From Oscillospiraceae bacterium (GTDB lineage: Bacteria > Bacillota > Clostridia > Oscillospirales > Acutalibacteraceae): DNA of 64,000 bases. Made by a program: the position numbers and the translations under genes. The stretch lies in assembly GCA_902792905.1 (NCBI GenBank), contig CADBBH010000007.1, positions 62,001-126,000 on the forward strand, written 5' to 3'. This document shows, piece after piece, positions 1-64,000 of this stretch (the stretch's first letter is position 1; every line of letters starts with the position of its first letter). Below the pieces are notes generated by a model. It did no database searches. It saw only the letters and a program-made list of their open reading frames with translations, and was not told the DNA's origin.

Positions 1-1
1 G

Positions 2-433
2 GCGAAACTCGAAAACGCGAAAATCACCTGTCTCGATTACAGCACCGATATGCTCGCTCAGGCAAAGGTGCGGCTCGGAGAATATAAACACATCGATTTT
101 ATTCAGGGCGATGTCGGAAACCTGCCGATGCCCGATGAAAATTATGATATCGTTCTGAGTATGAATGGCTTTCACGCCTTCCCGGATAAAAAAAAGGCGT
201 TTTCGGAAACAAACCGTGTGCTTAAAAGCGGCGGCGAATTCATCGCCTGCTTTTATATTAAAGGCAAATCGAAAATCACCGATTGGCTGGTTAAAAATAT
301 CCTCAGCAGAAAGGGCTGGTTCACGCCGCCGTTTCAGACTGAGGAGGAGCTGAAAAATATCCTGGAAAAATACTATTCCGATATAAATATAAATACCGAC
401 GGTTCAATAGTATATTTCCGCTGTAAGAAGTGA
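2..433 (+). CDS. Class I SAM-dependent methyltransferase (5' end outside window)
   Basis: The reading frame is open from base 2 and the true start lies upstream of the window. The visible part has the layout of a Methyltransf_11 fold: an acidic end of strand 2 (LDYSTDML) that would hold the SAM ribose, a QGDVGNLPMPDENYDIVLSMNG block covering the adenine-binding and strand-4 motifs, and the post-strand VLKSGGEF turn. The N-terminal glycine-rich SAM loop is missing because of the window edge. A small-molecule substrate is likely from the family but cannot be named. The stop lies 6 bases before the next ATG, so the gene is probably co-transcribed with the hydrolase and O-methyltransferase that follow. 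Confidence 0.85.
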   Translation, partial: AKLENAKITCLDYSTDMLAQAKVRLGEYKHIDFIQGDVGNLPMPDENYDIVLSMNGFHAFPDKKKAFSETNRVLKSGGEFIACFYIKGKSKITDWLVKNILSRKGWFTPPFQTEEELKNILEKYYSDININTDGSIVYFRCKK

Positions 434-439
434 GGAAAA

Positions 440-1204
440 ATGACAGTTCACGAATTCGGAAAAGAAAACAAAAAGACGGTTGTGCTGATACATCCCTCGC
501 TTGTGATGTGGGATTATTTTGAGTATGTCATACCTCTTCTCGAAACTGAATATCATCTTGTTGTTCCTGCTTTGCCCGGTTATGACAAAGACCGCCCGGG
601 AGATTTTACAAGCGTTGAAAAAATCGCCGCTGAACTTGCGGATTGGCTCGAAGCGCACGGAATTGATAATCTTTCCTGCATTTACGGCTGCTCAATGGGC
701 GGCTCCGTTGTTGCAAGGCTTCTCGCAGATAACCGCATAAAGACGCATTCGGCGGTTATGGACGGCGGCATAATGCCTTACCGTCTGCCGTATATTGCAA
801 CAAGGTTTATCGCGGTAAAAGATTTTTTACTGATTTATTCGGGCAAGCTCGGCGGAATAAAACTTATTGAAAAAGCATTTACCTCCGATGAATACTCGGA
901 AGAAGATCTGCAATACATAGCGGATGTTCTGAAAATGATAAGCGCAAAGACGATATGGAGAACATTTGAATCCTGCAACAATTACTCAATGCCCGAAAGA
1001 ATCGAAACATCATGCAGAAACATAGAATACTGGTACGCCTCTTCAGAAAAGAAAGCGCGTAAAAGTGATATTGAATATATTAAAGATTTTTTCTCGGGAA
1101 CTGTATTCAAAGAGTTTGAAAACATCGGGCACGGAGGTCTTGCCGCACTGAAGCCCGAAACGCTCGCAGGTGAAATATCAAGGCTTTGTGAAAAAGGAGA
1201 TTGA
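440..1204 (+). CDS. Alpha/beta hydrolase
   Basis: This 254-residue protein is a single-domain alpha/beta hydrolase. The nucleophile elbow is GCSMGG with Ser85, the oxyanion region is VVLIHPS near residues 14-20, and a late histidine (His231 in IGHGG) fits the catalytic base. It has no signal peptide, so it is cytosolic. The ATG follows a short GAGGAAAA ribosome site and lies 6 bases after the preceding methyltransferase gene. The next gene starts 2 bases after its stop, so the three genes form a tight operon. Family knowledge allows esterase, peptidase or thioester hydrolase activity; the substrate is not visible. The flanking methyltransferases hint at tailoring of a small molecule, which is inference. 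Confidence 0.85.
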   Translation: MTVHEFGKENKKTVVLIHPSLVMWDYFEYVIPLLETEYHLVVPALPGYDKDRPGDFTSVEKIAAELADWLEAHGIDNLSCIYGCSMGGSVVARLLADNRIKTHSAVMDGGIMPYRLPYIATRFIAVKDFLLIYSGKLGGIKLIEKAFTSDEYSEEDLQYIADVLKMISAKTIWRTFESCNNYSMPERIETSCRNIEYWYASSEKKARKSDIEYIKDFFSGTVFKEFENIGHGGLAALKPETLAGEISRLCEKGD

Positions 1205-1205
1205 G

Positions 1206-2036
1206 ATGCAAAAATATCATATTGAGAAAAATACCGTTCAGGAAACTTTGATTATTCCTCTTTTCGGTCGGCTCGTCTGTTCTGAAAGATTTCCTCAGCT
1301 TTTCTCCGACCCCGAGGCGGAAAGAATCTGCGGGATGCTCGATTATGATTTTGAGGAAAACCGGAAAAAGATGGAATCAGCCGTGGGGCTTTTCGGTGCG
1401 CTCGAAGTGGCTCAGAGGCAGTATGATGTTGCCTGCGAAGTTAAAGATTATCTGAAAAAATATCCCGAAGCATCGGTTGTCAATCTGGGCTGCGGTCTTG
1501 ATGATACGGTCGGTAAATGTGACAACGGCAGACGCAAAGGATACAATATCGATATGCCCGATGTTATAAAAATCAGAAATGATTTACTCCCCTCGGGCGA
1601 CAGAGAAACAAACATCGCCTGCGATCTGAACGATTACAGCTGGATGGATAATATCCAATCGGGAAACGGAGTTATATTTTTCGCGACAGGAGTATTTTAC
1701 TATTTCAGAACTGAGGATGTAAAAAAACTGTTCAATAAACTTGCCGTAAGATTTCCCAGCGCGGTTCTTGTATTTGATTCCTGCAACAGACGGGGAGCAA
1801 AGATGATGATGAAAACCTGGCTAAGAGAAGCGGGAATAACGGATGTCGGCGCGTTCTTTTCTCTTGAGAATGAAAATGAATTAAAGAACTGGAGTAAAAA
1901 CTTCAGCTCGGTTTCGGCAAAAAGCTATATGCGCGGTTACCGTGATATTTACAATGATGTCGGTTTGCTTCATAAACTTATGATCCGTTTTTGCGACAAA
2001 CTCGTGAGTATGAAGATTGTGAAGATTGTGTTTTAG
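1206..2036 (+). CDS. LCM/TcmP-type O-methyltransferase
   Basis: This 276-residue protein resembles the leucine carboxyl methyltransferase (Ppm1)/TcmP family. The SAM motif VVNLGCGLDDT is at residues 91-101, followed by a YNIDMPDVI segment that takes the place of the acidic strand-2 end, and a GVFYYF motif further on. The family O-methylates carboxyl or phenolic groups, including polyketide intermediates. The start was set at the ATG at 1206 because AAAGGAGA lies just upstream and the previous stop ends at 1204; an in-frame ATG 36 bases earlier lies inside the hydrolase gene. It is the last gene before the A+T-rich element, and no terminator is obvious directly after it. Confidence 0.82.
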   Translation: MQKYHIEKNTVQETLIIPLFGRLVCSERFPQLFSDPEAERICGMLDYDFEENRKKMESAVGLFGALEVAQRQYDVACEVKDYLKKYPEASVVNLGCGLDDTVGKCDNGRRKGYNIDMPDVIKIRNDLLPSGDRETNIACDLNDYSWMDNIQSGNGVIFFATGVFYYFRTEDVKKLFNKLAVRFPSAVLVFDSCNRRGAKMMMKTWLREAGITDVGAFFSLENENELKNWSKNFSSVSAKSYMRGYRDIYNDVGLLHKLMIRFCDKLVSMKIVKIVF

Positions 2037-2103
2037 ATTAATCCATTATAATCACCGGAGATTGATTGTGCGTTGGCAAACCGTAATCATTTTTACAGCA
2101 ACA

Positions 2104-2257
2104 CCTTGTAACTGTTCTCAGCAAGTAAGTGGACTGTATATACAATCAATTAATTGATTGCGCCCTTGCGAACAATCCCTGGCAAGCAAGGCGACTGTAT
2201 ATACAATCAATGAATTGATTGCTCCCTTGCATGCCGGAACAAAACCTGGCAAGCAAG
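2104..2257. repeat. 61-bp-period repeat with palindromes and CCTTGC/GCAAGG hairpins
   Basis: A 30-base unit beginning GACTGTATATACAATCAAT occurs at 2132-2161 and 2193-2222 with one mismatch, a period of 61 bases. In the first copy CAATCAATTAATTGATTG (2143-2160) is a perfect 18-base palindrome. Each unit is bracketed by a second motif in which CCCTTGC pairs with GCAAGCAAGG (2163-2191 and 2224-2257), and a diverged earlier copy lies at 2104-2129. The arrangement therefore alternates two hairpin types over two and a half periods. It may be a protein-binding array (recombinase or repressor) or the 5' part of a structured RNA. No protein frame is supported here. Confidence 0.75.
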
Positions 2258-2284
2258 GTCTCTGTTCCCACAGTCGCCCACTTG

Positions 2285-2497
2285 TTAGGGAAATGTCCCT
2301 AATACCCTTTACACATCATTGATAAATCAATGAGCCGGAAATGATGAATCATTTCATAAAGATCAGGTAGCAACTCGTTGCGAAGGACAGAGTCCTTTCT
2401 GATTGCAAAGCAATCTCAAAGTGAGCTAAGCCGAACGTTCCCGCAGGGCGCAATGGCACCGCAGGTGTATAATTGCGCATAACAAACAAGTTGTTAT
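2285..2497. other. Hairpin-packed non-coding region (possible structured RNA)
   Basis: There is no credible gene between 2037 and 2688. This part is nearly continuous short inverted repeats. They are TTAGGGA/TCCCTAA (2285-2302), CATTGA/TCAATG (2317-2332), GAAATGA/TCATTTC (2338-2355), GCAA/TTGC (2370-2381), AAGGAC-AGA-GTCCTT (2383-2397), GATTGC-AAA-GCAATC (2401-2415), CTCA-AAG-TGAG (2415-2425), CCC-GCA-GGG (2440-2448), a two-level GCGCAAT/ATTGCGC stem (2448-2478) enclosing CACC-GCA-GGTG, and ATAACAA/TTGTTAT (2479-2497). Many loops are exactly three bases. A terminator follows at 2527. I do not recognise a known RNA family, and no protein-coding explanation fits. Confidence 0.6.
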
Positions 2498-2526
2498 GGT
2501 TTAAGGTTTATTCTTAATAAAAAAGC

Positions 2527-2562
2527 AATCACAGTTCCCGGACCGGAGCTGTGATTCTTTGT
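2527..2562 (+). terminator. Rho-independent terminator after the hairpin region
   Basis: AATCACAG (2527-2534) pairs with CTGTGATT (2549-2556); the stem extends inward to 12 pairs around a 6-base loop and is followed by TCTTTGTTT. It lies just before the repressor promoter, so it would end a transcript covering the hairpin field. Confidence 0.75.
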
Positions 2563-2597
2563 TTCATAATGTCTCAAAAGTTGTTTCAAAAATTCTA

Positions 2598-2646
2598 TTG
2601 ACAAGGAGATAGTTGTGTGATATATTCTGTATTAGACGGTTGTCTA
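2598..2646 (+). promoter_or_regulatory. Sigma-A promoter with overlapping operator for the LexA-like repressor
   Basis: TTGACA (2598-2603) and TATATT (2621-2626) are separated by 17 bases. Directly downstream, at the expected transcription start, lies the inverted repeat TAGAC-GGTT-GTCTA (2633-2646). Its five-four-five geometry matches that of Firmicute LexA boxes, though the half-site differs from GAAC. Autoregulation by the adjacent repressor is the simplest reading, and is inference. Confidence 0.75.
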
Positions 2647-2688
2647 TTGCCGGTTGTTTTTGTATTTTTCTGTAAAGGATGATGTATT

Positions 2689-3273
2689 ATGATTTTCAAA
2701 ACAGCGGAAAAGAGTAAGATAATAATTGATTATGTTAATGAATATTATGATAAGTATTACCGCTCTCCTTCTCTGAGAGATATAGAAGCTGCCGTCGGTA
2801 TTCCGAGAGCAACAGTCGGTCTTTATCTGAATAATCTTAAAGCAGAAGGTGTCATAGATTATGACGGCAAAAGAGAAACAATTATCACAGACTATATAAA
2901 ATCGGTTGCGCAGAAAACTACAGAGAAGCTGAATATCGTAGGTAAGATAGCATGCGGTAATCCTGTGACAGAAGAAGAAACAAGAATCGGAACAATTGAT
3001 TTCCCGATTGCACTGCTAGGTTCGGGTGAATATTTTGTTCTGCAGGCATATGGTGATTCTATGATTGATGCCGGAATAGAAGAGAATGATCTGGTAATAG
3101 TCAGAAGACAATCTTCCGCCGATTACGGAAAGATTGTGGTTGCCATAGATGAGAATAACGAAAACACTCTCAAAAGATTTATGTATGACAAAAAGAAAAA
3201 GCGCCCGTATCTTCATCCCGAAAATGATAAGTATGATGACATTTATCAGAATGAAATAAAGATAATAAACTGA
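2689..3273 (+). CDS. LexA/UmuD-type self-cleaving repressor
   Basis: This 194-residue protein has an N-terminal LexA-like winged helix-turn-helix (SPSLRDIEAAVGIPRATVGLYL region, 26-47) and a C-terminal S24 peptidase-like domain. The Ser/Lys pair is Ser124 (GDSM) and Lys162 (TLKRF), 38 residues apart, as in LexA. The expected self-cleavage site is Cys89-Gly90 (GKIACGNP). Cys-Gly is the pair used by UmuD, whereas LexA uses Ala-Gly. Its place at the head of a recombinase operon suggests that it keeps the element silent and releases it on DNA damage; that role is inference. An AAAGGA ribosome site precedes the ATG. The next small ORF starts 7 bases after its stop. Confidence 0.88.
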   Translation: MIFKTAEKSKIIIDYVNEYYDKYYRSPSLRDIEAAVGIPRATVGLYLNNLKAEGVIDYDGKRETIITDYIKSVAQKTTEKLNIVGKIACGNPVTEEETRIGTIDFPIALLGSGEYFVLQAYGDSMIDAGIEENDLVIVRRQSSADYGKIVVAIDENNENTLKRFMYDKKKKRPYLHPENDKYDDIYQNEIKIIN

Positions 3274-3280
3274 AAGGAAA

Positions 3281-3376
3281 ATGATACAAAAACCCGATAC
3301 CGGTATCGATAAAAAACACGAAAAAACAGCAGTCTCGAAAAGAAAGAATATTTTTGAACGAATACGAGGAGAATAA
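3281..3376 (+). CDS. Small basic ORF, 31 residues
   Basis: An ATG at 3281 follows AAAGGAAA, which overlaps the stop of the repressor gene, and opens a 31-codon frame ending in TAA at 3374-3376. The product begins MIQKPDTGIDKKHEK and is lysine/arginine-rich. The ribosome site of the next gene (GAGGAG) lies inside its last codons, so spacing is consistent with a real cistron in a packed operon. No family is recognised. It could be a small DNA- or RNA-binding accessory protein or a leader that couples translation; equally it may be a chance frame. Conservation of the frame in related elements would decide. Confidence 0.4.
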   Translation: MIQKPDTGIDKKHEKTAVSKRKNIFERIRGE

Positions 3377-3379
3377 TAA

Positions 3380-3724
3380 TTGAAAGAAACTGATTTAAGC
3401 GAAGCAATCGAAAAAGCAGACGAAATATTGGAATATTACTACAAAAACCCAGATGAAGAAAACGCACCGTCACCTCCGCATGAAAACAATCTTGCGTCAT
3501 TTGATGAGAACGGAAATCTTACAGTCAAGAATCATGCCGCCTTCTGGCTGCCTGAAATAGAGATTGAAGATGAAGAGAAAAGCATTAAATATGTTGTTAA
3601 CGGAACTTACGACGGAAATTCATTTCTTCATAATAAACTGAAAAGGATTATCGACAATGTTGTAAATAATCTGAAAATGACCGATAATGACATTACCGGT
3701 CAAGAGGGCGAAAACAATGAATAA
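3380..3724 (+). CDS. Acidic hypothetical protein of the recombinase operon
   Basis: This 114-residue protein starts at a TTG eight bases after GAGGAG. It is strongly acidic, with a predicted helical N terminus (DLSEAIEKADEILEYYYK), a proline-rich linker near 30-36 and a central ENGNLTVKNHAAFWLPEIEIED segment. No catalytic motif, signal peptide or membrane segment is visible and I do not recognise a family. Its end overlaps the region upstream of the recombinase start, so the two are likely translated together. Small proteins in this position often act as directionality or accessory factors for large serine recombinases; assigning that here would be speculation. Confidence 0.65.
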   Translation: MKETDLSEAIEKADEILEYYYKNPDEENAPSPPHENNLASFDENGNLTVKNHAAFWLPEIEIEDEEKSIKYVVNGTYDGNSFLHNKLKRIIDNVVNNLKMTDNDITGQEGENNE

Positions 3725-3794
3725 GTTCTCTGACCGTAATGATATAGTAACCAACCCTGTATCAATGACAGTTGCCGCAGAAAAGGAGGAAAAA

Positions 3795-5549
3795 GTGAAT
3801 ACGGCAGCAAAAGCAAAAATCACAGCACTGTATTGCAGATTATCCCAGGAAGATGAACGCCTAGGCGAATCAATGAGTATTCAGAATCAGAAAGAAATGC
3901 TTCTGAACTATGCCAAAGAAAACAGATTTTCAAATCCGGTTTTCTATGTTGATGACGGATATACCGGAACCAATTTTGACAGACCCGGTTTCCAGCAGAT
4001 GCTTTCCGATATGCAAAACGGTAAAGTATCCGCACTCATAACCAAGGATCTGAGCAGACTCGGCAGAGATTCCACAATGGTCGGTTATTATCAGAAATAT
4101 GTATTTCCCCAGCTGGAAGTAAGATACATAGCCGTAAATGACAATTACGACTCTGCAAATCCCAACAGCACCGATAACGATATGGCGCTGTTCAAGAATC
4201 TGTTCAATGAGTTTTATCCGCTTGATACCAGCAGGAAAATTCGTGCTGTAAACCGTATGAAAGGCGAAAACGGAAAGACGCTCACTACAATGGTTCCGTA
4301 TGGATATGTCAAAGATCCTGACAGTAACCACTGGATTGTCGATGAAGATGCGGCAAAAGTTGTAAAGCATATATTCAGCCTTTGCTTAGAGGGCAGAGGT
4401 CCGAGTCAAATTGCCAAGCAGCTGGAATCAGAGAATATTCTGACACCTACAGCCTACAAAGCAGAAAAAGGCTTACCGTTAAACACTAAGGTCAAAGACA
4501 GTCCTTACAGATGGAAAAACTCCACTGTTGGTCATATTCTCGAACGAAGAGAATACACCGGATGCACAGTAGCTTTCAAGACATATACAAATTCAATCTG
4601 GGATAAAAAACAGAGGCAAAACCCGATTGAGAATCAAATTATCACTCCGGATACTCATGAAGCAATCATAGATGAGGATACATTCAACAAAGTTCAGATA
4701 ATCCGCGAAAAACGTCATCGCAGAACAAAGACAGGCAAAAGCCATATGTTTTCCGGCTTGCTTTACTGCTATGATTGCGGCAGTAATATGTATTTCTGCA
4801 CAACAAAGGACTTTGAATCAAGGCAGGATTTCTTTGAATGCTCGGTTCATCATAAAAATCACAGTGAATGCAAAACTCACTTCATCAGAGCAGAGGTTCT
4901 GGAGAGACTGGTTTGGGAACATCTTAAGGAAGTAATCTCGTTCGTTTACTGTCATGAGCCGTATTTCCGTGAATATATGAAACAGGTGAGCGAGAGTGTC
5001 AGCAAGCAAGAACTGAAGTCTCTGAAAAAGCAGTTTTCCCTTGCAGAGAATCGTATAGCGGAAATAGACAGACTTTATACAAAAACCTATGAGGATAATG
5101 CTAACGGCAAAATATCCGATGAACGATTCAAAATGCTTTCCGAAGGTTATGACTCAGAGCAGGCAGAACTCAAAGCAAAAGCAATACAGTTACAGAAACA
5201 GATTGATACACAGGAACAGAATACAGAGAATATTGACAGGTTTGTTTCACTTGTCAGATCTCACATAGAAGATGACGGTCTTAACGGCTACAATCTTCAC
5301 GAACTGATTCAGGGCATATACATCGAAAACGCAGATGTGCCTAATGATACAGACGGGAATATCGAGATTGATGATGACGACGGCGAGTGCATTGTTTATT
5401 CAAAGAAGCCGAAATTATCTTCTTCAAAGAAACACCGAATCCGTAAAATCCACATTAAATATGATTTTGTCGGATTCATACCCGTCAACAAGCTTCTGCA
5501 ATATGCCGAAGAATCAAAAAATGCCCAGAACAAAGAAATATCGGCGTGA
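3795..5549 (+). CDS. Large serine recombinase (TnpX/TndX-like)
   Basis: From the GTG start the protein has 584 residues. The resolvase catalytic domain comes first: Ser17 in ALYCRLSQED is the nucleophile, and DLSRLGRD carries arginines 88 and 91. A Recombinase domain follows, then a zinc ribbon with CYDCG and FECSVHH cysteines, a coiled-coil segment (ELKSLKKQFSLAENRIAEID) and a C-terminal DUF4368-like tail. The family integrates and excises transposons such as Tn4451 and Tn5397 through circular intermediates. GTG 3795 is chosen because AAAGGAGG lies 6 bases upstream; an in-frame ATG at 3717 with no clear ribosome site would add 26 residues. All catalytic residues are present, so it is likely active. 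Confidence 0.92.
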   Translation: MNTAAKAKITALYCRLSQEDERLGESMSIQNQKEMLLNYAKENRFSNPVFYVDDGYTGTNFDRPGFQQMLSDMQNGKVSALITKDLSRLGRDSTMVGYYQKYVFPQLEVRYIAVNDNYDSANPNSTDNDMALFKNLFNEFYPLDTSRKIRAVNRMKGENGKTLTTMVPYGYVKDPDSNHWIVDEDAAKVVKHIFSLCLEGRGPSQIAKQLESENILTPTAYKAEKGLPLNTKVKDSPYRWKNSTVGHILERREYTGCTVAFKTYTNSIWDKKQRQNPIENQIITPDTHEAIIDEDTFNKVQIIREKRHRRTKTGKSHMFSGLLYCYDCGSNMYFCTTKDFESRQDFFECSVHHKNHSECKTHFIRAEVLERLVWEHLKEVISFVYCHEPYFREYMKQVSESVSKQELKSLKKQFSLAENRIAEIDRLYTKTYEDNANGKISDERFKMLSEGYDSEQAELKAKAIQLQKQIDTQEQNTENIDRFVSLVRSHIEDDGLNGYNLHELIQGIYIENADVPNDTDGNIEIDDDDGECIVYSKKPKLSSSKKHRIRKIHIKYDFVGFIPVNKLLQYAEESKNAQNKEISA

Positions 5550-5563
5550 CCGTAATCACGCCG
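5542..5563 (+). terminator. Hairpin spanning the recombinase stop codon
   Basis: CGGCGTGA (5542-5549) and TCACGCCG (5556-5563) form a perfect 8-bp stem with a 6-base loop that includes the recombinase stop codon. No T-run follows directly, so it may slow 3' decay or belong to the element end rather than terminate by itself. Confidence 0.5.
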
Positions 5564-5627
5564 AATTCCTTGAAAATATTGGTTTTTCCGGTATTATCGT
5601 AAAAAGTCCAATAATACTGGTTTACGA

Positions 5628-5653
5628 CCCGCCCGATAAGGGCGGGATTTTTT
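5628..5653 (+). terminator. Rho-independent terminator
   Basis: CCCGCCC (5628-5634) pairs with GGGCGGG (5640-5646) around GATAA, and ATTTTTT follows. It ends plus-strand transcription leaving the recombinase and may also limit read-through from the minus-strand DUF1232 gene. Confidence 0.85.
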
Positions 5654-5667
5654 ACATGTTTGCGGTA

Positions 5668-5997
5668 TTATTTCTTCTTTTTGCGGGCTATGAATCTTGC
5701 TATCGCGAAGAGAATGGCGACAGCGTCAATTCCGAGATCGTCTAGGAAACCCAGGATAGGGGTTACATCCGGTACAATATCAACCGGGAGGATTGTGTAA
5801 ACTGCGGCGACAACAATCGCACCGATTCCCGCGAGAATACCGAGTGCGGACTTCTTCGGCAGTTTATCTTCCGCTTCGCCCTTTGCGGGCTCTTTCACCT
5901 GCAGTTCCTCCGTTTTTATCTCCGGAGCAAGATCCGCTCCGCAGAAAATGCAGTATTTTTCTGTCTCCACTTCTTTTTTGCATTCCGGGCAATACAT
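5668..5997 (-). CDS. Zinc-ribbon protein with YkvA-type DUF1232 membrane domain
   Basis: This 109-residue protein has an N-terminal zinc ribbon (Cys3, Cys6, Cys16, Cys19), an acidic linker, and a hydrophobic C-terminal part with the DUF1232 signature YTILPVDIVPDVTPILGFLDD. A poly-lysine tail closes it. DUF1232/YkvA proteins are small membrane proteins of unknown role found across bacteria. The ATG follows AAGGAGG with normal spacing. It is followed by a terminator on the opposite side and lies 30 bases downstream of the aldo/keto reductase gene, so co-transcription with that gene is likely. Confidence 0.82.
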   Translation of the reverse strand: MYCPECKKEVETEKYCIFCGADLAPEIKTEELQVKEPAKGEAEDKLPKKSALGILAGIGAIVVAAVYTILPVDIVPDVTPILGFLDDLGIDAVAILFAIARFIARKKKK

Positions 5998-6027
5998 AAG
6001 AATACCTCCTTAAGGATTGTAATTGCG

Positions 6028-6942
6028 TTAAGGCAGGCGGAAGCCTGCGGCGAGGTAGAGGGAATACCAGTCCTCGCGGGAAAGAACGATATCTGCGCCC
6101 GCCGCAATTTCGCGGATTCTTGCGGGCGAGACCGAGCCGGAAATCAGCTGAATATCCGCCGGATGCCTGAGAATCCAGGCAGAGGCGACAGCAGTCGGCG
6201 TCGCATCATATTCAGCGGCAAGCTCATCGAGCTTTTCATTGAGAGCGGAATATTTTTCTCTGTTCCCGATATACGGCCCCTCAAAGAATCCGCCCTGGAA
6301 CGGCGACCACGCCTGAATGGTGATACCTTTGATGCGCGAATATTCAAGAGCGCTGCCGTCGTGCATCTGGGATTCGGCGTTTTTCATATTCACATTGAGG
6401 CCGGAAGTCACGAGCCCCGATTCGGGCAGGGAAAACTGAAGCTGGTCGATGATAAGCGGCTGCTTCACCGCGGTTTTAAGCAGCTCAATCTGCATCGGAT
6501 TATGGTTTGAAACGCCGAAAAAACGCACCTTCCCCGAACTTTCAAGTTCATCAAACGCCGCGGCGACCTCTTCGGGCTCCATAAGGGTATCGGGTCTATG
6601 GAGAAGCAGAATATCGACATAATCGGTCCGAAGGCGGCGCAGCGAACCCTCAACGGACTTTATAATATGCTCCTTAGAGAAATCATAGCATCCCCTGCGA
6701 ATGCCGCATTTCGTCTGAATTGTGATTTTTTCGCGAAGCGAGGGATATGAGGCAAGATAATTGCCGAAAACCTCCTCGCACTTACCGCCGCCGTAAATAT
6801 CGGCGTGATCAAAGAAGTCTATGCCGAGCTCAAGCGCGGTGCCGATAAGCTCATCAAGCGGAACCTTTGAATCGGTGATTCGCATGCATCCCATTGCGAC
6901 CGCCGATGCGGAGATTTTTCCTCCGACAGTGATTCTTTTCAT
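6028..6942 (-). CDS. Aldo/keto reductase (YdhF-like)
   Basis: This 304-residue protein is a TIM-barrel NAD(P)H-dependent oxidoreductase. The catalytic tetrad is Asp45, Tyr50 (FFDHADIYG), Lys78 (IQTKCG) and His115 (ILLLHRPD). The C-terminal SGSVSPARI segment matches the coenzyme-phosphate-binding region of the family. It is cytosolic and would reduce a carbonyl substrate; the physiological substrate is not predictable. The ATG is preceded by CCGGAGG. Its promoter is a perfect consensus with a palindrome in the spacer (6973-7001), which suggests control by a repressor. Confidence 0.9.
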   Translation of the reverse strand: MKRITVGGKISASAVAMGCMRITDSKVPLDELIGTALELGIDFFDHADIYGGGKCEEVFGNYLASYPSLREKITIQTKCGIRRGCYDFSKEHIIKSVEGSLRRLRTDYVDILLLHRPDTLMEPEEVAAAFDELESSGKVRFFGVSNHNPMQIELLKTAVKQPLIIDQLQFSLPESGLVTSGLNVNMKNAESQMHDGSALEYSRIKGITIQAWSPFQGGFFEGPYIGNREKYSALNEKLDELAAEYDATPTAVASAWILRHPADIQLISGSVSPARIREIAAGADIVLSREDWYSLYLAAGFRLP

Positions 6943-6972
6943 TTTTATTTCCTCCGGTTAATTGTATTATTA

Positions 6973-7001
6973 ATTATATTCTGCCGCGGGCAGCTTGTCA
7001 A
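6973..7001 (-). promoter_or_regulatory. Consensus promoter of the aldo/keto reductase with spacer palindrome
   Basis: On the minus strand TTGACA (7001-6996) and TATAAT (6978-6973) are 17 bases apart, a perfect sigma-A consensus. The spacer contains CTGCC-GCG-GGCAG (6981-6993), a perfect inverted repeat placed where a bound repressor would block RNA polymerase. The operator role is inference. Confidence 0.8.
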
Positions 7002-7009
7002 TAAACCGC

Positions 7010-7038
7010 TTGAAAATCACTGCCCGATATGATATATT
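7010..7038 (+). promoter_or_regulatory. Promoter of the lipoprotein gene
   Basis: TTGAAA (7010-7015) and TATATT (7033-7038) are 17 bases apart, about 35 bases before the lipoprotein ATG. The -35 lies 8 bases from the -35 of the divergent aldo/keto reductase promoter. Confidence 0.7.
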
Positions 7039-7074
7039 GTCACTGTAAATCTTTATGCGTAGAGGAGAAATACC

Positions 7075-8046
7075 ATGAAAAGAATAATTGCCGTTCTCGC
7101 GGCGCTTTTAATCTGCATCGGAATTTTCGCGGCCTGCGGAAACACGCACGCAAAACCCGGAAAAACAGACGACGGCAACGACGCACCTTCGCCGTCATCC
7201 GCCGAAAACCTGAGAGAAATAATCACCTCTCTCAAAGCAACCGAAGCGGAGCTCGGGCTTGAAAATAAATACAAAACGTTTGATGATGTGACTGACGGAA
7301 AAATCGATCCCGCCCTCATCGGGACGTGGAAGACTGCCGACGGCTCGGCAGTATATACTTACGGTGAAGACGGTATTCTCAAAACCAAAACCGATTTCTA
7401 CGGGACCGTTTCCGAAAACGAGCTGAGATACACCTGCCTCGGGGCGCAGGATAAGAATATCATCTGCCTTGAGACCGAATACAGTAATTATCCGGAAGAC
7501 GGCGGCGAGCCCGAAACCGAGCTTGTAATTACTTATTCAACCTACAAAATCAGCGGTGATGTTTTATATGAAATGTCCGTCGAAGAGGCAGATCCGGATT
7601 CCGATAATTATAATGTCAGCGTTCAGCAATTCTATAAAGCGGATGAAAACGGCAGCGCCGAAGCGTCAATCAGGTCAAATCCCGTGAATCTCGAATCCCT
7701 CTACGGAACCTGGAAAAATGACGAGGACAAGAGCATCACTGTCGGCGAAAGCGGTCTTGTCTGCGACGGCGAAACGTATGCAGTATCGGTCAATGACAAA
7801 AATGACCTTGTAGTTGAAAAGGACGGAGTCAAAACCGCCTATACATTCAGCCTCATTTACAGTAAATACTTCGACGGCGAGGGAGACGAAAAGCACGTAT
7901 CCGAAGAGGGATACAAACTCGCCCTCAATTATACCGGCAAAGATGAATCGGATAAGCCGAATCTTCTTGCGGTGATGGAAGACTGGCATACCCTGTATGA
8001 ATATGAAACCTGGTATTATACTGCGAACTTTGACCTTGCGGAATAA
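7075..8046 (+). CDS. Secreted lipoprotein with two GTW modules
   Basis: This 323-residue protein starts with a lipoprotein signal peptide (MKRIIAVLAALLICIGIFAAC), with Cys21 as the lipidation site. The mature part is acidic and contains two similar stretches, PALIGTWKTADGSAVYTYGEDG and ESLYGTWKNDEDKSITVGESG, each opening with a GTWK motif that usually starts a small beta-barrel or lipocalin-like module. I cannot name a Pfam family with certainty. It would be anchored on the outer face of the membrane. AGGAGAAA precedes the ATG. It has its own promoter and a strong terminator, so it is monocistronic. Confidence 0.75.
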   Translation: MKRIIAVLAALLICIGIFAACGNTHAKPGKTDDGNDAPSPSSAENLREIITSLKATEAELGLENKYKTFDDVTDGKIDPALIGTWKTADGSAVYTYGEDGILKTKTDFYGTVSENELRYTCLGAQDKNIICLETEYSNYPEDGGEPETELVITYSTYKISGDVLYEMSVEEADPDSDNYNVSVQQFYKADENGSAEASIRSNPVNLESLYGTWKNDEDKSITVGESGLVCDGETYAVSVNDKNDLVVEKDGVKTAYTFSLIYSKYFDGEGDEKHVSEEGYKLALNYTGKDESDKPNLLAVMEDWHTLYEYETWYYTANFDLAE

Positions 8047-8056
8047 TAATGACAGC

Positions 8057-8081
8057 GCCCTCCCCGGCGGGGAGGGCTTTT
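8057..8081 (+). terminator. Rho-independent terminator
   Basis: GCCCTCCCC (8057-8065) and GGGGAGGGC (8069-8077) form a 9-bp stem with a 3-base loop followed by TTTT, 10 bases after the lipoprotein stop. Confidence 0.88.
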
Positions 8082-8103
8082 AATATTCTATGAAATTTCA
8101 TTA

Positions 8104-8132
8104 TTGAAAATCGGTTCGTTTGATTATATAAT
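8104..8132 (+). promoter_or_regulatory. Promoter of the phosphoesterase gene
   Basis: TTGAAA (8104-8109) and TATAAT (8127-8132) are separated by 17 bases, 31 bases before the ATG at 8164. The preceding terminator makes this an independent transcription unit. Confidence 0.8.
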
Positions 8133-8163
8133 TTATATAAGCGTTTTTCAAGGAGGAGAAGTT

Positions 8164-9273
8164 ATGAAGAAAACTTTAATCAAAATCAGTTCATTAATCT
8201 TGATCATCGCGCTGTTGATTTCTCTTGCGGTGACCGCATTCGCGAAAAGCGACGCCTTTGCCGAAGAGGCATATGTGAATATCGTCACCTTTTCAGACTG
8301 CCAGGATACCGGCATGGGCGCTTATAAGAGATTCGGCAAGGTGCTGAAGGTCATGAAGGATGACGGCATGCCCCAACCCGATTCGCTGCTGATGGGCGGC
8401 GATTATACCAAGATTCTTGCCGATTACGCGACCCCCGGCATGATTCAGCTCCGCGAACACTATGTGAACACCTATCCGCAGGGAGACCCCGACGATATAA
8501 TCTGCATTCAGGGCAACCACGATCAAAAGGTCGCGGGATTCTATCCGACGGGAATGTATGATATGGGAACCTACTGCCTCTTCATCATGAATGAGGACGA
8601 CTTCCCCTGGAAGCAGAGCGCCGGCAAAAAGAATGAAGCCACGGTAAAAGCCACTGCCGAAAAACTCGATAACACTCTTAATTCTATGATTTCTTCGGAT
8701 GACCTGCGCCCCGTCATAGTGCTGACTCACGTGCCGCTTCATCATACGCTGCGCAATTCCGCGGGCGACAATATGTATGCCTCATATATTTTCAACGTTC
8801 TTAACAAGGCGGCGGAGAAGCTCGATATCATATTCATCTTCGGCCATAATCATTCGGGCACTCACGATGACTATATCGGCGGCTCGGTCAATTATATGGC
8901 TCCCGGCGACAGCATCCGCATTCCCCTCTCCGATAAAGCGGGCGAAGACTGCTACACAAACGAGACTCTCAATTTCACCTACACCAACTGCGGATATATC
9001 GGCTACGCCGAAAACAGCAAGACAGACACTTCCACAAATGTTCTCACGCTCGGCGCGATAAGATTCTTTGCCGATAAAATCGTAATTCTGAAATATACCG
9101 AAGACGGCCTCTTCTGCGAGGATGAGATTGACAGAATCAACCCCGCGGATGAAAGCGCAATGCAGGCGGCGACTCAGGCGAAGAATATGCAGAGAAACAA
9201 TCAGTCAATCTGGGAATTCGAGCTGAGCTTCTTCGGCCCGATTATCCGCTTTATTATGAAGATATTTGCGTAA
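8164..9273 (+). CDS. Secreted calcineurin-like metallophosphoesterase
   Basis: The 369-residue product has a signal peptide (about 1-27, ending TAFA) and a complete calcineurin-like metal-binding set: Asp45 in FSDCQD, Asp80 in GGDYT, GNHD (117-120), a THVPLHH histidine block and GHNHSG. The third residue of the usual DxH is Gln in the DCQD motif (D-C-Q). The C terminus ends in a hydrophobic stretch (FFGPIIRFIMKIFA) that may hold it at the membrane. It would hydrolyse an extracellular phosphate ester; the substrate is unknown. ATG 8164 follows AAGGAGGAG; an upstream in-frame TTG lacks a ribosome site. The cupin gene follows after 30 bases. Confidence 0.87.
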   Translation: MKKTLIKISSLILIIALLISLAVTAFAKSDAFAEEAYVNIVTFSDCQDTGMGAYKRFGKVLKVMKDDGMPQPDSLLMGGDYTKILADYATPGMIQLREHYVNTYPQGDPDDIICIQGNHDQKVAGFYPTGMYDMGTYCLFIMNEDDFPWKQSAGKKNEATVKATAEKLDNTLNSMISSDDLRPVIVLTHVPLHHTLRNSAGDNMYASYIFNVLNKAAEKLDIIFIFGHNHSGTHDDYIGGSVNYMAPGDSIRIPLSDKAGEDCYTNETLNFTYTNCGYIGYAENSKTDTSTNVLTLGAIRFFADKIVILKYTEDGLFCEDEIDRINPADESAMQAATQAKNMQRNNQSIWEFELSFFGPIIRFIMKIFA

Positions 9274-9303
9274 GTCAAACACGATAATTAAGGAGACAAA
9301 GCT

Positions 9304-9651
9304 ATGGTAATCAGATCTGCTGACTGCAAAAGAGAAGACAGAGAAAATATGCGCGGCGGCGACGGAATTGTCAAAATCACGCATTTCACCGGTAAGGAAG
9401 AACTGCTCGGCAAAGGCAGATTCTTCGCGCGAATCACCCTTGAGCCCGGCTGCTCCATAGGCGAGCACGTTCACGAGGGCGACAGCGAGATTTTCGTTGT
9501 TGAGCGCGGCTGCCCGACCTATGACGACGGCGGAACTCTTGTGGAGGCAAAGCCCGGCGATGTGCTCATCTGCCCCGCGGAGACGGCGCATTCAATAAGA
9601 AACAATACTGATGAAACTGTTGATATTATTGCTCTTATAGTTTACGCGTAA
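9304..9651 (+). CDS. Single-domain cupin
   Basis: This 115-residue protein is a one-domain cupin with the metal ligands His55, His57, Glu62 and His96 in HVHEGDSEIF and PAETAHSI. The order of G, H and E residues follows cupin motif 1 (GxxxHxHxxxxE) and motif 2. It has no signal peptide. Family members range from isomerases and dioxygenases to simple ligand-binding proteins, so no reaction can be assigned. AAGGAGA precedes the ATG. It lies between the phosphoesterase and the alpha-galactosidase genes with short gaps, so the three are probably one operon; a role in sugar handling would be inference. Confidence 0.85.
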   Translation: MVIRSADCKREDRENMRGGDGIVKITHFTGKEELLGKGRFFARITLEPGCSIGEHVHEGDSEIFVVERGCPTYDDGGTLVEAKPGDVLICPAETAHSIRNNTDETVDIIALIVYA

Positions 9652-9660
9652 GGTGATGCT

Positions 9661-11739
9661 ATGATTTATCTTAGATCGGCTCTGTGCCTGCTTCAGGCAT
9701 TTCTTATGATTGTATCCTCGTTTTCGGTCTATGATTCGAATTTCAAATTCTGGGTTGACAGGGGGGCGCTTTACTTGACTTCGGTTTCGGATTTTTCATT
9801 TGATACCGTTGACGCGAAAGCTCTCACGATAACAGATGAAGAAAAGGCTGCCTGCCGCGAATGGTTCGATTCAAATATTCTGACCGCCGAAAATCCCGCA
9901 TATGATTTTTCTCTCGGCGGAAAACGGCTCAGGAACAATCTCAAAGACTGGGAAATCTCAATCGGCGAAGAGGGCGCGGCCGGCGAAAAATACAGGCACG
10001 GCAAAACTTCATATATCACGCTGAAACACAAAAACAGCGGAATAACCGCTGCTGTTGAGGCGACAATCTATGAGAATTACGCCGCCTGCGAGTGGACGGT
10101 TTTCATAAAGAATAACGGCAATGAGCTCTCGGGCGCAATAAAAGACTTTTACGCGGCGGACTGCGTATTCGACACGGGCCTTTCGGAGCTTTATTTCAGC
10201 AAGGGCAGCGAACCCGCGGCGAATGATTTTGAGCTGATGAAATCGGCCGTCTGCCCGACCGAAATGAAGTTCAATGCCAACGGCGGCAGGAGCGAATCCT
10301 TCCTTCCCTATTTCAATATCAAGGGCACAAAATGCGGAATAATTGCGGCCGTCGGCTGGACGGGGCAATGGTTTGCTTCCCTTCGACAGACCCTTACAGG
10401 TGTGCGCTTCAGAGCAAAGCAGGAATTCTTCAACGCTCCGCTCAATTCGGGCGAAGAAATCCGCTCACCGCTTGTTTCGCTTTCGTTTTATGACGGAAAG
10501 AACGCTCTCAAGGGCTTCAACTCCTTCAGAAAATGGGAGAAGGACTGTGTTTATCCCGAAAGCATACGAACTCTCAACGGCTATGTAATCGCCAACGAGT
10601 TCAATACCAAAACCTGCGACGAGCTGATTGAGGAGGTCAACTCCATCGATGAAAAGGTGCTCGAGTCAACAGATTATTTCTGGATGGATGCGGGCTGGTA
10701 TGAATACAACGAGGGCTGGTATGACGGAGTCGGCAACTGGATTCCCGACAAGCGCCGTTTCCCCGACGGATTAAAACCGCTTTCCAACGCGATGGCGGCA
10801 AAGGGCAAGAAATTTCTGCTCTGGTATGAGCCCGAGAGAGTGCGTGAGGGCACGTATCTCTGTAACGAGGGCAAAAAGCATGACGGCTGGACCTTTGAGG
10901 ACGGCGAAAATATAATGTGGAATCTCGGCAATGACGATGCCTGCAAATTCCTGTCTGATTATATTGCGGATTCGCTTGTTTCCAACGGTATTTCGATGTA
11001 TCGCCAGGATTTCAATTTTACGCCCCTCTCCTACTGGCAGAAGGCGGATAAGGAATTCTACGGCGGAAGGACGGGCATCTGCGAGAATCATTATGTTGCA
11101 AATCTTTATAAATATCTTGACGCTCTCTGTGAAGCGGTTGACGGGCTGATAATCGACAACTGCGCAAGCGGCGGCAAGCGTCTCGATATTGAAATGACAC
11201 GCAGGAGTCTGCCTCTCTGGAGAAGCGACTATAACTGCGGTGATGAAAACGGGGCCCTTAAACCCGATGTTCTTGAAGCGACTCAGGCGATGACCTGCGG
11301 GCTCTCTTTCTGGTTTGTATATACGGGCACTAACCGCCATTTCCATTCCGAATACGCCTCAAGAAGCGCACTTCTGACAGATCAGTCTGTATATCAGCCG
11401 ACCGACGAATATACCGCTTATTCCGATATATCGCAGTTTATGACCCGCAATTACTGCCCGCTGCAGTTTGGCGGAACTGACTTTTCAAAGTATCTCGCAA
11501 TGCAGTTCGGCGATGAAAACGAAGGCGCAGCCGTAATCTATAAGCGCGAAAAGGTTAAAAAAGATGAATTCAATCTGATTTTCAACTGCCTTGACGCCGA
11601 TAAAAAATATGAGGTTTATGACATTGACTCGCCCGGTGATATCATTACAAAAACGGGCAAAGAGCTTATGACAGGCGGCATAATGCTGAATATCACCGAT
11701 ACTCCGAAGGCGGTCATAGTCAGATACAGAGCGAAATAA
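9661..11739 (+). CDS. Alpha-galactosidase, GH36 (melibiase)
   Basis: This 692-residue protein has the GH36 layout: N-terminal beta-sandwich (about 1-310), TIM barrel with DYFWMDAGWYE and KFLLWYEPERV, and a C-terminal beta domain. The nucleophile is Asp450 (YRQDFN), and Asp523 in LPLWRSDY fits the acid/base, downstream of CASGGKRLDIEM. The family releases terminal alpha-galactose from raffinose-type sugars, galactomannans and glycans. The N terminus is hydrophobic (LCLLQAFLMIVSSFSV) and could be a weak export signal, but family members with this architecture are mostly cytosolic. The ATG is 9 bases after the cupin stop, with AAGGTG upstream. A galactokinase lies at 24849, so the released galactose can be used. 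Confidence 0.88.
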   Translation: MIYLRSALCLLQAFLMIVSSFSVYDSNFKFWVDRGALYLTSVSDFSFDTVDAKALTITDEEKAACREWFDSNILTAENPAYDFSLGGKRLRNNLKDWEISIGEEGAAGEKYRHGKTSYITLKHKNSGITAAVEATIYENYAACEWTVFIKNNGNELSGAIKDFYAADCVFDTGLSELYFSKGSEPAANDFELMKSAVCPTEMKFNANGGRSESFLPYFNIKGTKCGIIAAVGWTGQWFASLRQTLTGVRFRAKQEFFNAPLNSGEEIRSPLVSLSFYDGKNALKGFNSFRKWEKDCVYPESIRTLNGYVIANEFNTKTCDELIEEVNSIDEKVLESTDYFWMDAGWYEYNEGWYDGVGNWIPDKRRFPDGLKPLSNAMAAKGKKFLLWYEPERVREGTYLCNEGKKHDGWTFEDGENIMWNLGNDDACKFLSDYIADSLVSNGISMYRQDFNFTPLSYWQKADKEFYGGRTGICENHYVANLYKYLDALCEAVDGLIIDNCASGGKRLDIEMTRRSLPLWRSDYNCGDENGALKPDVLEATQAMTCGLSFWFVYTGTNRHFHSEYASRSALLTDQSVYQPTDEYTAYSDISQFMTRNYCPLQFGGTDFSKYLAMQFGDENEGAAVIYKREKVKKDEFNLIFNCLDADKKYEVYDIDSPGDIITKTGKELMTGGIMLNITDTPKAVIVRYRAK

Positions 11740-11769
11740 CAGATTATTATTTATATGTAACATGTGAAA

Positions 11770-11795
11770 GGCGGAGCCGTAAAATCGGCTCCGCC
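11770..11795 (+). terminator. Terminator after the alpha-galactosidase gene
   Basis: GGCGGAGCCG (11770-11779) pairs with CGGCTCCGCC (11786-11795) around TAAAAT. The following T content is modest (CGCTTGTATTT), so termination may be partial. Confidence 0.7.
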
Positions 11796-11853
11796 CGCTT
11801 GTATTTATGATTGCTTTGTGATATTATTCAGGTATACGAAAGGGGTAATAATT

Positions 11854-12720
11854 ATGAAACTCAGAAAAATCACCGCTCTTATTCTCTGCGTTATTATGCT
11901 TATCGGCACTATGGGCGTCGCAGCGTCTGCCGAGGAAGAAAAACCGTTTTATCTCGTGCTCGGCGATTCAATCGGCTTCGGCTCGGGCCTTCGCAATTCG
12001 AGAGAAGCCTGCTACGGCAGAATAGTTGCCGACACCAACGGCTATGATTACGCTAATGACGCGATTCCCGGACATACGACTCAGAATCTGCTCTCTCGCC
12101 TTGAAAATGAGAGCGTACGCGCTCACGTGAAGCAGGCGGATATTATCAGCATTTCAATCGGCGGCAATAATTTCCTGCTCGGCAATCTGCCCGCGCTTCT
12201 CTATAACCTCATGGTTAAGAACGATAATTCGCAGGCGGAGAGCATTATCGACGGATTCTATAATGATTTTGACAAAATAATCGGAATCATCCGCTCGCTC
12301 AACCCCGATGCCGTTATACTTATGCAGACCCTCTATAATCCGCAGACCGGATATATCGGCGAAGCGTATCAGGTATCGATTGATATGCTCAACGACGCAA
12401 TCCGCCGCTATCAGAGCGAAAAAGGTGAAATAGAGATAGTCGATGTGGCGGCAAAGCTCACCGATTCCGGCAAAGATTTTGCCTCGGACGGAATTCATCC
12501 GAGCGTTGAAGGCAATAAAAAAATAGCGGTAGCGGTCCTCGAAAAGCTTGTTGAGCTCGGCCTCGGAGAAACTGCGGAGCCCGTTATCAAGACAGAAGGC
12601 GTGGACGCGAATGTTCCCTCCGCTTTTGCCGCTCCCCTCAATTTATTCGGAGAAATACTCCATATTCTTTCGGTTATCAGAGGCTGGTTTTCATTTATAA
12701 CCGATATCCTGCCCTTCTGA
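11854..12720 (+). CDS. Secreted SGNH/GDSL hydrolase
   Basis: The 288-residue product has a signal peptide (about 1-26, ASA/EE) and the SGNH blocks in order: block I LVLGDSIGFGSG with nucleophile Ser39, block III ISIGGNNF (Gly and Asn of the oxyanion hole) and block V DGIHPSVEGN with the catalytic Asp and His. The family includes esterases, lipases and carbohydrate deacetylases acting outside the cell. The C-terminal tail after 250 is hydrophobic (ILHILSVIRGWFSFITDILPF) and may anchor it in the membrane. The ATG at 11854 follows AAAGGGG; an in-frame ATG at 11764 overlaps the terminator stem and is rejected. Confidence 0.88.
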   Translation: MKLRKITALILCVIMLIGTMGVAASAEEEKPFYLVLGDSIGFGSGLRNSREACYGRIVADTNGYDYANDAIPGHTTQNLLSRLENESVRAHVKQADIISISIGGNNFLLGNLPALLYNLMVKNDNSQAESIIDGFYNDFDKIIGIIRSLNPDAVILMQTLYNPQTGYIGEAYQVSIDMLNDAIRRYQSEKGEIEIVDVAAKLTDSGKDFASDGIHPSVEGNKKIAVAVLEKLVELGLGETAEPVIKTEGVDANVPSAFAAPLNLFGEILHILSVIRGWFSFITDILPF

Positions 12721-12738
12721 TTGAGTATTAAAGAAAAG

Positions 12739-12770
12739 AGCACCTGCAACAATGCAGGTGCTTACTTTTT
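12739..12770. terminator. Bidirectional terminator between SGNH hydrolase and rpsU
   Basis: AGCACCTGC (12739-12747) and GCAGGTGCT (12754-12762) form a 9-bp stem followed by TACTTTTT on the plus strand. The minus strand reads T-containing sequence (CTTTTCTTT) after the same stem, so it can serve both convergent genes. Confidence 0.85.
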
Positions 12771-12781
12771 GTTTTACACAA

Positions 12782-12958
12782 TTATTTGTGCTTACGTTTA
12801 CGGGCTGCCTCTGACTTGAGTTTTCTCTTTACAGAGGGTTTCTCGTAATGCTCTCTTTTACGAACTTCCTGAATAACGCCGTCTCTTGAAGTCTGTCTCT
12901 TGAATCTTCTGAGTGCGCTCTCGAGGGATTCGCCTTCTTTAACTTTTACTGTGCTCAC
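12782..12958 (-). CDS. rpsU: 30S ribosomal protein S21
   Basis: From the GTG at 12958 the protein has 58 residues and reads [20 protein letters not shown] at its start, the S21 signature, then the basic [14 protein letters not shown] tail. S21 binds the 30S platform near the anti-Shine-Dalgarno region and helps initiation. The GTG start with AAGGGAG upstream gives the usual family length; the in-frame ATG ten codons earlier would add residues absent from S21 proteins. It stands alone between its own promoter and a terminator. Confidence 0.97.
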
Positions 12959-13013
12959 TATATTCACTCCCTTCACATATCCAAACAAGGGACTTGTCTG
13001 TAACTTTCGCTAT

Positions 13014-13043
13014 ATTATACTATAAGCGGCCGAAAAAAGTCAA
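13014..13043 (-). promoter_or_regulatory. rpsU promoter
   Basis: On the minus strand TTGACT (13043-13038) and TATAAT (13019-13014) are separated by 18 bases. The leader between the promoter and the GTG contains a small ACAAG/CTTGT inverted repeat (12985-12997). Confidence 0.75.
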
Positions 13044-13073
13044 TCGTTATTTTTCATTAAAAGAATTGCCGCT

Positions 13074-15500
13074 TCATTGAGGTTTTACCACAATATTGAC
13101 AAGGCGGCCTTTTACATAAAGCTCCTTGACAATCTGCATTCCTTCGATTGCTTTTGCGATTGCGGGCTCGGCTTTCGCCGCTGCAATTGCCTCTTCATTT
13201 GTCGCTTCTGCGGAGATCATAAGGCGTTCCTTGACCTTGCCGTTTATCTGAACCGCAATCTCAACCTCGTCATCAACGCACTTTGCCTCGTCCCAGGTCG
13301 GCCAGCTCTCAAAAGCGATCGTATCATCGTGGCCGAGAATCTGCCAGATTTCCTCGCAGATATGCGGGCTTATCGGAGAAAGAAGCTTGATGAGGCCTTC
13401 GGCGAATTCCTTCGGGCAGGAGCCCGCCTTATAGACGGAGTTTACAAATATCATCATCTGGCTGATAGCGGTATTGAATGCGAGGGCTTCGAAATCCTTG
13501 GTGACCTTGCGGACAGTTACATTATAAACCTTCTCGAGTTCTGCCCGTTTCTCTTCGCTGAGATTTGCCTGCTCGGTAAAGAATGTCCAGACGCGGGTAA
13601 GGAATCGCTTCGCGCCCTCAACTCCCTGGTTGCTCCAGGGCTTTGACGCTTCAATCGGGCCCATGAACATCTCATAGAGACGCAGCGTATCCGCGCCGTA
13701 ATCGCGCACGATATCTGAGGGATTGACCACAAATTCGGGGAAACGCTTGCCCATCTTGATACCGTTCGCGCCGAGAATCATGCCCTGATGAACGAGCTTC
13801 GCAAAGGGCTCTTTGACCGGCGAAATGCCTTGATTATAAAGGAATCTGTTCCAGATTCGCGAATAAATAAGATGGCCTACGGCGTGCTCAGGTCCGCCGA
13901 TATAGAGGTCAACGGGCAGCCAGTGCTTAAGAAGCTCGGGGTCGCCGATTGCCTTGTCGTTCTGCGGATCGATATAGCGCATATAATACCAGCTCGAGCC
14001 TGCCGAGCCAGGCATTGTCGAGGTTTCGCGCTTACCTCTGACACCGTTTTTCTCGATATATTTCCATTCCTCCGCGTTTTCGAGAGGAGCCTGGCCGTTT
14101 CTGCCCTTGTAGTCATCAAGCTCGGGCAGGACAAGCGGCAGCTCGTCGTCGTCGAGCACGTGAATCTCGCCGTCATCGGTATAATAGACGGGAACGGGCT
14201 CGCCCCAGTAGCGCTGGCGGGCGAATATCCACTCGCGGAAATGATAGTTTGTCTTGCGCCTTGCGACGCCCATATTCTCAAGCTTAACGGTGATTGCTTC
14301 CTTCGCTTCCTCGACGGTCATGCCCGTGAATTCTTCGGAATTCATAAGCTTGCAACCCTTGCCGAGATAGTCGCCTTTTTCAAAAGCGTGTTCGGAAACA
14401 TCGGCGCCGTCGATAACCTGAATCATCGGGATATTATGAACAACGGCATATTCAAAGTCGCGCTGGTCATGGCTCGGAACCGCCATAACGGCGCCCGTGC
14501 CGTAACTCGCGAGAACGAAATCGCCGATAAATACGGGAACTTCTCTGCCGTTTACGGGGTTTACCGCATATATACCTTTGAGACAGCATCCGCTCTTGGT
14601 CTTGTTGAGCTCTGTGCGGTCCATATCGGTCTTCTTGATTGTCTCTTCTATATATACCTTGACCTCATCCTGATTCTCGATGCGGGGCATAAGCTGCTGA
14701 ACAAGATCGCCGTCCGGCGCGAGAACCATAAAGGTAATGCCGTAGATAGTTTCAATACAGGTGGTGTAAATCGAGAATTTTCCGCCGCCGACAACGTCGA
14801 AATCAACCTCGACGCCCGTGCTCTTGCCGATCCAGTGGCGCTGCATATCCTTGGTGGATTCGGGCCAGTCAATCTCCTCGAGGCCTTCGAGAAGCTCCTC
14901 GGCGAATGCGGCCTGGTCGATGACCCACTGCTTCATATTCTTGCGCACTACCGGATAGCCGCCGCGCTCGCTCTTGCCGTCGATAACCTCATCGTTGGCA
15001 AGCACCGTGCCGAGCTCCTCGCACCAGTTTACGGGGATATCTACAAGCTTCGCGTAGCCCTTGAGATAGAGCTGCTTGAAAATCCACTGAGTCCACTTAT
15101 AGTAGGAGGGATCGGAGGTTGCAATCATCTTGGACCAGTCATAGTCAAAGCCGAGCTCCCTGAGCTGCTTTGAGAAGGTCTGGATATTATCCTGAGTGAA
15201 GCCGTTGGGATTGTGACCCGTTGATACGGCATACTGCTCGGCGGGCAGACCAAATGAATCATAACCCATCGGATGAAGGACGTTGTAGCCCTGCATTCTC
15301 TTCATACGGGAAACGATGTCTGTGGCCGTATAGCCCTCGGGATGGCCCGCGTGAAGGCCTACGCCCGAAGGATAGGGGAACATATCAAGAGCGTAGAATT
15401 TGGGCTTTGAAAAATCCCGGACATCCGTCTTAAAAGTCTCATGCTCCTCCCAGTATTTCTGCCATTTCTTTTCTATTGCTTTGTAATCATACTGTGCCAT
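13074..15500 (-). CDS. leuS: Leucyl-tRNA synthetase
   Basis: This 808-residue class I synthetase charges tRNA(Leu). The HIGH motif is HAGH at 50-53 (FPYPSGVGLHAGHPEGYTATD), and a CP1 editing insertion follows between roughly 225 and 420 with its threonine-rich and GTGAVMAVPSHDQRDFEYA segments. The tRNA-binding and C-terminal domains are complete. The KMSKS loop reads KMGKR at 582-586, so the usual serine is glycine. Length is typical for bacterial LeuRS. It is the last gene of the ABC-nadD/yqeK-rsfS-leuS operon, starting 29 bases after rsfS with GAGGAGGAG upstream. No T-box leader is visible before it, as it follows rsfS directly. Confidence 0.97.
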   Translation of the reverse strand: MAQYDYKAIEKKWQKYWEEHETFKTDVRDFSKPKFYALDMFPYPSGVGLHAGHPEGYTATDIVSRMKRMQGYNVLHPMGYDSFGLPAEQYAVSTGHNPNGFTQDNIQTFSKQLRELGFDYDWSKMIATSDPSYYKWTQWIFKQLYLKGYAKLVDIPVNWCEELGTVLANDEVIDGKSERGGYPVVRKNMKQWVIDQAAFAEELLEGLEEIDWPESTKDMQRHWIGKSTGVEVDFDVVGGGKFSIYTTCIETIYGITFMVLAPDGDLVQQLMPRIENQDEVKVYIEETIKKTDMDRTELNKTKSGCCLKGIYAVNPVNGREVPVFIGDFVLASYGTGAVMAVPSHDQRDFEYAVVHNIPMIQVIDGADVSEHAFEKGDYLGKGCKLMNSEEFTGMTVEEAKEAITVKLENMGVARRKTNYHFREWIFARQRYWGEPVPVYYTDDGEIHVLDDDELPLVLPELDDYKGRNGQAPLENAEEWKYIEKNGVRGKRETSTMPGSAGSSWYYMRYIDPQNDKAIGDPELLKHWLPVDLYIGGPEHAVGHLIYSRIWNRFLYNQGISPVKEPFAKLVHQGMILGANGIKMGKRFPEFVVNPSDIVRDYGADTLRLYEMFMGPIEASKPWSNQGVEGAKRFLTRVWTFFTEQANLSEEKRAELEKVYNVTVRKVTKDFEALAFNTAISQMMIFVNSVYKAGSCPKEFAEGLIKLLSPISPHICEEIWQILGHDDTIAFESWPTWDEAKCVDDEVEIAVQINGKVKERLMISAEATNEEAIAAAKAEPAIAKAIEGMQIVKELYVKGRLVNIVVKPQ

Positions 15501-15529
15501 ATAGAGTGATACTCCTCCTCTGTGCCTTC

Positions 15530-15892
15530 TTAATCCTCTGTCAGGATATCGGACAGATCAAGCGTTTTCGCATCTGTCCACAATCTTTCGAGATTATAGT
15601 ATTCTCTGCTCTCACGGTCAAAGACGTGAACAAGGACCGTGCCGTAATCGAGCAGAATCCAGCCGCTGGCTCTGCCCTCGATATGCTCGGGGTCAATGCC
15701 GAGGCGCTTTTTTATTTCATACTCAACCTCATCCGCGAGGGACTTGGTGTGAGTGTTTGAAGTGCCGTTTGCGATGACGAATACATCGGAAACTATCGTA
15801 ACCTCTTCGGTTTCTATGGCGACGATATTCTCCGCCTTCTTTTCATCGAGGACCTTTGCTATCTCTCTTGCGAGTTCTCTTGAATCGATCAT
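15530..15892 (-). CDS. rsfS: Ribosomal silencing factor RsfS
   Basis: The 120-residue product is a RsfS/Iojap protein. It shows the family landmarks IVAIETEEVTIVSDVFVIANG, SNTHTKSLADEVEYEI, GWILLDYGTVLVHVF and REYYNLERLW. RsfS binds ribosomal protein L14 and blocks joining of the subunits when nutrients are short. The ATG at 15892 follows AAAGGA; longer in-frame extensions run into the NadD/YqeK gene and are not family-like. It is placed between nadD-yqeK and leuS, as commonly seen in Firmicutes. Confidence 0.95.
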   Translation of the reverse strand: MIDSRELAREIAKVLDEKKAENIVAIETEEVTIVSDVFVIANGTSNTHTKSLADEVEYEIKKRLGIDPEHIEGRASGWILLDYGTVLVHVFDRESREYYNLERLWTDAKTLDLSDILTED

Positions 15893-15905
15893 ATATAATC
15901 CTTTC

Positions 15906-17048
15906 TTAAAGCCCGAAATGAGCGAGCATATCATTGTAACAGTCAACCGTAGCCGGGTGGACCGGTCTGTCATGGGCAACAAGATAATTCACTGTGTAGC
16001 GCGAGGTATAGAGCATCGCGTGCTCGAGTGAAATCTTTGCGAGACGCCTGACCGTATCGACGTCGGGATAATCCCTGTCCGCCGAAATGAAATCCGCGGT
16101 ATAGACGATTTTCTGAAGCAGTGTCATCCCCGCTCTGCCGGTCGTGTGCCATCTGATTGCCGAGAGAATTTCCTCATCATCAATTATGCCGTTTTTCCTG
16201 AGATAGACGGGAGCCGACATCTGGTGATGAATCTTATAGTTGCCCTTTTCGAGCGCCGTCATTTCATCGCCGGCAAGCGCAAGCTGCTCCTCTTCGGGCA
16301 GACGCTTCGTGATATCGTGGAGCAGGCCCGCGAGCTTTGCCTTATTTACATCCGCTCCGTATAGAGCGGCAAGCTCGCCCGCCGCCTCGCTGACGCATTC
16401 GCTGTGATAGAGACGCTTGGCATCAAGCATATTCGAAAGCAGGGCGCGGTATTCGTCAAAATCGTCATCATAGAGCTTATGCTCTGCGATATATTCCGCA
16501 ACGCCGCCCTCAAGCAGGTCCTCACAGTTGAAATTGCTCTTGAGCCTTGCCCTAAGCTCCGTCGAGCTGAGCTCGAGCGGCTCATACTCGGCATAAATTA
16601 TCTTTTTGCGCTGTTCATCCGAATAGGGCGAAAAATCCGGAGTGAATCCGTGTACTCTCGCCGCGACGCAGAGAGTGCAGAGATTCAGAATCTCATCCCA
16701 GAGATACCACTTGGTAAATGTCTCAAACATATCCGAGCCAATGATGAAATACAGCTCGTCGCCGGGATATTTTTCCTTCAATTCGCGCAGGGTATCGACC
16801 GTGTAGCTCGTGTCGCCCCTGTCAATCTCAATTGACGAAACCTCAAAGAACGGAGGCGGAAACGCGATTTTACACATATTAAGCCGGTCTTCCCCGCTCA
16901 CAAACGCTGCGGAGGATTTATGCGGAGCGATGTTCGACGGAATAATCAGCACCCTGTCGAGCCCCGCGAAAGCCGCGCATTTTTTCGCGATATTCAGATG
17001 GCCCTTATGAGGAGGATTGAAGCTTCCTCCGAGAATTCCGGTCTTCAT
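15906..17048 (-). CDS. nadD-yqeK: NadD-YqeK fusion: nicotinate-nucleotide adenylyltransferase plus HD phosphohydrolase
   Basis: One 380-residue frame joins two enzymes that are usually separate neighbours. Residues 1 to about 190 are NadD, with the nucleotidyl-transferase motif GGSFNPPHKGH (8-18) and the late SSTELR motif; it converts nicotinate mononucleotide to deamido-NAD. Residues about 195-380 are a YqeK HD domain (AGLLHDITK, RWHTTGRAGMTLLQKIVYTADF), a family characterised as symmetrical Ap4A hydrolase. All metal-binding His/Asp positions appear intact. The ATG overlaps the stop of the upstream permease gene by one base, so translation is coupled. No internal ribosome site is evident at the domain joint. 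Confidence 0.93.
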   Translation of the reverse strand: MKTGILGGSFNPPHKGHLNIAKKCAAFAGLDRVLIIPSNIAPHKSSAAFVSGEDRLNMCKIAFPPPFFEVSSIEIDRGDTSYTVDTLRELKEKYPGDELYFIIGSDMFETFTKWYLWDEILNLCTLCVAARVHGFTPDFSPYSDEQRKKIIYAEYEPLELSSTELRARLKSNFNCEDLLEGGVAEYIAEHKLYDDDFDEYRALLSNMLDAKRLYHSECVSEAAGELAALYGADVNKAKLAGLLHDITKRLPEEEQLALAGDEMTALEKGNYKIHHQMSAPVYLRKNGIIDDEEILSAIRWHTTGRAGMTLLQKIVYTADFISADRDYPDVDTVRRLAKISLEHAMLYTSRYTVNYLVAHDRPVHPATVDCYNDMLAHFGL

Positions 17049-17884
17049 CAGCTGATGTTTATTCTCTTATGCATGATGTGGGAGGTCAGGAAGAAATAAA
17101 CTATATCCTGAATCACCATATATACGAAGGGAATAAGCTCAAGGGGAGTGCCTTTTGAGGTGATATTGCCGAAATTAATCTTCATTGATTTATCCGCGCC
17201 GAGAACGATATAGATTCCGAAATACTTTTCAAACAGCGAAATTCCCGCGGTGAAAATGATGAAGGTGCCGATGAAAATCAGGATTGACCAGATTATATGC
17301 GCCTTCTGGAACTGGCGGATATGAGAGAGGGCTATTGAAAAATAGACCATAATTGTAAAGGAAAGAACGGTGCCGAAGAAATAGGCGATGAAATATATTG
17401 CGTAGGTGATAATCTGCGCCTTAGAAGGGAAATTCGCGAAGAGTGAGAGCATCGCCGAGGCGCTGTCAATCGTATCACCGTATTCGCCCTGAACATATCT
17501 TGTGATAAGATCGGTAACGAGGATGAAATCCGCGAAGGATACTACCATCCACAGGCCGTAGATAATGAGCTTAGAGCCGAGAAGCTGATGGCTGTTTACG
17601 GGAAGGGTGAAGCTCAGATAACCCTGCTGGCCGAAAAGCGATTTCTGATAATCATAAACAACGAAGAAGAAGGTAACGAAAATCAGAAGCACGGAAACAA
17701 CCCAGCCGATTCCGCCGCCGAGAAGCAGATACTTCTGCTTATGCGCGTATTTACCGAAATAGAAGACGGCGAGCGCGACTATCTCAACGAGGTAAAAGAG
17801 AGGAATAACTCTCGCGCTCGCAAGGAAATCGTTTTTGAGAAGCTTGAGCATCTTGCCCTTGACTTTATCAGAACTGCCAGTCAC
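17048..17884 (-). CDS. ABC transporter permease (ABC-2-like membrane protein)
   Basis: From a GTG at 17884 the protein has 278 residues. A short N-terminal cytoplasmic part is followed by about six membrane segments (for example VIPLFYLVEIVALAVFYF, WVVSVLLIFVTFFFVVY and TYAIYFIAYFFGTVLSFTIM). The GTG overlaps the ATPase gene by 17 bases and follows AAGGAGG; an ATG at 17851 is the alternative. Pairing with the upstream ATPase identifies it as the membrane half of an ABC-2 type exporter. The GLPVNSHQLLGSKL-like text (SFTLPVNSHQLLGSKLI) is common in Clostridial ABC permeases of this size. The substrate is unknown. Confidence 0.82.
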   Translation of the reverse strand: MTGSSDKVKGKMLKLLKNDFLASARVIPLFYLVEIVALAVFYFGKYAHKQKYLLLGGGIGWVVSVLLIFVTFFFVVYDYQKSLFGQQGYLSFTLPVNSHQLLGSKLIIYGLWMVVSFADFILVTDLITRYVQGEYGDTIDSASAMLSLFANFPSKAQIITYAIYFIAYFFGTVLSFTIMVYFSIALSHIRQFQKAHIIWSILIFIGTFIIFTAGISLFEKYFGIYIVLGADKSMKINFGNITSKGTPLELIPFVYMVIQDIVYFFLTSHIMHKRINIS

Positions 17885-18575
17885 TTGCAAACACCTCCTT
17901 GAACACTTCGTTGACCGTCTTGCCGGTTGATGTGAGATGGGCAACGGTATCCTGCATAAGCAGCTTGCCTCTGCCTATCATTATAATCGAATCGAGAACG
18001 CCCTCTATATCGTGAATAAGATGGGTGGACATCATAAGAGTCGAACCCTCGGGGCGGTTTCTGATTATCGAATCAAGGATGAAATCTCTCGCCGCGGGGT
18101 CAACGCCGCCCATCGGCTCGTCGAGAATATAAATCTTCGCGTTTCTGCACATAACGAGGATGAGCTGAAGCTTTTCCTGCTGGCCTTTTGACATGGTCTT
18201 CGCCTTCTGCTTATGGGGGAGCTGGAAAGTGTCGAGCATCTTCATCGCCTTGGGCAGATCGAAATCATCATAAAAATCGGCAATGTATTTGATTGCGTCA
18301 TCGGCGGTCATCCAGTTTGCGAGATATGTTTTTTCGGGCAGATAGGCGACGAGCGATTTGCTCTTGGCACCCGGTCTGAGACCGTCAACAAAAACATCTC
18401 CGCTGTAATCGTTGATAAGGCCGGTGAGAATCTTGATGAGCGAGGTCTTGCCGCTGCCGTTCGGCCCGAGCAGACCTATTATCTGACCGTCTTCAAGCCC
18501 GAAGGAGACTTCCTTCAATACGGTGTTGCGGCCGTAGGACTTCGTCAGATTGTTTACTCTTATTATTTCGGACAA
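17868..18575 (-). CDS. ABC transporter ATP-binding protein
   Basis: The 235-residue ATPase has Walker A GPNGSGKT (37-44), a signature MSKGQQ (128-133) that replaces LSGGQ, Walker B IYILDEP (148-154) and the H-loop STHLIHD. It energises the membrane partner encoded next. The TTG at 18575 is chosen as start because GGAGGG lies 6 bases upstream; an earlier in-frame TTG contains that ribosome site inside its codons. Its small size and domain order fit the drug or bacteriocin exporter class of ABC-2 systems, but the substrate is not shown. It is the first gene of a five-gene operon running into leuS. Confidence 0.92.
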   Translation of the reverse strand: MSEIIRVNNLTKSYGRNTVLKEVSFGLEDGQIIGLLGPNGSGKTSLIKILTGLINDYSGDVFVDGLRPGAKSKSLVAYLPEKTYLANWMTADDAIKYIADFYDDFDLPKAMKMLDTFQLPHKQKAKTMSKGQQEKLQLILVMCRNAKIYILDEPMGGVDPAARDFILDSIIRNRPEGSTLMMSTHLIHDIEGVLDSIIMIGRGKLLMQDTVAHLTSTGKTVNEVFKEVFASDWQF

Positions 18576-18621
18576 ATTGAACCCTCCGTTCAAATTAAAG
18601 TTCGCATATTTTCACAGATAC

Positions 18622-18630
18622 ATTATAGCA
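18622..18630 (-). promoter_or_regulatory. Extended -10 promoter of the ABC-nadD-leuS operon
   Basis: The minus strand reads TGCTATAAT (18630-18622), an extended -10 element, about 45 bases before the ATPase TTG. No good -35 is visible at 17 bases, which is usual for extended -10 promoters. Confidence 0.6.
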
Positions 18631-18712
18631 TCTATTGTATTAAAATAAAACAGTAATTTTTACAGAATTTGAAAGTGATATTAACTTATTTTTAACATTT
18701 GAGTTAAAAAGA

Positions 18713-18734
18713 ACCGCGCCCCACGGGACGCGGT
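18713..18734 (-). terminator. Terminator of the hemolysin III gene
   Basis: ACCGCG and CGCGGT at the ends of 18713-18734, with CCC/GGG inside, form a G+C-rich stem. On the minus strand it is followed by TCTTTTTAAC. Confidence 0.8.
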
Positions 18735-18740
18735 GTCTGA

Positions 18741-19412
18741 TTACATACAATGCAGGATTATCGGCACGGACATAACTATTGATCCGAGCAGGATGAATAT
18801 ATGGAAAACGCTGTGGCAGTATTTGTAACCGAGCTTCTGCAAAACGAAGAATATCATGCCCGATGTATAGACCGCGCCGCCCGCGATAATGAGAACAATG
18901 AAGCTGGTCGGGAACGCGAGGCGCATCCATTTGAGCGTGAATATTACTCCCCAGCCTGCAAGAAAATACGCGCCGTATGAAATGACTTTGAATTTTACCA
19001 TATCTATCGCGGTGAAAACTATTCCTATAATTGAAGTCACGCATACTATGGAGAATGAAATCCAGGCGACCTTCGGATTTACCGAGCGTATGCCCGTGAG
19101 CGCGACAGGCGCGAAGGAGCCGGCTATCAGGCCGTAAATATCGCAGTGGTCTATTACCCTCATTATTATCTTGCCCTTGAGCGATTTCCTCGGATTCAGG
19201 CCGTGATAAACACTTGAAATGCAATAGACCACTATCATCGACATACCGTAAACTATGCCGGAGAGTATGCCGGCGATATTGTGATGCCAGCCCGCTCTGC
19301 CCACGCAGACAAGCAGAACCGCGAGGCCGTAAACTGCGCCGACAATATGGGTTATCATATTCATTTTTTCTTCGTTGTAGGAATAGCGGGGAAGCTTGTG
19401 CTTGGCCTTCAA
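18741..19412 (-). CDS. Hemolysin III / PAQR-type membrane protein
   Basis: This 223-residue protein has seven membrane segments and the HlyIII motifs: an N-terminal MITHIVGAVYG helix with conserved His, SSVYHGLNP, IDHCDIYGLIAGSFAP and a last helix with HSVFHIFILLGS. These His, Ser and Asp residues are the zinc-site residues of the wider PAQR superfamily. Biochemical roles of bacterial members are poorly known. It starts at a TTG (19412) after AAAGGGAG. It stands alone, divergent from the phosphodiester glycosidase, with a G+C palindrome between the two genes. Confidence 0.9.
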   Translation of the reverse strand: MKAKHKLPRYSYNEEKMNMITHIVGAVYGLAVLLVCVGRAGWHHNIAGILSGIVYGMSMIVVYCISSVYHGLNPRKSLKGKIIMRVIDHCDIYGLIAGSFAPVALTGIRSVNPKVAWISFSIVCVTSIIGIVFTAIDMVKFKVISYGAYFLAGWGVIFTLKWMRLAFPTSFIVLIIAGGAVYTSGMIFFVLQKLGYKYCHSVFHIFILLGSIVMSVPIILHCM

Positions 19413-19456
19413 TCAATCACTCCCTTTCGCCGGAAACCGGTTGTATATGAATTATA

Positions 19457-19485
19457 TTGACAATGCCGCCGGCGGGCGGTAGAAT
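19457..19485 (+). promoter_or_regulatory. Promoter of the phosphodiester glycosidase with spacer palindrome
   Basis: TTGACA (19457-19462) and TAGAAT (19480-19485) are 17 bases apart. The spacer holds the perfect palindrome CCGCCGGCGG (19466-19475). The minus strand carries TATAAT overlapping the TTGACA, pointing towards hemolysin III, so a protein bound here could affect both genes. Confidence 0.75.
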
Positions 19486-19518
19486 GGTTTATGAGAAATC
19501 AGGAAATGCGGTAATGAT

Positions 19519-20616
19519 ATGAAAATAATATCTGCAGAATATATCAAAAAAGGAAATACTATCAAGGCGGTCGTGCGCACGGACAAACCCGGATATGACG
19601 CCTGCCTGATGATCGGCTGCTGCGTTTTTCCCGATGAATTCAACATCGAGGAGCCGTATGACAGAAAAGCGCACGTTTTTCATTTTGAAGAGCATTACGC
19701 CGAAGGGAGCGGGGAATTTGCTCTGCTTGTAAAAAAGCACAGAAAATCGCGCCGCGCAAAGAGAATCGGCTTTGAATTCAGCCCTGTATTTAAGGATGAA
19801 AACGCCCTGCTTGAAGAATACAACAGCCGCTTTGAGATAAAAAAAGAGGAAAAGGAAACAGTCGCCCGGGGCGTGGTTTACACGCACTTTTCGATTGAGG
19901 ATAAGAACAGGGCTCCGGTCCACGCGTTCACTCTGGAAATCGACACAAAGCTCGCTTCGCTCTATACCGGCACTCCGGATGACGGATACGCGAATGTGAA
20001 CGTCAAGGCGAAAGTGCCTGAAATGATTGACTGCGCCGTAAAGAACGGAGTAAAGGTCGTCGCGGCGATAAACGCCGATTTCTTTGATATGTTCGGCGAC
20101 TGCCATCCTTCGGGTTTATGCGTAAAGAACTCAAGAACCGTTGCCAACGCGGACAGTCCGAGACCTTTCATAGGCATAAAAAAGGACGGAACGCCGGTTA
20201 TCACCGATATAAATGAGACGCCCGGCATCATACAGGAGCTTGATCAGGCGGCAGCGGGCCTTGAAATGATAGTAAAAGACGGAAAAATCGCCGACTACGG
20301 TCCGCTTGAGCCGTTCTCTTTTGTCAGGCATCCGCGCACGGCTGCGGGCGTAAAATCCGACGGCACGGTCATTCTGCTCGCGGTTGACGGCAGAATCCCC
20401 GAATATTCCAACGGAGCGACTCTTGTTGACCTCGCGGAATTCATGATAAAACTCGGAGCCGACCGCGCAATAAATCTTGACGGCGGCGGCTCTTCGATAG
20501 TCTATACAAAATCTTCAGACGGTTTCCTGCTGAGAAACCGTCCGGCGGACCTGATCCGCCCGCGCGCAATGCTCATACGCAAGGAGTTCAACGCCCTGCT
20601 GGTGGTTGAGAAATAA
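19519..20616 (+). CDS. Phosphodiester glycosidase (NAGPA/DUF2233) family protein
   Basis: The 365-residue protein has a beta-rich N terminus and, from about residue 125, the NAGPA domain: HAFTLEIDTK, AAINADFFDM, HPRTAAGVKSDGTVILLAVDGR and the strongly conserved end INLDGGGSSI. Human NAGPA removes GlcNAc from a phosphodiester; bacterial relatives act on N-acetylglucosamine-1-phosphodiesters or are of unknown role. No signal peptide is visible, which is unusual because many bacterial members are exported. The last 29 bases overlap the 3' end of the convergent DUF4186 gene, with no space for a terminator between them. Confidence 0.87.
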   Translation: MKIISAEYIKKGNTIKAVVRTDKPGYDACLMIGCCVFPDEFNIEEPYDRKAHVFHFEEHYAEGSGEFALLVKKHRKSRRAKRIGFEFSPVFKDENALLEEYNSRFEIKKEEKETVARGVVYTHFSIEDKNRAPVHAFTLEIDTKLASLYTGTPDDGYANVNVKAKVPEMIDCAVKNGVKVVAAINADFFDMFGDCHPSGLCVKNSRTVANADSPRPFIGIKKDGTPVITDINETPGIIQELDQAAAGLEMIVKDGKIADYGPLEPFSFVRHPRTAAGVKSDGTVILLAVDGRIPEYSNGATLVDLAEFMIKLGADRAINLDGGGSSIVYTKSSDGFLLRNRPADLIRPRAMLIRKEFNALLVVEK

Positions 20617-20962
20617 GCTGTTTCTCAATCCAGGCCATGATGAGATTGACTATTTTCTCCTGTTGGGCGGGAGTAAGCGCACGGTTTTTGGGAACTTTAT
20701 ACCACTTATTCAGGCATCCTCTGCAGCAGCAGGCGGTGGCGTGCATCGCCCTGAATACGGGATGCCCGTGTGTCGGGGTCTGTTTACCGTCATTTAGCGG
20801 CTCTGCCGGAGCGAGCTTCGTTCTCACGAAATCCTCCGCGTGTCTGCGAACGGTTTCGAGGCCCTTTTCTTTTATGTATTCAATATCCTCGGCGCTAAGA
20901 TGAAAGCTTGCCCTGAACCTTGATTTTTCAAGCTTTTCAAGGGCTGTTTCAATGGATTGCAT
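20588..20962 (-). CDS. DUF4186 family protein
   Basis: This 124-residue protein matches DUF4186: RFRASFHLSAEDIEYIKEKG, RRHAEDFV, LAPAEPLNDGKQTPTHGHPV and HATACCCRGCLNKW. The Cys/His-rich CCCRGC block looks like a metal site. Function is unknown across the family. Its ATG overlaps the stop of the lipoprotein gene by one base (TAATG), making it the last gene of the operon that starts at 26903. Its 3' end overlaps the convergent glycosidase gene by 29 bases. Confidence 0.85.
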   Translation of the reverse strand: MQSIETALEKLEKSRFRASFHLSAEDIEYIKEKGLETVRRHAEDFVRTKLAPAEPLNDGKQTPTHGHPVFRAMHATACCCRGCLNKWYKVPKNRALTPAQQEKIVNLIMAWIEKQLISQPPAGR

Positions 20963-21384
20963 TATTTTTTAACCAGCGCGAGCGAATAGATATTACCGTT
21001 GACGGTCACGAGATCCTTCGGGTTTTCGTTTGAATAGACGCCGTTTATATAGAATGCCCATCTTGTGCCCTTCGGAATCTCATAATTGACAACCTCGATT
21101 CCTTTGAGCTTGCCCTTTTCGTTGACGGTGAAATTTGCAACCTTCATCTTTTCGAGCGCGCCGCCGAAGGTCTTTTCCGTTGTCCAGATTTCATAGCCGT
21201 CTATGGTGCCGTCTTCCCTGACAACATCCCAGAAGAAATGGTGGTTGAGACCCGGCTTGCCGTAGATGGTTCTTATCGCCGTGCGGGATCTGGTTTCAAT
21301 TTTCTCGGGCGCCTTTCGGCCGCAGGAGCAGAGTGCGCCCGCAAGGCACAGAACAGCAAGAATAACAGAAATAACTTTACGCAT
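20962..21384 (-). CDS. Lipoprotein with DUF4430-like domain
   Basis: The 140-residue product has a lipoprotein signal with LCSC, lipidated at Cys21. The mature part has the layout of DUF4430 (the transcobalamin C-terminal-like ubiquitin-roll fold): TFGGALEKM, then FTVNEKGKLKGIEVVNY, then WAFYINGVYSNENPKDLVTVNGNIYSLALVK, where WAFYVNG is the family hallmark. Such domains occur in surface proteins and may bind ligands; no ligand is evident here. It lies 16 bases downstream of the YhhN gene. Confidence 0.78.
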   Translation of the reverse strand: MRKVISVILAVLCLAGALCSCGRKAPEKIETRSRTAIRTIYGKPGLNHHFFWDVVREDGTIDGYEIWTTEKTFGGALEKMKVANFTVNEKGKLKGIEVVNYEIPKGTRWAFYINGVYSNENPKDLVTVNGNIYSLALVKK

Positions 21385-21400
21385 TATATTTACCTCACTT

Positions 21401-22087
21401 TTATCTTATAGCGACGCTCATTGCGAGCAGAAGCTGGGCCGTGTAATAGGTCGAAAGCTCCGCCGTGACGAGCGTATTTTTCTTTTTTACGGGTGCGAAA
21501 TACAGGAAAGCCAGGCAGGTGTCGCTTATCATAAAGAAACACGAGCCGATAAGAGCGAGTATATTCGCCGTGCACATATCCGCGAGAACAAGATAAATGC
21601 ACATCGCTATTTTCCACGCGAGCATTCCGTAGTAGACGCTGCAGACTATGTGAAACGCTCTGTTGAGCTTCATACCGAACAGCTTTATCAGCACATAGGC
21701 AACAACTCCGACCACGGGAAGCGCAAAAAGGGTTAACGGCTCAAATCCGCTGACCGATGAAAAGGCAAAAATATAGAAAATATGCCCTATCAGAAAGTAT
21801 GCGAGGCCGACCGGAATAAGCTTTTTCTTGAAAGTCGGTGCAATCTCCTTGACTCCGAGAAAAACATCTCCGCAGAATCCGAACATCAGCGCAAAAATTA
21901 TGAAGCTGAAATACTTTATATGTTCGCCGCCCTGCAGATAATTTCCGAATACCGCCACGCTTATGAATCCGAAGCTCGCCATGAACTTGCAGATCATGCC
22001 CTCAAAGGATTTGTTCTTCCGTCTGAAGAGCACGCAAGCTGCGGCAAAAACAAAGGTTGCCGCAATAAGTATGTAAATTACCGGCAT
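21401..22087 (-). CDS. YhhN/TMEM86 family membrane protein (lysoplasmalogenase-like)
   Basis: This 228-residue protein has about eight membrane helices and the YhhN motifs FGFCGDVFLG, LIGHIFYIFAF, CFFMISDTCLAF and STYYTAQLLLA. The Asp, His and Tyr residues within helices match those of TMEM86/YhhN, which hydrolyse the vinyl-ether bond of lysoplasmalogens. Many anaerobic Clostridia make plasmalogens, so the activity is plausible, though untested here. It lies 3 bases after the GNAT gene and is part of the same operon. Confidence 0.85.
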   Translation of the reverse strand: MPVIYILIAATFVFAAACVLFRRKNKSFEGMICKFMASFGFISVAVFGNYLQGGEHIKYFSFIIFALMFGFCGDVFLGVKEIAPTFKKKLIPVGLAYFLIGHIFYIFAFSSVSGFEPLTLFALPVVGVVAYVLIKLFGMKLNRAFHIVCSVYYGMLAWKIAMCIYLVLADMCTANILALIGSCFFMISDTCLAFLYFAPVKKKNTLVTAELSTYYTAQLLLAMSVAIR

Positions 22088-22090
22088 CAG

Positions 22091-22816
22091 TTATTCCTCC
22101 TTAACCGATATTGCCCATTTTCCGTATTCTTCAAAGCCGCATTTTTCATAGAATTTAAGCAGTCCGTCATTTCTGCAGAAGAGGAATGACGGCTTTTCTC
22201 CGTCCGCCATATAAGGCACAAGCGCCGATGCGAGCCCTCTGCCCCTGGCTTCGGGATTTGTCACGACTGCGCCGAGCAGAATGCTTTTATCACCCTCAAA
22301 AAGGCGAATGCAGGTCGCAAGCAGTTTTCCGTTTTCGACGATGCCGCCGAATTTTGCCGCGCCGTGATTAATCCTCGCGCATATATCCGCTTTGAAAGCG
22401 CCGAATTCACCGGTCGGGAAGCCCGCGAGATCAAGCAGATTATAGATTTCCCTTAAATCATACTCGTTTACAAACCCTGTGGGTTCGGGATGAAAAGCGG
22501 GAATGAATCTGACAATATATGAGCTGTCCGAAATATTCAGTTTCAGCTTTTCGATAACGGTCTTCTCCGCCTTCACGGAATTATATCCCGCGGCGCCGAG
22601 AAATGCCGAAATTTCTTCGAAATCGGCTCCTTCGCATGCGCAGACGGTAACGTTGCCGTCAATTACGCTCAACGCCGCCGAATTATCCTGAATATAGAAG
22701 CGGACAAAATCCGTGTTTTCAAAGCCGTAAGTCTCAGCCAGAGCGGTTACCGTCGCCGCAAAGGGATCGGCAGGCAGAAACTTCAGCTCACTTTTATTCT
22801 CCGCCAGTTTAATCAT
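22091..22816 (-). CDS. GNAT family N-acetyltransferase
   Basis: The 241-residue protein ends in a GNAT domain (about 115-241): an acetyl-CoA loop in VTNPEARGRGLASALV (Q/RxxGxG/A form) and the closing GLLKFYEKCGFEEYGKW. The first 110 residues form a separate alpha/beta region without a recognisable motif. The acceptor substrate is unknown. Its ATG overlaps the stop of the upstream M42 peptidase gene by 4 bases (ATGA), so the genes are translationally coupled. Confidence 0.85.
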   Translation of the reverse strand: MIKLAENKSELKFLPADPFAATVTALAETYGFENTDFVRFYIQDNSAALSVIDGNVTVCACEGADFEEISAFLGAAGYNSVKAEKTVIEKLKLNISDSSYIVRFIPAFHPEPTGFVNEYDLREIYNLLDLAGFPTGEFGAFKADICARINHGAAKFGGIVENGKLLATCIRLFEGDKSILLGAVVTNPEARGRGLASALVPYMADGEKPSFLFCRNDGLLKFYEKCGFEEYGKWAISVKEE

Positions 22817-23829
22817 TGAGCAAGCTCCGTTATCATCGCTTTCGCGAGGTCCCTGACGGATTCTATATCCTCATATTTGCAAACGCAGCAGGGCGAATGC
22901 AGATATCTTGTCGGCACCGAAATTGTCAGCACTTTAACTCCGCCGCGGCTCTTATGAATCGCGCCCGCGTCATTGCCGCCCGCCACTCTGGTCTTGGTCT
23001 GCGCCTTGATATTATTGTTTCTTGCGACATCGAGCGCCTTTCTGTAAAGGTCAATATCATAGACAGTTGCCCTGTCCATAAATGAAATTGCTCCGCCGTT
23101 TCCGCAAACGCATACCCTCTCTTCGCCTTTGACGCCGCTTATATCGGCGGCGGTCGTGGTTTCAAGGACTATCGCGTAATCGGGATTGACCGTGAACGCG
23201 CTCACGGCAGCGCCCCTTGTGCCGATTTCCTCCTGAACACTGAAGCTGAACCAGCAGTCGTATTCAAGCTCCGAGCGTATGAGATCAATCATAACCGCGC
23301 AGCCGGCCCTGTCGTCTATCGCCTTGGATTTGATGAAGCCGTCGCCGAATTCGATGAATTCACTTTCAAAATGAATTTCTTCGCCCAAGGATACGAGCGA
23401 GAGCGCCTCTTCTTTTGATTTTGCGCCTATGTCAATATATAAATCGTCCTTTTTCGGGAGCGTCTGCTCCTCATCCTTTTCAATCAGATGAATCGGTTTT
23501 ATTCCGAGCACGCCGGGAATGTTCTTTTCGCCTATACGGACATTTCTGCCGATTATGACGGCAGTTTCGACTCCGCCGACATTAGTGAATTTTATGAAGC
23601 CGTCGGAATCGATGCCCGTGACTATCATTCCGACCTCGTCGGTATGAGCGTCGAGCATAATCTTGTTTTTCGGAGTTTTCGCGCCTTTTTTGAAGGCAAT
23701 CAGATTGCCGAGAGGATCGGTTTCATATTCGCAGTATCCGTCAATCTTTGAGATTATATAATCCCTTACCTTATCCTCCCTGCCGGAGATGCCGGGTAAA
23801 TTGCATAAATCTTTAAGAATTTCAAGCAT
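22813..23829 (-). CDS. M42 family metallopeptidase, copy 1
   Basis: This 338-residue protein is an M42 (PepA/TET-type) aminopeptidase. The dinuclear metal ligands and catalytic residues are visible: His in LDAHTDEVG, Asp in IDDRAGC, Glu-Glu in QEEIGTRGA, the LETTTAAD segment, and the late His in RYLHSPCCV. The PDZ-like insert separates the two halves. It would trim N-terminal residues from peptides in the cytosol; family members form dodecameric shells. The ATG at 23829 follows GAGAGGAG inside the end of the upstream gene and overlaps it by 8 bases. An earlier in-frame start at 23847 lacks a ribosome site. Confidence 0.9.
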   Translation of the reverse strand: MLEILKDLCNLPGISGREDKVRDYIISKIDGYCEYETDPLGNLIAFKKGAKTPKNKIMLDAHTDEVGMIVTGIDSDGFIKFTNVGGVETAVIIGRNVRIGEKNIPGVLGIKPIHLIEKDEEQTLPKKDDLYIDIGAKSKEEALSLVSLGEEIHFESEFIEFGDGFIKSKAIDDRAGCAVMIDLIRSELEYDCWFSFSVQEEIGTRGAAVSAFTVNPDYAIVLETTTAADISGVKGEERVCVCGNGGAISFMDRATVYDIDLYRKALDVARNNNIKAQTKTRVAGGNDAGAIHKSRGGVKVLTISVPTRYLHSPCCVCKYEDIESVRDLAKAMITELAQ

Positions 23830-24847
23830 TTTCGGCACTCCTCTCAATTATATATTCCGCCATAAGGCGCGCCGTATTCTCTATATCGGCAAGGTCAACA
23901 ACCTCGACCGCCGTATGCATATTGCGGATGGGAATCGAGAGCAGTGCAGTCCTGATTCCCCTGCCGGAAACCTGAATATCGTCGCCGTTGGTGCCGGTCC
24001 TGCCGCCCATAACCTCTTCGGTATGGGGTATATTCTTCTCTACGGCAATCGCGGTAAGGCGGCGGCTGATATTATAATCAAGCGAGGGAGCGTATCCGAC
24101 CATCGTTCCCGACCCGAGAGCAACGTATTTTTCGGCATTCACGCCGGGCGCCTTCGCGAAGCTCACATCGCAGGCAATCGCCTCGTCTGCCTGAGAATTG
24201 AAAGCGCCGACTTTCGCGCCGCTGCCGCCCGTCTCCTCCTGAGCCGAAAACATAACGTCAATGCGGCAGGTCTTTCTGCCTTCGAGCAGTTGCAGGCATC
24301 TGAGAATCGCCGCGACTCCCGCCCTGTCGTCAACCGAAGGGGATGCGATTCTGTTCCCCGCGAGGGTATCAAACGGAGCGTTGAATGTGATTCTGTCGCC
24401 GGGGGATATAATCTTATCCGCCTGCTCCTTTGTCATACCCGTATCAATTGTTATATCATCGAATTTTCTTACCTTGTTTTCGCTGTCATCCCCTTTGAGA
24501 TGGGGAGGGGTCGAGGTTACAACGCCGAAAACGTCTTCTCTGCCGTGAACAGTAACCTGCGCGGCGGTGAGCACTCTGCAGTCCGCTCCGCCGACTCTCG
24601 CAACCTTGACGAAGCCGTCGTCATCAACGGCGGTAACCGCAAGACCTATCTGGTCAATATGCGCGTCAAGCAGGATTGAATACCCGTCGCCCTTTGTGCC
24701 GGTTACATTTCCGAGGCGGTCCGTACGCGCATCCATATATTTCCCGAGCATACCGCATATGCCCTCGGCAACCGCTTTTTCATTGCCGGAGGTTCCTTTG
24801 AGGGCACAGAGCTCATATAATAATTCCCTGACTTCGCCGTATTCCAT
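23822..24847 (-). CDS. M42 family metallopeptidase, copy 2
   Basis: This 341-residue paralogue of the next gene has the same M42 ligand set: His in LDAHIDQIG, Asp in VDDRAGVAA, Glu-Glu in AQEETGGSGA, Asp in ACDVSFAK and the late His in NMHTAVEVV. The first His motif has isoleucine where copy 1 has threonine, and the C-terminal halves differ, which suggests different peptide preferences. The ATG at 24847 comes right after the galactokinase stop with AGGTG upstream; a GTG at 24856 that overlaps the stop is the alternative. Two tandem M42 genes occur in several Firmicutes. Confidence 0.9.
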   Translation of the reverse strand: MEYGEVRELLYELCALKGTSGNEKAVAEGICGMLGKYMDARTDRLGNVTGTKGDGYSILLDAHIDQIGLAVTAVDDDGFVKVARVGGADCRVLTAAQVTVHGREDVFGVVTSTPPHLKGDDSENKVRKFDDITIDTGMTKEQADKIISPGDRITFNAPFDTLAGNRIASPSVDDRAGVAAILRCLQLLEGRKTCRIDVMFSAQEETGGSGAKVGAFNSQADEAIACDVSFAKAPGVNAEKYVALGSGTMVGYAPSLDYNISRRLTAIAVEKNIPHTEEVMGGRTGTNGDDIQVSGRGIRTALLSIPIRNMHTAVEVVDLADIENTARLMAEYIIERSAENA

Positions 24848-24848
24848 C

Positions 24849-26903
24849 TTATTCACCTATCATCATTATTCCGCCGACAGGCCTGATTTTAAGCACATAG
24901 CAGGCCTTCTCGCCGAATACGGAGCAGATTTTTTCCTTGAACGAATCGAGTTTGTCGTTGGGAACAAACGCCTGAACCGTGCCGGCAAATCCGCCGCCGT
25001 GAACTCTCCACGCTCCGCAGCCCTTGAGCTCATCCGCGCAGATTGAGAGCGCGAGCGAAACCGCCTGCTTTGTGGGATATTTGCTTGTATATACATTCTG
25101 ATTGAACATAAACGAAGAATCGCCGCTCTCGATAATCAGGCGCTTGAATTCCTCAAAATCTCCGTCCTTGAGTGCCTGAGCCTGCCTGTCGACTCTTTCG
25201 TTCTCGTTATAGAAATGCTTCGCTCTGAGAATCGCTCTGTCATTGGTCTTTTCCCTGACCTTGGCAAGATTCGCTTCAAACTCGGTTCTGTCAACATCTC
25301 TGAGCACCTTTTTTCCGAATACGCCCGCAACAGCTTCCATCTCTTCCCTGACAGCGGCATAATCATCCGTGAGGTCGGAATGGTCCGCGCCGGTATCGAT
25401 TATGACAAGCGAATGGCCGCAGGAGGCAAGATCGAATTCGACCTTGTTTATAATCGGATTATCGGTATCTTTGAAATCAATTTTGATGAAACTGCCGACT
25501 GAGCACGCCATTTGGTCCATAAGGCCGCAGGGCTTTCCGAAATACTTGTTCTCCGCATACTGTGAGATAACGGCTATCTCGACGGGGTCGATTTTGCCGC
25601 TGTTATAGAGATTATTCAGCATTGTGCATACGAGCACCTCGAAAGCCGCGGAGGAGGAAAGTCCCGAGCCGCTCTTGACATCGGATGCGGTGGCGGCGCA
25701 GAAGCCGCCGATATTGTAGCCGCGCGCCTTGAAAGCCGCGCAGATACCTCTTATGAGGGATGCGGAATGGCCCGTCTCAACCTGTCTGGGGCTGAGATCG
25801 TCGAGCGAAATCGTATCCATATTGTAGCCTTCGGATTTTACCCTGATTATATTGTCATCGGTAATAGCGGCAACTGCGATAGCATCGAGGTCAACGCCCG
25901 CGGCGAGCACCTTGCCGTGGTTATGGTCGGTATGGTTGCCGCCTATTTCGCTTCTACCCGGGGCGGAGAATACGGAAACCTTTTTGCCCGCGCCGTATAT
26001 TTCATCAAATTCGTTTGAAACTCTGAGATATCTCTGCTTCTGCGATTCGATATCCTCCTTCTTATAGATAAGCGCGAATTTATCATCATATCTTCCTGCG
26101 GTAAGATTCTCTCTCATAAGTGTATTTTCAATCATTGTCGGACTTCCTTTCAGTTTTTTCTTCCTTATTCTTTTCATTATTGCCGTGACAATTTTTTCAG
26201 TTGCCGTCCATACTCCGTTTGCCGACAGGCAGGTCAGACCCGTGACAAATGTAATAAGCACAATCGGGATTAGGAATCCCGGAGTCAGCGGATCATAGAG
26301 GTTGCGGCCCGCTATGGTGAACGACAGGAGTCTCGGCATTGTGCCGATAAGCGAGAGGGTTATGAACTTCCAGTAACCGAAATCGAGAGAGCCGTAGATA
26401 GCCGATTTCAGATTGTATGAAAGCAGAGGCACAAGTCCCGTCGTCACCAGCACAACCGGGCTGCCGGTTCCCTCCTCGGTCTGAATGATATGCCGCAGAA
26501 GGTCGCTCTTGCGTATGAGCTTCCAGGAGCCGCCCGCTCCCCATTTTTTGCCCCAGAAGTATTTTATCGTCATCTGGACTCCGGTGCCGATGATATTCAG
26601 CGGAATCGCTATCTTCGCGGGGAGCACCGCGCCTGCGATGAAGCAAACAACAGAGGTGGTGTAAATCGGTATGACCGTCTTTATGATATAGAGGGCCATG
26701 ATAACTCCGATAAACATCCAGGTCCTGTGTATGGAGAATATTCTGTCTTCAAGCTGTTTGAGGAATTGCTGGTAACTTCGCCACCAGCCCCACATCCACT
26801 CATATCTCAAAAGGAAAATCAGAGCTATGAGCAGAAATGAAACCGTAACCAGTATGAGACCAGCAAACAGCAGAAGTCTTTTTGTGGCTTTTCTGTTTCT
26901 CAA
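24849..26903 (-). CDS. galK: In-frame fusion of a TVP38/TMEM64 (VTT) membrane domain with galactokinase
   Basis: One frame of 684 residues runs through two unrelated proteins. Residues about 8-245 are a VTT-type membrane protein (VIPIYTTSVVCFIAGAVLP, KYFWGKKWG, NLKSAIYGSLDFGYW). Residues 257-684 are a complete GHMP galactokinase with GRSEIGGNHTDHNHG, SGSGLSSSAAFEV and HGGGFAGTVQAF. At the joint the minus strand reads AAG AAA AAA CTG AAA GGA, then an AAAGGAAG ribosome site and ATG (26135) 7 bases later. Loss of one A from the A6 run would create TGA just before that site. Galactokinase is therefore probably also made alone from 26135 (428 residues). The TTG start at 26903 follows AAAGGGTG; an ATG at 26942 is the alternative. 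Confidence 0.85.
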   Translation of the reverse strand: MRNRKATKRLLLFAGLILVTVSFLLIALIFLLRYEWMWGWWRSYQQFLKQLEDRIFSIHRTWMFIGVIMALYIIKTVIPIYTTSVVCFIAGAVLPAKIAIPLNIIGTGVQMTIKYFWGKKWGAGGSWKLIRKSDLLRHIIQTEEGTGSPVVLVTTGLVPLLSYNLKSAIYGSLDFGYWKFITLSLIGTMPRLLSFTIAGRNLYDPLTPGFLIPIVLITFVTGLTCLSANGVWTATEKIVTAIMKRIRKKKLKGSPTMIENTLMRENLTAGRYDDKFALIYKKEDIESQKQRYLRVSNEFDEIYGAGKKVSVFSAPGRSEIGGNHTDHNHGKVLAAGVDLDAIAVAAITDDNIIRVKSEGYNMDTISLDDLSPRQVETGHSASLIRGICAAFKARGYNIGGFCAATASDVKSGSGLSSSAAFEVLVCTMLNNLYNSGKIDPVEIAVISQYAENKYFGKPCGLMDQMACSVGSFIKIDFKDTDNPIINKVEFDLASCGHSLVIIDTGADHSDLTDDYAAVREEMEAVAGVFGKKVLRDVDRTEFEANLAKVREKTNDRAILRAKHFYNENERVDRQAQALKDGDFEEFKRLIIESGDSSFMFNQNVYTSKYPTKQAVSLALSICADELKGCGAWRVHGGGFAGTVQAFVPNDKLDSFKEKICSVFGEKACYVLKIRPVGGIMMIGE
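26135..26150 (-). promoter_or_regulatory. Internal ribosome binding site for stand-alone galactokinase
   Basis: AAAGGAAG (26150-26143 on the minus strand) lies 7 bases before an ATG at 26135 that opens MIENTLMREN, the usual N terminus of this galactokinase subfamily. It sits inside the fused frame. Confidence 0.7.
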
Positions 26904-26916
26904 ATTATCACCCTTT

Positions 26917-26940
26917 GCGCATCCGCCTTTGCAAATGCGC
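26917..26940 (-). other. Leader hairpin before the VTT-galactokinase gene
   Basis: GCGCAT (26917-26922) and ATGCGC (26935-26940) form an inverted repeat just upstream of the TTG start. If the earlier ATG at 26942 were used it would lie within the coding region, so it weakly favours the TTG. Confidence 0.4.
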
Positions 26941-27023
26941 ATAATTATCTATTTTAGTTTATCTTGTATATTTTAATACATTTTAAAGAAATAATCAATA
27001 TATTTATAAAAACAGAAAATAAT

Positions 27024-27053
27024 TTGTCCTTGAATAAGCGGAGAAAATATGAT
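27024..27053 (+). promoter_or_regulatory. Probable promoter of HAD-mfd
   Basis: TTGTCC (27024-27029) and TATGAT (27048-27053) are 18 bases apart. The fit is moderate. Confidence 0.45.
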
Positions 27054-27072
27054 AGAATTTCTGCGTAAAGAG

Positions 27073-27095
27073 GCCCTCATACTGGATATGAGGGC
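27073..27095 (+). other. Perfect 9-bp leader hairpin upstream of HAD-mfd
   Basis: GCCCTCATA (27073-27081) and TATGAGGGC (27087-27095) form a perfect stem around CTGGA, about 28 bases before the ATG and downstream of the probable promoter. No T-run follows, so it is not a standard terminator. It may stabilise the mRNA or bind a protein. Confidence 0.5.
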
Positions 27096-27123
27096 ATAGA
27101 GTCGTTTATATGAGAGGTCGGAA

Positions 27124-27732
27124 ATGATTAAGAATATAGTTTTTGATATGGGCGGAGTTCTCATAGATTACAATCCCGAAAAGACACTGTATGCCACGCT
27201 CGATAAGGAAAGCGCCGATATAGCGCTCGCGGAGATTTTCAGGAATAAAATCTGGACCGAAAAAGACAGAGGCGTTATTTCCGCCGAAGAAATCATCGCC
27301 CGGAAGGGCGGTAAAATTCCCGCCCGCGCTTATGAAAAAGTCGCTGAAATGGTTATGGATTTTTATCCGTATATGCCGCCTTTTCCGCAGGCGGAGGAAA
27401 TCGTGAAGCGCCTCAAATCAAATGGCTACCGCATTTTTCTGCTCTCGAACGCCTCACTCGATTTCTATGACGCGAAGAAGAATATTCCGGCTCTGAATTA
27501 TTTCGACGGATTTCTCGTTTCGGCGGATTATAAACTGATAAAACCCGAAAAAGAGATATACCTCAAGCTCTTCTCAAAATTCAATCTTCTGCCCGGAGAA
27601 TGCTTCTTCATCGATGATGTCGGGGCAAACTGCGAGGCGTCGGAAGAGCAGGGAATGAAGGCCTTCCGCCTTGTAAATCAGGATTACGACGGTCTTATCA
27701 ACGCATTCAGGGAAAACGGTATCAGAATATGA
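27124..27732 (+). CDS. HAD-IA phosphatase (YihX-like)
   Basis: This 202-residue protein is a HAD-superfamily hydrolase. Motif I is FDMGGV with nucleophile Asp8; the second Asp of DxD is replaced by Gly as in YihX-type members. Motif II is LLSNAS, motif III is the lysine in IKPEKEIY, and motif IV is FFIDDVGAN. A helical cap lies between 15 and 90. Likely substrates are small phosphorylated sugars or nucleotides. GAGAGGTCGG precedes the ATG. Its stop overlaps the mfd ATG by 4 bases (ATGA), so mfd translation depends on it. Confidence 0.9.
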   Translation: MIKNIVFDMGGVLIDYNPEKTLYATLDKESADIALAEIFRNKIWTEKDRGVISAEEIIARKGGKIPARAYEKVAEMVMDFYPYMPPFPQAEEIVKRLKSNGYRIFLLSNASLDFYDAKKNIPALNYFDGFLVSADYKLIKPEKEIYLKLFSKFNLLPGECFFIDDVGANCEASEEQGMKAFRLVNQDYDGLINAFRENGIRI

Positions 27733-30700
27733 ATTGCTTCACCGAAAGTTCAAAAAGCATAACAGAATTCCGCTCACTGGTCAACGCGATACATAAGAAG
27801 CGCGTACCGCTGGGCGTAACCGGCCTTGCATATATTCATAAAGCCCATGTGATTTCATCTCTGTGCACGGGCTTCAGACGCCGCGCCGTCGTACTCGTTC
27901 CCGATGAGGCGCAGGCGACGAGAATGGTCTCCGACCTGACCGCGTTCGGAATCAGAGCGCTCGTTTTCCCGGCGCGTGATTTCTCATACAGAATTGACGA
28001 GACTGTTTCAAGGGAATACGAACACAGGCGGCTCATGGTCCTTGACAAGATGCTCACCGGCGAATATGACGCCGTCGTGATGTCTTCCGAGGCCGCTCTT
28101 CAGCTCACTCCGCCCCCCACCGTGCTTATGGCAAATTCGGTTACTCTCTCCTCCGGCGATGAATACACGACGGATGAGCTCAGCGAAATTCTCGTAAAAA
28201 GCGGCTATTCGTTCTGCGAGCAGATAGACGGTCCGGGGCAGTTCGCAATCCGCGGCGGAATTCTCGATTTCTTCCCGCCCTACGCCTCCTCGCCCTGCAG
28301 GGTCGAATTCTGGGGCGACACGATAGATTCCGTATTCAGCTTTGATCTCGACACACAGAGAAGGACCGAAACACTTGATTCGGTCAGAATCACCCCCGCC
28401 AAAGAGGTGCTGATAACAGACGGTCAGCTCTGCGCGCTGATTGAAAATCATATAAAAGAAAAAAGAATCCGCGGCGCGGGCGGAAAGATGCTCGCGGCGG
28501 AGGTTGAAAAGATAAGCGGCGGCATAAAGGTAAACTGCGCCGATAAATATCTGCCCCTGATTTATCCCGAATCGGGAGGAATCTTCGATTACGCCCGCGA
28601 CAATATGCTCTTTGTCTGCGAGAGCTTCGCGGTCAAGGACAAATTCAACTCTTCGCTGAATCTTCAGCACGAGACGGTAAAGGGCCTTTTTTCCGATAAT
28701 GTGCTCTGCAGAGGGCTCGAGAGATATACCCTCGAAATGTTTGAAATACAGAAGCTCTATACGGATATGGGTGCGGTCTATCTCGACAATCTGCCCCGCG
28801 GCAGTTTTGACACGGGAGTGAAGGAACTTATCAGCTTCACCGCGAAGCAGCTGATTCCCTGGAACGGCCAGCTCAACGCGCTCAAAGAGGATATTACGGG
28901 CAGAATGGCCCACCGCACCTATACCTGCGTGATTATGGCGGGCACGGAAAAAGCTGCTGACACGCTCTCGCAGGATCTTGAAAGCGCGGGAATTTCAAAT
29001 AATTACTATCCGGCTCCGCCTGAAAAATTCCCCGAGGGCAAGGTCTCGGTCATTCCCGGAGGGCTGAGCTACGGCTTCGAATATCCCGGCTCCGCCTTCT
29101 GCGTTTTCACCTACAGAAAACAGACCGCCTCAAAACCGAAGCAGGCAAGAAAATCAAGCAAAAACGCCTTCAATAATCTGACCGAGCTTCACAGGGGCGA
29201 ATATGTGGTTCACTCCGCTCACGGCATCGGTATATTTGAGGGCATCTCAAGCCTTGAAAATCAGGGGATTCTCAAGGATTATATCAAAATCAGATACGAT
29301 AAGGGCGATATTCTCTATGTGCCCGTGACCCAGCTCGACCAGGTGTCGAAATACATCGGCGGCGGAGAAGAGAGCAGAGTCAAGCTCAACAAGCTCGGCG
29401 GCAGAGACTGGGAAAAGACGCGCACAAGAGTAAAGTCCTCGGTAAAGGATATGGCGAAGGAGCTCATAGAGCTCTATTCAAAGCGTCTGAAGATTCAGGG
29501 GCACGCCTTCTCGCCCGATATTGATATGCAGAGCGACTTTGAATCGCGCTTCGAATACGCGGAAACAGAGGACCAGTTGCGCTGTATAAGGCAGATAAAA
29601 CGCGATATGGAAAAGCCCTATCCGATGGACCGCCTTCTGTGCGGCGATGTCGGTTTCGGAAAGACCGAGGTCGCCCTTCGCGCCGTTTTCAAATGCGTCG
29701 CGGACGGTATGCAGGCGGCTATTCTCGTGCCGACCACGATTCTCGCGCTTCAGCATTATCAGACCATTCTCAAGAGATTCGACGGCTTCCCGATTGAAAC
29801 GGCAATGCTATCGCGCTTCTGCACGAAGAAGGATATTGACTCCGCCCTGCTCGGTATCAGGCGCGGCAGCATCGATATTGCCGTCGGCACCCACCGCCTG
29901 ATTTCGGATGACGTGAAATTCGCGCATCTCGGGCTGATTATCGTCGATGAGGAGCAGCGCTTCGGCGTGGCTCAAAAGGAAAAACTCAAGTCTCTCTATC
30001 CGGCGGTCGATGTGCTCACGCTTACGGCGACCCCGATTCCCCGCACTCTGAATATGGCGATGACGGGCATACGCGATATGGCGGTCATTGAAGAGGCGCC
30101 GCAGGACAGGCAGCCGGTACAGACTTATGTCATCGAACACAGTCCGCAGGTGCTTTACGAGGCGATGGAGCAGGAGCTCCGCCGCGGCGGTCAGGTATAT
30201 TATCTCTATAATAAAGTTGAAACCATCGAGCGCAAAGCCGCCGAAATAATCAGGGCTCTGCCCGAAGCGAGAGTGGCAGTCGCTCACGGCAAGATGAATG
30301 AGACGGAGCTCAGCGAAGTATGGAGGCGTCTTCTCGACGGTGAAATCGATATTCTTGTATGCACAACCATAATCGAGACGGGCGTTGACGTACCCAATGT
30401 CAATACGCTGATAATCGAAAACGCCGACAGGATGGGCCTTGCGCAGCTTCATCAGATAAGAGGCAGAGTCGGCAGATCATCGCGAAGAGCGAGCGCTTAT
30501 TTCACCTTTACGCGCGGAAAACAGCTCAGCGAAATCGCCGAAAAACGCCTTGAAGCGATCAGGGAATTTACGGAATTCGGTTCGGGCTTTCATATCGCCA
30601 TGCGCGATCTTGAATTGCGAGGCGCCGGTAATATACTGGGCGCCAGCCAGCACGGGCAGATGGAATCCGTCGGCTACGATATGTATATAAAGCTTCTTGA

Positions 30701-31184
30701 GCGCGCGATAGCGGAAGAAAAGGGCGAAAAGCCCAAAGAGCCCGAAAAGGACTGCCTCATCGACCTGCCGATAAACGCGCATATCCCGGAGAGCTATATT
30801 TCAAGCGTGCCGCAGCGCCTGCAGATTTACCGCAGAATCGCGGATATCAGGAGCGGCGATGACGCGCTTGACGTTACCGATGAGCTTATCGACCGCTTCG
30901 GCGAACCGCCCAAATCGGTGCTCGGGCTTATCAGAATTTCAACTGTCAGGTTCAAAGCGGCGAAAATCGGCGTATATGAAATCTCAGCCGAAAGCGGGAG
31001 AATTGTCTTTAAAGCGGATGAGCTCACGCAGGAGACCGTTCAGAAAATCATTTCCCGGTTCGGCGGCAGGGTCAGATTCAGCCCCGGCGGCGGAAAGCCT
31101 TATTTTTCAATAAGTCTGAAGGACGGAGAAGAGAAACTGAAGCTGATAGAAAAAGTGCTTGATACCGCCGGTTCGGACCGATAA
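27729..31184 (+). CDS. mfd: Transcription-repair coupling factor Mfd
   Basis: The 1151-residue protein has all Mfd modules: UvrB-like N-terminal domains (QFAIRGGILDFFPP around 170), the RNA polymerase interaction domain (GEYVVHSAHGIGIFEG near 495), a superfamily 2 translocase with Walker A GDVGFGKT (near 637) and DEEQRFGV, a second RecA domain with TTIIETGVDVPN and QIRGRVGRSSRRA, and the C-terminal TRCF domain. Mfd removes stalled RNA polymerase at lesions and recruits UvrA. In many Firmicutes mfd follows pth; here it follows a HAD phosphatase. No truncation or frameshift is seen. Confidence 0.97.
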   Translation: MNCFTESSKSITEFRSLVNAIHKKRVPLGVTGLAYIHKAHVISSLCTGFRRRAVVLVPDEAQATRMVSDLTAFGIRALVFPARDFSYRIDETVSREYEHRRLMVLDKMLTGEYDAVVMSSEAALQLTPPPTVLMANSVTLSSGDEYTTDELSEILVKSGYSFCEQIDGPGQFAIRGGILDFFPPYASSPCRVEFWGDTIDSVFSFDLDTQRRTETLDSVRITPAKEVLITDGQLCALIENHIKEKRIRGAGGKMLAAEVEKISGGIKVNCADKYLPLIYPESGGIFDYARDNMLFVCESFAVKDKFNSSLNLQHETVKGLFSDNVLCRGLERYTLEMFEIQKLYTDMGAVYLDNLPRGSFDTGVKELISFTAKQLIPWNGQLNALKEDITGRMAHRTYTCVIMAGTEKAADTLSQDLESAGISNNYYPAPPEKFPEGKVSVIPGGLSYGFEYPGSAFCVFTYRKQTASKPKQARKSSKNAFNNLTELHRGEYVVHSAHGIGIFEGISSLENQGILKDYIKIRYDKGDILYVPVTQLDQVSKYIGGGEESRVKLNKLGGRDWEKTRTRVKSSVKDMAKELIELYSKRLKIQGHAFSPDIDMQSDFESRFEYAETEDQLRCIRQIKRDMEKPYPMDRLLCGDVGFGKTEVALRAVFKCVADGMQAAILVPTTILALQHYQTILKRFDGFPIETAMLSRFCTKKDIDSALLGIRRGSIDIAVGTHRLISDDVKFAHLGLIIVDEEQRFGVAQKEKLKSLYPAVDVLTLTATPIPRTLNMAMTGIRDMAVIEEAPQDRQPVQTYVIEHSPQVLYEAMEQELRRGGQVYYLYNKVETIERKAAEIIRALPEARVAVAHGKMNETELSEVWRRLLDGEIDILVCTTIIETGVDVPNVNTLIIENADRMGLAQLHQIRGRVGRSSRRASAYFTFTRGKQLSEIAEKRLEAIREFTEFGSGFHIAMRDLELRGAGNILGASQHGQMESVGYDMYIKLLERAIAEEKGEKPKEPEKDCLIDLPINAHIPESYISSVPQRLQIYRRIADIRSGDDALDVTDELIDRFGEPPKSVLGLIRISTVRFKAAKIGVYEISAESGRIVFKADELTQETVQKIISRFGGRVRFSPGGGKPYFSISLKDGEEKLKLIEKVLDTAGSDR

Positions 31185-31194
31185 TCAAAAACAG

Positions 31195-31223
31195 TTTGTT
31201 TTCGCGCGAAAATATGCTATAAT
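31195..31223 (+). promoter_or_regulatory. Probable promoter of the membrane protein gene at 31261
   Basis: TATAAT (31218-31223) is preceded at 17 bases by a poor -35, TTTGTT (31195-31200). It lies between the mfd stop and the next ATG. Confidence 0.5.
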
Positions 31224-31260
31224 TATTTAACTGAAATTTCAGCAGATACGAGGAGAGCAG

Positions 31261-32151
31261 ATGAGCAGAACGGATATAAACACCGATAACGCTTCGGGCC
31301 GCAGGAAAATTATCATTGCGGTCTGTATCGGCGCGCCCCTGCTTATTCTGCTTGTCCTTTTCTTTATCTTTAAAAACACCGTCATCACAAATTACGCGGT
31401 GCGCTGCATGAACGGCAACAATTACGACAGCGCCCGCCTCGTCTCACGACTGGTAGGCGGTGAAAAAGGCGAAATTCTCTCGGATTATATCGATCTTCGC
31501 AGCGATATCAATGCCGGGTATTCCGCCCAGCTGGCTTCTTTTGATATCGTAAAGGCAACCGGCTGGAGGGACAGGGCAAAATCCGTGAACGAGAGAGCTC
31601 AGAACGGGCTTGAGCCGCTCGCAGAAGAGGCCGGAACTCTCTATAAAAAACTGTATTCCCTCTGCCAGCTGGAGAGGGAATACGAAAATATGCGCGATGA
31701 TATCCTTGAAATGATGAACGTTTTCTCCGAGATAAACAGGCTCTATACACCCGATGAAAGCGGCCGCAAACCCGCCTTCACGATAGCTGAGGAGAGCGAA
31801 AAAATAATGCAGTGGGAGGAAATATGCCGCGTCCTCAGTGAGTTTGAGAATTCCGTACCGGGCGGCGATTCCATCTATCTGCTCTCATATCTTATCAGCG
31901 AAACATACGCCGAATGTGAGGATATCAGAAATCAGCTCCTCGAGCTCGGCGAAAAAGGATATTCCGATGACGACTATATAAAGGTAAGCGGCGACGGAAG
32001 GAAGGTATTTCCCGATATCGCGGGCTCGTCGGGTGTCTCCGTCAGCGTCGAGAGAAAAGAACAGTATGAGGAATATATGTTCACCGCCATCTGCCGCACA
32101 CTCACCCGCACCCTCGCACAATACTATACGGGCATGAGCGACGAAGAATAA
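31261..32151 (+). CDS. Single-pass membrane protein of unknown function
   Basis: This 296-residue protein has a short basic cytoplasmic start, one membrane helix (about 17-39, IIIAVCIGAPLLILLVLFFIF) and a long acidic, mostly helical outer part with coiled-coil-like stretches (LYKKLYSLCQLEREYENMRDDILEM). I do not recognise a family. GAGGAGAG precedes the ATG. A helix-rich region after a single N-terminal anchor would fit a structural or scaffolding role, but nothing more can be said. It lies 76 bases after mfd and ends at a terminator shared with the convergent DUF2809 gene. Confidence 0.7.
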   Translation: MSRTDINTDNASGRRKIIIAVCIGAPLLILLVLFFIFKNTVITNYAVRCMNGNNYDSARLVSRLVGGEKGEILSDYIDLRSDINAGYSAQLASFDIVKATGWRDRAKSVNERAQNGLEPLAEEAGTLYKKLYSLCQLEREYENMRDDILEMMNVFSEINRLYTPDESGRKPAFTIAEESEKIMQWEEICRVLSEFENSVPGGDSIYLLSYLISETYAECEDIRNQLLELGEKGYSDDDYIKVSGDGRKVFPDIAGSSGVSVSVERKEQYEEYMFTAICRTLTRTLAQYYTGMSDEE

Positions 32152-32164
32152 AACTAAATATAAA

Positions 32165-32190
32165 AGCTCCCCTCACGGGGAGCTTGTTTT
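32165..32190. terminator. Bidirectional terminator
   Basis: AGCTCCCC (32165-32172) and GGGGAGCT (32177-32184) form an 8-bp stem with a 4-base loop. TGTTTTTA follows on the plus strand and TTTATATTTAG on the minus strand, serving two convergent genes. Confidence 0.87.
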
Positions 32191-32579
32191 TATTTTCCGA
32201 TTATCTTTTTTACCGCCGCGTCAATCCCGAAGCATATTGCCGTGCCGGCGGCGTAGCAGGCGATGTCGCCGAAGGAGAATGTGCCGCCGAGCGCGATTGA
32301 AACAATGCGGTTATCCTTCATCCCGATAAGCGAAACGAAATCGAAATACTGCAGGATTTCAATGATAACGGCAAACGCGAAAACAAAGATTGGCAGAAGC
32401 TTCGGCTTTCGGGTGAATATGATTCTCGCGAGTGAAAACAACAGTATAACAACGAGCACATCCCCGACACTGCCCCTCACAAAACCGTGAGCGTATTTTC
32501 CGATAAGAATCTCGGAAACGAGCAGTATCAGGGCAAGCGCGGCATAAATCGTTTTTTCTTTTCTTAAACTTTTATTCAT
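32190..32579 (-). CDS. DUF2809 family membrane protein
   Basis: The 129-residue protein has four membrane helices and the DUF2809 signature GDVLVVILLFSLAR, FAFAVIIEILQYFDF and FSFGDIACYAAGTAI. The function of the family is unknown. Its ATG overlaps the stop of the probable anti-sigma gene by 4 bases, so it belongs to the sigma-factor operon; whether it takes part in signalling is unknown. Confidence 0.83.
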   Translation of the reverse strand: MNKSLRKEKTIYAALALILLVSEILIGKYAHGFVRGSVGDVLVVILLFSLARIIFTRKPKLLPIFVFAFAVIIEILQYFDFVSLIGMKDNRIVSIALGGTFSFGDIACYAAGTAICFGIDAAVKKIIGK

Positions 32580-33532
32580 TTGGTAATGATATGCTTCTCA
32601 AAGTATTCTTTCTGCATTTCAGGTGTACCGTAAACATAATCTGTATTATAGATACCATAAGTTGCAAGAAGCTGCGTTTCGGTGCATTTCTTGAAGTCTT
32701 CTTTTGATATACCGAATTCATCTATGAATTTCAGGATATTGAAATCTGCTGTTCCGCCGTATTTGTCCCTGAATTCATTGAATTCCTCTTCACCGACAAA
32801 ATCTATAAGGGATTCGCAGATTGTAAAATATCTGTCGGTGTGAATCGTATCTCCTTTCGGCCTGATTATAACGCTGTTTTCTTCGGGAGCAGTTTTCCCT
32901 TCTTGAACAAACAACGGATTCTTGTAATAATCATCAGAAAACCAGATATCCGGATTATACAGTTCTTTATCATAACAATCTGGATTTTCGGTAATAAAAT
33001 TCTTGTCATATATTTCCCAATATTTTTCTTTTGGAATGCCGTAATAATCCATAAAGAACCTTCTGTTGCAGTCCTCAGTCTTACCGAACAATTCGATGAA
33101 TCTTTGAGAGGATTCCGGTTCGATTTTATCAGCATAATCAAGCAGCCACCCATCAATTGCATGATATCCGAATACATGGCTGCAAAATGCGGTGTCATTG
33201 CCGATTCCCGCTCCGTTGGCATCTTTGCTGTTCGTTTTCGAATCCGAAGCCGAATATTCTCCGGCGTGTTCAATGCTCTCTGTTGCGTCGGCTTCGTAAT
33301 CGACGCCCCCGCCGTATTCGATATCATATTCTTCCCTGACCGCGTTGTCGGCGGACTTCGCCGCTCCGAGTCTGAGGTTTCCGGTAACCGCGGCTCCGGT
33401 GAATATGCACACGGCGAGCGCGGCGGCCGTTACCGAAACTGCGGTGACTCTCTTTCTGACTGCCGCCTTGTGAACTTCATAGGCGCGGACTTTTTCCATT
33501 ACGCTCTTTGACATTTCTTCACTCGTTTTCAT
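32576..33532 (-). CDS. Probable membrane anti-sigma factor with repeated outer motif
   Basis: The 318-residue protein follows the ECF sigma gene with a 14-base overlap. It has a short N-terminal cytoplasmic part (MKTSEEMSKSVMEKVRAYEVHKAAVRKR), one membrane helix (about 31-51, VTAVSVTAAALAVCIFTGAAV) and a large outer domain. The outer part repeats a motif: FFMDYYGIPKEKYWEIYD and FIDEFGISKEDFKKCTE share F-x-D-x-aromatic-G-I-x-K-E. No ZAS zinc motif (HxxxCxxC) is present, so sigma binding must use another surface. The anti-sigma role is inferred from gene order and topology. The ATG at 33532 follows AAGGAGGG. Confidence 0.7.
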   Translation of the reverse strand: MKTSEEMSKSVMEKVRAYEVHKAAVRKRVTAVSVTAAALAVCIFTGAAVTGNLRLGAAKSADNAVREEYDIEYGGGVDYEADATESIEHAGEYSASDSKTNSKDANGAGIGNDTAFCSHVFGYHAIDGWLLDYADKIEPESSQRFIELFGKTEDCNRRFFMDYYGIPKEKYWEIYDKNFITENPDCYDKELYNPDIWFSDDYYKNPLFVQEGKTAPEENSVIIRPKGDTIHTDRYFTICESLIDFVGEEEFNEFRDKYGGTADFNILKFIDEFGISKEDFKKCTETQLLATYGIYNTDYVYGTPEMQKEYFEKHIITK

Positions 33533-34073
33533 AGATAAAGCCCTCCTTTTCAAGTTCTTTTTTCAGTGCGGCCCTCGCCCTGCTGAGCGTCGCCTCGACG
33601 GCGTGGACCTTCTTTTTCAGGATTTCCGCCGTTTCTTTATTGCTCAGGCCCTCAAAATATGTGAGCCACAGCACTTCCCTGTATTCGGCCCTGAGATTGT
33701 TCATCGCTCTGTGAACCGCGATTTTCCGCTCCTCGCGCAGATAGTTTTCTTCGAGATTTTCTTCATCGGCAAGGTCGTAATGGGTTTCAAGCGGCTCCTC
33801 GTGCCTTCGTTTCATTTTGCGAAGGGCATCGAGAGCGATGTTTCTGCCTATCGTATAGAGCCAGGTCTTGAACGACGCCCCGCCCTTATTCTTCGGCTTT
33901 TTAGTAAAAAGGCGCACGAAGGTATCCTCGGCAAGCTCCTCCGCGAGGTCAAGATTTGAGACATAGCCGTTGAGATAAAGAATCAGCCCGTCTTTATATT
34001 CGGTTATGATTTCTTCAAGGCCCTTTTCGTCGCCTTCAAGAAAACGGCGATACGCGTCGGCACCGTTTTCCAA
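33519..34073 (-). CDS. ECF-type RNA polymerase sigma factor
   Basis: The 184-residue protein has region 2 (LEEIITEYKDGLILYLNGYVSNLDLAEELAED and the RNA-melting FKTWLYTIGRNIALD) and region 4 with a helix-turn-helix (LWLTYFEGLSNKETAEILKKKVHAVEATLSRARAAL); region 3 is absent, as in the ECF group. It directs RNA polymerase to a small regulon, probably held back by the membrane protein encoded next. The TTG at 34073 is chosen because AAAGGAG lies 8 bases upstream; an ATG at 34100 is possible but has no clear ribosome site. Confidence 0.9.
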   Translation of the reverse strand: MENGADAYRRFLEGDEKGLEEIITEYKDGLILYLNGYVSNLDLAEELAEDTFVRLFTKKPKNKGGASFKTWLYTIGRNIALDALRKMKRRHEEPLETHYDLADEENLEENYLREERKIAVHRAMNNLRAEYREVLWLTYFEGLSNKETAEILKKKVHAVEATLSRARAALKKELEKEGFIYENE

Positions 34074-34124
34074 AGCAAACACTCCTTTGCTGACTTTCAT
34101 TTATTACACGTCACAGACCTAAAA

Positions 34125-34148
34125 CACCTCACAGTTTACTGCGAGGTG
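34125..34148 (-). terminator. Terminator of the gene at 34157
   Basis: CACCTCACAG (34125-34134) and CTGCGAGGTG (34139-34148) form a 10-bp stem with one mismatch. The minus strand continues TTTTAGG. Confidence 0.65.
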
Positions 34149-34156
34149 CCGGATTT

Positions 34157-34495
34157 TTATTTTGTAAGCTCTTCGAGAATTGCCGCCGCCTTTGTGCATC
34201 CTGGGCAGAGACAGTTGACAGCTCCGTTTGCCTTTGCCTCAACGCCCTGCTTATGCATCAGCTGAGCGACGACCTCATCATTCATATTAAGGCAGTATTC
34301 GCTCTGAGTGAAGGCAATATAGTCGTCTATGGTGCAGATATCGTCCCTGAGCTCCGCGATGAGATTTGCGGGGTCTGCTTCGCCTGTTTTTTCAGCGCTC
34401 TCAAGGAATTCCTTCGCCGCCTGCTGCAACTCGGGGCAGACATAGACCGTGAGCATATCCTTTATTTTTTCGATGAGTTCAGATGAAACTTTCAT
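34157..34495 (-). CDS. Small conserved protein with C-terminal CLCPGC motif
   Basis: This 112-residue protein is helical and acidic, with CPELQQAAKEF near residue 20, a central LIAELRDDICTIDDYIAF and a C-terminal NCLCPGCTKAAAIL motif. Similar small proteins in Clostridia are often labelled molecular chaperone Hsp90 in databases, a label that I consider unsupported by its size. The cysteine pair could bind metal or be redox active. The ATG at 34495 follows GAGAGG. It has a consensus promoter back to back with that of the amidohydrolase. Confidence 0.7.
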   Translation of the reverse strand: MKVSSELIEKIKDMLTVYVCPELQQAAKEFLESAEKTGEADPANLIAELRDDICTIDDYIAFTQSEYCLNMNDEVVAQLMHKQGVEAKANGAVNCLCPGCTKAAAILEELTK

Positions 34496-34523
34496 ATTTT
34501 TGCCTCTCTTTTCTTTTTTTGAC

Positions 34524-34552
34524 ATTATATCAAAACGATGAGTGAATTTCAA
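34524..34552 (-). promoter_or_regulatory. Promoter of the gene at 34157
   Basis: On the minus strand TTGAAA (34552-34547) and TATAAT (34529-34524) are 17 bases apart. Confidence 0.85.
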
Positions 34553-34554
34553 TA

Positions 34555-34583
34555 TTGCAGATATGAGCAATTTATGATATATT
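34555..34583 (+). promoter_or_regulatory. Promoter of the amidohydrolase gene
   Basis: TTGCAG (34555-34560) and TATATT (34578-34583) are 17 bases apart. The -35 begins 3 bases from the -35 of the divergent promoter. Confidence 0.7.
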
Positions 34584-34610
34584 TATTAAAAATCACGGAG
34601 AGAGAATATA

Positions 34611-35405
34611 ATGATTATTGACTTTCATACCCATTGTTTTCCCGAAAAAATCGCGGAAAAATCAATGAATATACTTAAAAACCGCTCGGGAATCATTCAC
34701 CCGTCGCATAACGGAACGCCCGCTTCGCTCGTTGAGGCGCAGAGAAAAGCGGGGGTTGATTACAGCGTCATACTGAATATTTCAACAAATCCGCATCAGC
34801 AGAGAAGCGTCAACAATTTCGCGATTTCCCTGCTTGATTATGAAGGAGTCATCCCCTTCGGCTCGGTCCATCCCGACAGCGAAGATATATTCGAGGAGCT
34901 TGAGCGGCTGAAGGAAGCGGGAATAAAGGGCATTAAATTTCATCCCGATTATCAGGATTTCTTCTGCGATGAGGAGAGAATGATTCCGGTCTACGAAAAA
35001 ATCGCAGAGCTCGAATTCATCACCGTTTTTCACTGCGGCCTCGACATGGGCCTGCCCTATCCGATTCACTGCTCCGCTCAGCGTCTGAGCACAATTCTGC
35101 CCGCATTCGGCGGAGCGCCCGTTGTGGCGGCGCATTTCGGCGGACTTTCGGACTGCGAGAATACGATGAAATACCTCTGCGGCAGGGATGTTTATCTTGA
35201 CACTGCCTACTGCTACGGCACTCTGCCGCCCGTTGCCGCGAGAGAAATAATAAAACTTCACGGCGCGGATAGAATATTGATGGCAAGCGACGCCCCGTGG
35301 AACGACCCTGCGGACAGCATAGCGATGGTAAAGCATTTCGGCGTACCCGAAGCGGATGAGAAAAAGATACTCGGCCTGAACGCCGCGAAGCTGCTTAAAA
35401 TATAA
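34611..35405 (+). CDS. Amidohydrolase-2 family metal-dependent hydrolase
   Basis: The 264-residue protein is a TIM-barrel hydrolase: His6 and His8 in DFHTH, Lys and His in IKFHPDY, His in VFHCGLDMG, His in VAAHFGG and Asp in MASDAPW provide the metal site. Family members deaminate, decarboxylate or hydrolyse small cyclic substrates; the substrate is unknown. AGAGAG lies upstream of the ATG. It is a single-gene unit with its own promoter and terminator. Confidence 0.9.
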   Translation: MIIDFHTHCFPEKIAEKSMNILKNRSGIIHPSHNGTPASLVEAQRKAGVDYSVILNISTNPHQQRSVNNFAISLLDYEGVIPFGSVHPDSEDIFEELERLKEAGIKGIKFHPDYQDFFCDEERMIPVYEKIAELEFITVFHCGLDMGLPYPIHCSAQRLSTILPAFGGAPVVAAHFGGLSDCENTMKYLCGRDVYLDTAYCYGTLPPVAAREIIKLHGADRILMASDAPWNDPADSIAMVKHFGVPEADEKKILGLNAAKLLKI

Positions 35406-35411
35406 AGAGAT

Positions 35412-35438
35412 AAGGACTGCCTCCCGGCAGTCCTTTTA
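35412..35438. terminator. Terminator between amidohydrolase and fucI
   Basis: AAGGACTGCC (35412-35421) and GGCAGTCCTT (35426-35435) form a 10-bp stem followed by TTATAA on the plus strand. The minus strand continues ATCTCTTTATA, so it may also end the fuc operon. Confidence 0.8.
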
Positions 35439-35447
35439 TAATGCGTT

Positions 35448-37244
35448 TTATCTGTAAAGAGGTCCGTAGTTCTCGCAGGCGCGGTAGTCGGCTCCCTCGA
35501 GATCCTTTGTTCCGAATGCACCCCAGCAGGCGGGTCTGAATATCTTTTCATCGGGAACATTGTGAAGGGCTACGGGGATTCTGAGCATCGAGGCGAGGGT
35601 GATGATATCCGCGCCGATATGGCCGTAGCTGATGGCGCCGTGATTCGCGCCCCAGTTATTCATCAGGTCGTAAGCGGAAGCGAATGCGCCTTCGCCGGTG
35701 ACCCTCGGAGTGAACCAGGTGCAGGGCCAGGTATAGTCTGTTCTCTTCCAGAGAATATGGCTGACCTCATCGGGAAGAGCGACGGTCCAGCCCTCAGCAA
35801 TCTGAAGCACGGGGCCGAGTCCTCTGACCCAGTTGATTCTTATCATGGTGGCGGGCATCTCCGCTCTGGTAAGGAAGCGGGCCGAATATCCGCCGCCGCG
35901 GAAATAGCCGTTATCGGCAGCGCACCATTCAGTCGCCTTGAGCATCTTGTCAACATCGTCCTCGGTAACGTTATACCATTCCTTCATAACGCCGTTGCCG
36001 TTTTCATCCTTGACTTCGCCGCAGGCGTCAAGGCAGCAGGCGCCGGAATTTATAAGGTGGATAAGACCGTTCGCGTCCTTCGCGTGGCCTTCGATATCAT
36101 AACCGGTAACTCTCTTGATGCTCTCGCCGCTCCAGTGGGTGCGGACATCGGCGAACATCTGGGCTTTATTGGTGAGCAGGCTCATGAGAAGCATGCTCGC
36201 GGCATTGAGAGTGTCGTTTTCGGTAGCGAAAACATAGGGGGCGCGTATGCCGTTCCAGTCAAAGGAAGTGTTGAGAATCGCCTCAACGAAGTCGGCATTC
36301 GGCCAGTGGTCGGTCCACTGTCTCTGGCCCTGGAATCCGCCCGCGATGGCGTTGTGGCCGACGGCCTCCTCACCGAATTCGCCGGCAAGCTTGTCATTGC
36401 CGTTCATAAGGTCTTTTACGATGCATGCCATCTTGACCGTGAATTCCCAGTCCTTTTCCTTCTGCTCGTCGCTCTTGCGTACGAAATCGGGGTTTTTATC
36501 AAAGCCCTCGGGGCAGTTTGCCTTGACCCAGGCGAGTGCCTTCTGGTATTCCTCCTCGTCATAGATGCCTTCGTCCATTCTGCGGAGAATCTCAACCTCG
36601 TCAACGCTCTCGACTCTCATTCCGAGATATGCCTCGAAGAAATCGGGAGTAATCTGCGAGCCGGCAATGCCCATACACATTGAGCCGATCTGGAGATAGG
36701 ATTTGCCGCGCATTGTGGTAGCCGCAATGCCCGCTCTCGCGAAGCGGAGAAGCTTCTCTTCAACATCGGCGGGAATCTCTTTATCATCCGCCTCCTGAAC
36801 CTCTCTGCCGTAGATGCCGAATGCCGGAAGCCCCTTCTGGGCGTGGCAGGCGAGCACGCAGGCGAGATAGACCGCGCCCGGACGCTCGGTGGCGTTGAAG
36901 CCCCAGATGCCCTTGATTGTGGTCGGGTCCATATCCATCGTTTCGGAGCCGTAGCACCAGCAGGGTGTGACGGAGAGGGTGACTGCGACGCCCTCTTTCT
37001 TGAACTGCGCCTCGCAGGCGGCCGCCTCTGCGACTCTGCCGATTGAAGTGTCGGAGATGACAACCCTGACGGGGGTGCCGTCCGAATAACGCAGGTTTTC
37101 CTCATAGAGTTTCTTGACTGACTGAGCCATCATCATGGTCTGATCCTCAAGGGACTCCCTGACCTTCAGAGGGCCGCGTCTGCCGTCGATGATACGGCGG
37201 ATGCCTATTGCGGGATAATCGCCGATAAGTCTGCTTTTTGCCAT
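35448..37244 (-). CDS. fucI: L-fucose isomerase
   Basis: This 598-residue protein is FucI, which interconverts L-fucose and L-fuculose. It carries family blocks such as [19 protein letters not shown] at the start, [16 protein letters not shown] and [17 protein letters not shown]. The Mn-binding Glu, Asp and His are visible in [19 protein letters not shown] and [13 protein letters not shown]. Length matches the family. The ATG follows AAAGGAG. It is the last gene of the cluster asnS-fucU-kinase-fucI. Neither an L-fuculose-1-phosphate aldolase nor a transporter is present nearby, so the pathway is completed elsewhere. Confidence 0.96.
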
Positions 37245-37271
37245 AGTATTACGCTCCTTTTATGTAAATTC

Positions 37272-38735
37272 TTAATTATTGCCTGATCTGAGATACGCGG
37301 CATTCCATTCCGCCGTGTTTTCGGGATAATAAACCTTTATATTCTCGCTGTTTGCGATGATTTTTCTCGCCTCGGCAACATCCTTGATGCAACCCTGCGC
37401 GATGAGCTGAACCGCGATATTTCCGAGCACGGTCGCCTCAATCGGGCCCGCTTTTACGGGAACTCCGCAGGCGTTCGCGGTCATCTGACAGAGCAGGCCG
37501 TCCTTGACGCCGCCGCCGATAACGTGAATTTCTTTATAATCCTTACCCGTACAGCTCTTGATTTTTTCAAAGGTTGCGCGGTATTTCATTGCGAGACTCT
37601 CATATATGCAGCGGACAATTGCACCGTCTGTCCCGGGGAACCTGCCGGTCGCGTTTTTGCAGTAATCGCGGATTCTCTGCGGGATATTGCCCATTTTGCC
37701 GAATTCTTCATAATCGGGGTCGATGAAATGGGCGAACGGCTCGCTCTCAAGCGCGAGCTTTTCAAGGTCGGCATAGGAATAATCCTTGCCGTGTCTGTTC
37801 CAGTGGCGGCGGCTCTCCTGAATGAGCCAGAGACCCGTGATATTCTTGAGAAATCCGGTTTTGCCCTCGCATCCGCCCTCGTTGGTGACATTCATCTCAA
37901 GCGAAGTTTCGTTTACTATCGGCTCGTCGAGCTCGGTGCCGAAGAGCGACCAGGTGCCGCTCGAGAGGAAGATGAAATCCTTTTCTTCGGCCGGCACGGC
38001 GGTTATCGCGCTCTGCGTATCGTGGCCGCAGACGCTTATGACTCTGATATCGCCCTCCAGACCGCATTCCTCTTTTATCAGTGGCGACAGCGCGCGGCTG
38101 ACTTCACCGGGAAGCTTTATTTCGCCCGCGAGGCGCTGCGGTATGCCGAGCTTATCGAATATCTCGGAGCACCAGGTGCCTGTTTTGATATCAACGAGCT
38201 GCGAGGTGGTCGCTATCGAATACTCGGTCGCCTGCTCACCGGTCAGCATATAGGCGAATAAATCGGGCATAAAGAGAAATTTATCGGCTCTCTCAAGCAG
38301 ATCTTTTCTCTCCAGCGCGAGGGAATAGAGCTGAAAAACGGTGTTGAGCTCCATGAACTGAATGCCGGTGAGCTCGTAAAAACGCTCTTTCGGTATGATT
38401 TCAAAGGCTTTCTCAACGAGACCGACAGTTCTCTTATCCCTGTAATGGATTGGATTTTCGAGCAGTCTGCCGTCTTTGTCAAGCAAACCGAAATCCACGC
38501 CCCAGGTATCGATTCCTATGCTGTCAAAGGAATCGGCTGTTCTCGCCTTTATCAGACTCTGTTTGATTTCATGAAACAGGCGGAGCACATCCCAGTAAAC
38601 CGTGCCGCCGACGGATACGGGGTCGTTTGTGAAGCGGTGAACCTCGTTGAGCGAAATCTTTTCGCCGTCAAAGGTGCCGATAATGGCTCTGCCGCTTGAA
38701 GCGCCGAAATCTATCGCAAGAACCTTCTTAATCAT
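37272..38735 (-). CDS. FGGY sugar kinase, rhamnulokinase-like (L-fuculokinase by context)
   Basis: The 487-residue protein is an FGGY kinase. The N-terminal phosphate-1 loop is AIDFGASSGRAIIG, and the sequence has the rhamnulokinase-type pattern GGTVYWDVLRLF, VGLVEKAFEIIPKERFYELTGIQF and CGHDTQSAITAVPAEEKDFIFLSSGTWSL. The closing HVIGGGVKDGLLCQMTA holds the adenosine site. By similarity it would be called RhaB, but it sits between fucU and fucI, so phosphorylation of L-fuculose is more likely. No rhamnose gene is seen. Its ATG overlaps the fucU stop by 4 bases. Confidence 0.9.
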   Translation of the reverse strand: MIKKVLAIDFGASSGRAIIGTFDGEKISLNEVHRFTNDPVSVGGTVYWDVLRLFHEIKQSLIKARTADSFDSIGIDTWGVDFGLLDKDGRLLENPIHYRDKRTVGLVEKAFEIIPKERFYELTGIQFMELNTVFQLYSLALERKDLLERADKFLFMPDLFAYMLTGEQATEYSIATTSQLVDIKTGTWCSEIFDKLGIPQRLAGEIKLPGEVSRALSPLIKEECGLEGDIRVISVCGHDTQSAITAVPAEEKDFIFLSSGTWSLFGTELDEPIVNETSLEMNVTNEGGCEGKTGFLKNITGLWLIQESRRHWNRHGKDYSYADLEKLALESEPFAHFIDPDYEEFGKMGNIPQRIRDYCKNATGRFPGTDGAIVRCIYESLAMKYRATFEKIKSCTGKDYKEIHVIGGGVKDGLLCQMTANACGVPVKAGPIEATVLGNIAVQLIAQGCIKDVAEARKIIANSENIKVYYPENTAEWNAAYLRSGNN

Positions 38736-39154
38736 TGAACAACACCTTTTTTGAGGATGATATTTGCGTAAATCGCTGTCTCGCCGGTCGCAACAACCGC
38801 ATAGGCCTTCTTCGCTCTCTCATAGAAAGCGAATCTCTCGATGAGCTCGATATTCTTATCGCCCTCGTTTGCCTTGATTGTCTTTTCGTATTCCGCCCAG
38901 ATTGGAGGTCTGTTTTCGGGATCGCCGTTATCCATAAGGCCGACGGGCGCCTCAACATAGGTATCGAGCGGCATAAGCTTGAGGATCGCGTCAAGTATTT
39001 CGTTGACGCCGTGGCCGTCAAGGCGGATAAGGCGCTTCGCGACAGACGCGGCGGGGAAATTGCCGTCGCCGATAACGATTTCATCACCGTGGCCCATTTC
39101 CATAAGGATTTTGAGCAGATTCGGTGAGAGAACGGGAGAAATATTCTTTAACAT
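38732..39154 (-). CDS. fucU: L-fucose mutarotase
   Basis: The 140-residue protein is an RbsD/FucU-type mutarotase. MEMGHGDEIVIGDGNFPA carries the catalytic histidine and Asp, and the PVGLMDNGDPENRPPIWAEY loop is typical of FucU. It speeds conversion between alpha- and beta-L-fucose so that FucI receives its substrate. The ATG follows CAGGAGG, 23 bases after asnS. The ATGA overlap with the kinase gene couples translation. Confidence 0.95.
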   Translation of the reverse strand: MLKNISPVLSPNLLKILMEMGHGDEIVIGDGNFPAASVAKRLIRLDGHGVNEILDAILKLMPLDTYVEAPVGLMDNGDPENRPPIWAEYEKTIKANEGDKNIELIERFAFYERAKKAYAVVATGETAIYANIILKKGVVQ

Positions 39155-39177
39155 AGCGTTGCCTCCTGTTTGATGAT

Positions 39178-40581
39178 TTAGAATTCGGCTGAACCTGTTG
39201 TTCTCGGGAACGGAATCGCGTCGCGGATATTAGAAACGCCTGTGAGATACATTACCAGACGCTCGAAGCCGAGACCGAAGCCGCTGTGCTTGACGCCGCC
39301 GTATCTGCGAAGGTCAAGATACCAGCTGTAATCCTCTTCTTTGAGGCCGAGCTCGGCAATTCTGTCAAGAAGCACATCGAGGCGCTCCTCTCTCTGGCTG
39401 CCGCCGATGATTTCGCCGATGCCCATAACGAGGCAGTCGCAGGCGGCGACGGTCTTTCCGTCGTCATTCAGGCGCATATAGAATGCCTTGATTTCTTTGG
39501 GATAATCGGTGACGAAGACGGGCTTTCTGAATATCTGCTCGGTAAGATAGCGCTCGTGCTCGGTCTGAAGGTCGATACCCCAGCTGACTTTATATTCGAA
39601 TTCGTCATTGTGCTTTTCGAGAAGCTCAACCGCCTCGGTGTATGAAACTCTGCCGAAATCGGAATTCGCAACGGCGGTCAGGCGCTCGAGCAGGCCCTTG
39701 TCGACGAATTTATTGAGGAAATCCATCTCCTGCGGGCAGTTTTCAATGACATAATTGATTACGAATTTAATCATCGCCTCGGCGATATCCATATTTTCGC
39801 TCAGCTCGGCAAATGCGATTTCCGGCTCAATCATCCAGAATTCGGCCGCGTGGCGCTGAGTATATGATTTCTCGGCTCTGAAGGTCGGTCCGAAGGTATA
39901 GATTTTGCCGAATGCGAGGGCCATTATTTCGCCCTGAAGCTGACCCGAAACGGTCAGAAAGGCGGGCTTTTTGAAGAAATCCTGAGCAAAATCAACCGCG
40001 CCGTCCTCGGTCTTCGGAACATCGGCAAGATCAAAATCGGTGACTCTGAATCTCTCACCCGCGCCCTCGGCGTCCGAGCAGGAAATCAGCGGGGTATGGG
40101 CATAGACAAAGCCCTGATCTATAAAGAATTTGTGAATCGCGTAAGCGGCGACGGAACGCACTCTGAATACCGCGTTGAAAAGATTGGTCCTCGGTCTCAG
40201 ATGCGCGATTTCCCTGAGATATTCAACCGAATGCCTCTTCTTCTGAAGCGGATAATCGGGAGTCGAGGTTGCTTCCACCGAGATTTCGTCCGCGTTGATT
40301 TCAAAGGGCTGGCTCGCCTCGGGGGTGAGCAGGAGTTTTCCCGTAACCCTGAGGGCTGCGCCGACATTCTGCTTCGCTATATCCTTGTAGTTCGCGAGCT
40401 TGCTCTCTTCAAAAACGACCTGAAGACCCTTGAAGGAGCTGCCGTCGTTGAGCTCTATGAAGCCGATGGCCTTTGAATCCCTGAGGGTACGCACCCAGCC
40501 GTAAACGGTAATTGTTTTATCGGCAAAGGATTCGGGGCTTTCATAGAGTTTCTTTATTTCCGTTCTGTCTGCGTAAGGCAT
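39178..40581 (-). CDS. asnS: Asparaginyl-tRNA synthetase
   Basis: This 467-residue class IIb enzyme has an N-terminal OB-fold anticodon-binding domain (about 17-105, [24 protein letters not shown]) and the class II catalytic core: motif 2 in [21 protein letters not shown] and motif 3 in [21 protein letters not shown]. The closing [11 protein letters not shown] is typical of AsnRS rather than AspRS. The ATG at 40581 is 9 bases after AAGGAG; an ATG three codons earlier touches the ribosome site. It stands between a ComEA-like gene and fucU with gaps of about 24 bases. Confidence 0.96.
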
Positions 40582-40605
40582 ATATATCATCTCCTTGAGT
40601 ATTTG

Positions 40606-40986
40606 TTAAACAGTAATTCTGTCACGGTTCGCCTCGACTGTCAACTCGCCGATGCCTTCAACCAGCGTAAGTTCGTCGATACTGCGGAAATATCCGTATT
40701 TTTCGCGGAATTCCACAATGGCGCGCGCCTTGACTTCGCCGACCTCGCTGAGCGTCGCAAGCTCCTGCTCGGTGGCTGTGTTTATATTAATCAGACCGCC
40801 GGTATCCGCCTCTCCGGTTTCCGGCTCGGGCATTGCGCGGTCCATAACCGTCTGCGCTTCGGGAACACTGACCGCTTTGAGCGAATCCGCGCCGGGCGCG
40901 TCAATGATTTTGAATATCATCAGAACCGCGAATATCAGCAGAGCCGCCGCGAAAGCGAGCAACGGCGATTTCTTATCATCCTTCAT
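40606..40986 (-). CDS. ComEA-like helix-hairpin-helix membrane protein
   Basis: The 126-residue protein has an N-terminal membrane anchor (about 9-27), a linker rich in Pro/Glu/Ala and a C-terminal double helix-hairpin-helix domain (about 65-126): LININTATEQELATLSEVGEVKARAIVEFREKYGYF then IDELTLVEGIGE. This is the ComEA DNA-binding domain, which in competent bacteria sits outside the membrane and captures DNA. No comEC, comEB or pilus gene is nearby, so use in natural transformation is unproven. It shares one base with the MIF-like gene stop-start (TGATG). Confidence 0.85.
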   Translation of the reverse strand: MKDDKKSPLLAFAAALLIFAVLMIFKIIDAPGADSLKAVSVPEAQTVMDRAMPEPETGEADTGGLININTATEQELATLSEVGEVKARAIVEFREKYGYFRSIDELTLVEGIGELTVEANRDRITV

Positions 40987-41330
40987 CAGAAGTTACGGCC
41001 ACTCCAGCCCCAGTGGTCCGTCTCCTCGTATTTGATATAGACCTTGTCGGGAGCTATTCCGAGCTCTTCGTTGATAATCGAAGAGAGGGCGGCGGTCATT
41101 CTGTCATAAGCGGAATCGGATGCCGAGCCGAAGAGAGCGACCTCGAGAAAGGCACAGTCGTCCGCCTGATTTCCGCCGAAGCTCATCGGGGTATTGTCAT
41201 TGAAGCTGAGCATCAGCCAGGTTTCGCTCTTTCCCGGGAAAAGGGCGATGGCTTCGCCGAATTTTTTAATAAGATTATCTCTTGCCGATTCGCTGATTTC
41301 TTTTGAAACAGTAGTTTTGATGCTTGGCAT
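40986..41330 (-). CDS. MIF/tautomerase-like protein
   Basis: The 114-residue protein resembles macrophage migration inhibitory factor. Pro2, the catalytic base after Met removal, is present (MPSIKTTVSK), and the spacing of SETWLMLSFNDNTPMSFGG, FLEVALFG and GIAPDKVYIKYEETDHWGWSGRNF follows MIF rather than the short 4-OT enzymes. Bacterial MIF proteins may tautomerise phenylpyruvate-like substrates; the biological role is unknown. It lies 17 bases after the large lipoprotein gene. Confidence 0.87.
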   Translation of the reverse strand: MPSIKTTVSKEISESARDNLIKKFGEAIALFPGKSETWLMLSFNDNTPMSFGGNQADDCAFLEVALFGSASDSAYDRMTAALSSIINEELGIAPDKVYIKYEETDHWGWSGRNF

Positions 41331-41347
41331 ATTATGCCTCCTTTATA

Positions 41348-43585
41348 TCAGTTGACCCGCAGGAATCCGCCCGCTTCGACCACAACGCCGCGCACGGTCG
41401 CATCCCTGTCGGTATAATTTACGTAAATCATGGCTCCGTTATCATATTCGGTGCAGAACACGCCGTCCGAAACCCTGTAGTGGTCGGTCATTCGCGCATC
41501 GCGCAGATCGTAGAGGCAGGCATTTGCCTCGGCATAGAAATCCGCCGCCGAATTGATTGTATTGTCATAATAGAATATGTCGCTCTCGCCGTCTCCGCTT
41601 ATCGCCTTGTAATTCCATCTGTAATGCGGGCAGGCGCCGTATTCGATATATCTCAGAAGCGTTTCGTCCGAATTCGAGCTCTCGTTTATGGCGAAGCCCG
41701 AGTAATCGGCTATACCGTGAAGAATCAGCTGAAGGAACGGAACGGGAGTATAAGCTCCGCTCTTTGAAACGCCTGTGGAGAGAGGCAAATCGACTATCGA
41801 GCCGATATTCTTGAGCATATAGAAATTGCCGCCGACAGTCATTATTTCATTGCCGGTTGACAGCGGAGAAACCGTGCCCGCGACGGTTTTTGCCGCCTGC
41901 TGGCGGAGCATGCCGTCCTGCGAGAAATCGGAATAGAGGACAGTTCCGGCGTCATTCAGGCACACGCCCGTGTAATTGCCCTCGCTCGACCTTGAAAGAA
42001 CCGCCGCGACGGCCTTCCTGAGCGCCGATACCCTTCTCAGACTGCGCACGGCGGGGCTGACTCCCATTGCCGAAACGACGGAATTTGAGGGGGTGTATCC
42101 GGTCTCTTCACCCGAGATGCTGTAAGCGTTTCTGCCTCTGAAACCCTTCGCGGATGAAAGAATATCGATATCTATGAAGAGCTTCATATTCTGATTTGAG
42201 ATATATTCGCTCAGCGAGGCGAGGCCGCGTTTGCCTCCGAGTCTCGCCGAAAAGCGCGAGGTGGTGATATCCGTCTGGTCGCTGCCGCCGGTCTTTGCCG
42301 CAGTGTATCTGACGTTCACATTGTCTATGCCCTTGTTTTTCATGCGCACGAGCATATCCTGCGCCTGATCGAAGTCGGTCAGCACGCTCTGATATTCAAG
42401 CGAACCGACGGATTTTTTGCCTGTTCCCGTCAGGGTCAGGAAAAACGGCAGACTGTCCGCCTCCTCCGGCGCACGGGATGAGAGCACGCCGTCTCTTATG
42501 AGCTGCTCCCTTATTGCCGATGCCATTCCCGAATAGGTGGCGTTTTTGCCGGACAGGAATCTGTAGCAGATATCTATGCTGTCAACGCTCTGTGCTTTTG
42601 AAATGCAGAGCGTATTGTCCTTATATGATGACGGGGTGATGCCGAACGAGGAATAAACCCGGTTGAAACCGGTCTGACCCGTCGCTTTTTCGGCGTTTAT
42701 TACCGCCGCCGCGTCGCCGTTTTCAATCAGCGCGGCAAAGGCGGAATCGCCGGTCTTTATGCCGAACGAGGGGATTGATGCGGTGCCCGAATAATCAGCC
42801 GGGCAGGATGGGTCCGCGCCGTAAACCGCGAAAGAGAGAGATTCGAACGATTCGTCAAATACCGATGTGCTTATAACAGCTCCGCAGCCGTCGGGAACGA
42901 AGAGAAAATTGCCCTTCTCCGTCGTGTTGTAAGCGCCGAAATAATTGAGCGGCTCAATGCTTTCGATGAAGGCATCGGGATTGCCCGTCAGATTATTCCA
43001 TCTGACATTGACATTCATACTGCCGTCCTTGAGGCGGACCGACATTTCAATGCGGAAGCCGATATCCGAATGATTGAAAACCTTCTTTGAAGCCGTGTCG
43101 GGTGACGGAAATATATCGTAGGTGAATATGCAGCCGTCCTTCTCCTGCTTGACCGACGATTTGCCGTAGGCGACCGAGTTATCCTGACTGTTGAGCAGAT
43201 ATATATCGGTGCCTGCAATAACCCTGAGACTGACCATTCCCGAATTTATCGCGGGCAGAACGCCGCCTTCGGGCCTCGGCGGAAGGGCGGTGCAGAGAGT
43301 GCCGGCGGAAGAATCGTATATTCCGAAAGAATCTGTTCTCTCATCGAGGCGCAGGTCAATGAATCCCGATGAAATACCCGTATTCGCATATTCGCTTTCA
43401 TCGGATGAAAAGTGAAGGGAGGCGTCGCTTGACGGCTTGCTGATGGTGTTACGCGAGGAAACTCCGTTTATGACCGTCACTCCGGAGCCGGCTCTGCCGC
43501 AGGATGTCAGAAGCAAACAGAGCAGAACCGCCGTCAAGGCAGCCGATACAATCCGCTTTTTAATTGTTTTCGGAGTTATTCTCAT
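41348..43585 (-). CDS. Large surface lipoprotein (DUF5696-like)
   Basis: This 745-residue protein has a lipoprotein signal peptide with LTSC near residue 29. The N-terminal half is a beta-sandwich-like region (DRTDSFGIYDSSAGTLC, FNHSDIGFRIEMSVRL, GNFLFVPDGCGAVI); the C-terminal half has barrel-like segments (MKLFIDIDILSS, YTGVCLNDAGTVLYSDF). The layout resembles DUF5696 proteins of Clostridia, which look like glycoside hydrolases; that match is from memory. It follows the two-component genes, overlapping the kinase by 26 bases, so it may be under the same control. The start at 43585 gives a proper signal peptide; GGAAG lies 12 bases upstream. Confidence 0.72.
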   Translation of the reverse strand: MRITPKTIKKRIVSAALTAVLLCLLLTSCGRAGSGVTVINGVSSRNTISKPSSDASLHFSSDESEYANTGISSGFIDLRLDERTDSFGIYDSSAGTLCTALPPRPEGGVLPAINSGMVSLRVIAGTDIYLLNSQDNSVAYGKSSVKQEKDGCIFTYDIFPSPDTASKKVFNHSDIGFRIEMSVRLKDGSMNVNVRWNNLTGNPDAFIESIEPLNYFGAYNTTEKGNFLFVPDGCGAVISTSVFDESFESLSFAVYGADPSCPADYSGTASIPSFGIKTGDSAFAALIENGDAAAVINAEKATGQTGFNRVYSSFGITPSSYKDNTLCISKAQSVDSIDICYRFLSGKNATYSGMASAIREQLIRDGVLSSRAPEEADSLPFFLTLTGTGKKSVGSLEYQSVLTDFDQAQDMLVRMKNKGIDNVNVRYTAAKTGGSDQTDITTSRFSARLGGKRGLASLSEYISNQNMKLFIDIDILSSAKGFRGRNAYSISGEETGYTPSNSVVSAMGVSPAVRSLRRVSALRKAVAAVLSRSSEGNYTGVCLNDAGTVLYSDFSQDGMLRQQAAKTVAGTVSPLSTGNEIMTVGGNFYMLKNIGSIVDLPLSTGVSKSGAYTPVPFLQLILHGIADYSGFAINESSNSDETLLRYIEYGACPHYRWNYKAISGDGESDIFYYDNTINSAADFYAEANACLYDLRDARMTDHYRVSDGVFCTEYDNGAMIYVNYTDRDATVRGVVVEAGGFLRVN

Positions 43586-45092
43586 AGTATTCGGGACCTT
43601 CCGGAACTTCAAAATAGAATTCGACTCCGCCCCCGACGTTTTCAACGCCGTATCTGCAGCGGTGGTTAGTCATAATGCTCTTTACTATGGACAGCCCGAG
43701 GCCGAAACGGTTGGCGTTCCTGTTATGCGCCTTGTCGGCCCGATAGAAGCTGTCCCAGATTTCGGCTATATCCTCCGCGGCGATATGCTCGCCGGTATTG
43801 ATAACCGAAACGCGTACGCAGCCGTTCTTCATTTTACGGCTGACAATCGAAATGCGCTTTTCTCCCGAGCAGTGGGAGATGGCGTTGGTAATATAGTTCT
43901 TGAGTACGATATCAATCTTTTCGCCCATCGCGTAGCACTCGAGCGAAGCGGGCACGCGGTTTTCGACCTCGATGCCGTTTTCTTCAATCTCAAGGGCAAG
44001 GTGACCGAGAAGAATTCTTATGTTTTCACCCAGACCGAAGAAATCGGGGGTGAAGGGCTGGGACTTGCTCTCGAGCTTTGAGAGCTCGAGCAGCTCAAGA
44101 ACGAGTTCGTTCATCTTGCGGCTCTCATCCATGATAATCGAGCAGTATTCGCCGATAATCGCGGGATCGCTGCTGATGCCCTCCTTAAGCCCCTCCGCAT
44201 AACCCGAAATGATGGCAATCGGAGTTTTGAGCTCGTGGGAGACGTTGCTGATAAAGGACTTGCGCGCGTTGTCGAGCGCGAGGCGCAGCTCAATATCCTT
44301 TTCAAGCTGTTTATTCTTGTCGTTGAGGTCGTCAAGCGTTGTGTCGAGCTTGTCGGAGAGAGTGTTTATGCTCCTGCCGAGCTCGCCGATTTCATCCCTG
44401 CCGTAGTCATTGCACTTGCGGTCGAAATTCAGCGCCGCCATATCCTTGGTGACGTTATTCATCTCCTCGACGGGCTTGACGAATCGTGAAATTATGATAT
44501 AGAAAATGATTCCGAGCACGGTGATGACGAGAATCGATATCACCGAATAAACCGAGCCCGCAACCCTGACCACGTTTTCGATATCCGCAACCGGATAGAA
44601 GACATAGACCGTATCGCCGGTTGAGATGCTGTCGTGATAAATGAAATAATCGGCGTTGGTCGCGTTCTTTTTCTTGATTTCAAAGTTTTTATATTTGAAT
44701 TTTCTGTCGCCGTATCTCGCGGATACGGTCATATCGGAATACTGCGGGTCCATCGAGCCGGGCGTCGGAAAATGCTCAATGCCTATAGCCGAGCCGCCGC
44801 CGCTGCTCTTATACTGCAGGAAGCCGCTGCCGTCAACTAACTCAAATTCCGTTCCGTAATTCTGCGAGATGGCGTAAAGGTCAAAGTAATATGTGCCCGA
44901 ATCGGGAACGAGGTTATCAATCTTCTGCGCGACTTCGGAGAGTCTGCCGTAGGTGCTGCGTGTGAATACGCTGAAAAGGAGCGGTTCGGAAACGAGCATG
45001 ATAACCGCAAAAAACACCATCAGCACGAGCAGGATTGCGGCAAAAAGCTTGACCCTTATTTTTGAACCGAGATAAGAGAAAAGCTTTTTCAT
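43560..45092 (-). CDS. Membrane sensor histidine kinase
   Basis: The 510-residue protein has a first membrane helix (about 15-35), an outer sensor domain (about 36-165), a second helix (about 175-200), a HAMP linker (RFVKPVEEMNNVTKDMA), a HisKA domain with phosphorylated His286 in NVSHELKTPIAI, and a HATPase domain with N box LKNYITNAISH and G boxes in FGLGLSIVKSIM. It signals to the response regulator encoded just upstream; the ATG overlaps that gene's stop by 4 bases. The stimulus is unknown; the neighbouring lipoprotein could be a target or a co-sensor. Confidence 0.94.
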   Translation of the reverse strand: MKKLFSYLGSKIRVKLFAAILLVLMVFFAVIMLVSEPLLFSVFTRSTYGRLSEVAQKIDNLVPDSGTYYFDLYAISQNYGTEFELVDGSGFLQYKSSGGGSAIGIEHFPTPGSMDPQYSDMTVSARYGDRKFKYKNFEIKKKNATNADYFIYHDSISTGDTVYVFYPVADIENVVRVAGSVYSVISILVITVLGIIFYIIISRFVKPVEEMNNVTKDMAALNFDRKCNDYGRDEIGELGRSINTLSDKLDTTLDDLNDKNKQLEKDIELRLALDNARKSFISNVSHELKTPIAIISGYAEGLKEGISSDPAIIGEYCSIIMDESRKMNELVLELLELSKLESKSQPFTPDFFGLGENIRILLGHLALEIEENGIEVENRVPASLECYAMGEKIDIVLKNYITNAISHCSGEKRISIVSRKMKNGCVRVSVINTGEHIAAEDIAEIWDSFYRADKAHNRNANRFGLGLSIVKSIMTNHRCRYGVENVGGGVEFYFEVPEGPEYYENNSENN

Positions 45093-45778
45093 TCTCCGTT
45101 CACCTCAATCTTGTAGCCGACGCCGAAAACGGTCTTTATATGCTTATCGCCCCAGTCGCCGAGCTTGGTCCTCAGACGCGCGAGGTGGGAATCGACGGTC
45201 CTGCTGTCGCCGTAGAAATCGACTCCCCATATTTCATCGAGCAGAGCTTCTCTTGAAAAGGTTCTGCCGGGATTTGAGGCGAGCTTTTCGAGCAGGCTGA
45301 ATTCCTTGATTTTGAGATCCAGCACCGCGCCGTCGAGACTGACCTCGTGGGCGGGTATGTTTATTCTCAGCCCGTCAATCGAGATGATGTCGGAGGATGT
45401 TTCCTCCCTGACGGCGCCCGATCTTTTGAGAAGGGCTTCCACCCTCTTTATGAAAACGGGCATGCTGAACGGCTTCGTGATGAAATCATCCGCGCCGCTC
45501 TCAAATGAGACGAGCTCATCGAATTCCTGACTTCTCGCGGTGAGCACTATAATCGGCACGGAGCTTGTCTCCCTGATGGTCTTGCAGACCTCCCAGCCGT
45601 CAACCTCGGGCATCATTATATCGCAGACAACGAGGTCGATGCCCTTGTTCGCCGCAAAGGCGTCAATGGCCTGCCTGCCGTCCGCCGCTTCTATGGTTTC
45701 GTGACCCGAATTTTTGAGGAAATCGCATACCAGACGCCTCATTCTCGGCTCATCCTCAGCCACAAGTATTCTGCTCAT
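45089..45778 (-). CDS. OmpR-family response regulator
   Basis: The 229-residue protein has a receiver domain (1-120) with the acidic pair EDE at 8-10, phospho-acceptor Asp53 in VVCDIMMPEVDGW, a Thr in LTARS and a Lys in TKPFSMPVFIKRV, then a winged helix DNA-binding domain (about 130-229) with SREALLDEIWGVDFYGDSRTVDSHLARLRTKLG. It is the first gene of the run that continues to fucI. The ATG at 45778 follows GGCGGTGAG. A 7-bp hairpin lies in its leader at 45822-45839. Confidence 0.94.
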   Translation of the reverse strand: MSRILVAEDEPRMRRLVCDFLKNSGHETIEAADGRQAIDAFAANKGIDLVVCDIMMPEVDGWEVCKTIRETSSVPIIVLTARSQEFDELVSFESGADDFITKPFSMPVFIKRVEALLKRSGAVREETSSDIISIDGLRINIPAHEVSLDGAVLDLKIKEFSLLEKLASNPGRTFSREALLDEIWGVDFYGDSRTVDSHLARLRTKLGDWGDKHIKTVFGVGYKIEVNGE

Positions 45779-45821
45779 AATCTCACCGCCCGGAGTTGAA
45801 TTTGACTGATCTGACTTAAAG

Positions 45822-45839
45822 GAGCGCATAAGTGCGCTC
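45822..45839 (-). other. Leader hairpin upstream of the response regulator
   Basis: GAGCGCA (45822-45828) and TGCGCTC (45833-45839) form a perfect 7-bp stem with a TAAG loop, 44 bases before the ATG. No T-run follows on the minus strand. It may be an operator or mRNA element. Confidence 0.45.
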
Positions 45840-45913
45840 TTATCCATATTATCCGTAATATTGTATCACAAGCCCTTTTTATAATCAAGTAAAATGTATT
45901 AAAAAATAAAAAC

Positions 45914-45942
45914 TTGAAAAAATAATTATTTTATAGTATAAT
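45914..45942 (+). promoter_or_regulatory. Promoter of the desulfurase-thiI-cinA-sortase run
   Basis: TTGAAA (45914-45919) and TATAAT (45937-45942) are 17 bases apart. The leader between it and the ATG contains nested inverted repeats, CGCCC/GGGCG (45955-45959 and 45990-45994) around GGGTTATTACCC. Confidence 0.82.
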
Positions 45943-46015
45943 ACACCATATATACGCCCAAACGGGTTATTACCCCTGAAGAAAAATACGGGCGCATTTT
46001 ATGAAAGGAGAGAGT

Positions 46016-47155
46016 ATGGAAAACCGCGGATATTTTGATAACAGCGCCACCACAAAACCGTGCAGGGAAGCTGCCGAAGCGGTTATGAACGCAGTCGAAA
46101 ACGGCTGGGGAAATCCATCGTCTCTCCACTTTATCGGAAGCGAAGCCGAGAGTATTCTCGAGGATGCAAGGGCAAGCGTCGCCGGCGCCCTCTCCTGCAA
46201 AAAAGAGGAGATATATTTCACCTCGGGCGGAACCGAGAGCAACAACCTCGCGGTTTTCGGAGCGGCTCATAAGATGAGGCGTCTCGGCAGAAGAATAGTC
46301 TCAACGGCAATCGAGCATCCGAGCGTTGACTCCGCTCTCGACGCGCTCGCGGCCGAGGGATTTGAAATTATAAAAATCAAAACCGACAGATTCGGCAGGG
46401 TTGACGAAAAGGATATCTTCGAAGCGGTGAATTCCGATACGATTCTCGTTACAATGATGCTCGTCAACAATGAGCTCGGCTCGGTTCTGCCTGTCCGCAG
46501 TATCAGAAAAGCGGTCGCGAGAGCGAAAGCCCCCGCCCTCATCCACTGCGACGCCGTGCAGGCATTCGGCAAAATTCCCGTAAAACCCGCATCACTCGGC
46601 ACCGATCTGCTGACGGTCAGCTCCCATAAGATTCACGGACCCAAGGGAGCGGGTGCGCTCTATATCAAAAGCGGCGTTAAGATTCAGCCCCGCGCTTTCG
46701 GCGGAGAGCAGGAAATGAGGATAAGGCCCGGCACGCAGGCGATGCCCGCAATCGCCGGCTTCGGAGCCGCGGCAAAGGCAATCCCCGATTATAAGCAGAG
46801 TCTTGAAAAAGCCGAGAGCTTAAGAGCGTATATGCTCGGCAAATTCGAAGAGGCGGGCGGCATAGTCATAAACTCCGCGCCGGACGCTCTTCCCTATGTC
46901 ACCAACATCTCGGTTCCCGGAATCAAATCAGAACCGATGCTGAATTTCCTCTCGTCAAAAGGAATCTGCGTTTCGAGCGGGTCTGCCTGCTCAAAGGGCA
47001 AAAAGAGCAGGGTGCTCTCCGCAGCCGGCCTTGAGCCCGAAGCGATTGAAAGCGCTCTGCGAATCAGCTTTTCAAGATTCACGACAGAGAGCGAAATTGA
47101 TTACCTCGCCGAAATGATAAAACTCGGTCAGAGCGAAATAAGAAAAATCCGCTGA
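46016..47155 (+). CDS. Cysteine desulfurase (NifS/NifZ-like)
   Basis: The 379-residue PLP enzyme takes sulfur from cysteine. Visible motifs are YFDNSATTKP at the start, SGGTESNN, IEHPSV, the PLP lysine Lys205 in SSHKIHGPKG and the active cysteine Cys325 in SSGSACSKGK. Directly upstream of thiI and with ThiI lacking a rhodanese domain, it matches the NifZ-ThiI pair of Bacillus, where the desulfurase feeds sulfur to tRNA 4-thiouridine synthesis. The ATG at 46016 follows AAAGGAGAG; an ATG at 46001 lies before that ribosome site. Confidence 0.93.
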   Translation: MENRGYFDNSATTKPCREAAEAVMNAVENGWGNPSSLHFIGSEAESILEDARASVAGALSCKKEEIYFTSGGTESNNLAVFGAAHKMRRLGRRIVSTAIEHPSVDSALDALAAEGFEIIKIKTDRFGRVDEKDIFEAVNSDTILVTMMLVNNELGSVLPVRSIRKAVARAKAPALIHCDAVQAFGKIPVKPASLGTDLLTVSSHKIHGPKGAGALYIKSGVKIQPRAFGGEQEMRIRPGTQAMPAIAGFGAAAKAIPDYKQSLEKAESLRAYMLGKFEEAGGIVINSAPDALPYVTNISVPGIKSEPMLNFLSSKGICVSSGSACSKGKKSRVLSAAGLEPEAIESALRISFSRFTTESEIDYLAEMIKLGQSEIRKIR

Positions 47156-47167
47156 TAAGGAACAGAT

Positions 47168-48343
47168 ATGAAAGAAGTAATTCTTATAAAAAACGGCGAG
47201 CTTGCCCTCAAAGGCCTCAACCGCAGAACCTTCGAGGATATGCTCATTAAAAATATGAGACTGCGCCTCAAATCCCTCGGTCAGTTCAATTTCGAGGTTC
47301 AGCAGTCAACAATAATGGCAGAGCCCCTCGATGAGAATATCGATCTCGATGAGGCGGCGGAGAGAATCGGCAGGGTATTCGGCATAGCCGCATATTCGAG
47401 AGCCATCGCCTGCGAAAAGGATTTTCAGACCATCCTGAAAAGCGCGGCGGATTATCTCGAGGAGGATCTTGAAGCCGCGTCCACATTCAAGGTCGAGGCA
47501 AAGAGGTCGGATAAGAAATTCCCGCTGACATCCCCCGAAATCTGCAGGGAGGCGGGCGGCTATCTGCTCGGTAAATTCCCGCATCTCGAAGTTGACGTTC
47601 ACAATCCCGATATTACGGTCAATATAGAAATCAGAGACACCAGCGCATTCGTCCACGGCAGACAGATAAAGGGCGCGGGCGGTATGCCGACCGGCTCGGC
47701 GGGCAAGGCGTGCCTGCTCATTTCGGGCGGTATCGACAGCCCCGTCGCCGGCTATATGATGGCAAAGCGCGGCCTCTCGCTCACTGCGGTTCACTTTGCC
47801 TCCCCGCCCTACACCAGCGAAAAGGCGGAGCAGAAGGTGCATAAGCTCCTTGAAAAAGTCTCGATGTTCTCGGGCAGAATAGGTCTCTGGGTGGTTCATT
47901 TCACCGAGATTCAGGAGAGCATCAAAGATAACTGCCCCGAGGAAATCTTCACGGTCATTATGCGCAGAATGATGATGCGCGTGGCGCAGATTATCGCGCG
48001 GCGCGAGAATGCCGGCGCACTGATTACCGGCGAGAGCGTAGGTCAGGTCGCGAGCCAGACGATGCCCGCAATCGCCTGCACCGACGCGGTGTGTGAAATC
48101 CCCGTATTCAGGCCGCTCATCGGCATGGATAAGGATGAAGTGATAGCCATCGCGAGAAATAAGACAGACACATTTGACCTTTCGGTCCTGCCCTATGAGG
48201 ACTGCTGCACGGTATTCACCCCGAAGCATCCGCGCACCAGACCAACAATCGAATACGTCGAGAAGGCGGAAGAGGCGTTTGACTGGAGACCGATGGTCGA
48301 GACGGCGGCTGAAACAGCCCGCCTCGTAGTGATAGGATACTGA
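47168..48343 (+). CDS. thiI: tRNA 4-thiouridine synthetase ThiI (no rhodanese domain)
   Basis: This 391-residue protein has an N-terminal ferredoxin-like and THUMP region (about 1-165) and a PP-loop ATP pyrophosphatase domain with SGGIDSPVAGYM near 186-197. It adenylates U8 of tRNA and exchanges oxygen for sulfur. The C-terminal rhodanese domain found in E. coli is absent, as in Bacillus, which fits the desulfurase gene located 12 bases upstream. The C-terminal EDCCTVFTPKHPRTRP is characteristic of the family. AAGGAA precedes the ATG. Confidence 0.95.
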   Translation: MKEVILIKNGELALKGLNRRTFEDMLIKNMRLRLKSLGQFNFEVQQSTIMAEPLDENIDLDEAAERIGRVFGIAAYSRAIACEKDFQTILKSAADYLEEDLEAASTFKVEAKRSDKKFPLTSPEICREAGGYLLGKFPHLEVDVHNPDITVNIEIRDTSAFVHGRQIKGAGGMPTGSAGKACLLISGGIDSPVAGYMMAKRGLSLTAVHFASPPYTSEKAEQKVHKLLEKVSMFSGRIGLWVVHFTEIQESIKDNCPEEIFTVIMRRMMMRVAQIIARRENAGALITGESVGQVASQTMPAIACTDAVCEIPVFRPLIGMDKDEVIAIARNKTDTFDLSVLPYEDCCTVFTPKHPRTRPTIEYVEKAEEAFDWRPMVETAAETARLVVIGY

Positions 48344-48345
48344 TT

Positions 48346-49587
48346 ATGGCAGTTTGTGAAATCCTTTCGGTAGGCACCGAAATTCTTCTCGGAGACATAC
48401 TCAATACAAATTCGCAGTATCTCTCCCGCGCGCTCGCGGATATGGGAATATCCGTGCTGCGCCATACCACGGTCGGCGACAATCACGCCCGCCTTGCCGA
48501 AGCGGTAAGGACCGCGCTCGGCAGAAGCGATATCGTCATTTCAACCGGCGGCCTCGGACCGACTCCCGACGATATCACCGCGGAGGTCTGCTGCCGCGAA
48601 TTCGGCTTTGAGCTTGAATTCAACGCGCAGGTCGCCGAAAAAATCAAGAGTTATTTTGCTTCAAAAAATATCGATATGCCCGAAAGCAACCTCAAGCAGG
48701 CCTATGTGCCGAAGGGCGGAGATGTTTTTGACAATAAAAACGGCACTGCTCCCGGAATGGGAATGAAAAAAGACGGCAAATGCCTGGTGATTCTGCCCGG
48801 CCCTCCGCACGAAATGCAGGCGCTTTTCGAAGAGAGCATAAAACCGTATCTCGCCGAATACTCGGGTTATACGATAGTTTCTCATGAAATAAGGACTATG
48901 GGTATCGGCGAAAGTTCGCTCGCGGAGCTCTGCTCCGACCTGCTCGAATCGGAGAATCCGACCGTCGCCCCCTATTGCAAAATCGGCGAGGCGCTCCTCA
49001 GAGTAACCGCAAAGGCGCGGACAAGTGAAGAAGCGGAAGCGCTCATCGCTCCCGTTATCGATGAAATCAGATCGCGCGCAGGAGAGTATATCTACGGCAT
49101 CGACTGCAGGAATGTCGAGGACGCGCTTGTTCCCCTGCTTAAAGAAGCGGGGCTCACGATAGCGACGGCGGAGAGCTGCACCGCAGGACTGATAGCAAAG
49201 AGAATCACCGATATTCCCGGAGCGAGTTCGGTTTTTAAGCACGGAATCATCACCTACGCAAACGAAGTCAAGGAGAAGGCGCTCGGCGTCTCTCACGATA
49301 CTCTCGAGAAATACGGAGCGGTCAGCGAAGAGACCGCGAGGGAAATGGCGGCGGGCGTGCGCCGCGTGACCGGAGCCGATATCGGAATTTCGGTAACCGG
49401 TTTTGCGGGCCCCGATGCCGATGAGCAGGGCAAGGAGCCCGGTCTCATCTATGTCGCGCTTGACAGCGAAAGCGCCGCGGTCTGCGAAAAAATCGAAACC
49501 GGCAGAAACGACCGCAATTTCAACCGCACCGTCGCCGCGTCAAGGGCGATGATACTCGCAGTGAAACAATTATTGAGCAATTCCTGA
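48346..49587 (+). CDS. cinA: CinA: MoCF-type domain plus nicotinamide-nucleotide amidase
   Basis: The 413-residue protein has an N-terminal MoaB/MogA-like domain (1-170: EILSVGTEILLGDILNTN, STGGLGPTPDDITAE, LPGPPHEM), a middle linker, and a C-terminal PncC amidase domain (about 255-413) with ESCTAGLIAKRITDIPGASSVF and VTGFAGPD. CinA removes pyrophosphate from ADP-ribose-type compounds and deamidates NMN, helping NAD recycling; it is also linked to competence in some Firmicutes. It starts 2 bases after thiI. An NAD-synthesis enzyme, NadD, is encoded at 15906. Confidence 0.95.
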   Translation: MAVCEILSVGTEILLGDILNTNSQYLSRALADMGISVLRHTTVGDNHARLAEAVRTALGRSDIVISTGGLGPTPDDITAEVCCREFGFELEFNAQVAEKIKSYFASKNIDMPESNLKQAYVPKGGDVFDNKNGTAPGMGMKKDGKCLVILPGPPHEMQALFEESIKPYLAEYSGYTIVSHEIRTMGIGESSLAELCSDLLESENPTVAPYCKIGEALLRVTAKARTSEEAEALIAPVIDEIRSRAGEYIYGIDCRNVEDALVPLLKEAGLTIATAESCTAGLIAKRITDIPGASSVFKHGIITYANEVKEKALGVSHDTLEKYGAVSEETAREMAAGVRRVTGADIGISVTGFAGPDADEQGKEPGLIYVALDSESAAVCEKIETGRNDRNFNRTVAASRAMILAVKQLLSNS

Positions 49588-49602
49588 CCCACGGAGGACA
49601 AA

Positions 49603-50580
49603 ATGAAAAACAACAAATTGTGGATAATACTCAGCTGTGTTTTCGGCCTGGCAGCGGCGGCGTTCATCGCGCTGACCGTAATCAACCTGATGCCGAGAGC
49701 GGAAAAAAAGCCGGCGGCGCCGGTTCAGTATGAACTGAACGAAAATGTGAATCTTCACAAAATCGGCGACTCGCTCACATCCCTTGTTTCAAACAACTTT
49801 AAATCGGCAAAATTCCCCGAGGGAATTCTCGATTCAATGAAGCAGGCGTATTCGGTGAATCCCAATCTGGTCGGCTGGCTCACGATTCCCGGAACGGAAG
49901 TCGATACCGCAGTGCTTCAGTCCGATGACAATGACAAATATCTCAAGCGCGATTTCTATGAAAACTGGACGGGCGAGCTCTCGGGCAGACTTTACGGCAA
50001 TCTTTTCCTCGATTACCGCTGCATCGGAGACGGCGAGCTCTCAAAGAATATGATTATTCACGGGCATACCACCGGCAAATCGGACGGCATCCCGAAGCAG
50101 TCCTTCCGCTCGCTCTATGATTACCGCAAGAAAGAGCATTTCATCAAAAATCCGATTATCAAGTATTCAACCCTGAAATATCAGTATGTCTATAAGATTT
50201 ACGCGGTCTTTTATGATTCGGTGAATCCGAAGGATGACAACGGATACTTCTTCAATTATATCTATCCCGATATGTCCGATAATAATATGAAGGGCTATAT
50301 CGAGCAGGTCGATCAGAGAGCCCTCTATAAAACGGGTGTCGGGCTTGAGCCGACCGATAAAATCATTACGCTCTCAACCTGCATTTATGATCTCGGAAAG
50401 AGCGTCGAAACACGCCTCGTAGTGGTCGGCAGACTGCTCAGGGACGGCGAGAGCGCGGAGATTGATTCCTCGCTCGTCAAGGATAATCCCGATTACCGCA
50501 GGCCCCAGGTCTGGTACACAAGAAACGGCAAAACCAACCCCTATAAAGATTCGGCAAGATGGCAACCCAGCCCGGATTGA
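49603..50580 (+). CDS. Class B sortase, first copy
   Basis: The 325-residue protein has an N-terminal membrane anchor (about 6-30) and a class B sortase domain (about 80-280). The catalytic triad is His155 in IIHGHTT, Cys260 in LSTCIYD and Arg271 in ETRLVVVGRL. The NPNLVGWLTIPGTEVDTAVLQ start is typical of SrtB. A C-terminal tail (RPQVWYTRNGKTNPYKDSARW) recurs in the second sortase. Sortases join surface proteins to the cell wall or to each other; no protein with a clear sorting signal is encoded in the window. GGAGG precedes the ATG. Confidence 0.92.
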   Translation: MKNNKLWIILSCVFGLAAAAFIALTVINLMPRAEKKPAAPVQYELNENVNLHKIGDSLTSLVSNNFKSAKFPEGILDSMKQAYSVNPNLVGWLTIPGTEVDTAVLQSDDNDKYLKRDFYENWTGELSGRLYGNLFLDYRCIGDGELSKNMIIHGHTTGKSDGIPKQSFRSLYDYRKKEHFIKNPIIKYSTLKYQYVYKIYAVFYDSVNPKDDNGYFFNYIYPDMSDNNMKGYIEQVDQRALYKTGVGLEPTDKIITLSTCIYDLGKSVETRLVVVGRLLRDGESAEIDSSLVKDNPDYRRPQVWYTRNGKTNPYKDSARWQPSPD

Positions 50581-50627
50581 TTGCCCGCGCAGTTACCATT
50601 ACCGATTCCGAAAAAAGGAGATAACAT

Positions 50628-52535
50628 ATGGCAGACGATAACAACAAGACCAATATCCCCGAGGGCATGAGCAATCTCAGCGATGAGGAAGCGATTACCG
50701 AGATAGATATCGATTCGTTCCTCACTTCGCAGAACGAGAGCGAAAAGCCCGCCTACGGCGATGAAATAAAACAGACGGAGCAATCCATAGAGGAAGAGAT
50801 ACAGAGTCTTATGGACAGTATTATGAGCTCCGCTCCCGCGACACCGGTTCCCGAAACTCCGTCGGAGGAGAAGGCGGAACAGGGCGAAAAGCCGCTCGGA
50901 GACCTGTGGATGAATCCCGAGGAATATATTGATATTCCCGCAGCTCCGGCCCCCAAAGAGCCCGAGGTCCCGAACGCACCCGTACCCGAGGTCGCGAAGG
51001 ATGACATCCTCACAATGATTGAGGAGCTCAAGGCGGATACCGATACCGAGAAGGGCTTTGAAAGCCTTATCACGGATATAGAATCAAATGAGAATATGGC
51101 TCCGATGGATGTCGGAGACGAAAAACCCGCGGCTCCGGCAGAGCAGCCCGCACCCGTTCCCGAAAAACCCGCGGAACCCGAAAAGCCCGAAAAGTCCGCC
51201 AAAAAGCCCGGCGAAATCGATATTCACGCCGAAGGGTTTGAGCAGGAGCTTGCCGCCCTGCTCGGCGATGAGCCCGCGAAGGAAGAGGAGCCCGCCGTAG
51301 AGACTCAGAACGAAGAAGCTTACGACGATTCTTTTGAGGTTGAGGAGATTCCCGAGGACAGGGCCGATGAGGGCGCGATTTCGTTCGATAAGAGCAAATC
51401 CCCCGCCGTCCCCGTCCAGACACCCGAGGGCGCGGTGGAAATCGCCGCCGCGAGCGTTTCAAACGAGCCTCAGGTTCAAGTATTCGACCTGCTTCAGAGC
51501 AGCGAAAAGACCGTCGGCAACGTTCCTCTGGAAATAATCGAGGACGACGGCAAGATTTCAAAGCAGGAGCGCAAGCAGGCAAAGATTGATAAGAAAATCG
51601 CCGAGGGCAAGAATCCGAAGGTTGCCGAGGCAATCCGCAAGACTGTACTCGCGATTTCGATTCTCGTTATTATCGTCAGCTCCGCGTATCTCGCAAAGAC
51701 ATATATCTACGAACCCATGATGTTCAAGAAACATCAGAGCGAAATCCAGAATATAGTCAGCGAGCCGGCAAACAATGTGAGTGAAACGATTGCCCAGAAT
51801 GACAGCAAATATCCGGTAGGCATGCTCGCGAAATACAAGAAGCTCTACGATATCAATAAAGATCTGCGCGGCTGGGTTTCGATTCCCGGACTTGAAATCA
51901 ATCTTCCGATAGCTCAGGCTAAGGATAACGATTTCTATCTTCACAGGAATATATATCAGAAGCGCACCATGTACGGCGTGCCGTTCTTCGATTACAGAAT
52001 CTCGGATTTCAAGAACCTGCCGAAGAACACCGTGGTTTACGGCCACAATATGCACTACGACGATCTGATTTTCGGCAAGCTTGAAAACTACAGAGATACC
52101 AGAGGTTTCAAGGAAGCGCCGACCATCGAGTGCAACACGATTTACGGCGACTATACCTGGCTCGTCTATGCCGCGTTCATCACCAATTCGGCGGCGTCTC
52201 AGGATAACGGCTATATGTTCACATATAACTGGATAGACCTCTCCGACAGCAAGTTTATGGAATTCATAAACGAGGTTGACAAGAGAAAGATGTTCACCTC
52301 GCCCGTTGATATTCAGCCGACCGACAAGATTCTCACGCTCTCAACCTGCTGCTATGACTTTGACGGCGCCCGCCTTGTGGTCATAGCCAGGCTCAAGAGA
52401 GACGGCGAAAGCGTTTCAATAGATACTTCCCAGGCATTCAACAACGATAATCCCAAGTATCCGCAGGCCTGGTATAACGCAAATAAAAAGAACAACCCCT
52501 ATGCCGATGACGCAAGATGGTATCCAAATAAGTAA
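50628..52535 (+). CDS. Class B sortase, second copy, with long acidic cytoplasmic domain
   Basis: The 635-residue protein has an unusual N-terminal cytoplasmic part (1 to about 330) that is very rich in Pro, Glu and Ala, with repeated PEKPEKPAEPE-like runs, then a basic KQERKQAKIDKKIAEGK patch, one membrane helix (about 340-362) and a class B sortase domain (about 395-605). The triad is His473 (VVYGHN), Cys574 (LSTCCYD) and Arg582 (GARLVVIARL). The C terminus again ends NNPYADDARWYP as in copy 1. A disordered arm of 330 residues inside the cell is not a normal sortase feature and may tether a partner. AAAAAGGAGA precedes the ATG. Confidence 0.9.
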   Translation: MADDNNKTNIPEGMSNLSDEEAITEIDIDSFLTSQNESEKPAYGDEIKQTEQSIEEEIQSLMDSIMSSAPATPVPETPSEEKAEQGEKPLGDLWMNPEEYIDIPAAPAPKEPEVPNAPVPEVAKDDILTMIEELKADTDTEKGFESLITDIESNENMAPMDVGDEKPAAPAEQPAPVPEKPAEPEKPEKSAKKPGEIDIHAEGFEQELAALLGDEPAKEEEPAVETQNEEAYDDSFEVEEIPEDRADEGAISFDKSKSPAVPVQTPEGAVEIAAASVSNEPQVQVFDLLQSSEKTVGNVPLEIIEDDGKISKQERKQAKIDKKIAEGKNPKVAEAIRKTVLAISILVIIVSSAYLAKTYIYEPMMFKKHQSEIQNIVSEPANNVSETIAQNDSKYPVGMLAKYKKLYDINKDLRGWVSIPGLEINLPIAQAKDNDFYLHRNIYQKRTMYGVPFFDYRISDFKNLPKNTVVYGHNMHYDDLIFGKLENYRDTRGFKEAPTIECNTIYGDYTWLVYAAFITNSAASQDNGYMFTYNWIDLSDSKFMEFINEVDKRKMFTSPVDIQPTDKILTLSTCCYDFDGARLVVIARLKRDGESVSIDTSQAFNNDNPKYPQAWYNANKKNNPYADDARWYPNK

Positions 52536-52605
52536 TCAGTAAATCAAGGATGGTTTCGGAAATTGCTTGCTTACATTGCCGAAAAGACTGAAAGGGGTGA
52601 TACTT

Positions 52606-54879
52606 ATGGCTTCAGAAGTCAGCCTTTACCTGCCCGGCGATGATTCTCTGCTTGAGGCCGCGAGCGCGGCTTACGCGAAGATTTCCGTCACGGCGGGGCT
52701 TTCGGGAGCATTCAAATATGCGAACGAAAAAGAGGCAGTAAAGCTTGCCGCGGCGGCAGCCGCGAAGGGCGAGACCGCTGTTATCATTGCCGATGACGGC
52801 AGATTCAACACAGTCAAGCTTCTGCTGATGAAGGTGCTTTTGACCAAAGTCGGCCACTCTGATGTAATATCGGAAAAATTAAGCAGTGTTTCTTTTCAGG
52901 ATTCAAGGGAATTCCGCATTCATACGGCTGTCCCGCACGGCGGAAAGATTTTCCCGTCGCCCGACGGACTGTATTCGGCTCTGAGCGTAAAGCTGCGCAA
53001 GGGCTTTGTTATCCTCGCTTCGCTTGACGCGAAAAGACTTGATTCCGCCCTCTCGCAGGGCATTCTCAAGGACCTGCCCGGCAATCAGAAAAGCGGAAAG
53101 GATATGCTCCGCTCCTGCCTCGATGAGGCGGAAAACGCGGGCAAGAGCATAGCCCTCGCGGATTACGGTCTCGCGCAGGCCGTGATGAATGTCGCCGAAA
53201 GCGTCGGCGCGAAAGAGGGACTTATATTAAAGACGGAGGCATCCTGCGATGCCCCTGCGGACGATCCTCAGTATATCGCGCTGCTCGCGAAGAACGCGAT
53301 TGAGAACGCCGGCACGGATTCAATCGGCGCCGCTATTTCGGAGCCCGCCGCGGACGGCTCGATAAGCATCTGCGTTGCGGACAGCGAATCGGCAAAGGTT
53401 GAGGTTATCCACGCTCTCGAGGGCGAGGATAAATCAAAGACCGCCAAGGCGGCGACCGTCAAGCTCTTTGAAATGATTGCGGACTGCACCAGAAACGGCA
53501 TCGGCGCGCCCGAATACAAGCCGAAGAAAGGCAGCGTAAAGCCGCTTATCATCGTCATAATCTGCCTTGTTGTCGCGGCGATTGCCTGCCTTGCGATAGG
53601 GCTTTCAATCTATAAGAACAGCATAAGCAAGGCGGATGTCGCGGGCGAATCGACCACTGTCGAAAACGTGACCTCAATCAAGGTGTCATCCACATTCGGT
53701 CAGACCACACGAGGGGCGGACGAGGAGCTCTACGACGAGGTTGTTCCCGATTTCGGAGAGAAGGAATCATCCCTGCTCGAGGTCATTGACACGACCTATA
53801 ACGCCGGCGGAGTGAAGACTCAGGCGGCAAACGGGCAGTTCACCACCAACGGCGCGGGAGCCGTTGAGGTTATCACAAGCGCGAGGGACGCTTCAAGCGA
53901 CGCGGCCAGAATCGCCACCACGGTCAGAGCGGTTATATCGGCTCTGATGCCGACGGATGAGGGCGGCGAGGAAGGCGGCGACACGTCAACCGGCTATTCC
54001 CATTCGCGCCGCACCACAACCACGACAACAGCAAGGACGACGGAGAAGACAACGGCGTCGGCGCCGCAGGGCAAATTCGTATTCACGGTTTACGGCTACG
54101 GTCACGGAGTCGGAATGAGCCAGCGCGGAGCTATAATCTATGCCGAAAAAGGCTGGACCTGCAATCAGATTCTGACACATTACTATCAGGGCACGACCCT
54201 TATGGTAGATAAGAATACGCCCGCGGAGGTCACGAGGCGCGGAGTGAGAATGACTCTCGTCGCCTTCCTGTGCAGGACCGTCGAGCCAGAAATAGGCCCG
54301 AATTCGCCCATGGAAGCTCTCAAGGCGCAGGCGATTGCCGCCTACACCTTCGGCATGAGCAACGGCTGGGACAGAAACCAGTCATTCGACCCGTATTTCA
54401 ATTATAAGGGCACGAAGGTTGAGCAGGCGGTATTCTCGATACTTCATATAACCTCCGAGGATGAGCAGCCACACGCGATTTTCGTCAGCTACAACGGCGG
54501 CTACGCGAATACGGTTTACTGCGCATCGATGGCGGGCAAGACCACCTCGTGCAAATCCGTATGGAGCCTCGACATCCCCTATCTGCGCGGCGGCTCGGTC
54601 AGCCCCGAAAGCGTGGATGTGAGCACGGTCGAATTCACGGTCGATCAGATGAGAAGCATCGTCAGGAATTTCTCGGGCAATACCGAAATTCTCAATCAGG
54701 ATCCGTCCACCTGGATAAGAATCATTTCGCACGACGGCTCCTACAGCAACGCGATAGGCTATGTTGACCAGATGAGCATAGGCGGCAAGACCTGCACCGG
54801 AAGCTATTTCCGCACCAATCTCATCAACTACGCCCTTCGCTCCCACTGCTTCACAATCAAGTATGTGAAATACAATTAA
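52606..54879 (+). CDS. Membrane protein with permuted SpoIID/LytB-type domain
   Basis: This 757-residue protein has an N-terminal cytoplasmic alpha/beta region of unknown family (1 to about 305), one membrane helix (about 312-336), a Ser/Thr-rich linker (about 345-485) and an outer SpoIID-like domain. In usual SpoIID proteins the E-containing [15 protein letters not shown] block comes first and [13 protein letters not shown] comes last. Here [13 protein letters not shown] (497-509) and its [11 protein letters not shown] follow-on come first, the [15 protein letters not shown] block with Glu570 later, and the protein ends in [13 protein letters not shown] and [10 protein letters not shown]. 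SpoIID cleaves glycan strands lacking stem peptides. ATG 52606 follows AAAGGGGTG. Confidence 0.82.
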
Positions 54880-54887
54880 ACATAACA

Positions 54888-54918
54888 AAAAAACACGGCT
54901 TAATCAGCCGTGTTTTTC
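54888..54918. terminator. Bidirectional terminator
   Basis: ACACGGCT (54893-54900) and AGCCGTGT (54906-54913) form a stem flanked by A-runs on the left and TTTTTCTTTT on the right, so it ends both the SpoIID-like gene and the convergent EamA gene. Confidence 0.88.
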
Positions 54919-55817
54919 TTTTGAATATCCGGTTTATCCTGCGCCTTCGAGGGCAGATTGAGAAGTATTATCGCCGTGAAAACAAGGGCGATGCCCGCGA
55001 TTTTCAAAGCGGTACGGGGTTCGCCGTAAACCGTCATTCCGAGCAGGGCGCCGACAAGCGGCTCAATCGCCGCGATGATTCCCGCCTTGCCGGTATCAAG
55101 CCCCCTGAGCCCTTCGGTATAGAACAGATAGGGAAGCACAGTGCAGAGAATTCCTATGCCGAGGCACCATAGAATCAGTGACGGTTCGGCAGCAATGATT
55201 TTTGCCGTCTGAAGCGGTTTGCCGATAAACAGCGAGCCGATGAGCCCGAATATGAAGGTGTATTCCGTGACGGTCATCGGACTGTATCTTCTGAGCGCGA
55301 ATCTGCCGAATATCGAATAGAGGCCGTAGCAGAGACCCGAGCCGAGACCTGTCATAAGAATAAGCGGAGTCAGTCTGTATCCGCCGCCCGCGAGGCCGGT
55401 GACAAGCACACAGCCGGCAACAGTCAGAATCAGCGCGGCGATCTTCCTCGCGGTGATTTTTTCTCTGAAAAATACCGCCGACATAAGCATTATGAATACG
55501 GGCGATGTATAGAGCAGAACAACGGCGATGCTCGCCTGCGAATGAATCATCGTATAGAAATAGAAGCAGTTGAAGAGCACTACGCTGATTATACCCGTGC
55601 CGATAAACAGCGGAATATCGCGCGGCCTTATTTTAAGGGCGTGTCTGTCTTTCGCGAGGGCAAAAACGGTGAAGAGCGGCGCCGCGACCGCCATTCTGAT
55701 AAGCGATATATTCATGGCGTCGAGACCGCTTGCCGAAAGGCGCTTGATGAATACGGTGATTATACCCCAGAGAATTCCCGCGAGCAGCACGCATATTACG
55801 GATTTTTTATTTTTCAT
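54900..55817 (-). CDS. EamA/DMT-family transporter
   Basis: The 305-residue protein has ten membrane helices in two EamA repeats. The second repeat contains the typical GLDTGKAGIIAAIEPLVGALLGMTVYGEP segment, and the first has an AVVLLYTSPVFIMLMSAVFFREKI block. Such proteins usually export amino acids or other small metabolites; the substrate is unknown. The N terminus MKNKKSVICVLLAGILWG is a standard first helix. The ribosome site before the ATG is weak (AGAACGA), so expression may be low. Confidence 0.9.
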   Translation of the reverse strand: MKNKKSVICVLLAGILWGIITVFIKRLSASGLDAMNISLIRMAVAAPLFTVFALAKDRHALKIRPRDIPLFIGTGIISVVLFNCFYFYTMIHSQASIAVVLLYTSPVFIMLMSAVFFREKITARKIAALILTVAGCVLVTGLAGGGYRLTPLILMTGLGSGLCYGLYSIFGRFALRRYSPMTVTEYTFIFGLIGSLFIGKPLQTAKIIAAEPSLILWCLGIGILCTVLPYLFYTEGLRGLDTGKAGIIAAIEPLVGALLGMTVYGEPRTALKIAGIALVFTAIILLNLPSKAQDKPDIQKKNTAD

Positions 55818-55874
55818 TTCGTTCTTTTATGTATTCCTTTTGTTTATTCCGCAATATTATACACCTCAAAAATG

Positions 55875-55906
55875 AACCGGTCAACCTTTCGATTGACCGG
55901 TTTTCT
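55875..55906. terminator. Terminator downstream of the zinc-ribbon membrane protein
   Basis: AACCGGTCAA (55875-55884) and TTGACCGGTT (55893-55902) form a perfect 10-bp stem. TTCTTTTA follows on the plus strand, and the minus strand reads CATTTTTGAGG after the stem, so it most likely serves the minus-strand gene ending at 55908. Confidence 0.75.
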
Positions 55907-55907
55907 T

Positions 55908-56906
55908 TTATTCTTTGTCGTCTGTTTCTTCCTTGATTTCCTGAGCCGCTTCTTCGGCTTCCTCTTTTACATCGTCTGCCGTTTCTTCAGCTTTATCAAG
56001 GAATTTTCCCGCCTTGCGCTCGAGCTCTTCGAGCTCCTTTGCCTCTTTCTCGGCGGCTTTCTTTCTCTCCTCGGCGATTCTCGCGTTCTCTTTCTCTGCG
56101 AGAATCTTATCCATCTTCGCGTGAATTTCTTCCATCGAGACGCCGTCGGCGAGCATCTGCTCATATTCCTCATAGGGAATTCCGCCGATGTAGCACTGCT
56201 TGTATTTTACGGGCGGTTTCTTTATCGTGATTATTATATTTATCGCGAGCAGCAGGAGCAGGGCTCCGATATAGGCAAACGCGCCGAACTGAAGTTTTCC
56301 GCTGAAGAATTCGGGGAAGGCCGAACCGATTCCCGAAGCGAATTTCGTGAAGAAAATCGCGGAAACCGCTGCCGCGCAGATTGCGATGGAATTGTTGATG
56401 ATATTTCTGATATTTCCTTTCGGACCGTTGGCCGCCATAAGGGATATGAGACTGACAACCACCATCGCGAGCGAAATGAGCACCGCGAAAAGCGAGACCG
56501 CGTAGCCGGTAAATCCGGGTCCGACAAGCTTCGAGCCGGTCATCGTGAAGAGATTGTCAAAATTCAGGGATGAGATTGTGTTGACAATCGTGACGGCGTT
56601 TACAGTGGTGCTTCTCTGCTCTATGAACGGACCGCTGAAGGTAATCTTCGCGAGGGGGAGCATCAGCATCGCTATCGGCAGGATTGACAGCGCGAGTCTT
56701 ACCAGCGAATACGGCGAGCCGACGAACGATGCCTTGAGACGGTCGATTTTTTTCTGAACTCTGACGTGGTCGAGCTCAGCAACGTCCGCCTCCTCCTGGA
56801 GACGCTCATCCATATTGTAATAGACTATATTTATGCCGCATTTGGGGCAGTTCGGGTGCCAATCGGTAAATTTGAGGTGATAACCGCATTTGGGGCAGTT
56901 TGCCAT
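55908..56906 (-). CDS. Zinc-ribbon membrane protein with charged C-terminal coiled coil
   Basis: The 332-residue protein starts with a zinc ribbon (Cys4, Cys7, Cys20, Cys23 in two CPKC pairs). About four to five membrane helices follow (near 66-88, 130-160, 170-195 and 205-230). The C terminus (about 255-332) is an extreme Glu/Lys/Ala-rich coiled coil (AEERKKAAEKEAKELEELERK). I do not recognise a named family. The helical tail suggests a scaffolding or partner-binding role, which is speculation. GGAGG lies upstream of the ATG, and a consensus extended -10 promoter precedes it. Confidence 0.75.
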   Translation of the reverse strand: MANCPKCGYHLKFTDWHPNCPKCGINIVYYNMDERLQEEADVAELDHVRVQKKIDRLKASFVGSPYSLVRLALSILPIAMLMLPLAKITFSGPFIEQRSTTVNAVTIVNTISSLNFDNLFTMTGSKLVGPGFTGYAVSLFAVLISLAMVVVSLISLMAANGPKGNIRNIINNSIAICAAAVSAIFFTKFASGIGSAFPEFFSGKLQFGAFAYIGALLLLLAINIIITIKKPPVKYKQCYIGGIPYEEYEQMLADGVSMEEIHAKMDKILAEKENARIAEERKKAAEKEAKELEELERKAGKFLDKAEETADDVKEEAEEAAQEIKEETDDKE

Positions 56907-56939
56907 GCCGATTCCTCCGTTCCAAAATGATTACATTTT

Positions 56940-56968
56940 ATTATAGCATAATGTAAATAACGCTTCAA
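56940..56968 (-). promoter_or_regulatory. Promoter of the zinc-ribbon membrane protein gene
   Basis: On the minus strand TTGAAG (56968-56963) and TATAAT (56945-56940) are 17 bases apart, with TGC before the -10 (extended -10). Confidence 0.8.
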
Positions 56969-57018
56969 CATTGAATTATGCACAAAAAGGATACCGATAT
57001 ATTGACGATATGACGAAT

Positions 57019-59694
57019 TCAGACCGACTCAACCTTCAGAATTCCGCCCTTTACGGGAGCGTCAAATGTGAATTCCAGAGCGCCTGCGGTGCGTTTCTTA
57101 TAAGGGATTTCCGAGCCGTCAAGATAAGCTCTGTATTCCTTCGCACTGTCGAGAGTTACGATGAGCGAGAATTTTTCGCTGCTGCCGTTATAGGTGAATT
57201 TCACCTCGGCGGAATCGTCACCGAGCTTGCGGTAATCAGTCCATACATCATAGCCGCAGGAGAGCGAGCCGGGCCTGTAATAGGCGTTTGCCCAGGTGCA
57301 GATCGGACCGGATAGGCCGCCGAAATTATGGAACCAGCCGCCGCGCTTCGTCTTTATTCCGAAGCATTCATAGGTGTTGTATGAAAAATCGGTCTCGCCC
57401 TTCCAGACATCGAGGGCGCGGTTCGCGATTTCAAAGGCGAAATCCGTTTCGCCCATATCGAGCAGAGCTCTCCAGAAGAAGAACGGGTGGCTGATCCAGA
57501 CGTTTCCGTTCCAGTAGCCGTCGTCGAAATAATAAGACGCGCCGACATCCACGGCGCTCAGACCGGCTTCGGTCCAGAGCTCAGAGGGATTCTTCATATG
57601 AGCGAGCAACTTCGCTTTCCTGTCTTCGGGAACGACGTCCGCAAACAGAGGATAAATGCCGTCAAAGCCCTTGTTCCAGTTTTCACCGTCCGCAGTTTTC
57701 ATAATATACGGATTCGCGGGGTCCTTATCATACATAGTATAGCCGTAATATCCCGATTCCTCATCCCAGGCGAGGGTGTTGAGGGCGTTAGCGGATTCTT
57801 CAATATCTTTATCATAAACCGCGATATCATCGGTAAAGCCGTAAAATTCAGCCGCCGCGCGCAGGATTTTCGCCGCCCTTATGATATGGGCGGTCGGCAG
57901 GCACGGGCAGGAATACGGCTCGGCCTTGTTCTTTATCATTTCAACCTGAGCGGGATAGTCGTCCATACCCGAGCAGGAATACCAGTAATCATAGACAGTC
58001 AGCAGGCCGTTGCCGAACTTCGCGCAGGTTGACGAACCTCTTCTGCCGCGCAGGAATTCATAGTATCTGCGCATTTTGGGATAGATATATCTGAGCTCCT
58101 CCCTGTTTTCGGTTTTATTGAGCAGGTCATAGTATTCCTCAAACTGCGTCGGTACAAGCGAGCCGTGGTGAACAAAATCAAAATCGGTGTTGTCGTCATC
58201 GACAAGGTATGTTTCGAGCACATATCTCGTGAGCTTCTCATCGGCTTCGAGAAGCCCGGTGCCGATAAGACCGCTGTCCCAGGTATAGAAGGAATCCCAG
58301 CGCTTGCCGGGGGTATGATGAACGACGTTCCTGCCCCTTAAATAAACGGGATAAACCGCGTTTGTCAGCAGTGTTGAGCGAAGAATTCTCGTGCTCAGCT
58401 CATATTTTTCACCGTCGGGATTGTAATGCGGATTACCCGCCTTTTCACGCGCGGTGCTGTATATTTTTTCATACTCTTCTGCGGTGAGCGGCGCGGAATC
58501 GGCGGCGGAAATCACCGCGTATTCAGCTCTGGTTGAATGCGGGTCGATGAATATCGCCTTTATCAGCGTGTTATGGAAAAATCCCTCGTCGCTGTGCTTG
58601 TCTCTGAACGAGCGCGAAAACGTCTCGGCAAGACGGTCAAAGGTCGGGTCGCCGTTTGAGAGGCGGTTTACAAGCGCGTCCTCAAGGCATCCGCTCGCGA
58701 GAATGCGCTGACGGGTATTCTTATTGTGAGTGAGAATCGCGAAGGAGCAGCCCTCATACGGATATGTGACGCGCGTGCGCATCCCTTCGCCCGCTTTTTC
58801 GCTTGTTATTTCGGGCACATAGCCGTATTTTTCTTTTGAAACGCGGATTTCGCCGCCCTTCTCAATAACCGCGAGAAAATCAAACTCGACTCCGGCTCCG
58901 CCGAGTGAGACGAATTCGGGATTCTCAACGAAATCAAGGTATTCTACGCGAAGCAAATCGCTGCCGGGAAGCGTGATTTCCCTGCCGTTCAGCTCAAACT
59001 TCGCGTCGCCTTCGGTGACGGTCCTGTATCTCATGGCAAGCACGGGATTCTGCAGCCCGCCTGCCGAAAGCTTATATGAAACCCTGTCGCCTTTGTCGTA
59101 TCCGAAAGGCTTTAATTTCAGGTGCTTTACGTGCCATTCCTCGCATCTGTCGCCCAGCCCGCAGCCGAGATAAAAATCCTTGTCGCGGAACATTCCCTTA
59201 TACATTCCGTCGGGCGTCTCGGTATCCCAGGGGCGCGGCCTCGCGTATTCGTAATTTATATAGTCGTTGGCGCCGAGAATTACGGCGTTTGCAGGCGCGT
59301 CAAGCTTTACGTACTCATAAAACGGGAATTCGAGGGATGCGAAAATATTGAGGAGCAGATTCTGATGAAGGTCCGTATTGTTGACGAATTCGCAACGCAT
59401 AAGATAAGCGTCGTCATCCATTTTTGAAAACGAAACATCGGCATAGACCTCGTCTCTGCCCATAAGCTCGTATCTGTAAGAATAATACGAATAATCCGCC
59501 GCGCATTCCCATAGATGATAGCCGGAGGGAAAAGTGACATTCGGCACGGGAACGGAGGTGTTCCAGACAGTCGGATGCACAGTGATATCAAATCTCGCGC
59601 CGACATCGGCGAGCGAGGGGATGATCTTTGAAATTCCCATGTATTTCTTGGAATACGGGCCCCAGAGCGGCATAAAATTCTCAGTAAAACTCAT
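57019..59694 (-). CDS. (Alpha/alpha)6-barrel glycoside hydrolase (GH63/MGH1-like)
   Basis: The 891-residue protein has an N-terminal beta-supersandwich (about 1-340) and a C-terminal (alpha/alpha)6 barrel. Barrel motifs are GKRWDSFYTWDSGLIGTGLL, YDYWYSCSGMDDYPAQVE, DDGYWNGNVWISHPFFFWRAL and NTYECFGIKTKRGGWFHNFGG, as in GH63-type glucosidases and mannosylglycerate hydrolases. The acidic residues in WDSG and in YECFG are the likely catalytic pair. No signal peptide is seen, so it would act in the cytosol on imported oligosaccharides. ATG 59694 has AGGTG upstream; an ATG at 59715 would add 7 residues. The true substrate is not predictable. Confidence 0.85.
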   Translation of the reverse strand: MSFTENFMPLWGPYSKKYMGISKIIPSLADVGARFDITVHPTVWNTSVPVPNVTFPSGYHLWECAADYSYYSYRYELMGRDEVYADVSFSKMDDDAYLMRCEFVNNTDLHQNLLLNIFASLEFPFYEYVKLDAPANAVILGANDYINYEYARPRPWDTETPDGMYKGMFRDKDFYLGCGLGDRCEEWHVKHLKLKPFGYDKGDRVSYKLSAGGLQNPVLAMRYRTVTEGDAKFELNGREITLPGSDLLRVEYLDFVENPEFVSLGGAGVEFDFLAVIEKGGEIRVSKEKYGYVPEITSEKAGEGMRTRVTYPYEGCSFAILTHNKNTRQRILASGCLEDALVNRLSNGDPTFDRLAETFSRSFRDKHSDEGFFHNTLIKAIFIDPHSTRAEYAVISAADSAPLTAEEYEKIYSTAREKAGNPHYNPDGEKYELSTRILRSTLLTNAVYPVYLRGRNVVHHTPGKRWDSFYTWDSGLIGTGLLEADEKLTRYVLETYLVDDDNTDFDFVHHGSLVPTQFEEYYDLLNKTENREELRYIYPKMRRYYEFLRGRRGSSTCAKFGNGLLTVYDYWYSCSGMDDYPAQVEMIKNKAEPYSCPCLPTAHIIRAAKILRAAAEFYGFTDDIAVYDKDIEESANALNTLAWDEESGYYGYTMYDKDPANPYIMKTADGENWNKGFDGIYPLFADVVPEDRKAKLLAHMKNPSELWTEAGLSAVDVGASYYFDDGYWNGNVWISHPFFFWRALLDMGETDFAFEIANRALDVWKGETDFSYNTYECFGIKTKRGGWFHNFGGLSGPICTWANAYYRPGSLSCGYDVWTDYRKLGDDSAEVKFTYNGSSEKFSLIVTLDSAKEYRAYLDGSEIPYKKRTAGALEFTFDAPVKGGILKVESV

Positions 59695-59760
59695 ATTGTC
59701 ACCTGCTTCTTTCATTTGCCGTCAATATAACATAAATCGCGGGAAATTACAATATAAAAT

Positions 59761-59783
59761 CGGGATTTGACCTGCAAATCCCG
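59761..59783 (-). terminator. Terminator of the XRE regulator gene
   Basis: CGGGATTTG (59761-59769) and CAAATCCCG (59775-59783) form a perfect 9-bp stem; the minus strand continues ATTTTATATT. It lies 88 bases past the regulator stop. Confidence 0.7.
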
Positions 59784-59870
59784 AAATCCATGTAAGCAAA
59801 TATGACGATATTCTGCGGTTTGGTTCTCCGCGAAAACATCTGCTGTTTTACGGACATCCGCACAATGATT

Positions 59871-60635
59871 TTATCTTTTTTTATAGAGGACAAGCTCCGG
59901 ATTTTTACCTTCCGCCTCATAGGTGCATATGAGGATGAAATCCATATTCGCGAGCACTCCGAAGCATCTGTCTCCCCCGAATTCGCACTCGAGCTGAGTG
60001 CCGAGATAGGTGACGCCGTCATCGAGGAATTTTGCGCTTATACCGCTTGGCAGAGGGTATTCAAGATTCACGAATTTACCGACCAGCGCGTTGAGCGATT
60101 CGACCTTCGGCATCCCCTCAATTCCGAGAGCGTTGATTTCCTCAATCAGTTTAGCCTTGAATTTATCGAATTCGCCGTTGTCGCCGAGCTCCTCATATCT
60201 CTTCCAGTAATCGAGAGTCGGGAGCATCTGCTTCATATAATCGCGCGCCTGCTCCTCGGTAAAGCCCTCGCTCACCATATGGGGAATACAGACCTTGATG
60301 AGCTCGTCCATATCGCTGTAGGTATATGTGCCGTCGGCAAAGCACCATTTGCAGTAATCATCGTTGAGAGAGCCGTCCTTGTTTCTGCCGGTAATCTCAT
60401 CGTCGAGCGGCATTCCGCAGCACTGGCATCTGAGCTTCTGCGGCGAGCCGAGCAGAGTATTGATTGAAACGCCGAAAAGCGCGGAGAGCAACTTGAGCGT
60501 CTCCGTATTCGGGACCGTCTCGCCCGTTTCCCAGCGCGAAACCGCCTGACGGGTAACAAACAGTTTCTCCGCGAGCTCATCCTGAGACATTCCGTTCTTT
60601 GTCCTGAGTTCAAGTATAACATCTTTGGTAGTCAT
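59871..60635 (-). CDS. XRE-family regulator with zinc ribbon and ligand-type C terminus
   Basis: The 254-residue protein has an N-terminal XRE helix-turn-helix (about 5-60; MSQDELAEKLFVTRQAVSRWETG), a zinc ribbon (Cys70, Cys73, Cys95, Cys98 in RCQCCGMPL and YCKWCFADG), a helical linker, and a C-terminal domain (about 165-254) with LNALVGKFVNLEYPLPSGISAKF that resembles a small sensor module. AAGGAGG lies before the ATG. The zinc ribbon and following helical region match a putative zinc-ribbon regulator type common in Clostridia. Its own promoter carries a palindrome in the spacer, consistent with autoregulation. Confidence 0.85.
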   Translation of the reverse strand: MTTKDVILELRTKNGMSQDELAEKLFVTRQAVSRWETGETVPNTETLKLLSALFGVSINTLLGSPQKLRCQCCGMPLDDEITGRNKDGSLNDDYCKWCFADGTYTYSDMDELIKVCIPHMVSEGFTEEQARDYMKQMLPTLDYWKRYEELGDNGEFDKFKAKLIEEINALGIEGMPKVESLNALVGKFVNLEYPLPSGISAKFLDDGVTYLGTQLECEFGGDRCFGVLANMDFILICTYEAEGKNPELVLYKKR

Positions 60636-60655
60636 GGCAATTCCTCCTTGAATAT

Positions 60656-60684
60656 ATTGTACTCCTCTCCCGCGTGAGAGGCAA
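60656..60684 (-). promoter_or_regulatory. Promoter of the XRE regulator with spacer operator
   Basis: On the minus strand TTGCCT (60684-60679) and TACAAT (60661-60656) are 17 bases apart. CTCTCCCGCGTGAGAG (60665-60680) is a 16-base palindrome with one mismatched pair, lying between the two boxes. Binding by the regulator itself is the likely reading. Confidence 0.72.
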
Positions 60685-60811
60685 GCAACCGGCTGTTGCC
60701 CCGCTGTGCGCTGTCAAAAGCATATCACAATCCCTGTAATTATTCAATTCCTTTCGTTATTCTCACCAAAAACCTCCTGCGCCCGGCGGCAACACTTATA
60801 ATAAAATTCTC

Positions 60812-60840
60812 TTTACTTTTTATTATAACTCTGTTATAAT
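60812..60840 (+). promoter_or_regulatory. ppdK promoter
   Basis: TTTACT (60812-60817) and TATAAT (60835-60840) are 17 bases apart, and the leader ends in TTTGGAGG 8 bases before the ATG. The 260 bases between the regulator and ppdK hold these two promoters and no other recognisable feature. Confidence 0.72.
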
Positions 60841-60895
60841 TTTCTACGGTCAAAAATTAAATTTTGCAAAATTTCAATTTTTTGGAGGAAAAAAT

Positions 60896-63532
60896 ATGGC
60901 AAACAAATGGGTCTACATGTTTGACGAAGGCAACATGTCCATGCGTAATCTTCTCGGCGGTAAAGGCGCTAACCTCGCGGAAATGACCGAAATCGGCCTT
61001 CCCGTTCCCTATGGTTTCACCATCACCACAGAAGCTTGCACACAGTACTATGAAGACGGCAGAAAGATCAATGACGAAATCATGGCTCAGGCTATGGAAG
61101 GCGTCAAGAAGATGGAAGAGAAGAACGGCAAGGAGTTCGGCTCCAAGACCAATCCTCTGCTTGTTTCAGTCCGTTCCGGCGCCCGCGCATCAATGCCCGG
61201 TATGATGGATACCATCCTCAACCTCGGCCTCAATGACGAAGTTGTCGCCGCTATGATCGAAGGCAACCCGGATCCCGCTTTCGAGAGATTCGTATATGAC
61301 TCCTACAGAAGATTCATCCAGATGTTCTCCGACGTCGTTATGGAAGTCGGCAAGAAATATTTTGAGAAGCTCATCGACGAGATGAAAGAGAAGAAGGGCG
61401 TAAAGTTCGACGTAGAGCTCAACGCCGCAGATCTCAAAGAGCTTGCTGCCCAGTTCAAGGCAGAGTATAAGAACCAGCTCGGCGAAGATTTCCCCTCAGA
61501 TCCCGTTCAGCAGCTCAAGCTCGCTATCGAAGCTGTTTTCCGTTCATGGGACAATCCCCGCGCGAACGTTTACAGAAGAGATAACGATATCCCCTATTCA
61601 TGGGGTACCGCAGTCAACGTAATGCCCATGGTATTCGGCAACCTCAATAACCAGTCCGGCACAGGCGTTGCATTCACCAGAGACCCCGCAACAGGCGAAA
61701 AGAAGCTCATGGGCGAGTTCCTTATCAACGCTCAGGGCGAAGACGTTGTTGCAGGCGTACGTACTCCGATGCCCATCGCTCAGATGGAAAAAGAGTTCCC
61801 CGAAGCTTACGCTGATTTCATCAAGGTTTGCGATATCCTTGAGAATCACTATCACGATATGCAGGATATGGAGTTCACCGTTGAGAACAAGAAGCTCTAT
61901 ATGCTCCAGTGCCGTAACGGCAAGAGAACAGCTCCCGCTGCTCTTCAGATTGCCTGCGACCTTATCGACGAAGGTCACAAGACCGAAAAAGAAGCTGTCA
62001 TGATGATCGATCCCAGAAACCTTGACACTCTTCTTCATCCCCAGTTTGACGCAAAAGCTCTTAAAGAAGCTACTCCCATCGGCAAGGGACTCGGCGCTTC
62101 TCCCGGCGCTGCCTGCGGTAAGGTTGTTTTCACAGCCGACGACGCCGAAGCATGGAACGCAAAGGGCGAGAAGGTAGTCCTTGTCCGTCTTGAGACTTCT
62201 CCCGAAGATATCACCGGCATGAAGGCTTCGCAGGGCATCCTGACCGTCCGCGGCGGTATGACCTCCCACGCAGCCGTTGTTGCCCGCGGCATGGGCACCT
62301 GCTGCGTTTCCGGATGCGGCGACATCAATATGGACGAAGAAAACAAGAAGTTCACCCTTGCAGGCAAGACCTTCAACGAGGGCGACTATATTTCAATCGA
62401 CGGCTCAACCGGCAATATCTATGACGGCATCATCCCCACCGTTGACGCCCAGATCGCCGGCACATTCGGCAGAATCATGGCTCTCGCCGACAAATACCGC
62501 AAGCTCAAAGTCCGCACCAATGCCGACACTCCCGCAGACGCCAAGAAGGCGCGCGAGCTCGGCGCAGAGGGCATCGGCCTTTGCCGTACAGAGCATATGT
62601 TCTTCGAGGCAGACAGAATCGCCGCTTTCCGCGAGATGATCTGCTCCGATACAGTTGAAGAGAGAGAAGCTGCTCTTGAGAAGATTCTTCCCTATCAGCA
62701 GGGCGACTTTGAGAAGCTCTATGAAGCTCTTGAAGGCAACCCCGTAACCATCAGATTCCTCGATCCTCCTCTTCACGAGTTCGTTCCCACCACCGAAGAC
62801 GAAATCAAGCTTCTCGCCGAGACTCAGGGCAAGAGCGTTGAGACCATCAAGGCCATCATCTCCTCCCTCCACGAGTTCAACCCGATGATGGGTCACAGAG
62901 GCTGCCGTCTCGCGGTTACATATCCCGAAATCGCAAAGATGCAGACCAAGGCTGTCATCCGCGCGGCAATCAACGTTCAGAAGGCTCATCCCGACTGGAC
63001 CGTCAAGCCCGAAATCATGATTCCGCTCGTATGCGAAATCAAGGAGCTCAAATTCGTCAAGAAGATCGTCGTTGAGACCGCGGACGCTGAAATCGCAGCC
63101 GCAGGCGCAGACCTCAAGTATGAAGTCGGCACAATGATTGAGATTCCCAGAGCGGCCCTCACCGCTGACGAAATCGCCAAAGAGGCAGACTTCTTCTGCT
63201 TCGGCACAAACGACCTTACTCAGATGACCTTCGGCTTCAGCCGTGACGACGCAGGCAAGTTCCTCGACGCTTACTATGATACCAAGATCTTTGAGAACGA
63301 TCCGTTTGCAAAGCTCGACCAGGCCGGCGTAGGCAAGCTTATGGAGATGGCTATCTCGCTCGGCAAGCCCGTCAATCCCGCTCTTCACTGCGGTATCTGC
63401 GGCGAGCACGGCGGCGACCCGACATCCGTTGAGTTCTGCCACAAGATCGGCCTCGACTATGTCTCCTGCTCACCCTTCAGAGTTCCCATCGCCCGCCTCG
63501 CAGCAGCACAGGCTGCTATCGCCGAAGGCTGA
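60896..63532 (+). CDS. ppdK: Pyruvate, phosphate dikinase
   Basis: The 878-residue protein is complete PPDK: an N-terminal ATP-grasp domain (about 1-340, NLLGGKGANLAEM, SVRSGARASMPGMMDT), the swivelling phosphohistidine domain with His458 in GGMTSHAAVVARGMG, and a TIM barrel with GTMIEIPRAALTADEIA and Cys835 in HCGICGEHGGDP. It interconverts PEP, AMP and PPi with pyruvate, ATP and Pi. In many anaerobes it replaces or supplements pyruvate kinase and saves energy using PPi. Codon choice (many AAG, CTC, GCT and GAA codons) differs from its neighbours and fits high expression. A strong terminator follows. Confidence 0.98.
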   Translation: MANKWVYMFDEGNMSMRNLLGGKGANLAEMTEIGLPVPYGFTITTEACTQYYEDGRKINDEIMAQAMEGVKKMEEKNGKEFGSKTNPLLVSVRSGARASMPGMMDTILNLGLNDEVVAAMIEGNPDPAFERFVYDSYRRFIQMFSDVVMEVGKKYFEKLIDEMKEKKGVKFDVELNAADLKELAAQFKAEYKNQLGEDFPSDPVQQLKLAIEAVFRSWDNPRANVYRRDNDIPYSWGTAVNVMPMVFGNLNNQSGTGVAFTRDPATGEKKLMGEFLINAQGEDVVAGVRTPMPIAQMEKEFPEAYADFIKVCDILENHYHDMQDMEFTVENKKLYMLQCRNGKRTAPAALQIACDLIDEGHKTEKEAVMMIDPRNLDTLLHPQFDAKALKEATPIGKGLGASPGAACGKVVFTADDAEAWNAKGEKVVLVRLETSPEDITGMKASQGILTVRGGMTSHAAVVARGMGTCCVSGCGDINMDEENKKFTLAGKTFNEGDYISIDGSTGNIYDGIIPTVDAQIAGTFGRIMALADKYRKLKVRTNADTPADAKKARELGAEGIGLCRTEHMFFEADRIAAFREMICSDTVEEREAALEKILPYQQGDFEKLYEALEGNPVTIRFLDPPLHEFVPTTEDEIKLLAETQGKSVETIKAIISSLHEFNPMMGHRGCRLAVTYPEIAKMQTKAVIRAAINVQKAHPDWTVKPEIMIPLVCEIKELKFVKKIVVETADAEIAAAGADLKYEVGTMIEIPRAALTADEIAKEADFFCFGTNDLTQMTFGFSRDDAGKFLDAYYDTKIFENDPFAKLDQAGVGKLMEMAISLGKPVNPALHCGICGEHGGDPTSVEFCHKIGLDYVSCSPFRVPIARLAAAQAAIAEG

Positions 63533-63567
63533 GTTCGCGAGAGAATAAACTCATAACAGCATAATTA

Positions 63568-63600
63568 AACTCCCCGATCCAGAAGGATTGGGGAGTTTTG
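63568..63600 (+). terminator. ppdK terminator
   Basis: AACTCCCCGATCC (63568-63580) and GGATTGGGGAGTT (63585-63597) form a 13-bp stem with one G-U pair and an AGAA loop, followed by TTGATAATTT. Confidence 0.88.
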
Positions 63601-63614
63601 ATAATTTATTCTTA

Positions 63615-64000
63615 TCAGCTGCCGAGCGGATACCGCATTTCGCAGAATGCGTCGTCGGCTGTGTCATAGCGCCATTCGCCGCGGTAGAAATCACGCCCGC
63701 GCACGAGAATCTCATTATCATAGACCTCGACCTCGATTCCGATGCCGCTCTCCTTGTATATCTCGCGGTCCTCTCCGGCGAGGTGTGTCAGGCGCGGGAG
63801 ATAAATCTCGGGATAGCCGAGGTCATCGTGAAACGACCAGAAGAGGTAAAGAGGCATATGGGTATGCCCTACGAAGCTGAAAAGCGGATGATCCGCGGCG
63901 TATTCCGCGAGCATATCAATAAGGCGGGTTGTTTCATTGCCGTCGGCATCCACCGCATAGTCGTGAGGATGATGCGAGAAGACGAATACGGGCTTGTCGC
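63615..64000 (-). CDS. Metallophosphoesterase (5' end outside window)
   Basis: The frame is open to the window edge. Its last 127 codons show the C-terminal half of a calcineurin-like phosphoesterase: VFVFSHHPHD and FVGHTHMP give the third and fourth metal motifs. An in-frame GTG at 63953 is internal, since the metal motif lies before it. The end (RYDTADDAFCEMRYPLG) resembles secreted phosphoesterases. The substrate cannot be told from this part. It converges on ppdK. Confidence 0.82.
   Translation of the reverse strand, partial: DKPVFVFSHHPHDYAVDADGNETTRLIDMLAEYAADHPLFSFVGHTHMPLYLFWSFHDDLGYPEIYLPRLTHLAGEDREIYKESGIGIEVEVYDNEILVRGRDFYRGEWRYDTADDAFCEMRYPLGS

Follow-up and report, generated by a model that had tools for sequence, protein, structure and literature searches.

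Several kinds of mobile DNA described so far bear on the locus reported here. Integrative and mobilizable elements (IMEs) and mobile genomic islands that carry no relaxase and only an origin of transfer (oriT) are documented, for example MGIVflInd1 and MTnSag1/tISCpe8 (PMC5704250). As far as the accessible text of that account goes, these have one oriT each together with a tyrosine integrase or a DDE transposase, and its Firmicutes cases are two tiny transposase elements in which the oriT is maybe fortuitous. How islands without conjugation genes move is presented as an open question in the accessible parts of PMC5704250 and PMC11389934. Carriage of more than one oriT is known from plasmids, namely staphylococcal plasmids with two to three pWBG749-type oriT variants served by a relaxase in trans (PMC4652767, PMC8136818) and multi-oriT plasmids such as pEC156 (PMC11389934, PMC7755788), the sites in the available portion of PMC7755788 being putative and predicted from DNA structure.

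The window analysed here, a DNA stretch of 64,000 nucleotides, contains a string of small hairpins in the terminal region of a chromosomal element with a large serine recombinase. The string is probably a composite oriT on a relaxase-less integrative element, read in trans by relaxases of two families. Like the IMEs of PMC5704250, the element is integrative, has no relaxase and would depend on a helper whose relaxase reads its oriT; it differs from those covered in the accessible text in that its recombinase is of the serine type, it encodes an S24 repressor, and its oriT-like modules number two to four and belong to different relaxase types. With the staphylococcal plasmids it shares the presence of several oriT variants on one relaxase-less replicon, however, the sites in the accessible part of PMC4652767 are plasmid-borne variants of one oriT family, with the two-copy cases on opposite strands, whereas the present modules match different relaxase families, are adjacent within a few hundred bases and are chromosomal. 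Multi-oriT replicons such as pEC156, which in the parts of those sources available are plasmids, share the notion of a helper range broadened by several oriTs. IME_Rho_tet is likewise an integrative element of gut Bacillota with a serine recombinase but, in the available text (PMC12904643), is about 10.7 kb long and encodes a relaxase of its own along with mobC and a resistance gene. Thus oriT-only elements and multi-oriT plasmids are known already, while the joining of MOBP- and MOBQ-type sites in one oriT, carried by a minimal element with a serine recombinase, seems to be a variation on these not described before; the arrangement was not found described in the literature searched on oriT arrays and multiple oriTs, and a search for the motif strings, by title, gave no match on conjugation.

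The element, its copies and its boundaries

The element spans ~3.4-3.6 kb and is ordered as hairpins, terminator, LexA/S24 repressor, 114-aa ORF and large serine recombinase (Table 1), a gene order that is conserved among the copies. The pointer in the preliminary description to adjacent recombinase genes was a good one.

Table 1. Features of the element in the window (positions count from the first nucleotide of the window)
Feature	Position	Strand	Remarks
Left arm of module B, repeated	2121..2280	+	direct repeats; GCAAG(C/T)AAG unit found three times (2121, 2182, 2249), with a GTATATAC palindrome at 2121 and 2182
Core of module B, candidate MOBP-type oriT, CTTGTTAGGG-loop-CCCTAAnACCC	2281..2307	+	sole such site in the 64-kb window
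Hairpin after module B, TCATTGATAAATCAATGA	2316..2333	+	present, with loop changes, in six of six copies holding that end
Linker hairpins GAAATGATGAATCATTTC, GCAACTCGTTGC, AAGGACAGAGTCCTT, GATTGCAAAGCAATC	2338..2415	+	order kept in five aligned copies
Module C, MobA/MobL (MOBQ-type) oriT-like region	~2419..2502	+	homology to L048:2826-2909
Putative relaxase hairpin and nic-proximal sequence, CGCAATGGCACC-GCA-GGTG-TATAATTGCGC	2449..2478	+	likeness to L081
Hairpin CATAACAAACAAGTTGTTATG	2478..2498	+	kept in L048 with A-U to G-C double change
Terminator-like hairpin, T-runs on both strands	2527..2562 (hairpin 2527-2556)	.	between oriT string and repressor promoter
Promoter-like TTGACA, 17 nt, TATATT, and palindrome AGACGGTTGTCT at 2634-2645	2598..2645	+	sequence reading
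LexA-type repressor, S24 autoprotease domain	2689..3273	+	Pfam PF00717, E=4e-22
114-aa ORF	3380..3724	+	95-98% identical in five relatives
Large serine recombinase	3687..5549	+	domains Resolvase, Recombinase, zinc ribbon, DUF4368
Right end region of element	5581..5650	.	at terminator of convergent gene 5668-5997

A second copy in the host genome (C2:244539 onward) is 95% identical and ends at the contig end, and a diverged fragment of the string also lies on host contig C15. Beyond the host, a repressor scan of GTDB genome contigs found six loci (L013-L018) in five Clostridia MAGs; three of the records give water-buffalo rumen, goat omasum and sheep duodenum as the source. L014 begins inside the element and L018 is left-truncated, while the remaining four hold the string, which is present in six copies that retain that end (window, C2, L013, L015, L016 and L017) in four genomes. 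The string is rare: of 200 genomes of the family, the host alone yielded the window array, apart from a 26-nt match in G041, where the ORFs listed include no relaxase. Positions 2281-2562 of the window gave no blastn match in plasmids and phages, and the LexA query had no relative in viral contigs.

The element can be classed as relaxase-less and integrative in that a recombinase is present, an oriT is recognised by similarity and no relaxase is detected by three Pfam models: searches with PF03389, PF03432 and PF01076 gave no match inside or beside any copy, one side of C2, L014 and L015 being cut by a contig end. The repressor scores 102.5 bits against NCBIfam lexA, under the cut-off of 110.95. 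The 114-aa ORF has no match in Pfam, PHROGs or NCBIfam and its AlphaFold model is poor (pLDDT 40).

On the right, blastn homology to the window stops at 5581-5650 in the five loci reaching that end, and in the relative G485 chromosomal synteny with the window is found again from 5641, where the convergent neighbour has its terminator. G485 is the one relative obtained by an empty-site search and fixes the right flank only, its left neighbour being different. On the left, homology starts exactly at 2281 in L013, L015, L016 and L017, and the extent of shared DNA varies by copy: C2 shares DNA from 2176, and L015-L017 share longer, different DNA leftward among themselves. In all six right-flanked copies (window, L013, L014, L016, L017 and L018) the closest ORF listed points towards the element, whose end lies on the 3' side of that ORF; the right junction of the window copy (5581-5760 region) stands at the terminator of such an ORF, which suggests that terminators are the integration targets.

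Structure of the hairpin string and its conservation

The preliminary description reported about twelve hairpins from 2285 onward, involving almost every base, as far more structure than chance gives. Under a strict definition of perfect, non-overlapping hairpins (stem of at least 5, loop of 3-8), 2285-2562 holds seven, covering 120 of its 278 bases, against a mean of 1.4 hairpins and 22.3 bases and a maximum of 5 and 82 in 500 dinucleotide shuffles. Amongst 911 equal-length overlapping stretches across the 64-kb window, the richest in hairpins is the one starting at 2241. The RNA folding with shuffled controls that had been proposed gave z of -5.53 on the + strand and -4.45 on the - strand, DNA folding gave -5.68 and -5.37 respectively, and in each case none of 200 shuffles was as good on either strand. 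The excess of structure is therefore borne out, and the terminator was located where it had been described. The hairpins themselves are real, however, their count was generous, seven being strict and 11 helices being reached when short or imperfect ones are included, and 'almost every base' comes down to 43% of bases by the strict criterion. Structure also starts further left than 2285, where three repeats with spacings of 61 and 67 nt occupy ~2109-2280.

When the named helices were followed through the alignment of five copies, 98.2% of the cells were paired (slid controls 31-43%), and with L048 added as a sixth row, over a shorter C region, 99.0% (slid 29-46%), noting that the slid control favours a structure drawn from one of the aligned sequences. 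All nine pairs of the terminator are unchanged across five copies. In the linker, L017 drops four of the six pairs of the 2338-2355 hairpin and some hairpins are absent or altered in L048. Compensating base changes, the proposed check in homologues, do exist but are few: each alignment has two pairs changed on both sides, a number reached by 18 of 500 shuffles for the five copies and by 58 of 500 for the six rows. As most pairs never vary, covariation is suggestive at best as support for the structure.

Modules resembling relaxase-associated sites

Both modules of the window resemble sites associated with relaxase genes. Module B (core 2281-2307, arms from 2121) reads as an oriT of the mobC/PF03432 MOBP-type kind, where 'MOBP-type' is based on PF03432 matches or, for pRUMAL01, on its PLSDB typing and not on a tree, and may include MOBL relaxases as these appear in the accessible part of PMC5313138. 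Thirty PF03432 relaxase loci, taken from among all the matches in 38 of 120 genomes, were scanned with two substitutions allowed per half; CTTGTTAGGG..CCCTAAnACCC was present in 8 and absent from 22, while the reversed motif was found in none of the 30 and 20 rounds of shuffling gave 0 to 2 (mean 0.2). At seven of the eight loci the motif is upstream and in the orientation of the relaxase, L079 having it on the wrong side and strand. On alignment, these sites and the elements have a common layout, GCAAGC-palindrome-GCTTGTTAGGGG-loop-CCCCTAAnACCC, to which L068 and L079 fit least. Inverted repeats beside the presumed nic region are thus present in module B, with the palindrome of the third arm altered in the window; in the other copies the left arm follows GCAAGC-[palindrome]-GCTTGTTAGGG, the C2 copy being common from 2176 onward.

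In L034, L054, L057 and L068 a mobC/NikA-like ORF begins 4-46 nt after the motif; an ORF of 50-58 aa intervenes first in L055 (DUF3789), L056 and L061, and for L058 the downstream-ORF scan listed no ORF after it. In the Ruminococcus albus plasmid pRUMAL01, found by the plasmid search and typed MOBP, it precedes by 46 nt a MobC/NikA-like ORF, whose scores fall just short of both Pfam cut-offs, and the relaxase gene annotated there; the match in R. albus pRUMAL02 is outside the core and before no relaxase gene. Four Acinetobacter plasmids match weakly (E about 0.7) and in all four the match is 28-74 nt before an annotated mobC, amounting to two distinct mobC cases because three of the plasmids share one MobC accession. 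A Campylobacter coli plasmid also matches, in a stretch that carries no annotation. A strict module B pattern, which excludes the window's own shorter-stemmed copy, occurred once in 200 genomes, ~660 nt from a relaxase domain and in opposite orientation, and was not found in viral contigs. The motif CTTGTTAGGGG..CCCCTAAnACCC before mobC appears common to Clostridia and Acinetobacter plasmids and may be used to find further hitchhikers.

Module B was also seen alone. At L041:4083-4170 (G474:C18) it lies beside a gene with an HNH domain, with no relaxase among the listed ORFs, possibly marking another hitchhiker, and at L005:128-216, at the end of host contig C15, a diverged version adjoins a putative Fic-like ORF. 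The hairpin corresponding to TCATTGATAAATCAATGA trails the module at both sites.

Module C is read as an oriT-like region of the MobA/MobL MOBQ-type kind. It aligns with 84.7% identity over 85 columns to a stretch of L048 directly upstream of a MobA/MobL gene, the one intact locus at which such a homologue precedes that gene. The candidate nic hairpin of the window has an apical stem of 4 bp and GGTGTATAATTGCGCATAA, to be compared with the TAAGTGCGCCCT-like nic sequence of MOBQ-type oriTs; a Gram-positive oriT consensus, NcgtNtaAgtGCGCcCTta, is given in the accessible part of PMC10333310. In sequence and layout it is like the site of L081, before another MobA/MobL gene, which reads GCGCACGGCACCC-GAA-GGGTG-TATAAGTGCGCCCT. 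A stem-loop (stem of at least 5) followed by a TATAAGTGCGCCCT-like sequence was found upstream in 7 of 9 MobA/MobL loci versus 2 of 30 PF03432 loci, the nine being those with upstream DNA after seven more, with partial domain matches or contig edges, were dropped. This general MOBQ-type motif also has six chance sites elsewhere in the window and fits module C only weakly, and as proof for the module it was set aside as too loose. Since the 4-bp stem misses the threshold and six unrelated places pass, the assignment rests on the homology to L048. A 24-mer of module C had no exact match in viral contigs and, with up to 2 mismatches, was confined to the host among 295 genomes.

Modules B and C are both present in all six copies that retain this end. 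Module C varies between copies, a longer hairpin replacing the apical one in L013 with the flanks kept, and an insertion of about 127 nt splitting the hairpin in L015. The insert (L015:5650-5776) resembles hairpin-rich DNA of a Subdoligranulum variabile plasmid typed MOBV, in which a putative Mob_Pre-like ORF, read by eye, lies ~1.2 kb from that DNA. L015-L017, from two genomes, have two further sites: module A, which is MOBQ-type, and an additional module B in opposed orientation. Module A matches by blastn the DNA upstream of MobA/MobL genes in L045 and L046, and as a plasmid query it gave two weak matches. Sites like module A are also found at L042:647-690 and L043:53-96, on two short contigs (4.3 and 5.8 kb) of G476, in which neither MobA/MobL nor PF03432 was matched and no Mob_Pre hit exceeded the cut-off.

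A search of the host and five MAG genomes with the L016 string returned six places besides the elements: L048 (also L028), before the intact MobA/MobL gene; L044, which repeats the L048 locus in truncated form; and L005, L041, L042 and L043, at each of which a module stands alone and no relaxase was seen. Of these four, L042 and L043 are on contigs under 6 kb and L005 is at a contig end. Array queries against the 42 loci of the relaxase search matched seven (14 rows, E<=0.1) and reversed queries none; amongst the seven, L050 had been fetched by the motif itself and L073 looks like chance. The longer array of L015 gave five partial matches to plasmids and phages (E 1e-9 to 5e-2), one being R. 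albus and two phage-labelled. In the host genome the relaxases over cut-off are one PF03432 ORF of 200 aa and five Mob_Pre matches, no MobA/MobL match was obtained (the genome being 84% complete), and array-like DNA was found beside none of the four loci fetched of these six; consequently no helper is identified in the host strain.

Proposed composite oriT and alternative explanations

In the proposed mechanism, cleavage of the repressor, probably on DNA damage, would let the recombinase excise the element as a circle. The relaxase of a co-resident element, fitting module B or module C, would bind the folded arms, nick the DNA and lead one strand into the conjugation channel of the helper element, and in the recipient the recombinase would integrate the circle near the 3' end of a gene. 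A more specific proposal, which we hold tentatively and at somewhat less than an even chance, is that of a polyvalent oriT array, in which a minimal element, probably under SOS control, would collect oriTs of unrelated families so that many helpers carry it, the linker hairpins possibly serving in complementary-strand initiation. The basis for this proposal is the co-occurrence of MOBP- and MOBQ-type modules in the window and of four modules in three relatives (L015-L017). If it is true, the element would be a compact hitchhiker of Clostridia that lacks a relaxase, carries a serine recombinase and in which transfer sites and repressor specificity can both be swapped. A recombinase, a repressor and tandem differing oriTs in 3.5 kb would make a minimal and testable case of multi-helper hitchhiking in Bacillota.

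The main rival is that the element is a relic, descended from a mobilizable element that lost its relaxase and retains decaying, functionless oriT fragments. The lack of an identified helper relaxase in the host genome would fit such decay, as would the lone modules seen without a relaxase and the absence from the window copy of ~98 bp that L013 has between the repressor and the 114-aa ORF. Nevertheless we regard a relic as unlikely, as the arrangement recurs in six copies from four genomes with nearly all helix cells paired in the five aligned, and the loss of a single relaxase operon would leave fewer than the two to four differing oriT-like modules present. The idea of palindromic or ordinary scattered repeats, also raised in the preliminary description, fits in part, through the same lone modules, but the modules are ordered in six copies and stand before relaxase genes.

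The string is most likely not a new RNA. Its strong RNA folding and the terminator at its end are what a structured non-coding RNA or a regulatory leader of the recombinase operon might show, however, Rfam 15 (4227 families) has no match in the 64-kb window at the gathering score and none in 2000-2700 at E<=5, which leaves the suggested structured RNA unsupported. Moreover the terminator stands between the string and the promoter of the repressor, the modules are found singly, in both orientations and beside relaxase genes, and the DNA folds about equally well on both strands, so that we consider an RNA or leader highly improbable; such strings could, all the same, be mistaken for novel RNAs. 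The single-strand DNA folding site offered as another option was of the right kind, the hairpins matching relaxase-associated regions. Its place in the terminal region of a serine-recombinase element could also make the string an accessory site of the recombinase, such as attP arms or excision-regulatory sites. Large serine recombinases usually need short att sites only, which disfavours this explanation, and the same modules adjoin relaxase genes, while in the stretches examined of the four Acinetobacter plasmids no such recombinase is annotated; of the explanations considered we give it the least credence.

The repressor region differs between copies. Palindromes of the form nGACnnnnGTCn are found in the promoters of all six copies holding that region, and AGACGGTTGTCT in the window is a candidate operator of the S24 repressor. 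Between the window (2598-3273) and L016:5840-6585 the C-terminal part of the repressor is near-identical and the N-terminal DNA-binding part differs, and the palindrome varies along with the N-terminus, being AGACGGTTGTCT, TGACAGTAGTCA and TGACAACAGTCA in the window, L016:5840-6585 and L017:5850-6582, respectively; repressor specificity has apparently been swapped between copies. L015 has a gene for DinD (DNA damage-inducible protein D) between repressor and recombinase (L015:6619-7485), which fits the presumed SOS control. The DNA of L013 that is absent from the window copy would lie at 3264/3265, and the repressor ORF is 194 aa in the window and 205 in L013-L015.
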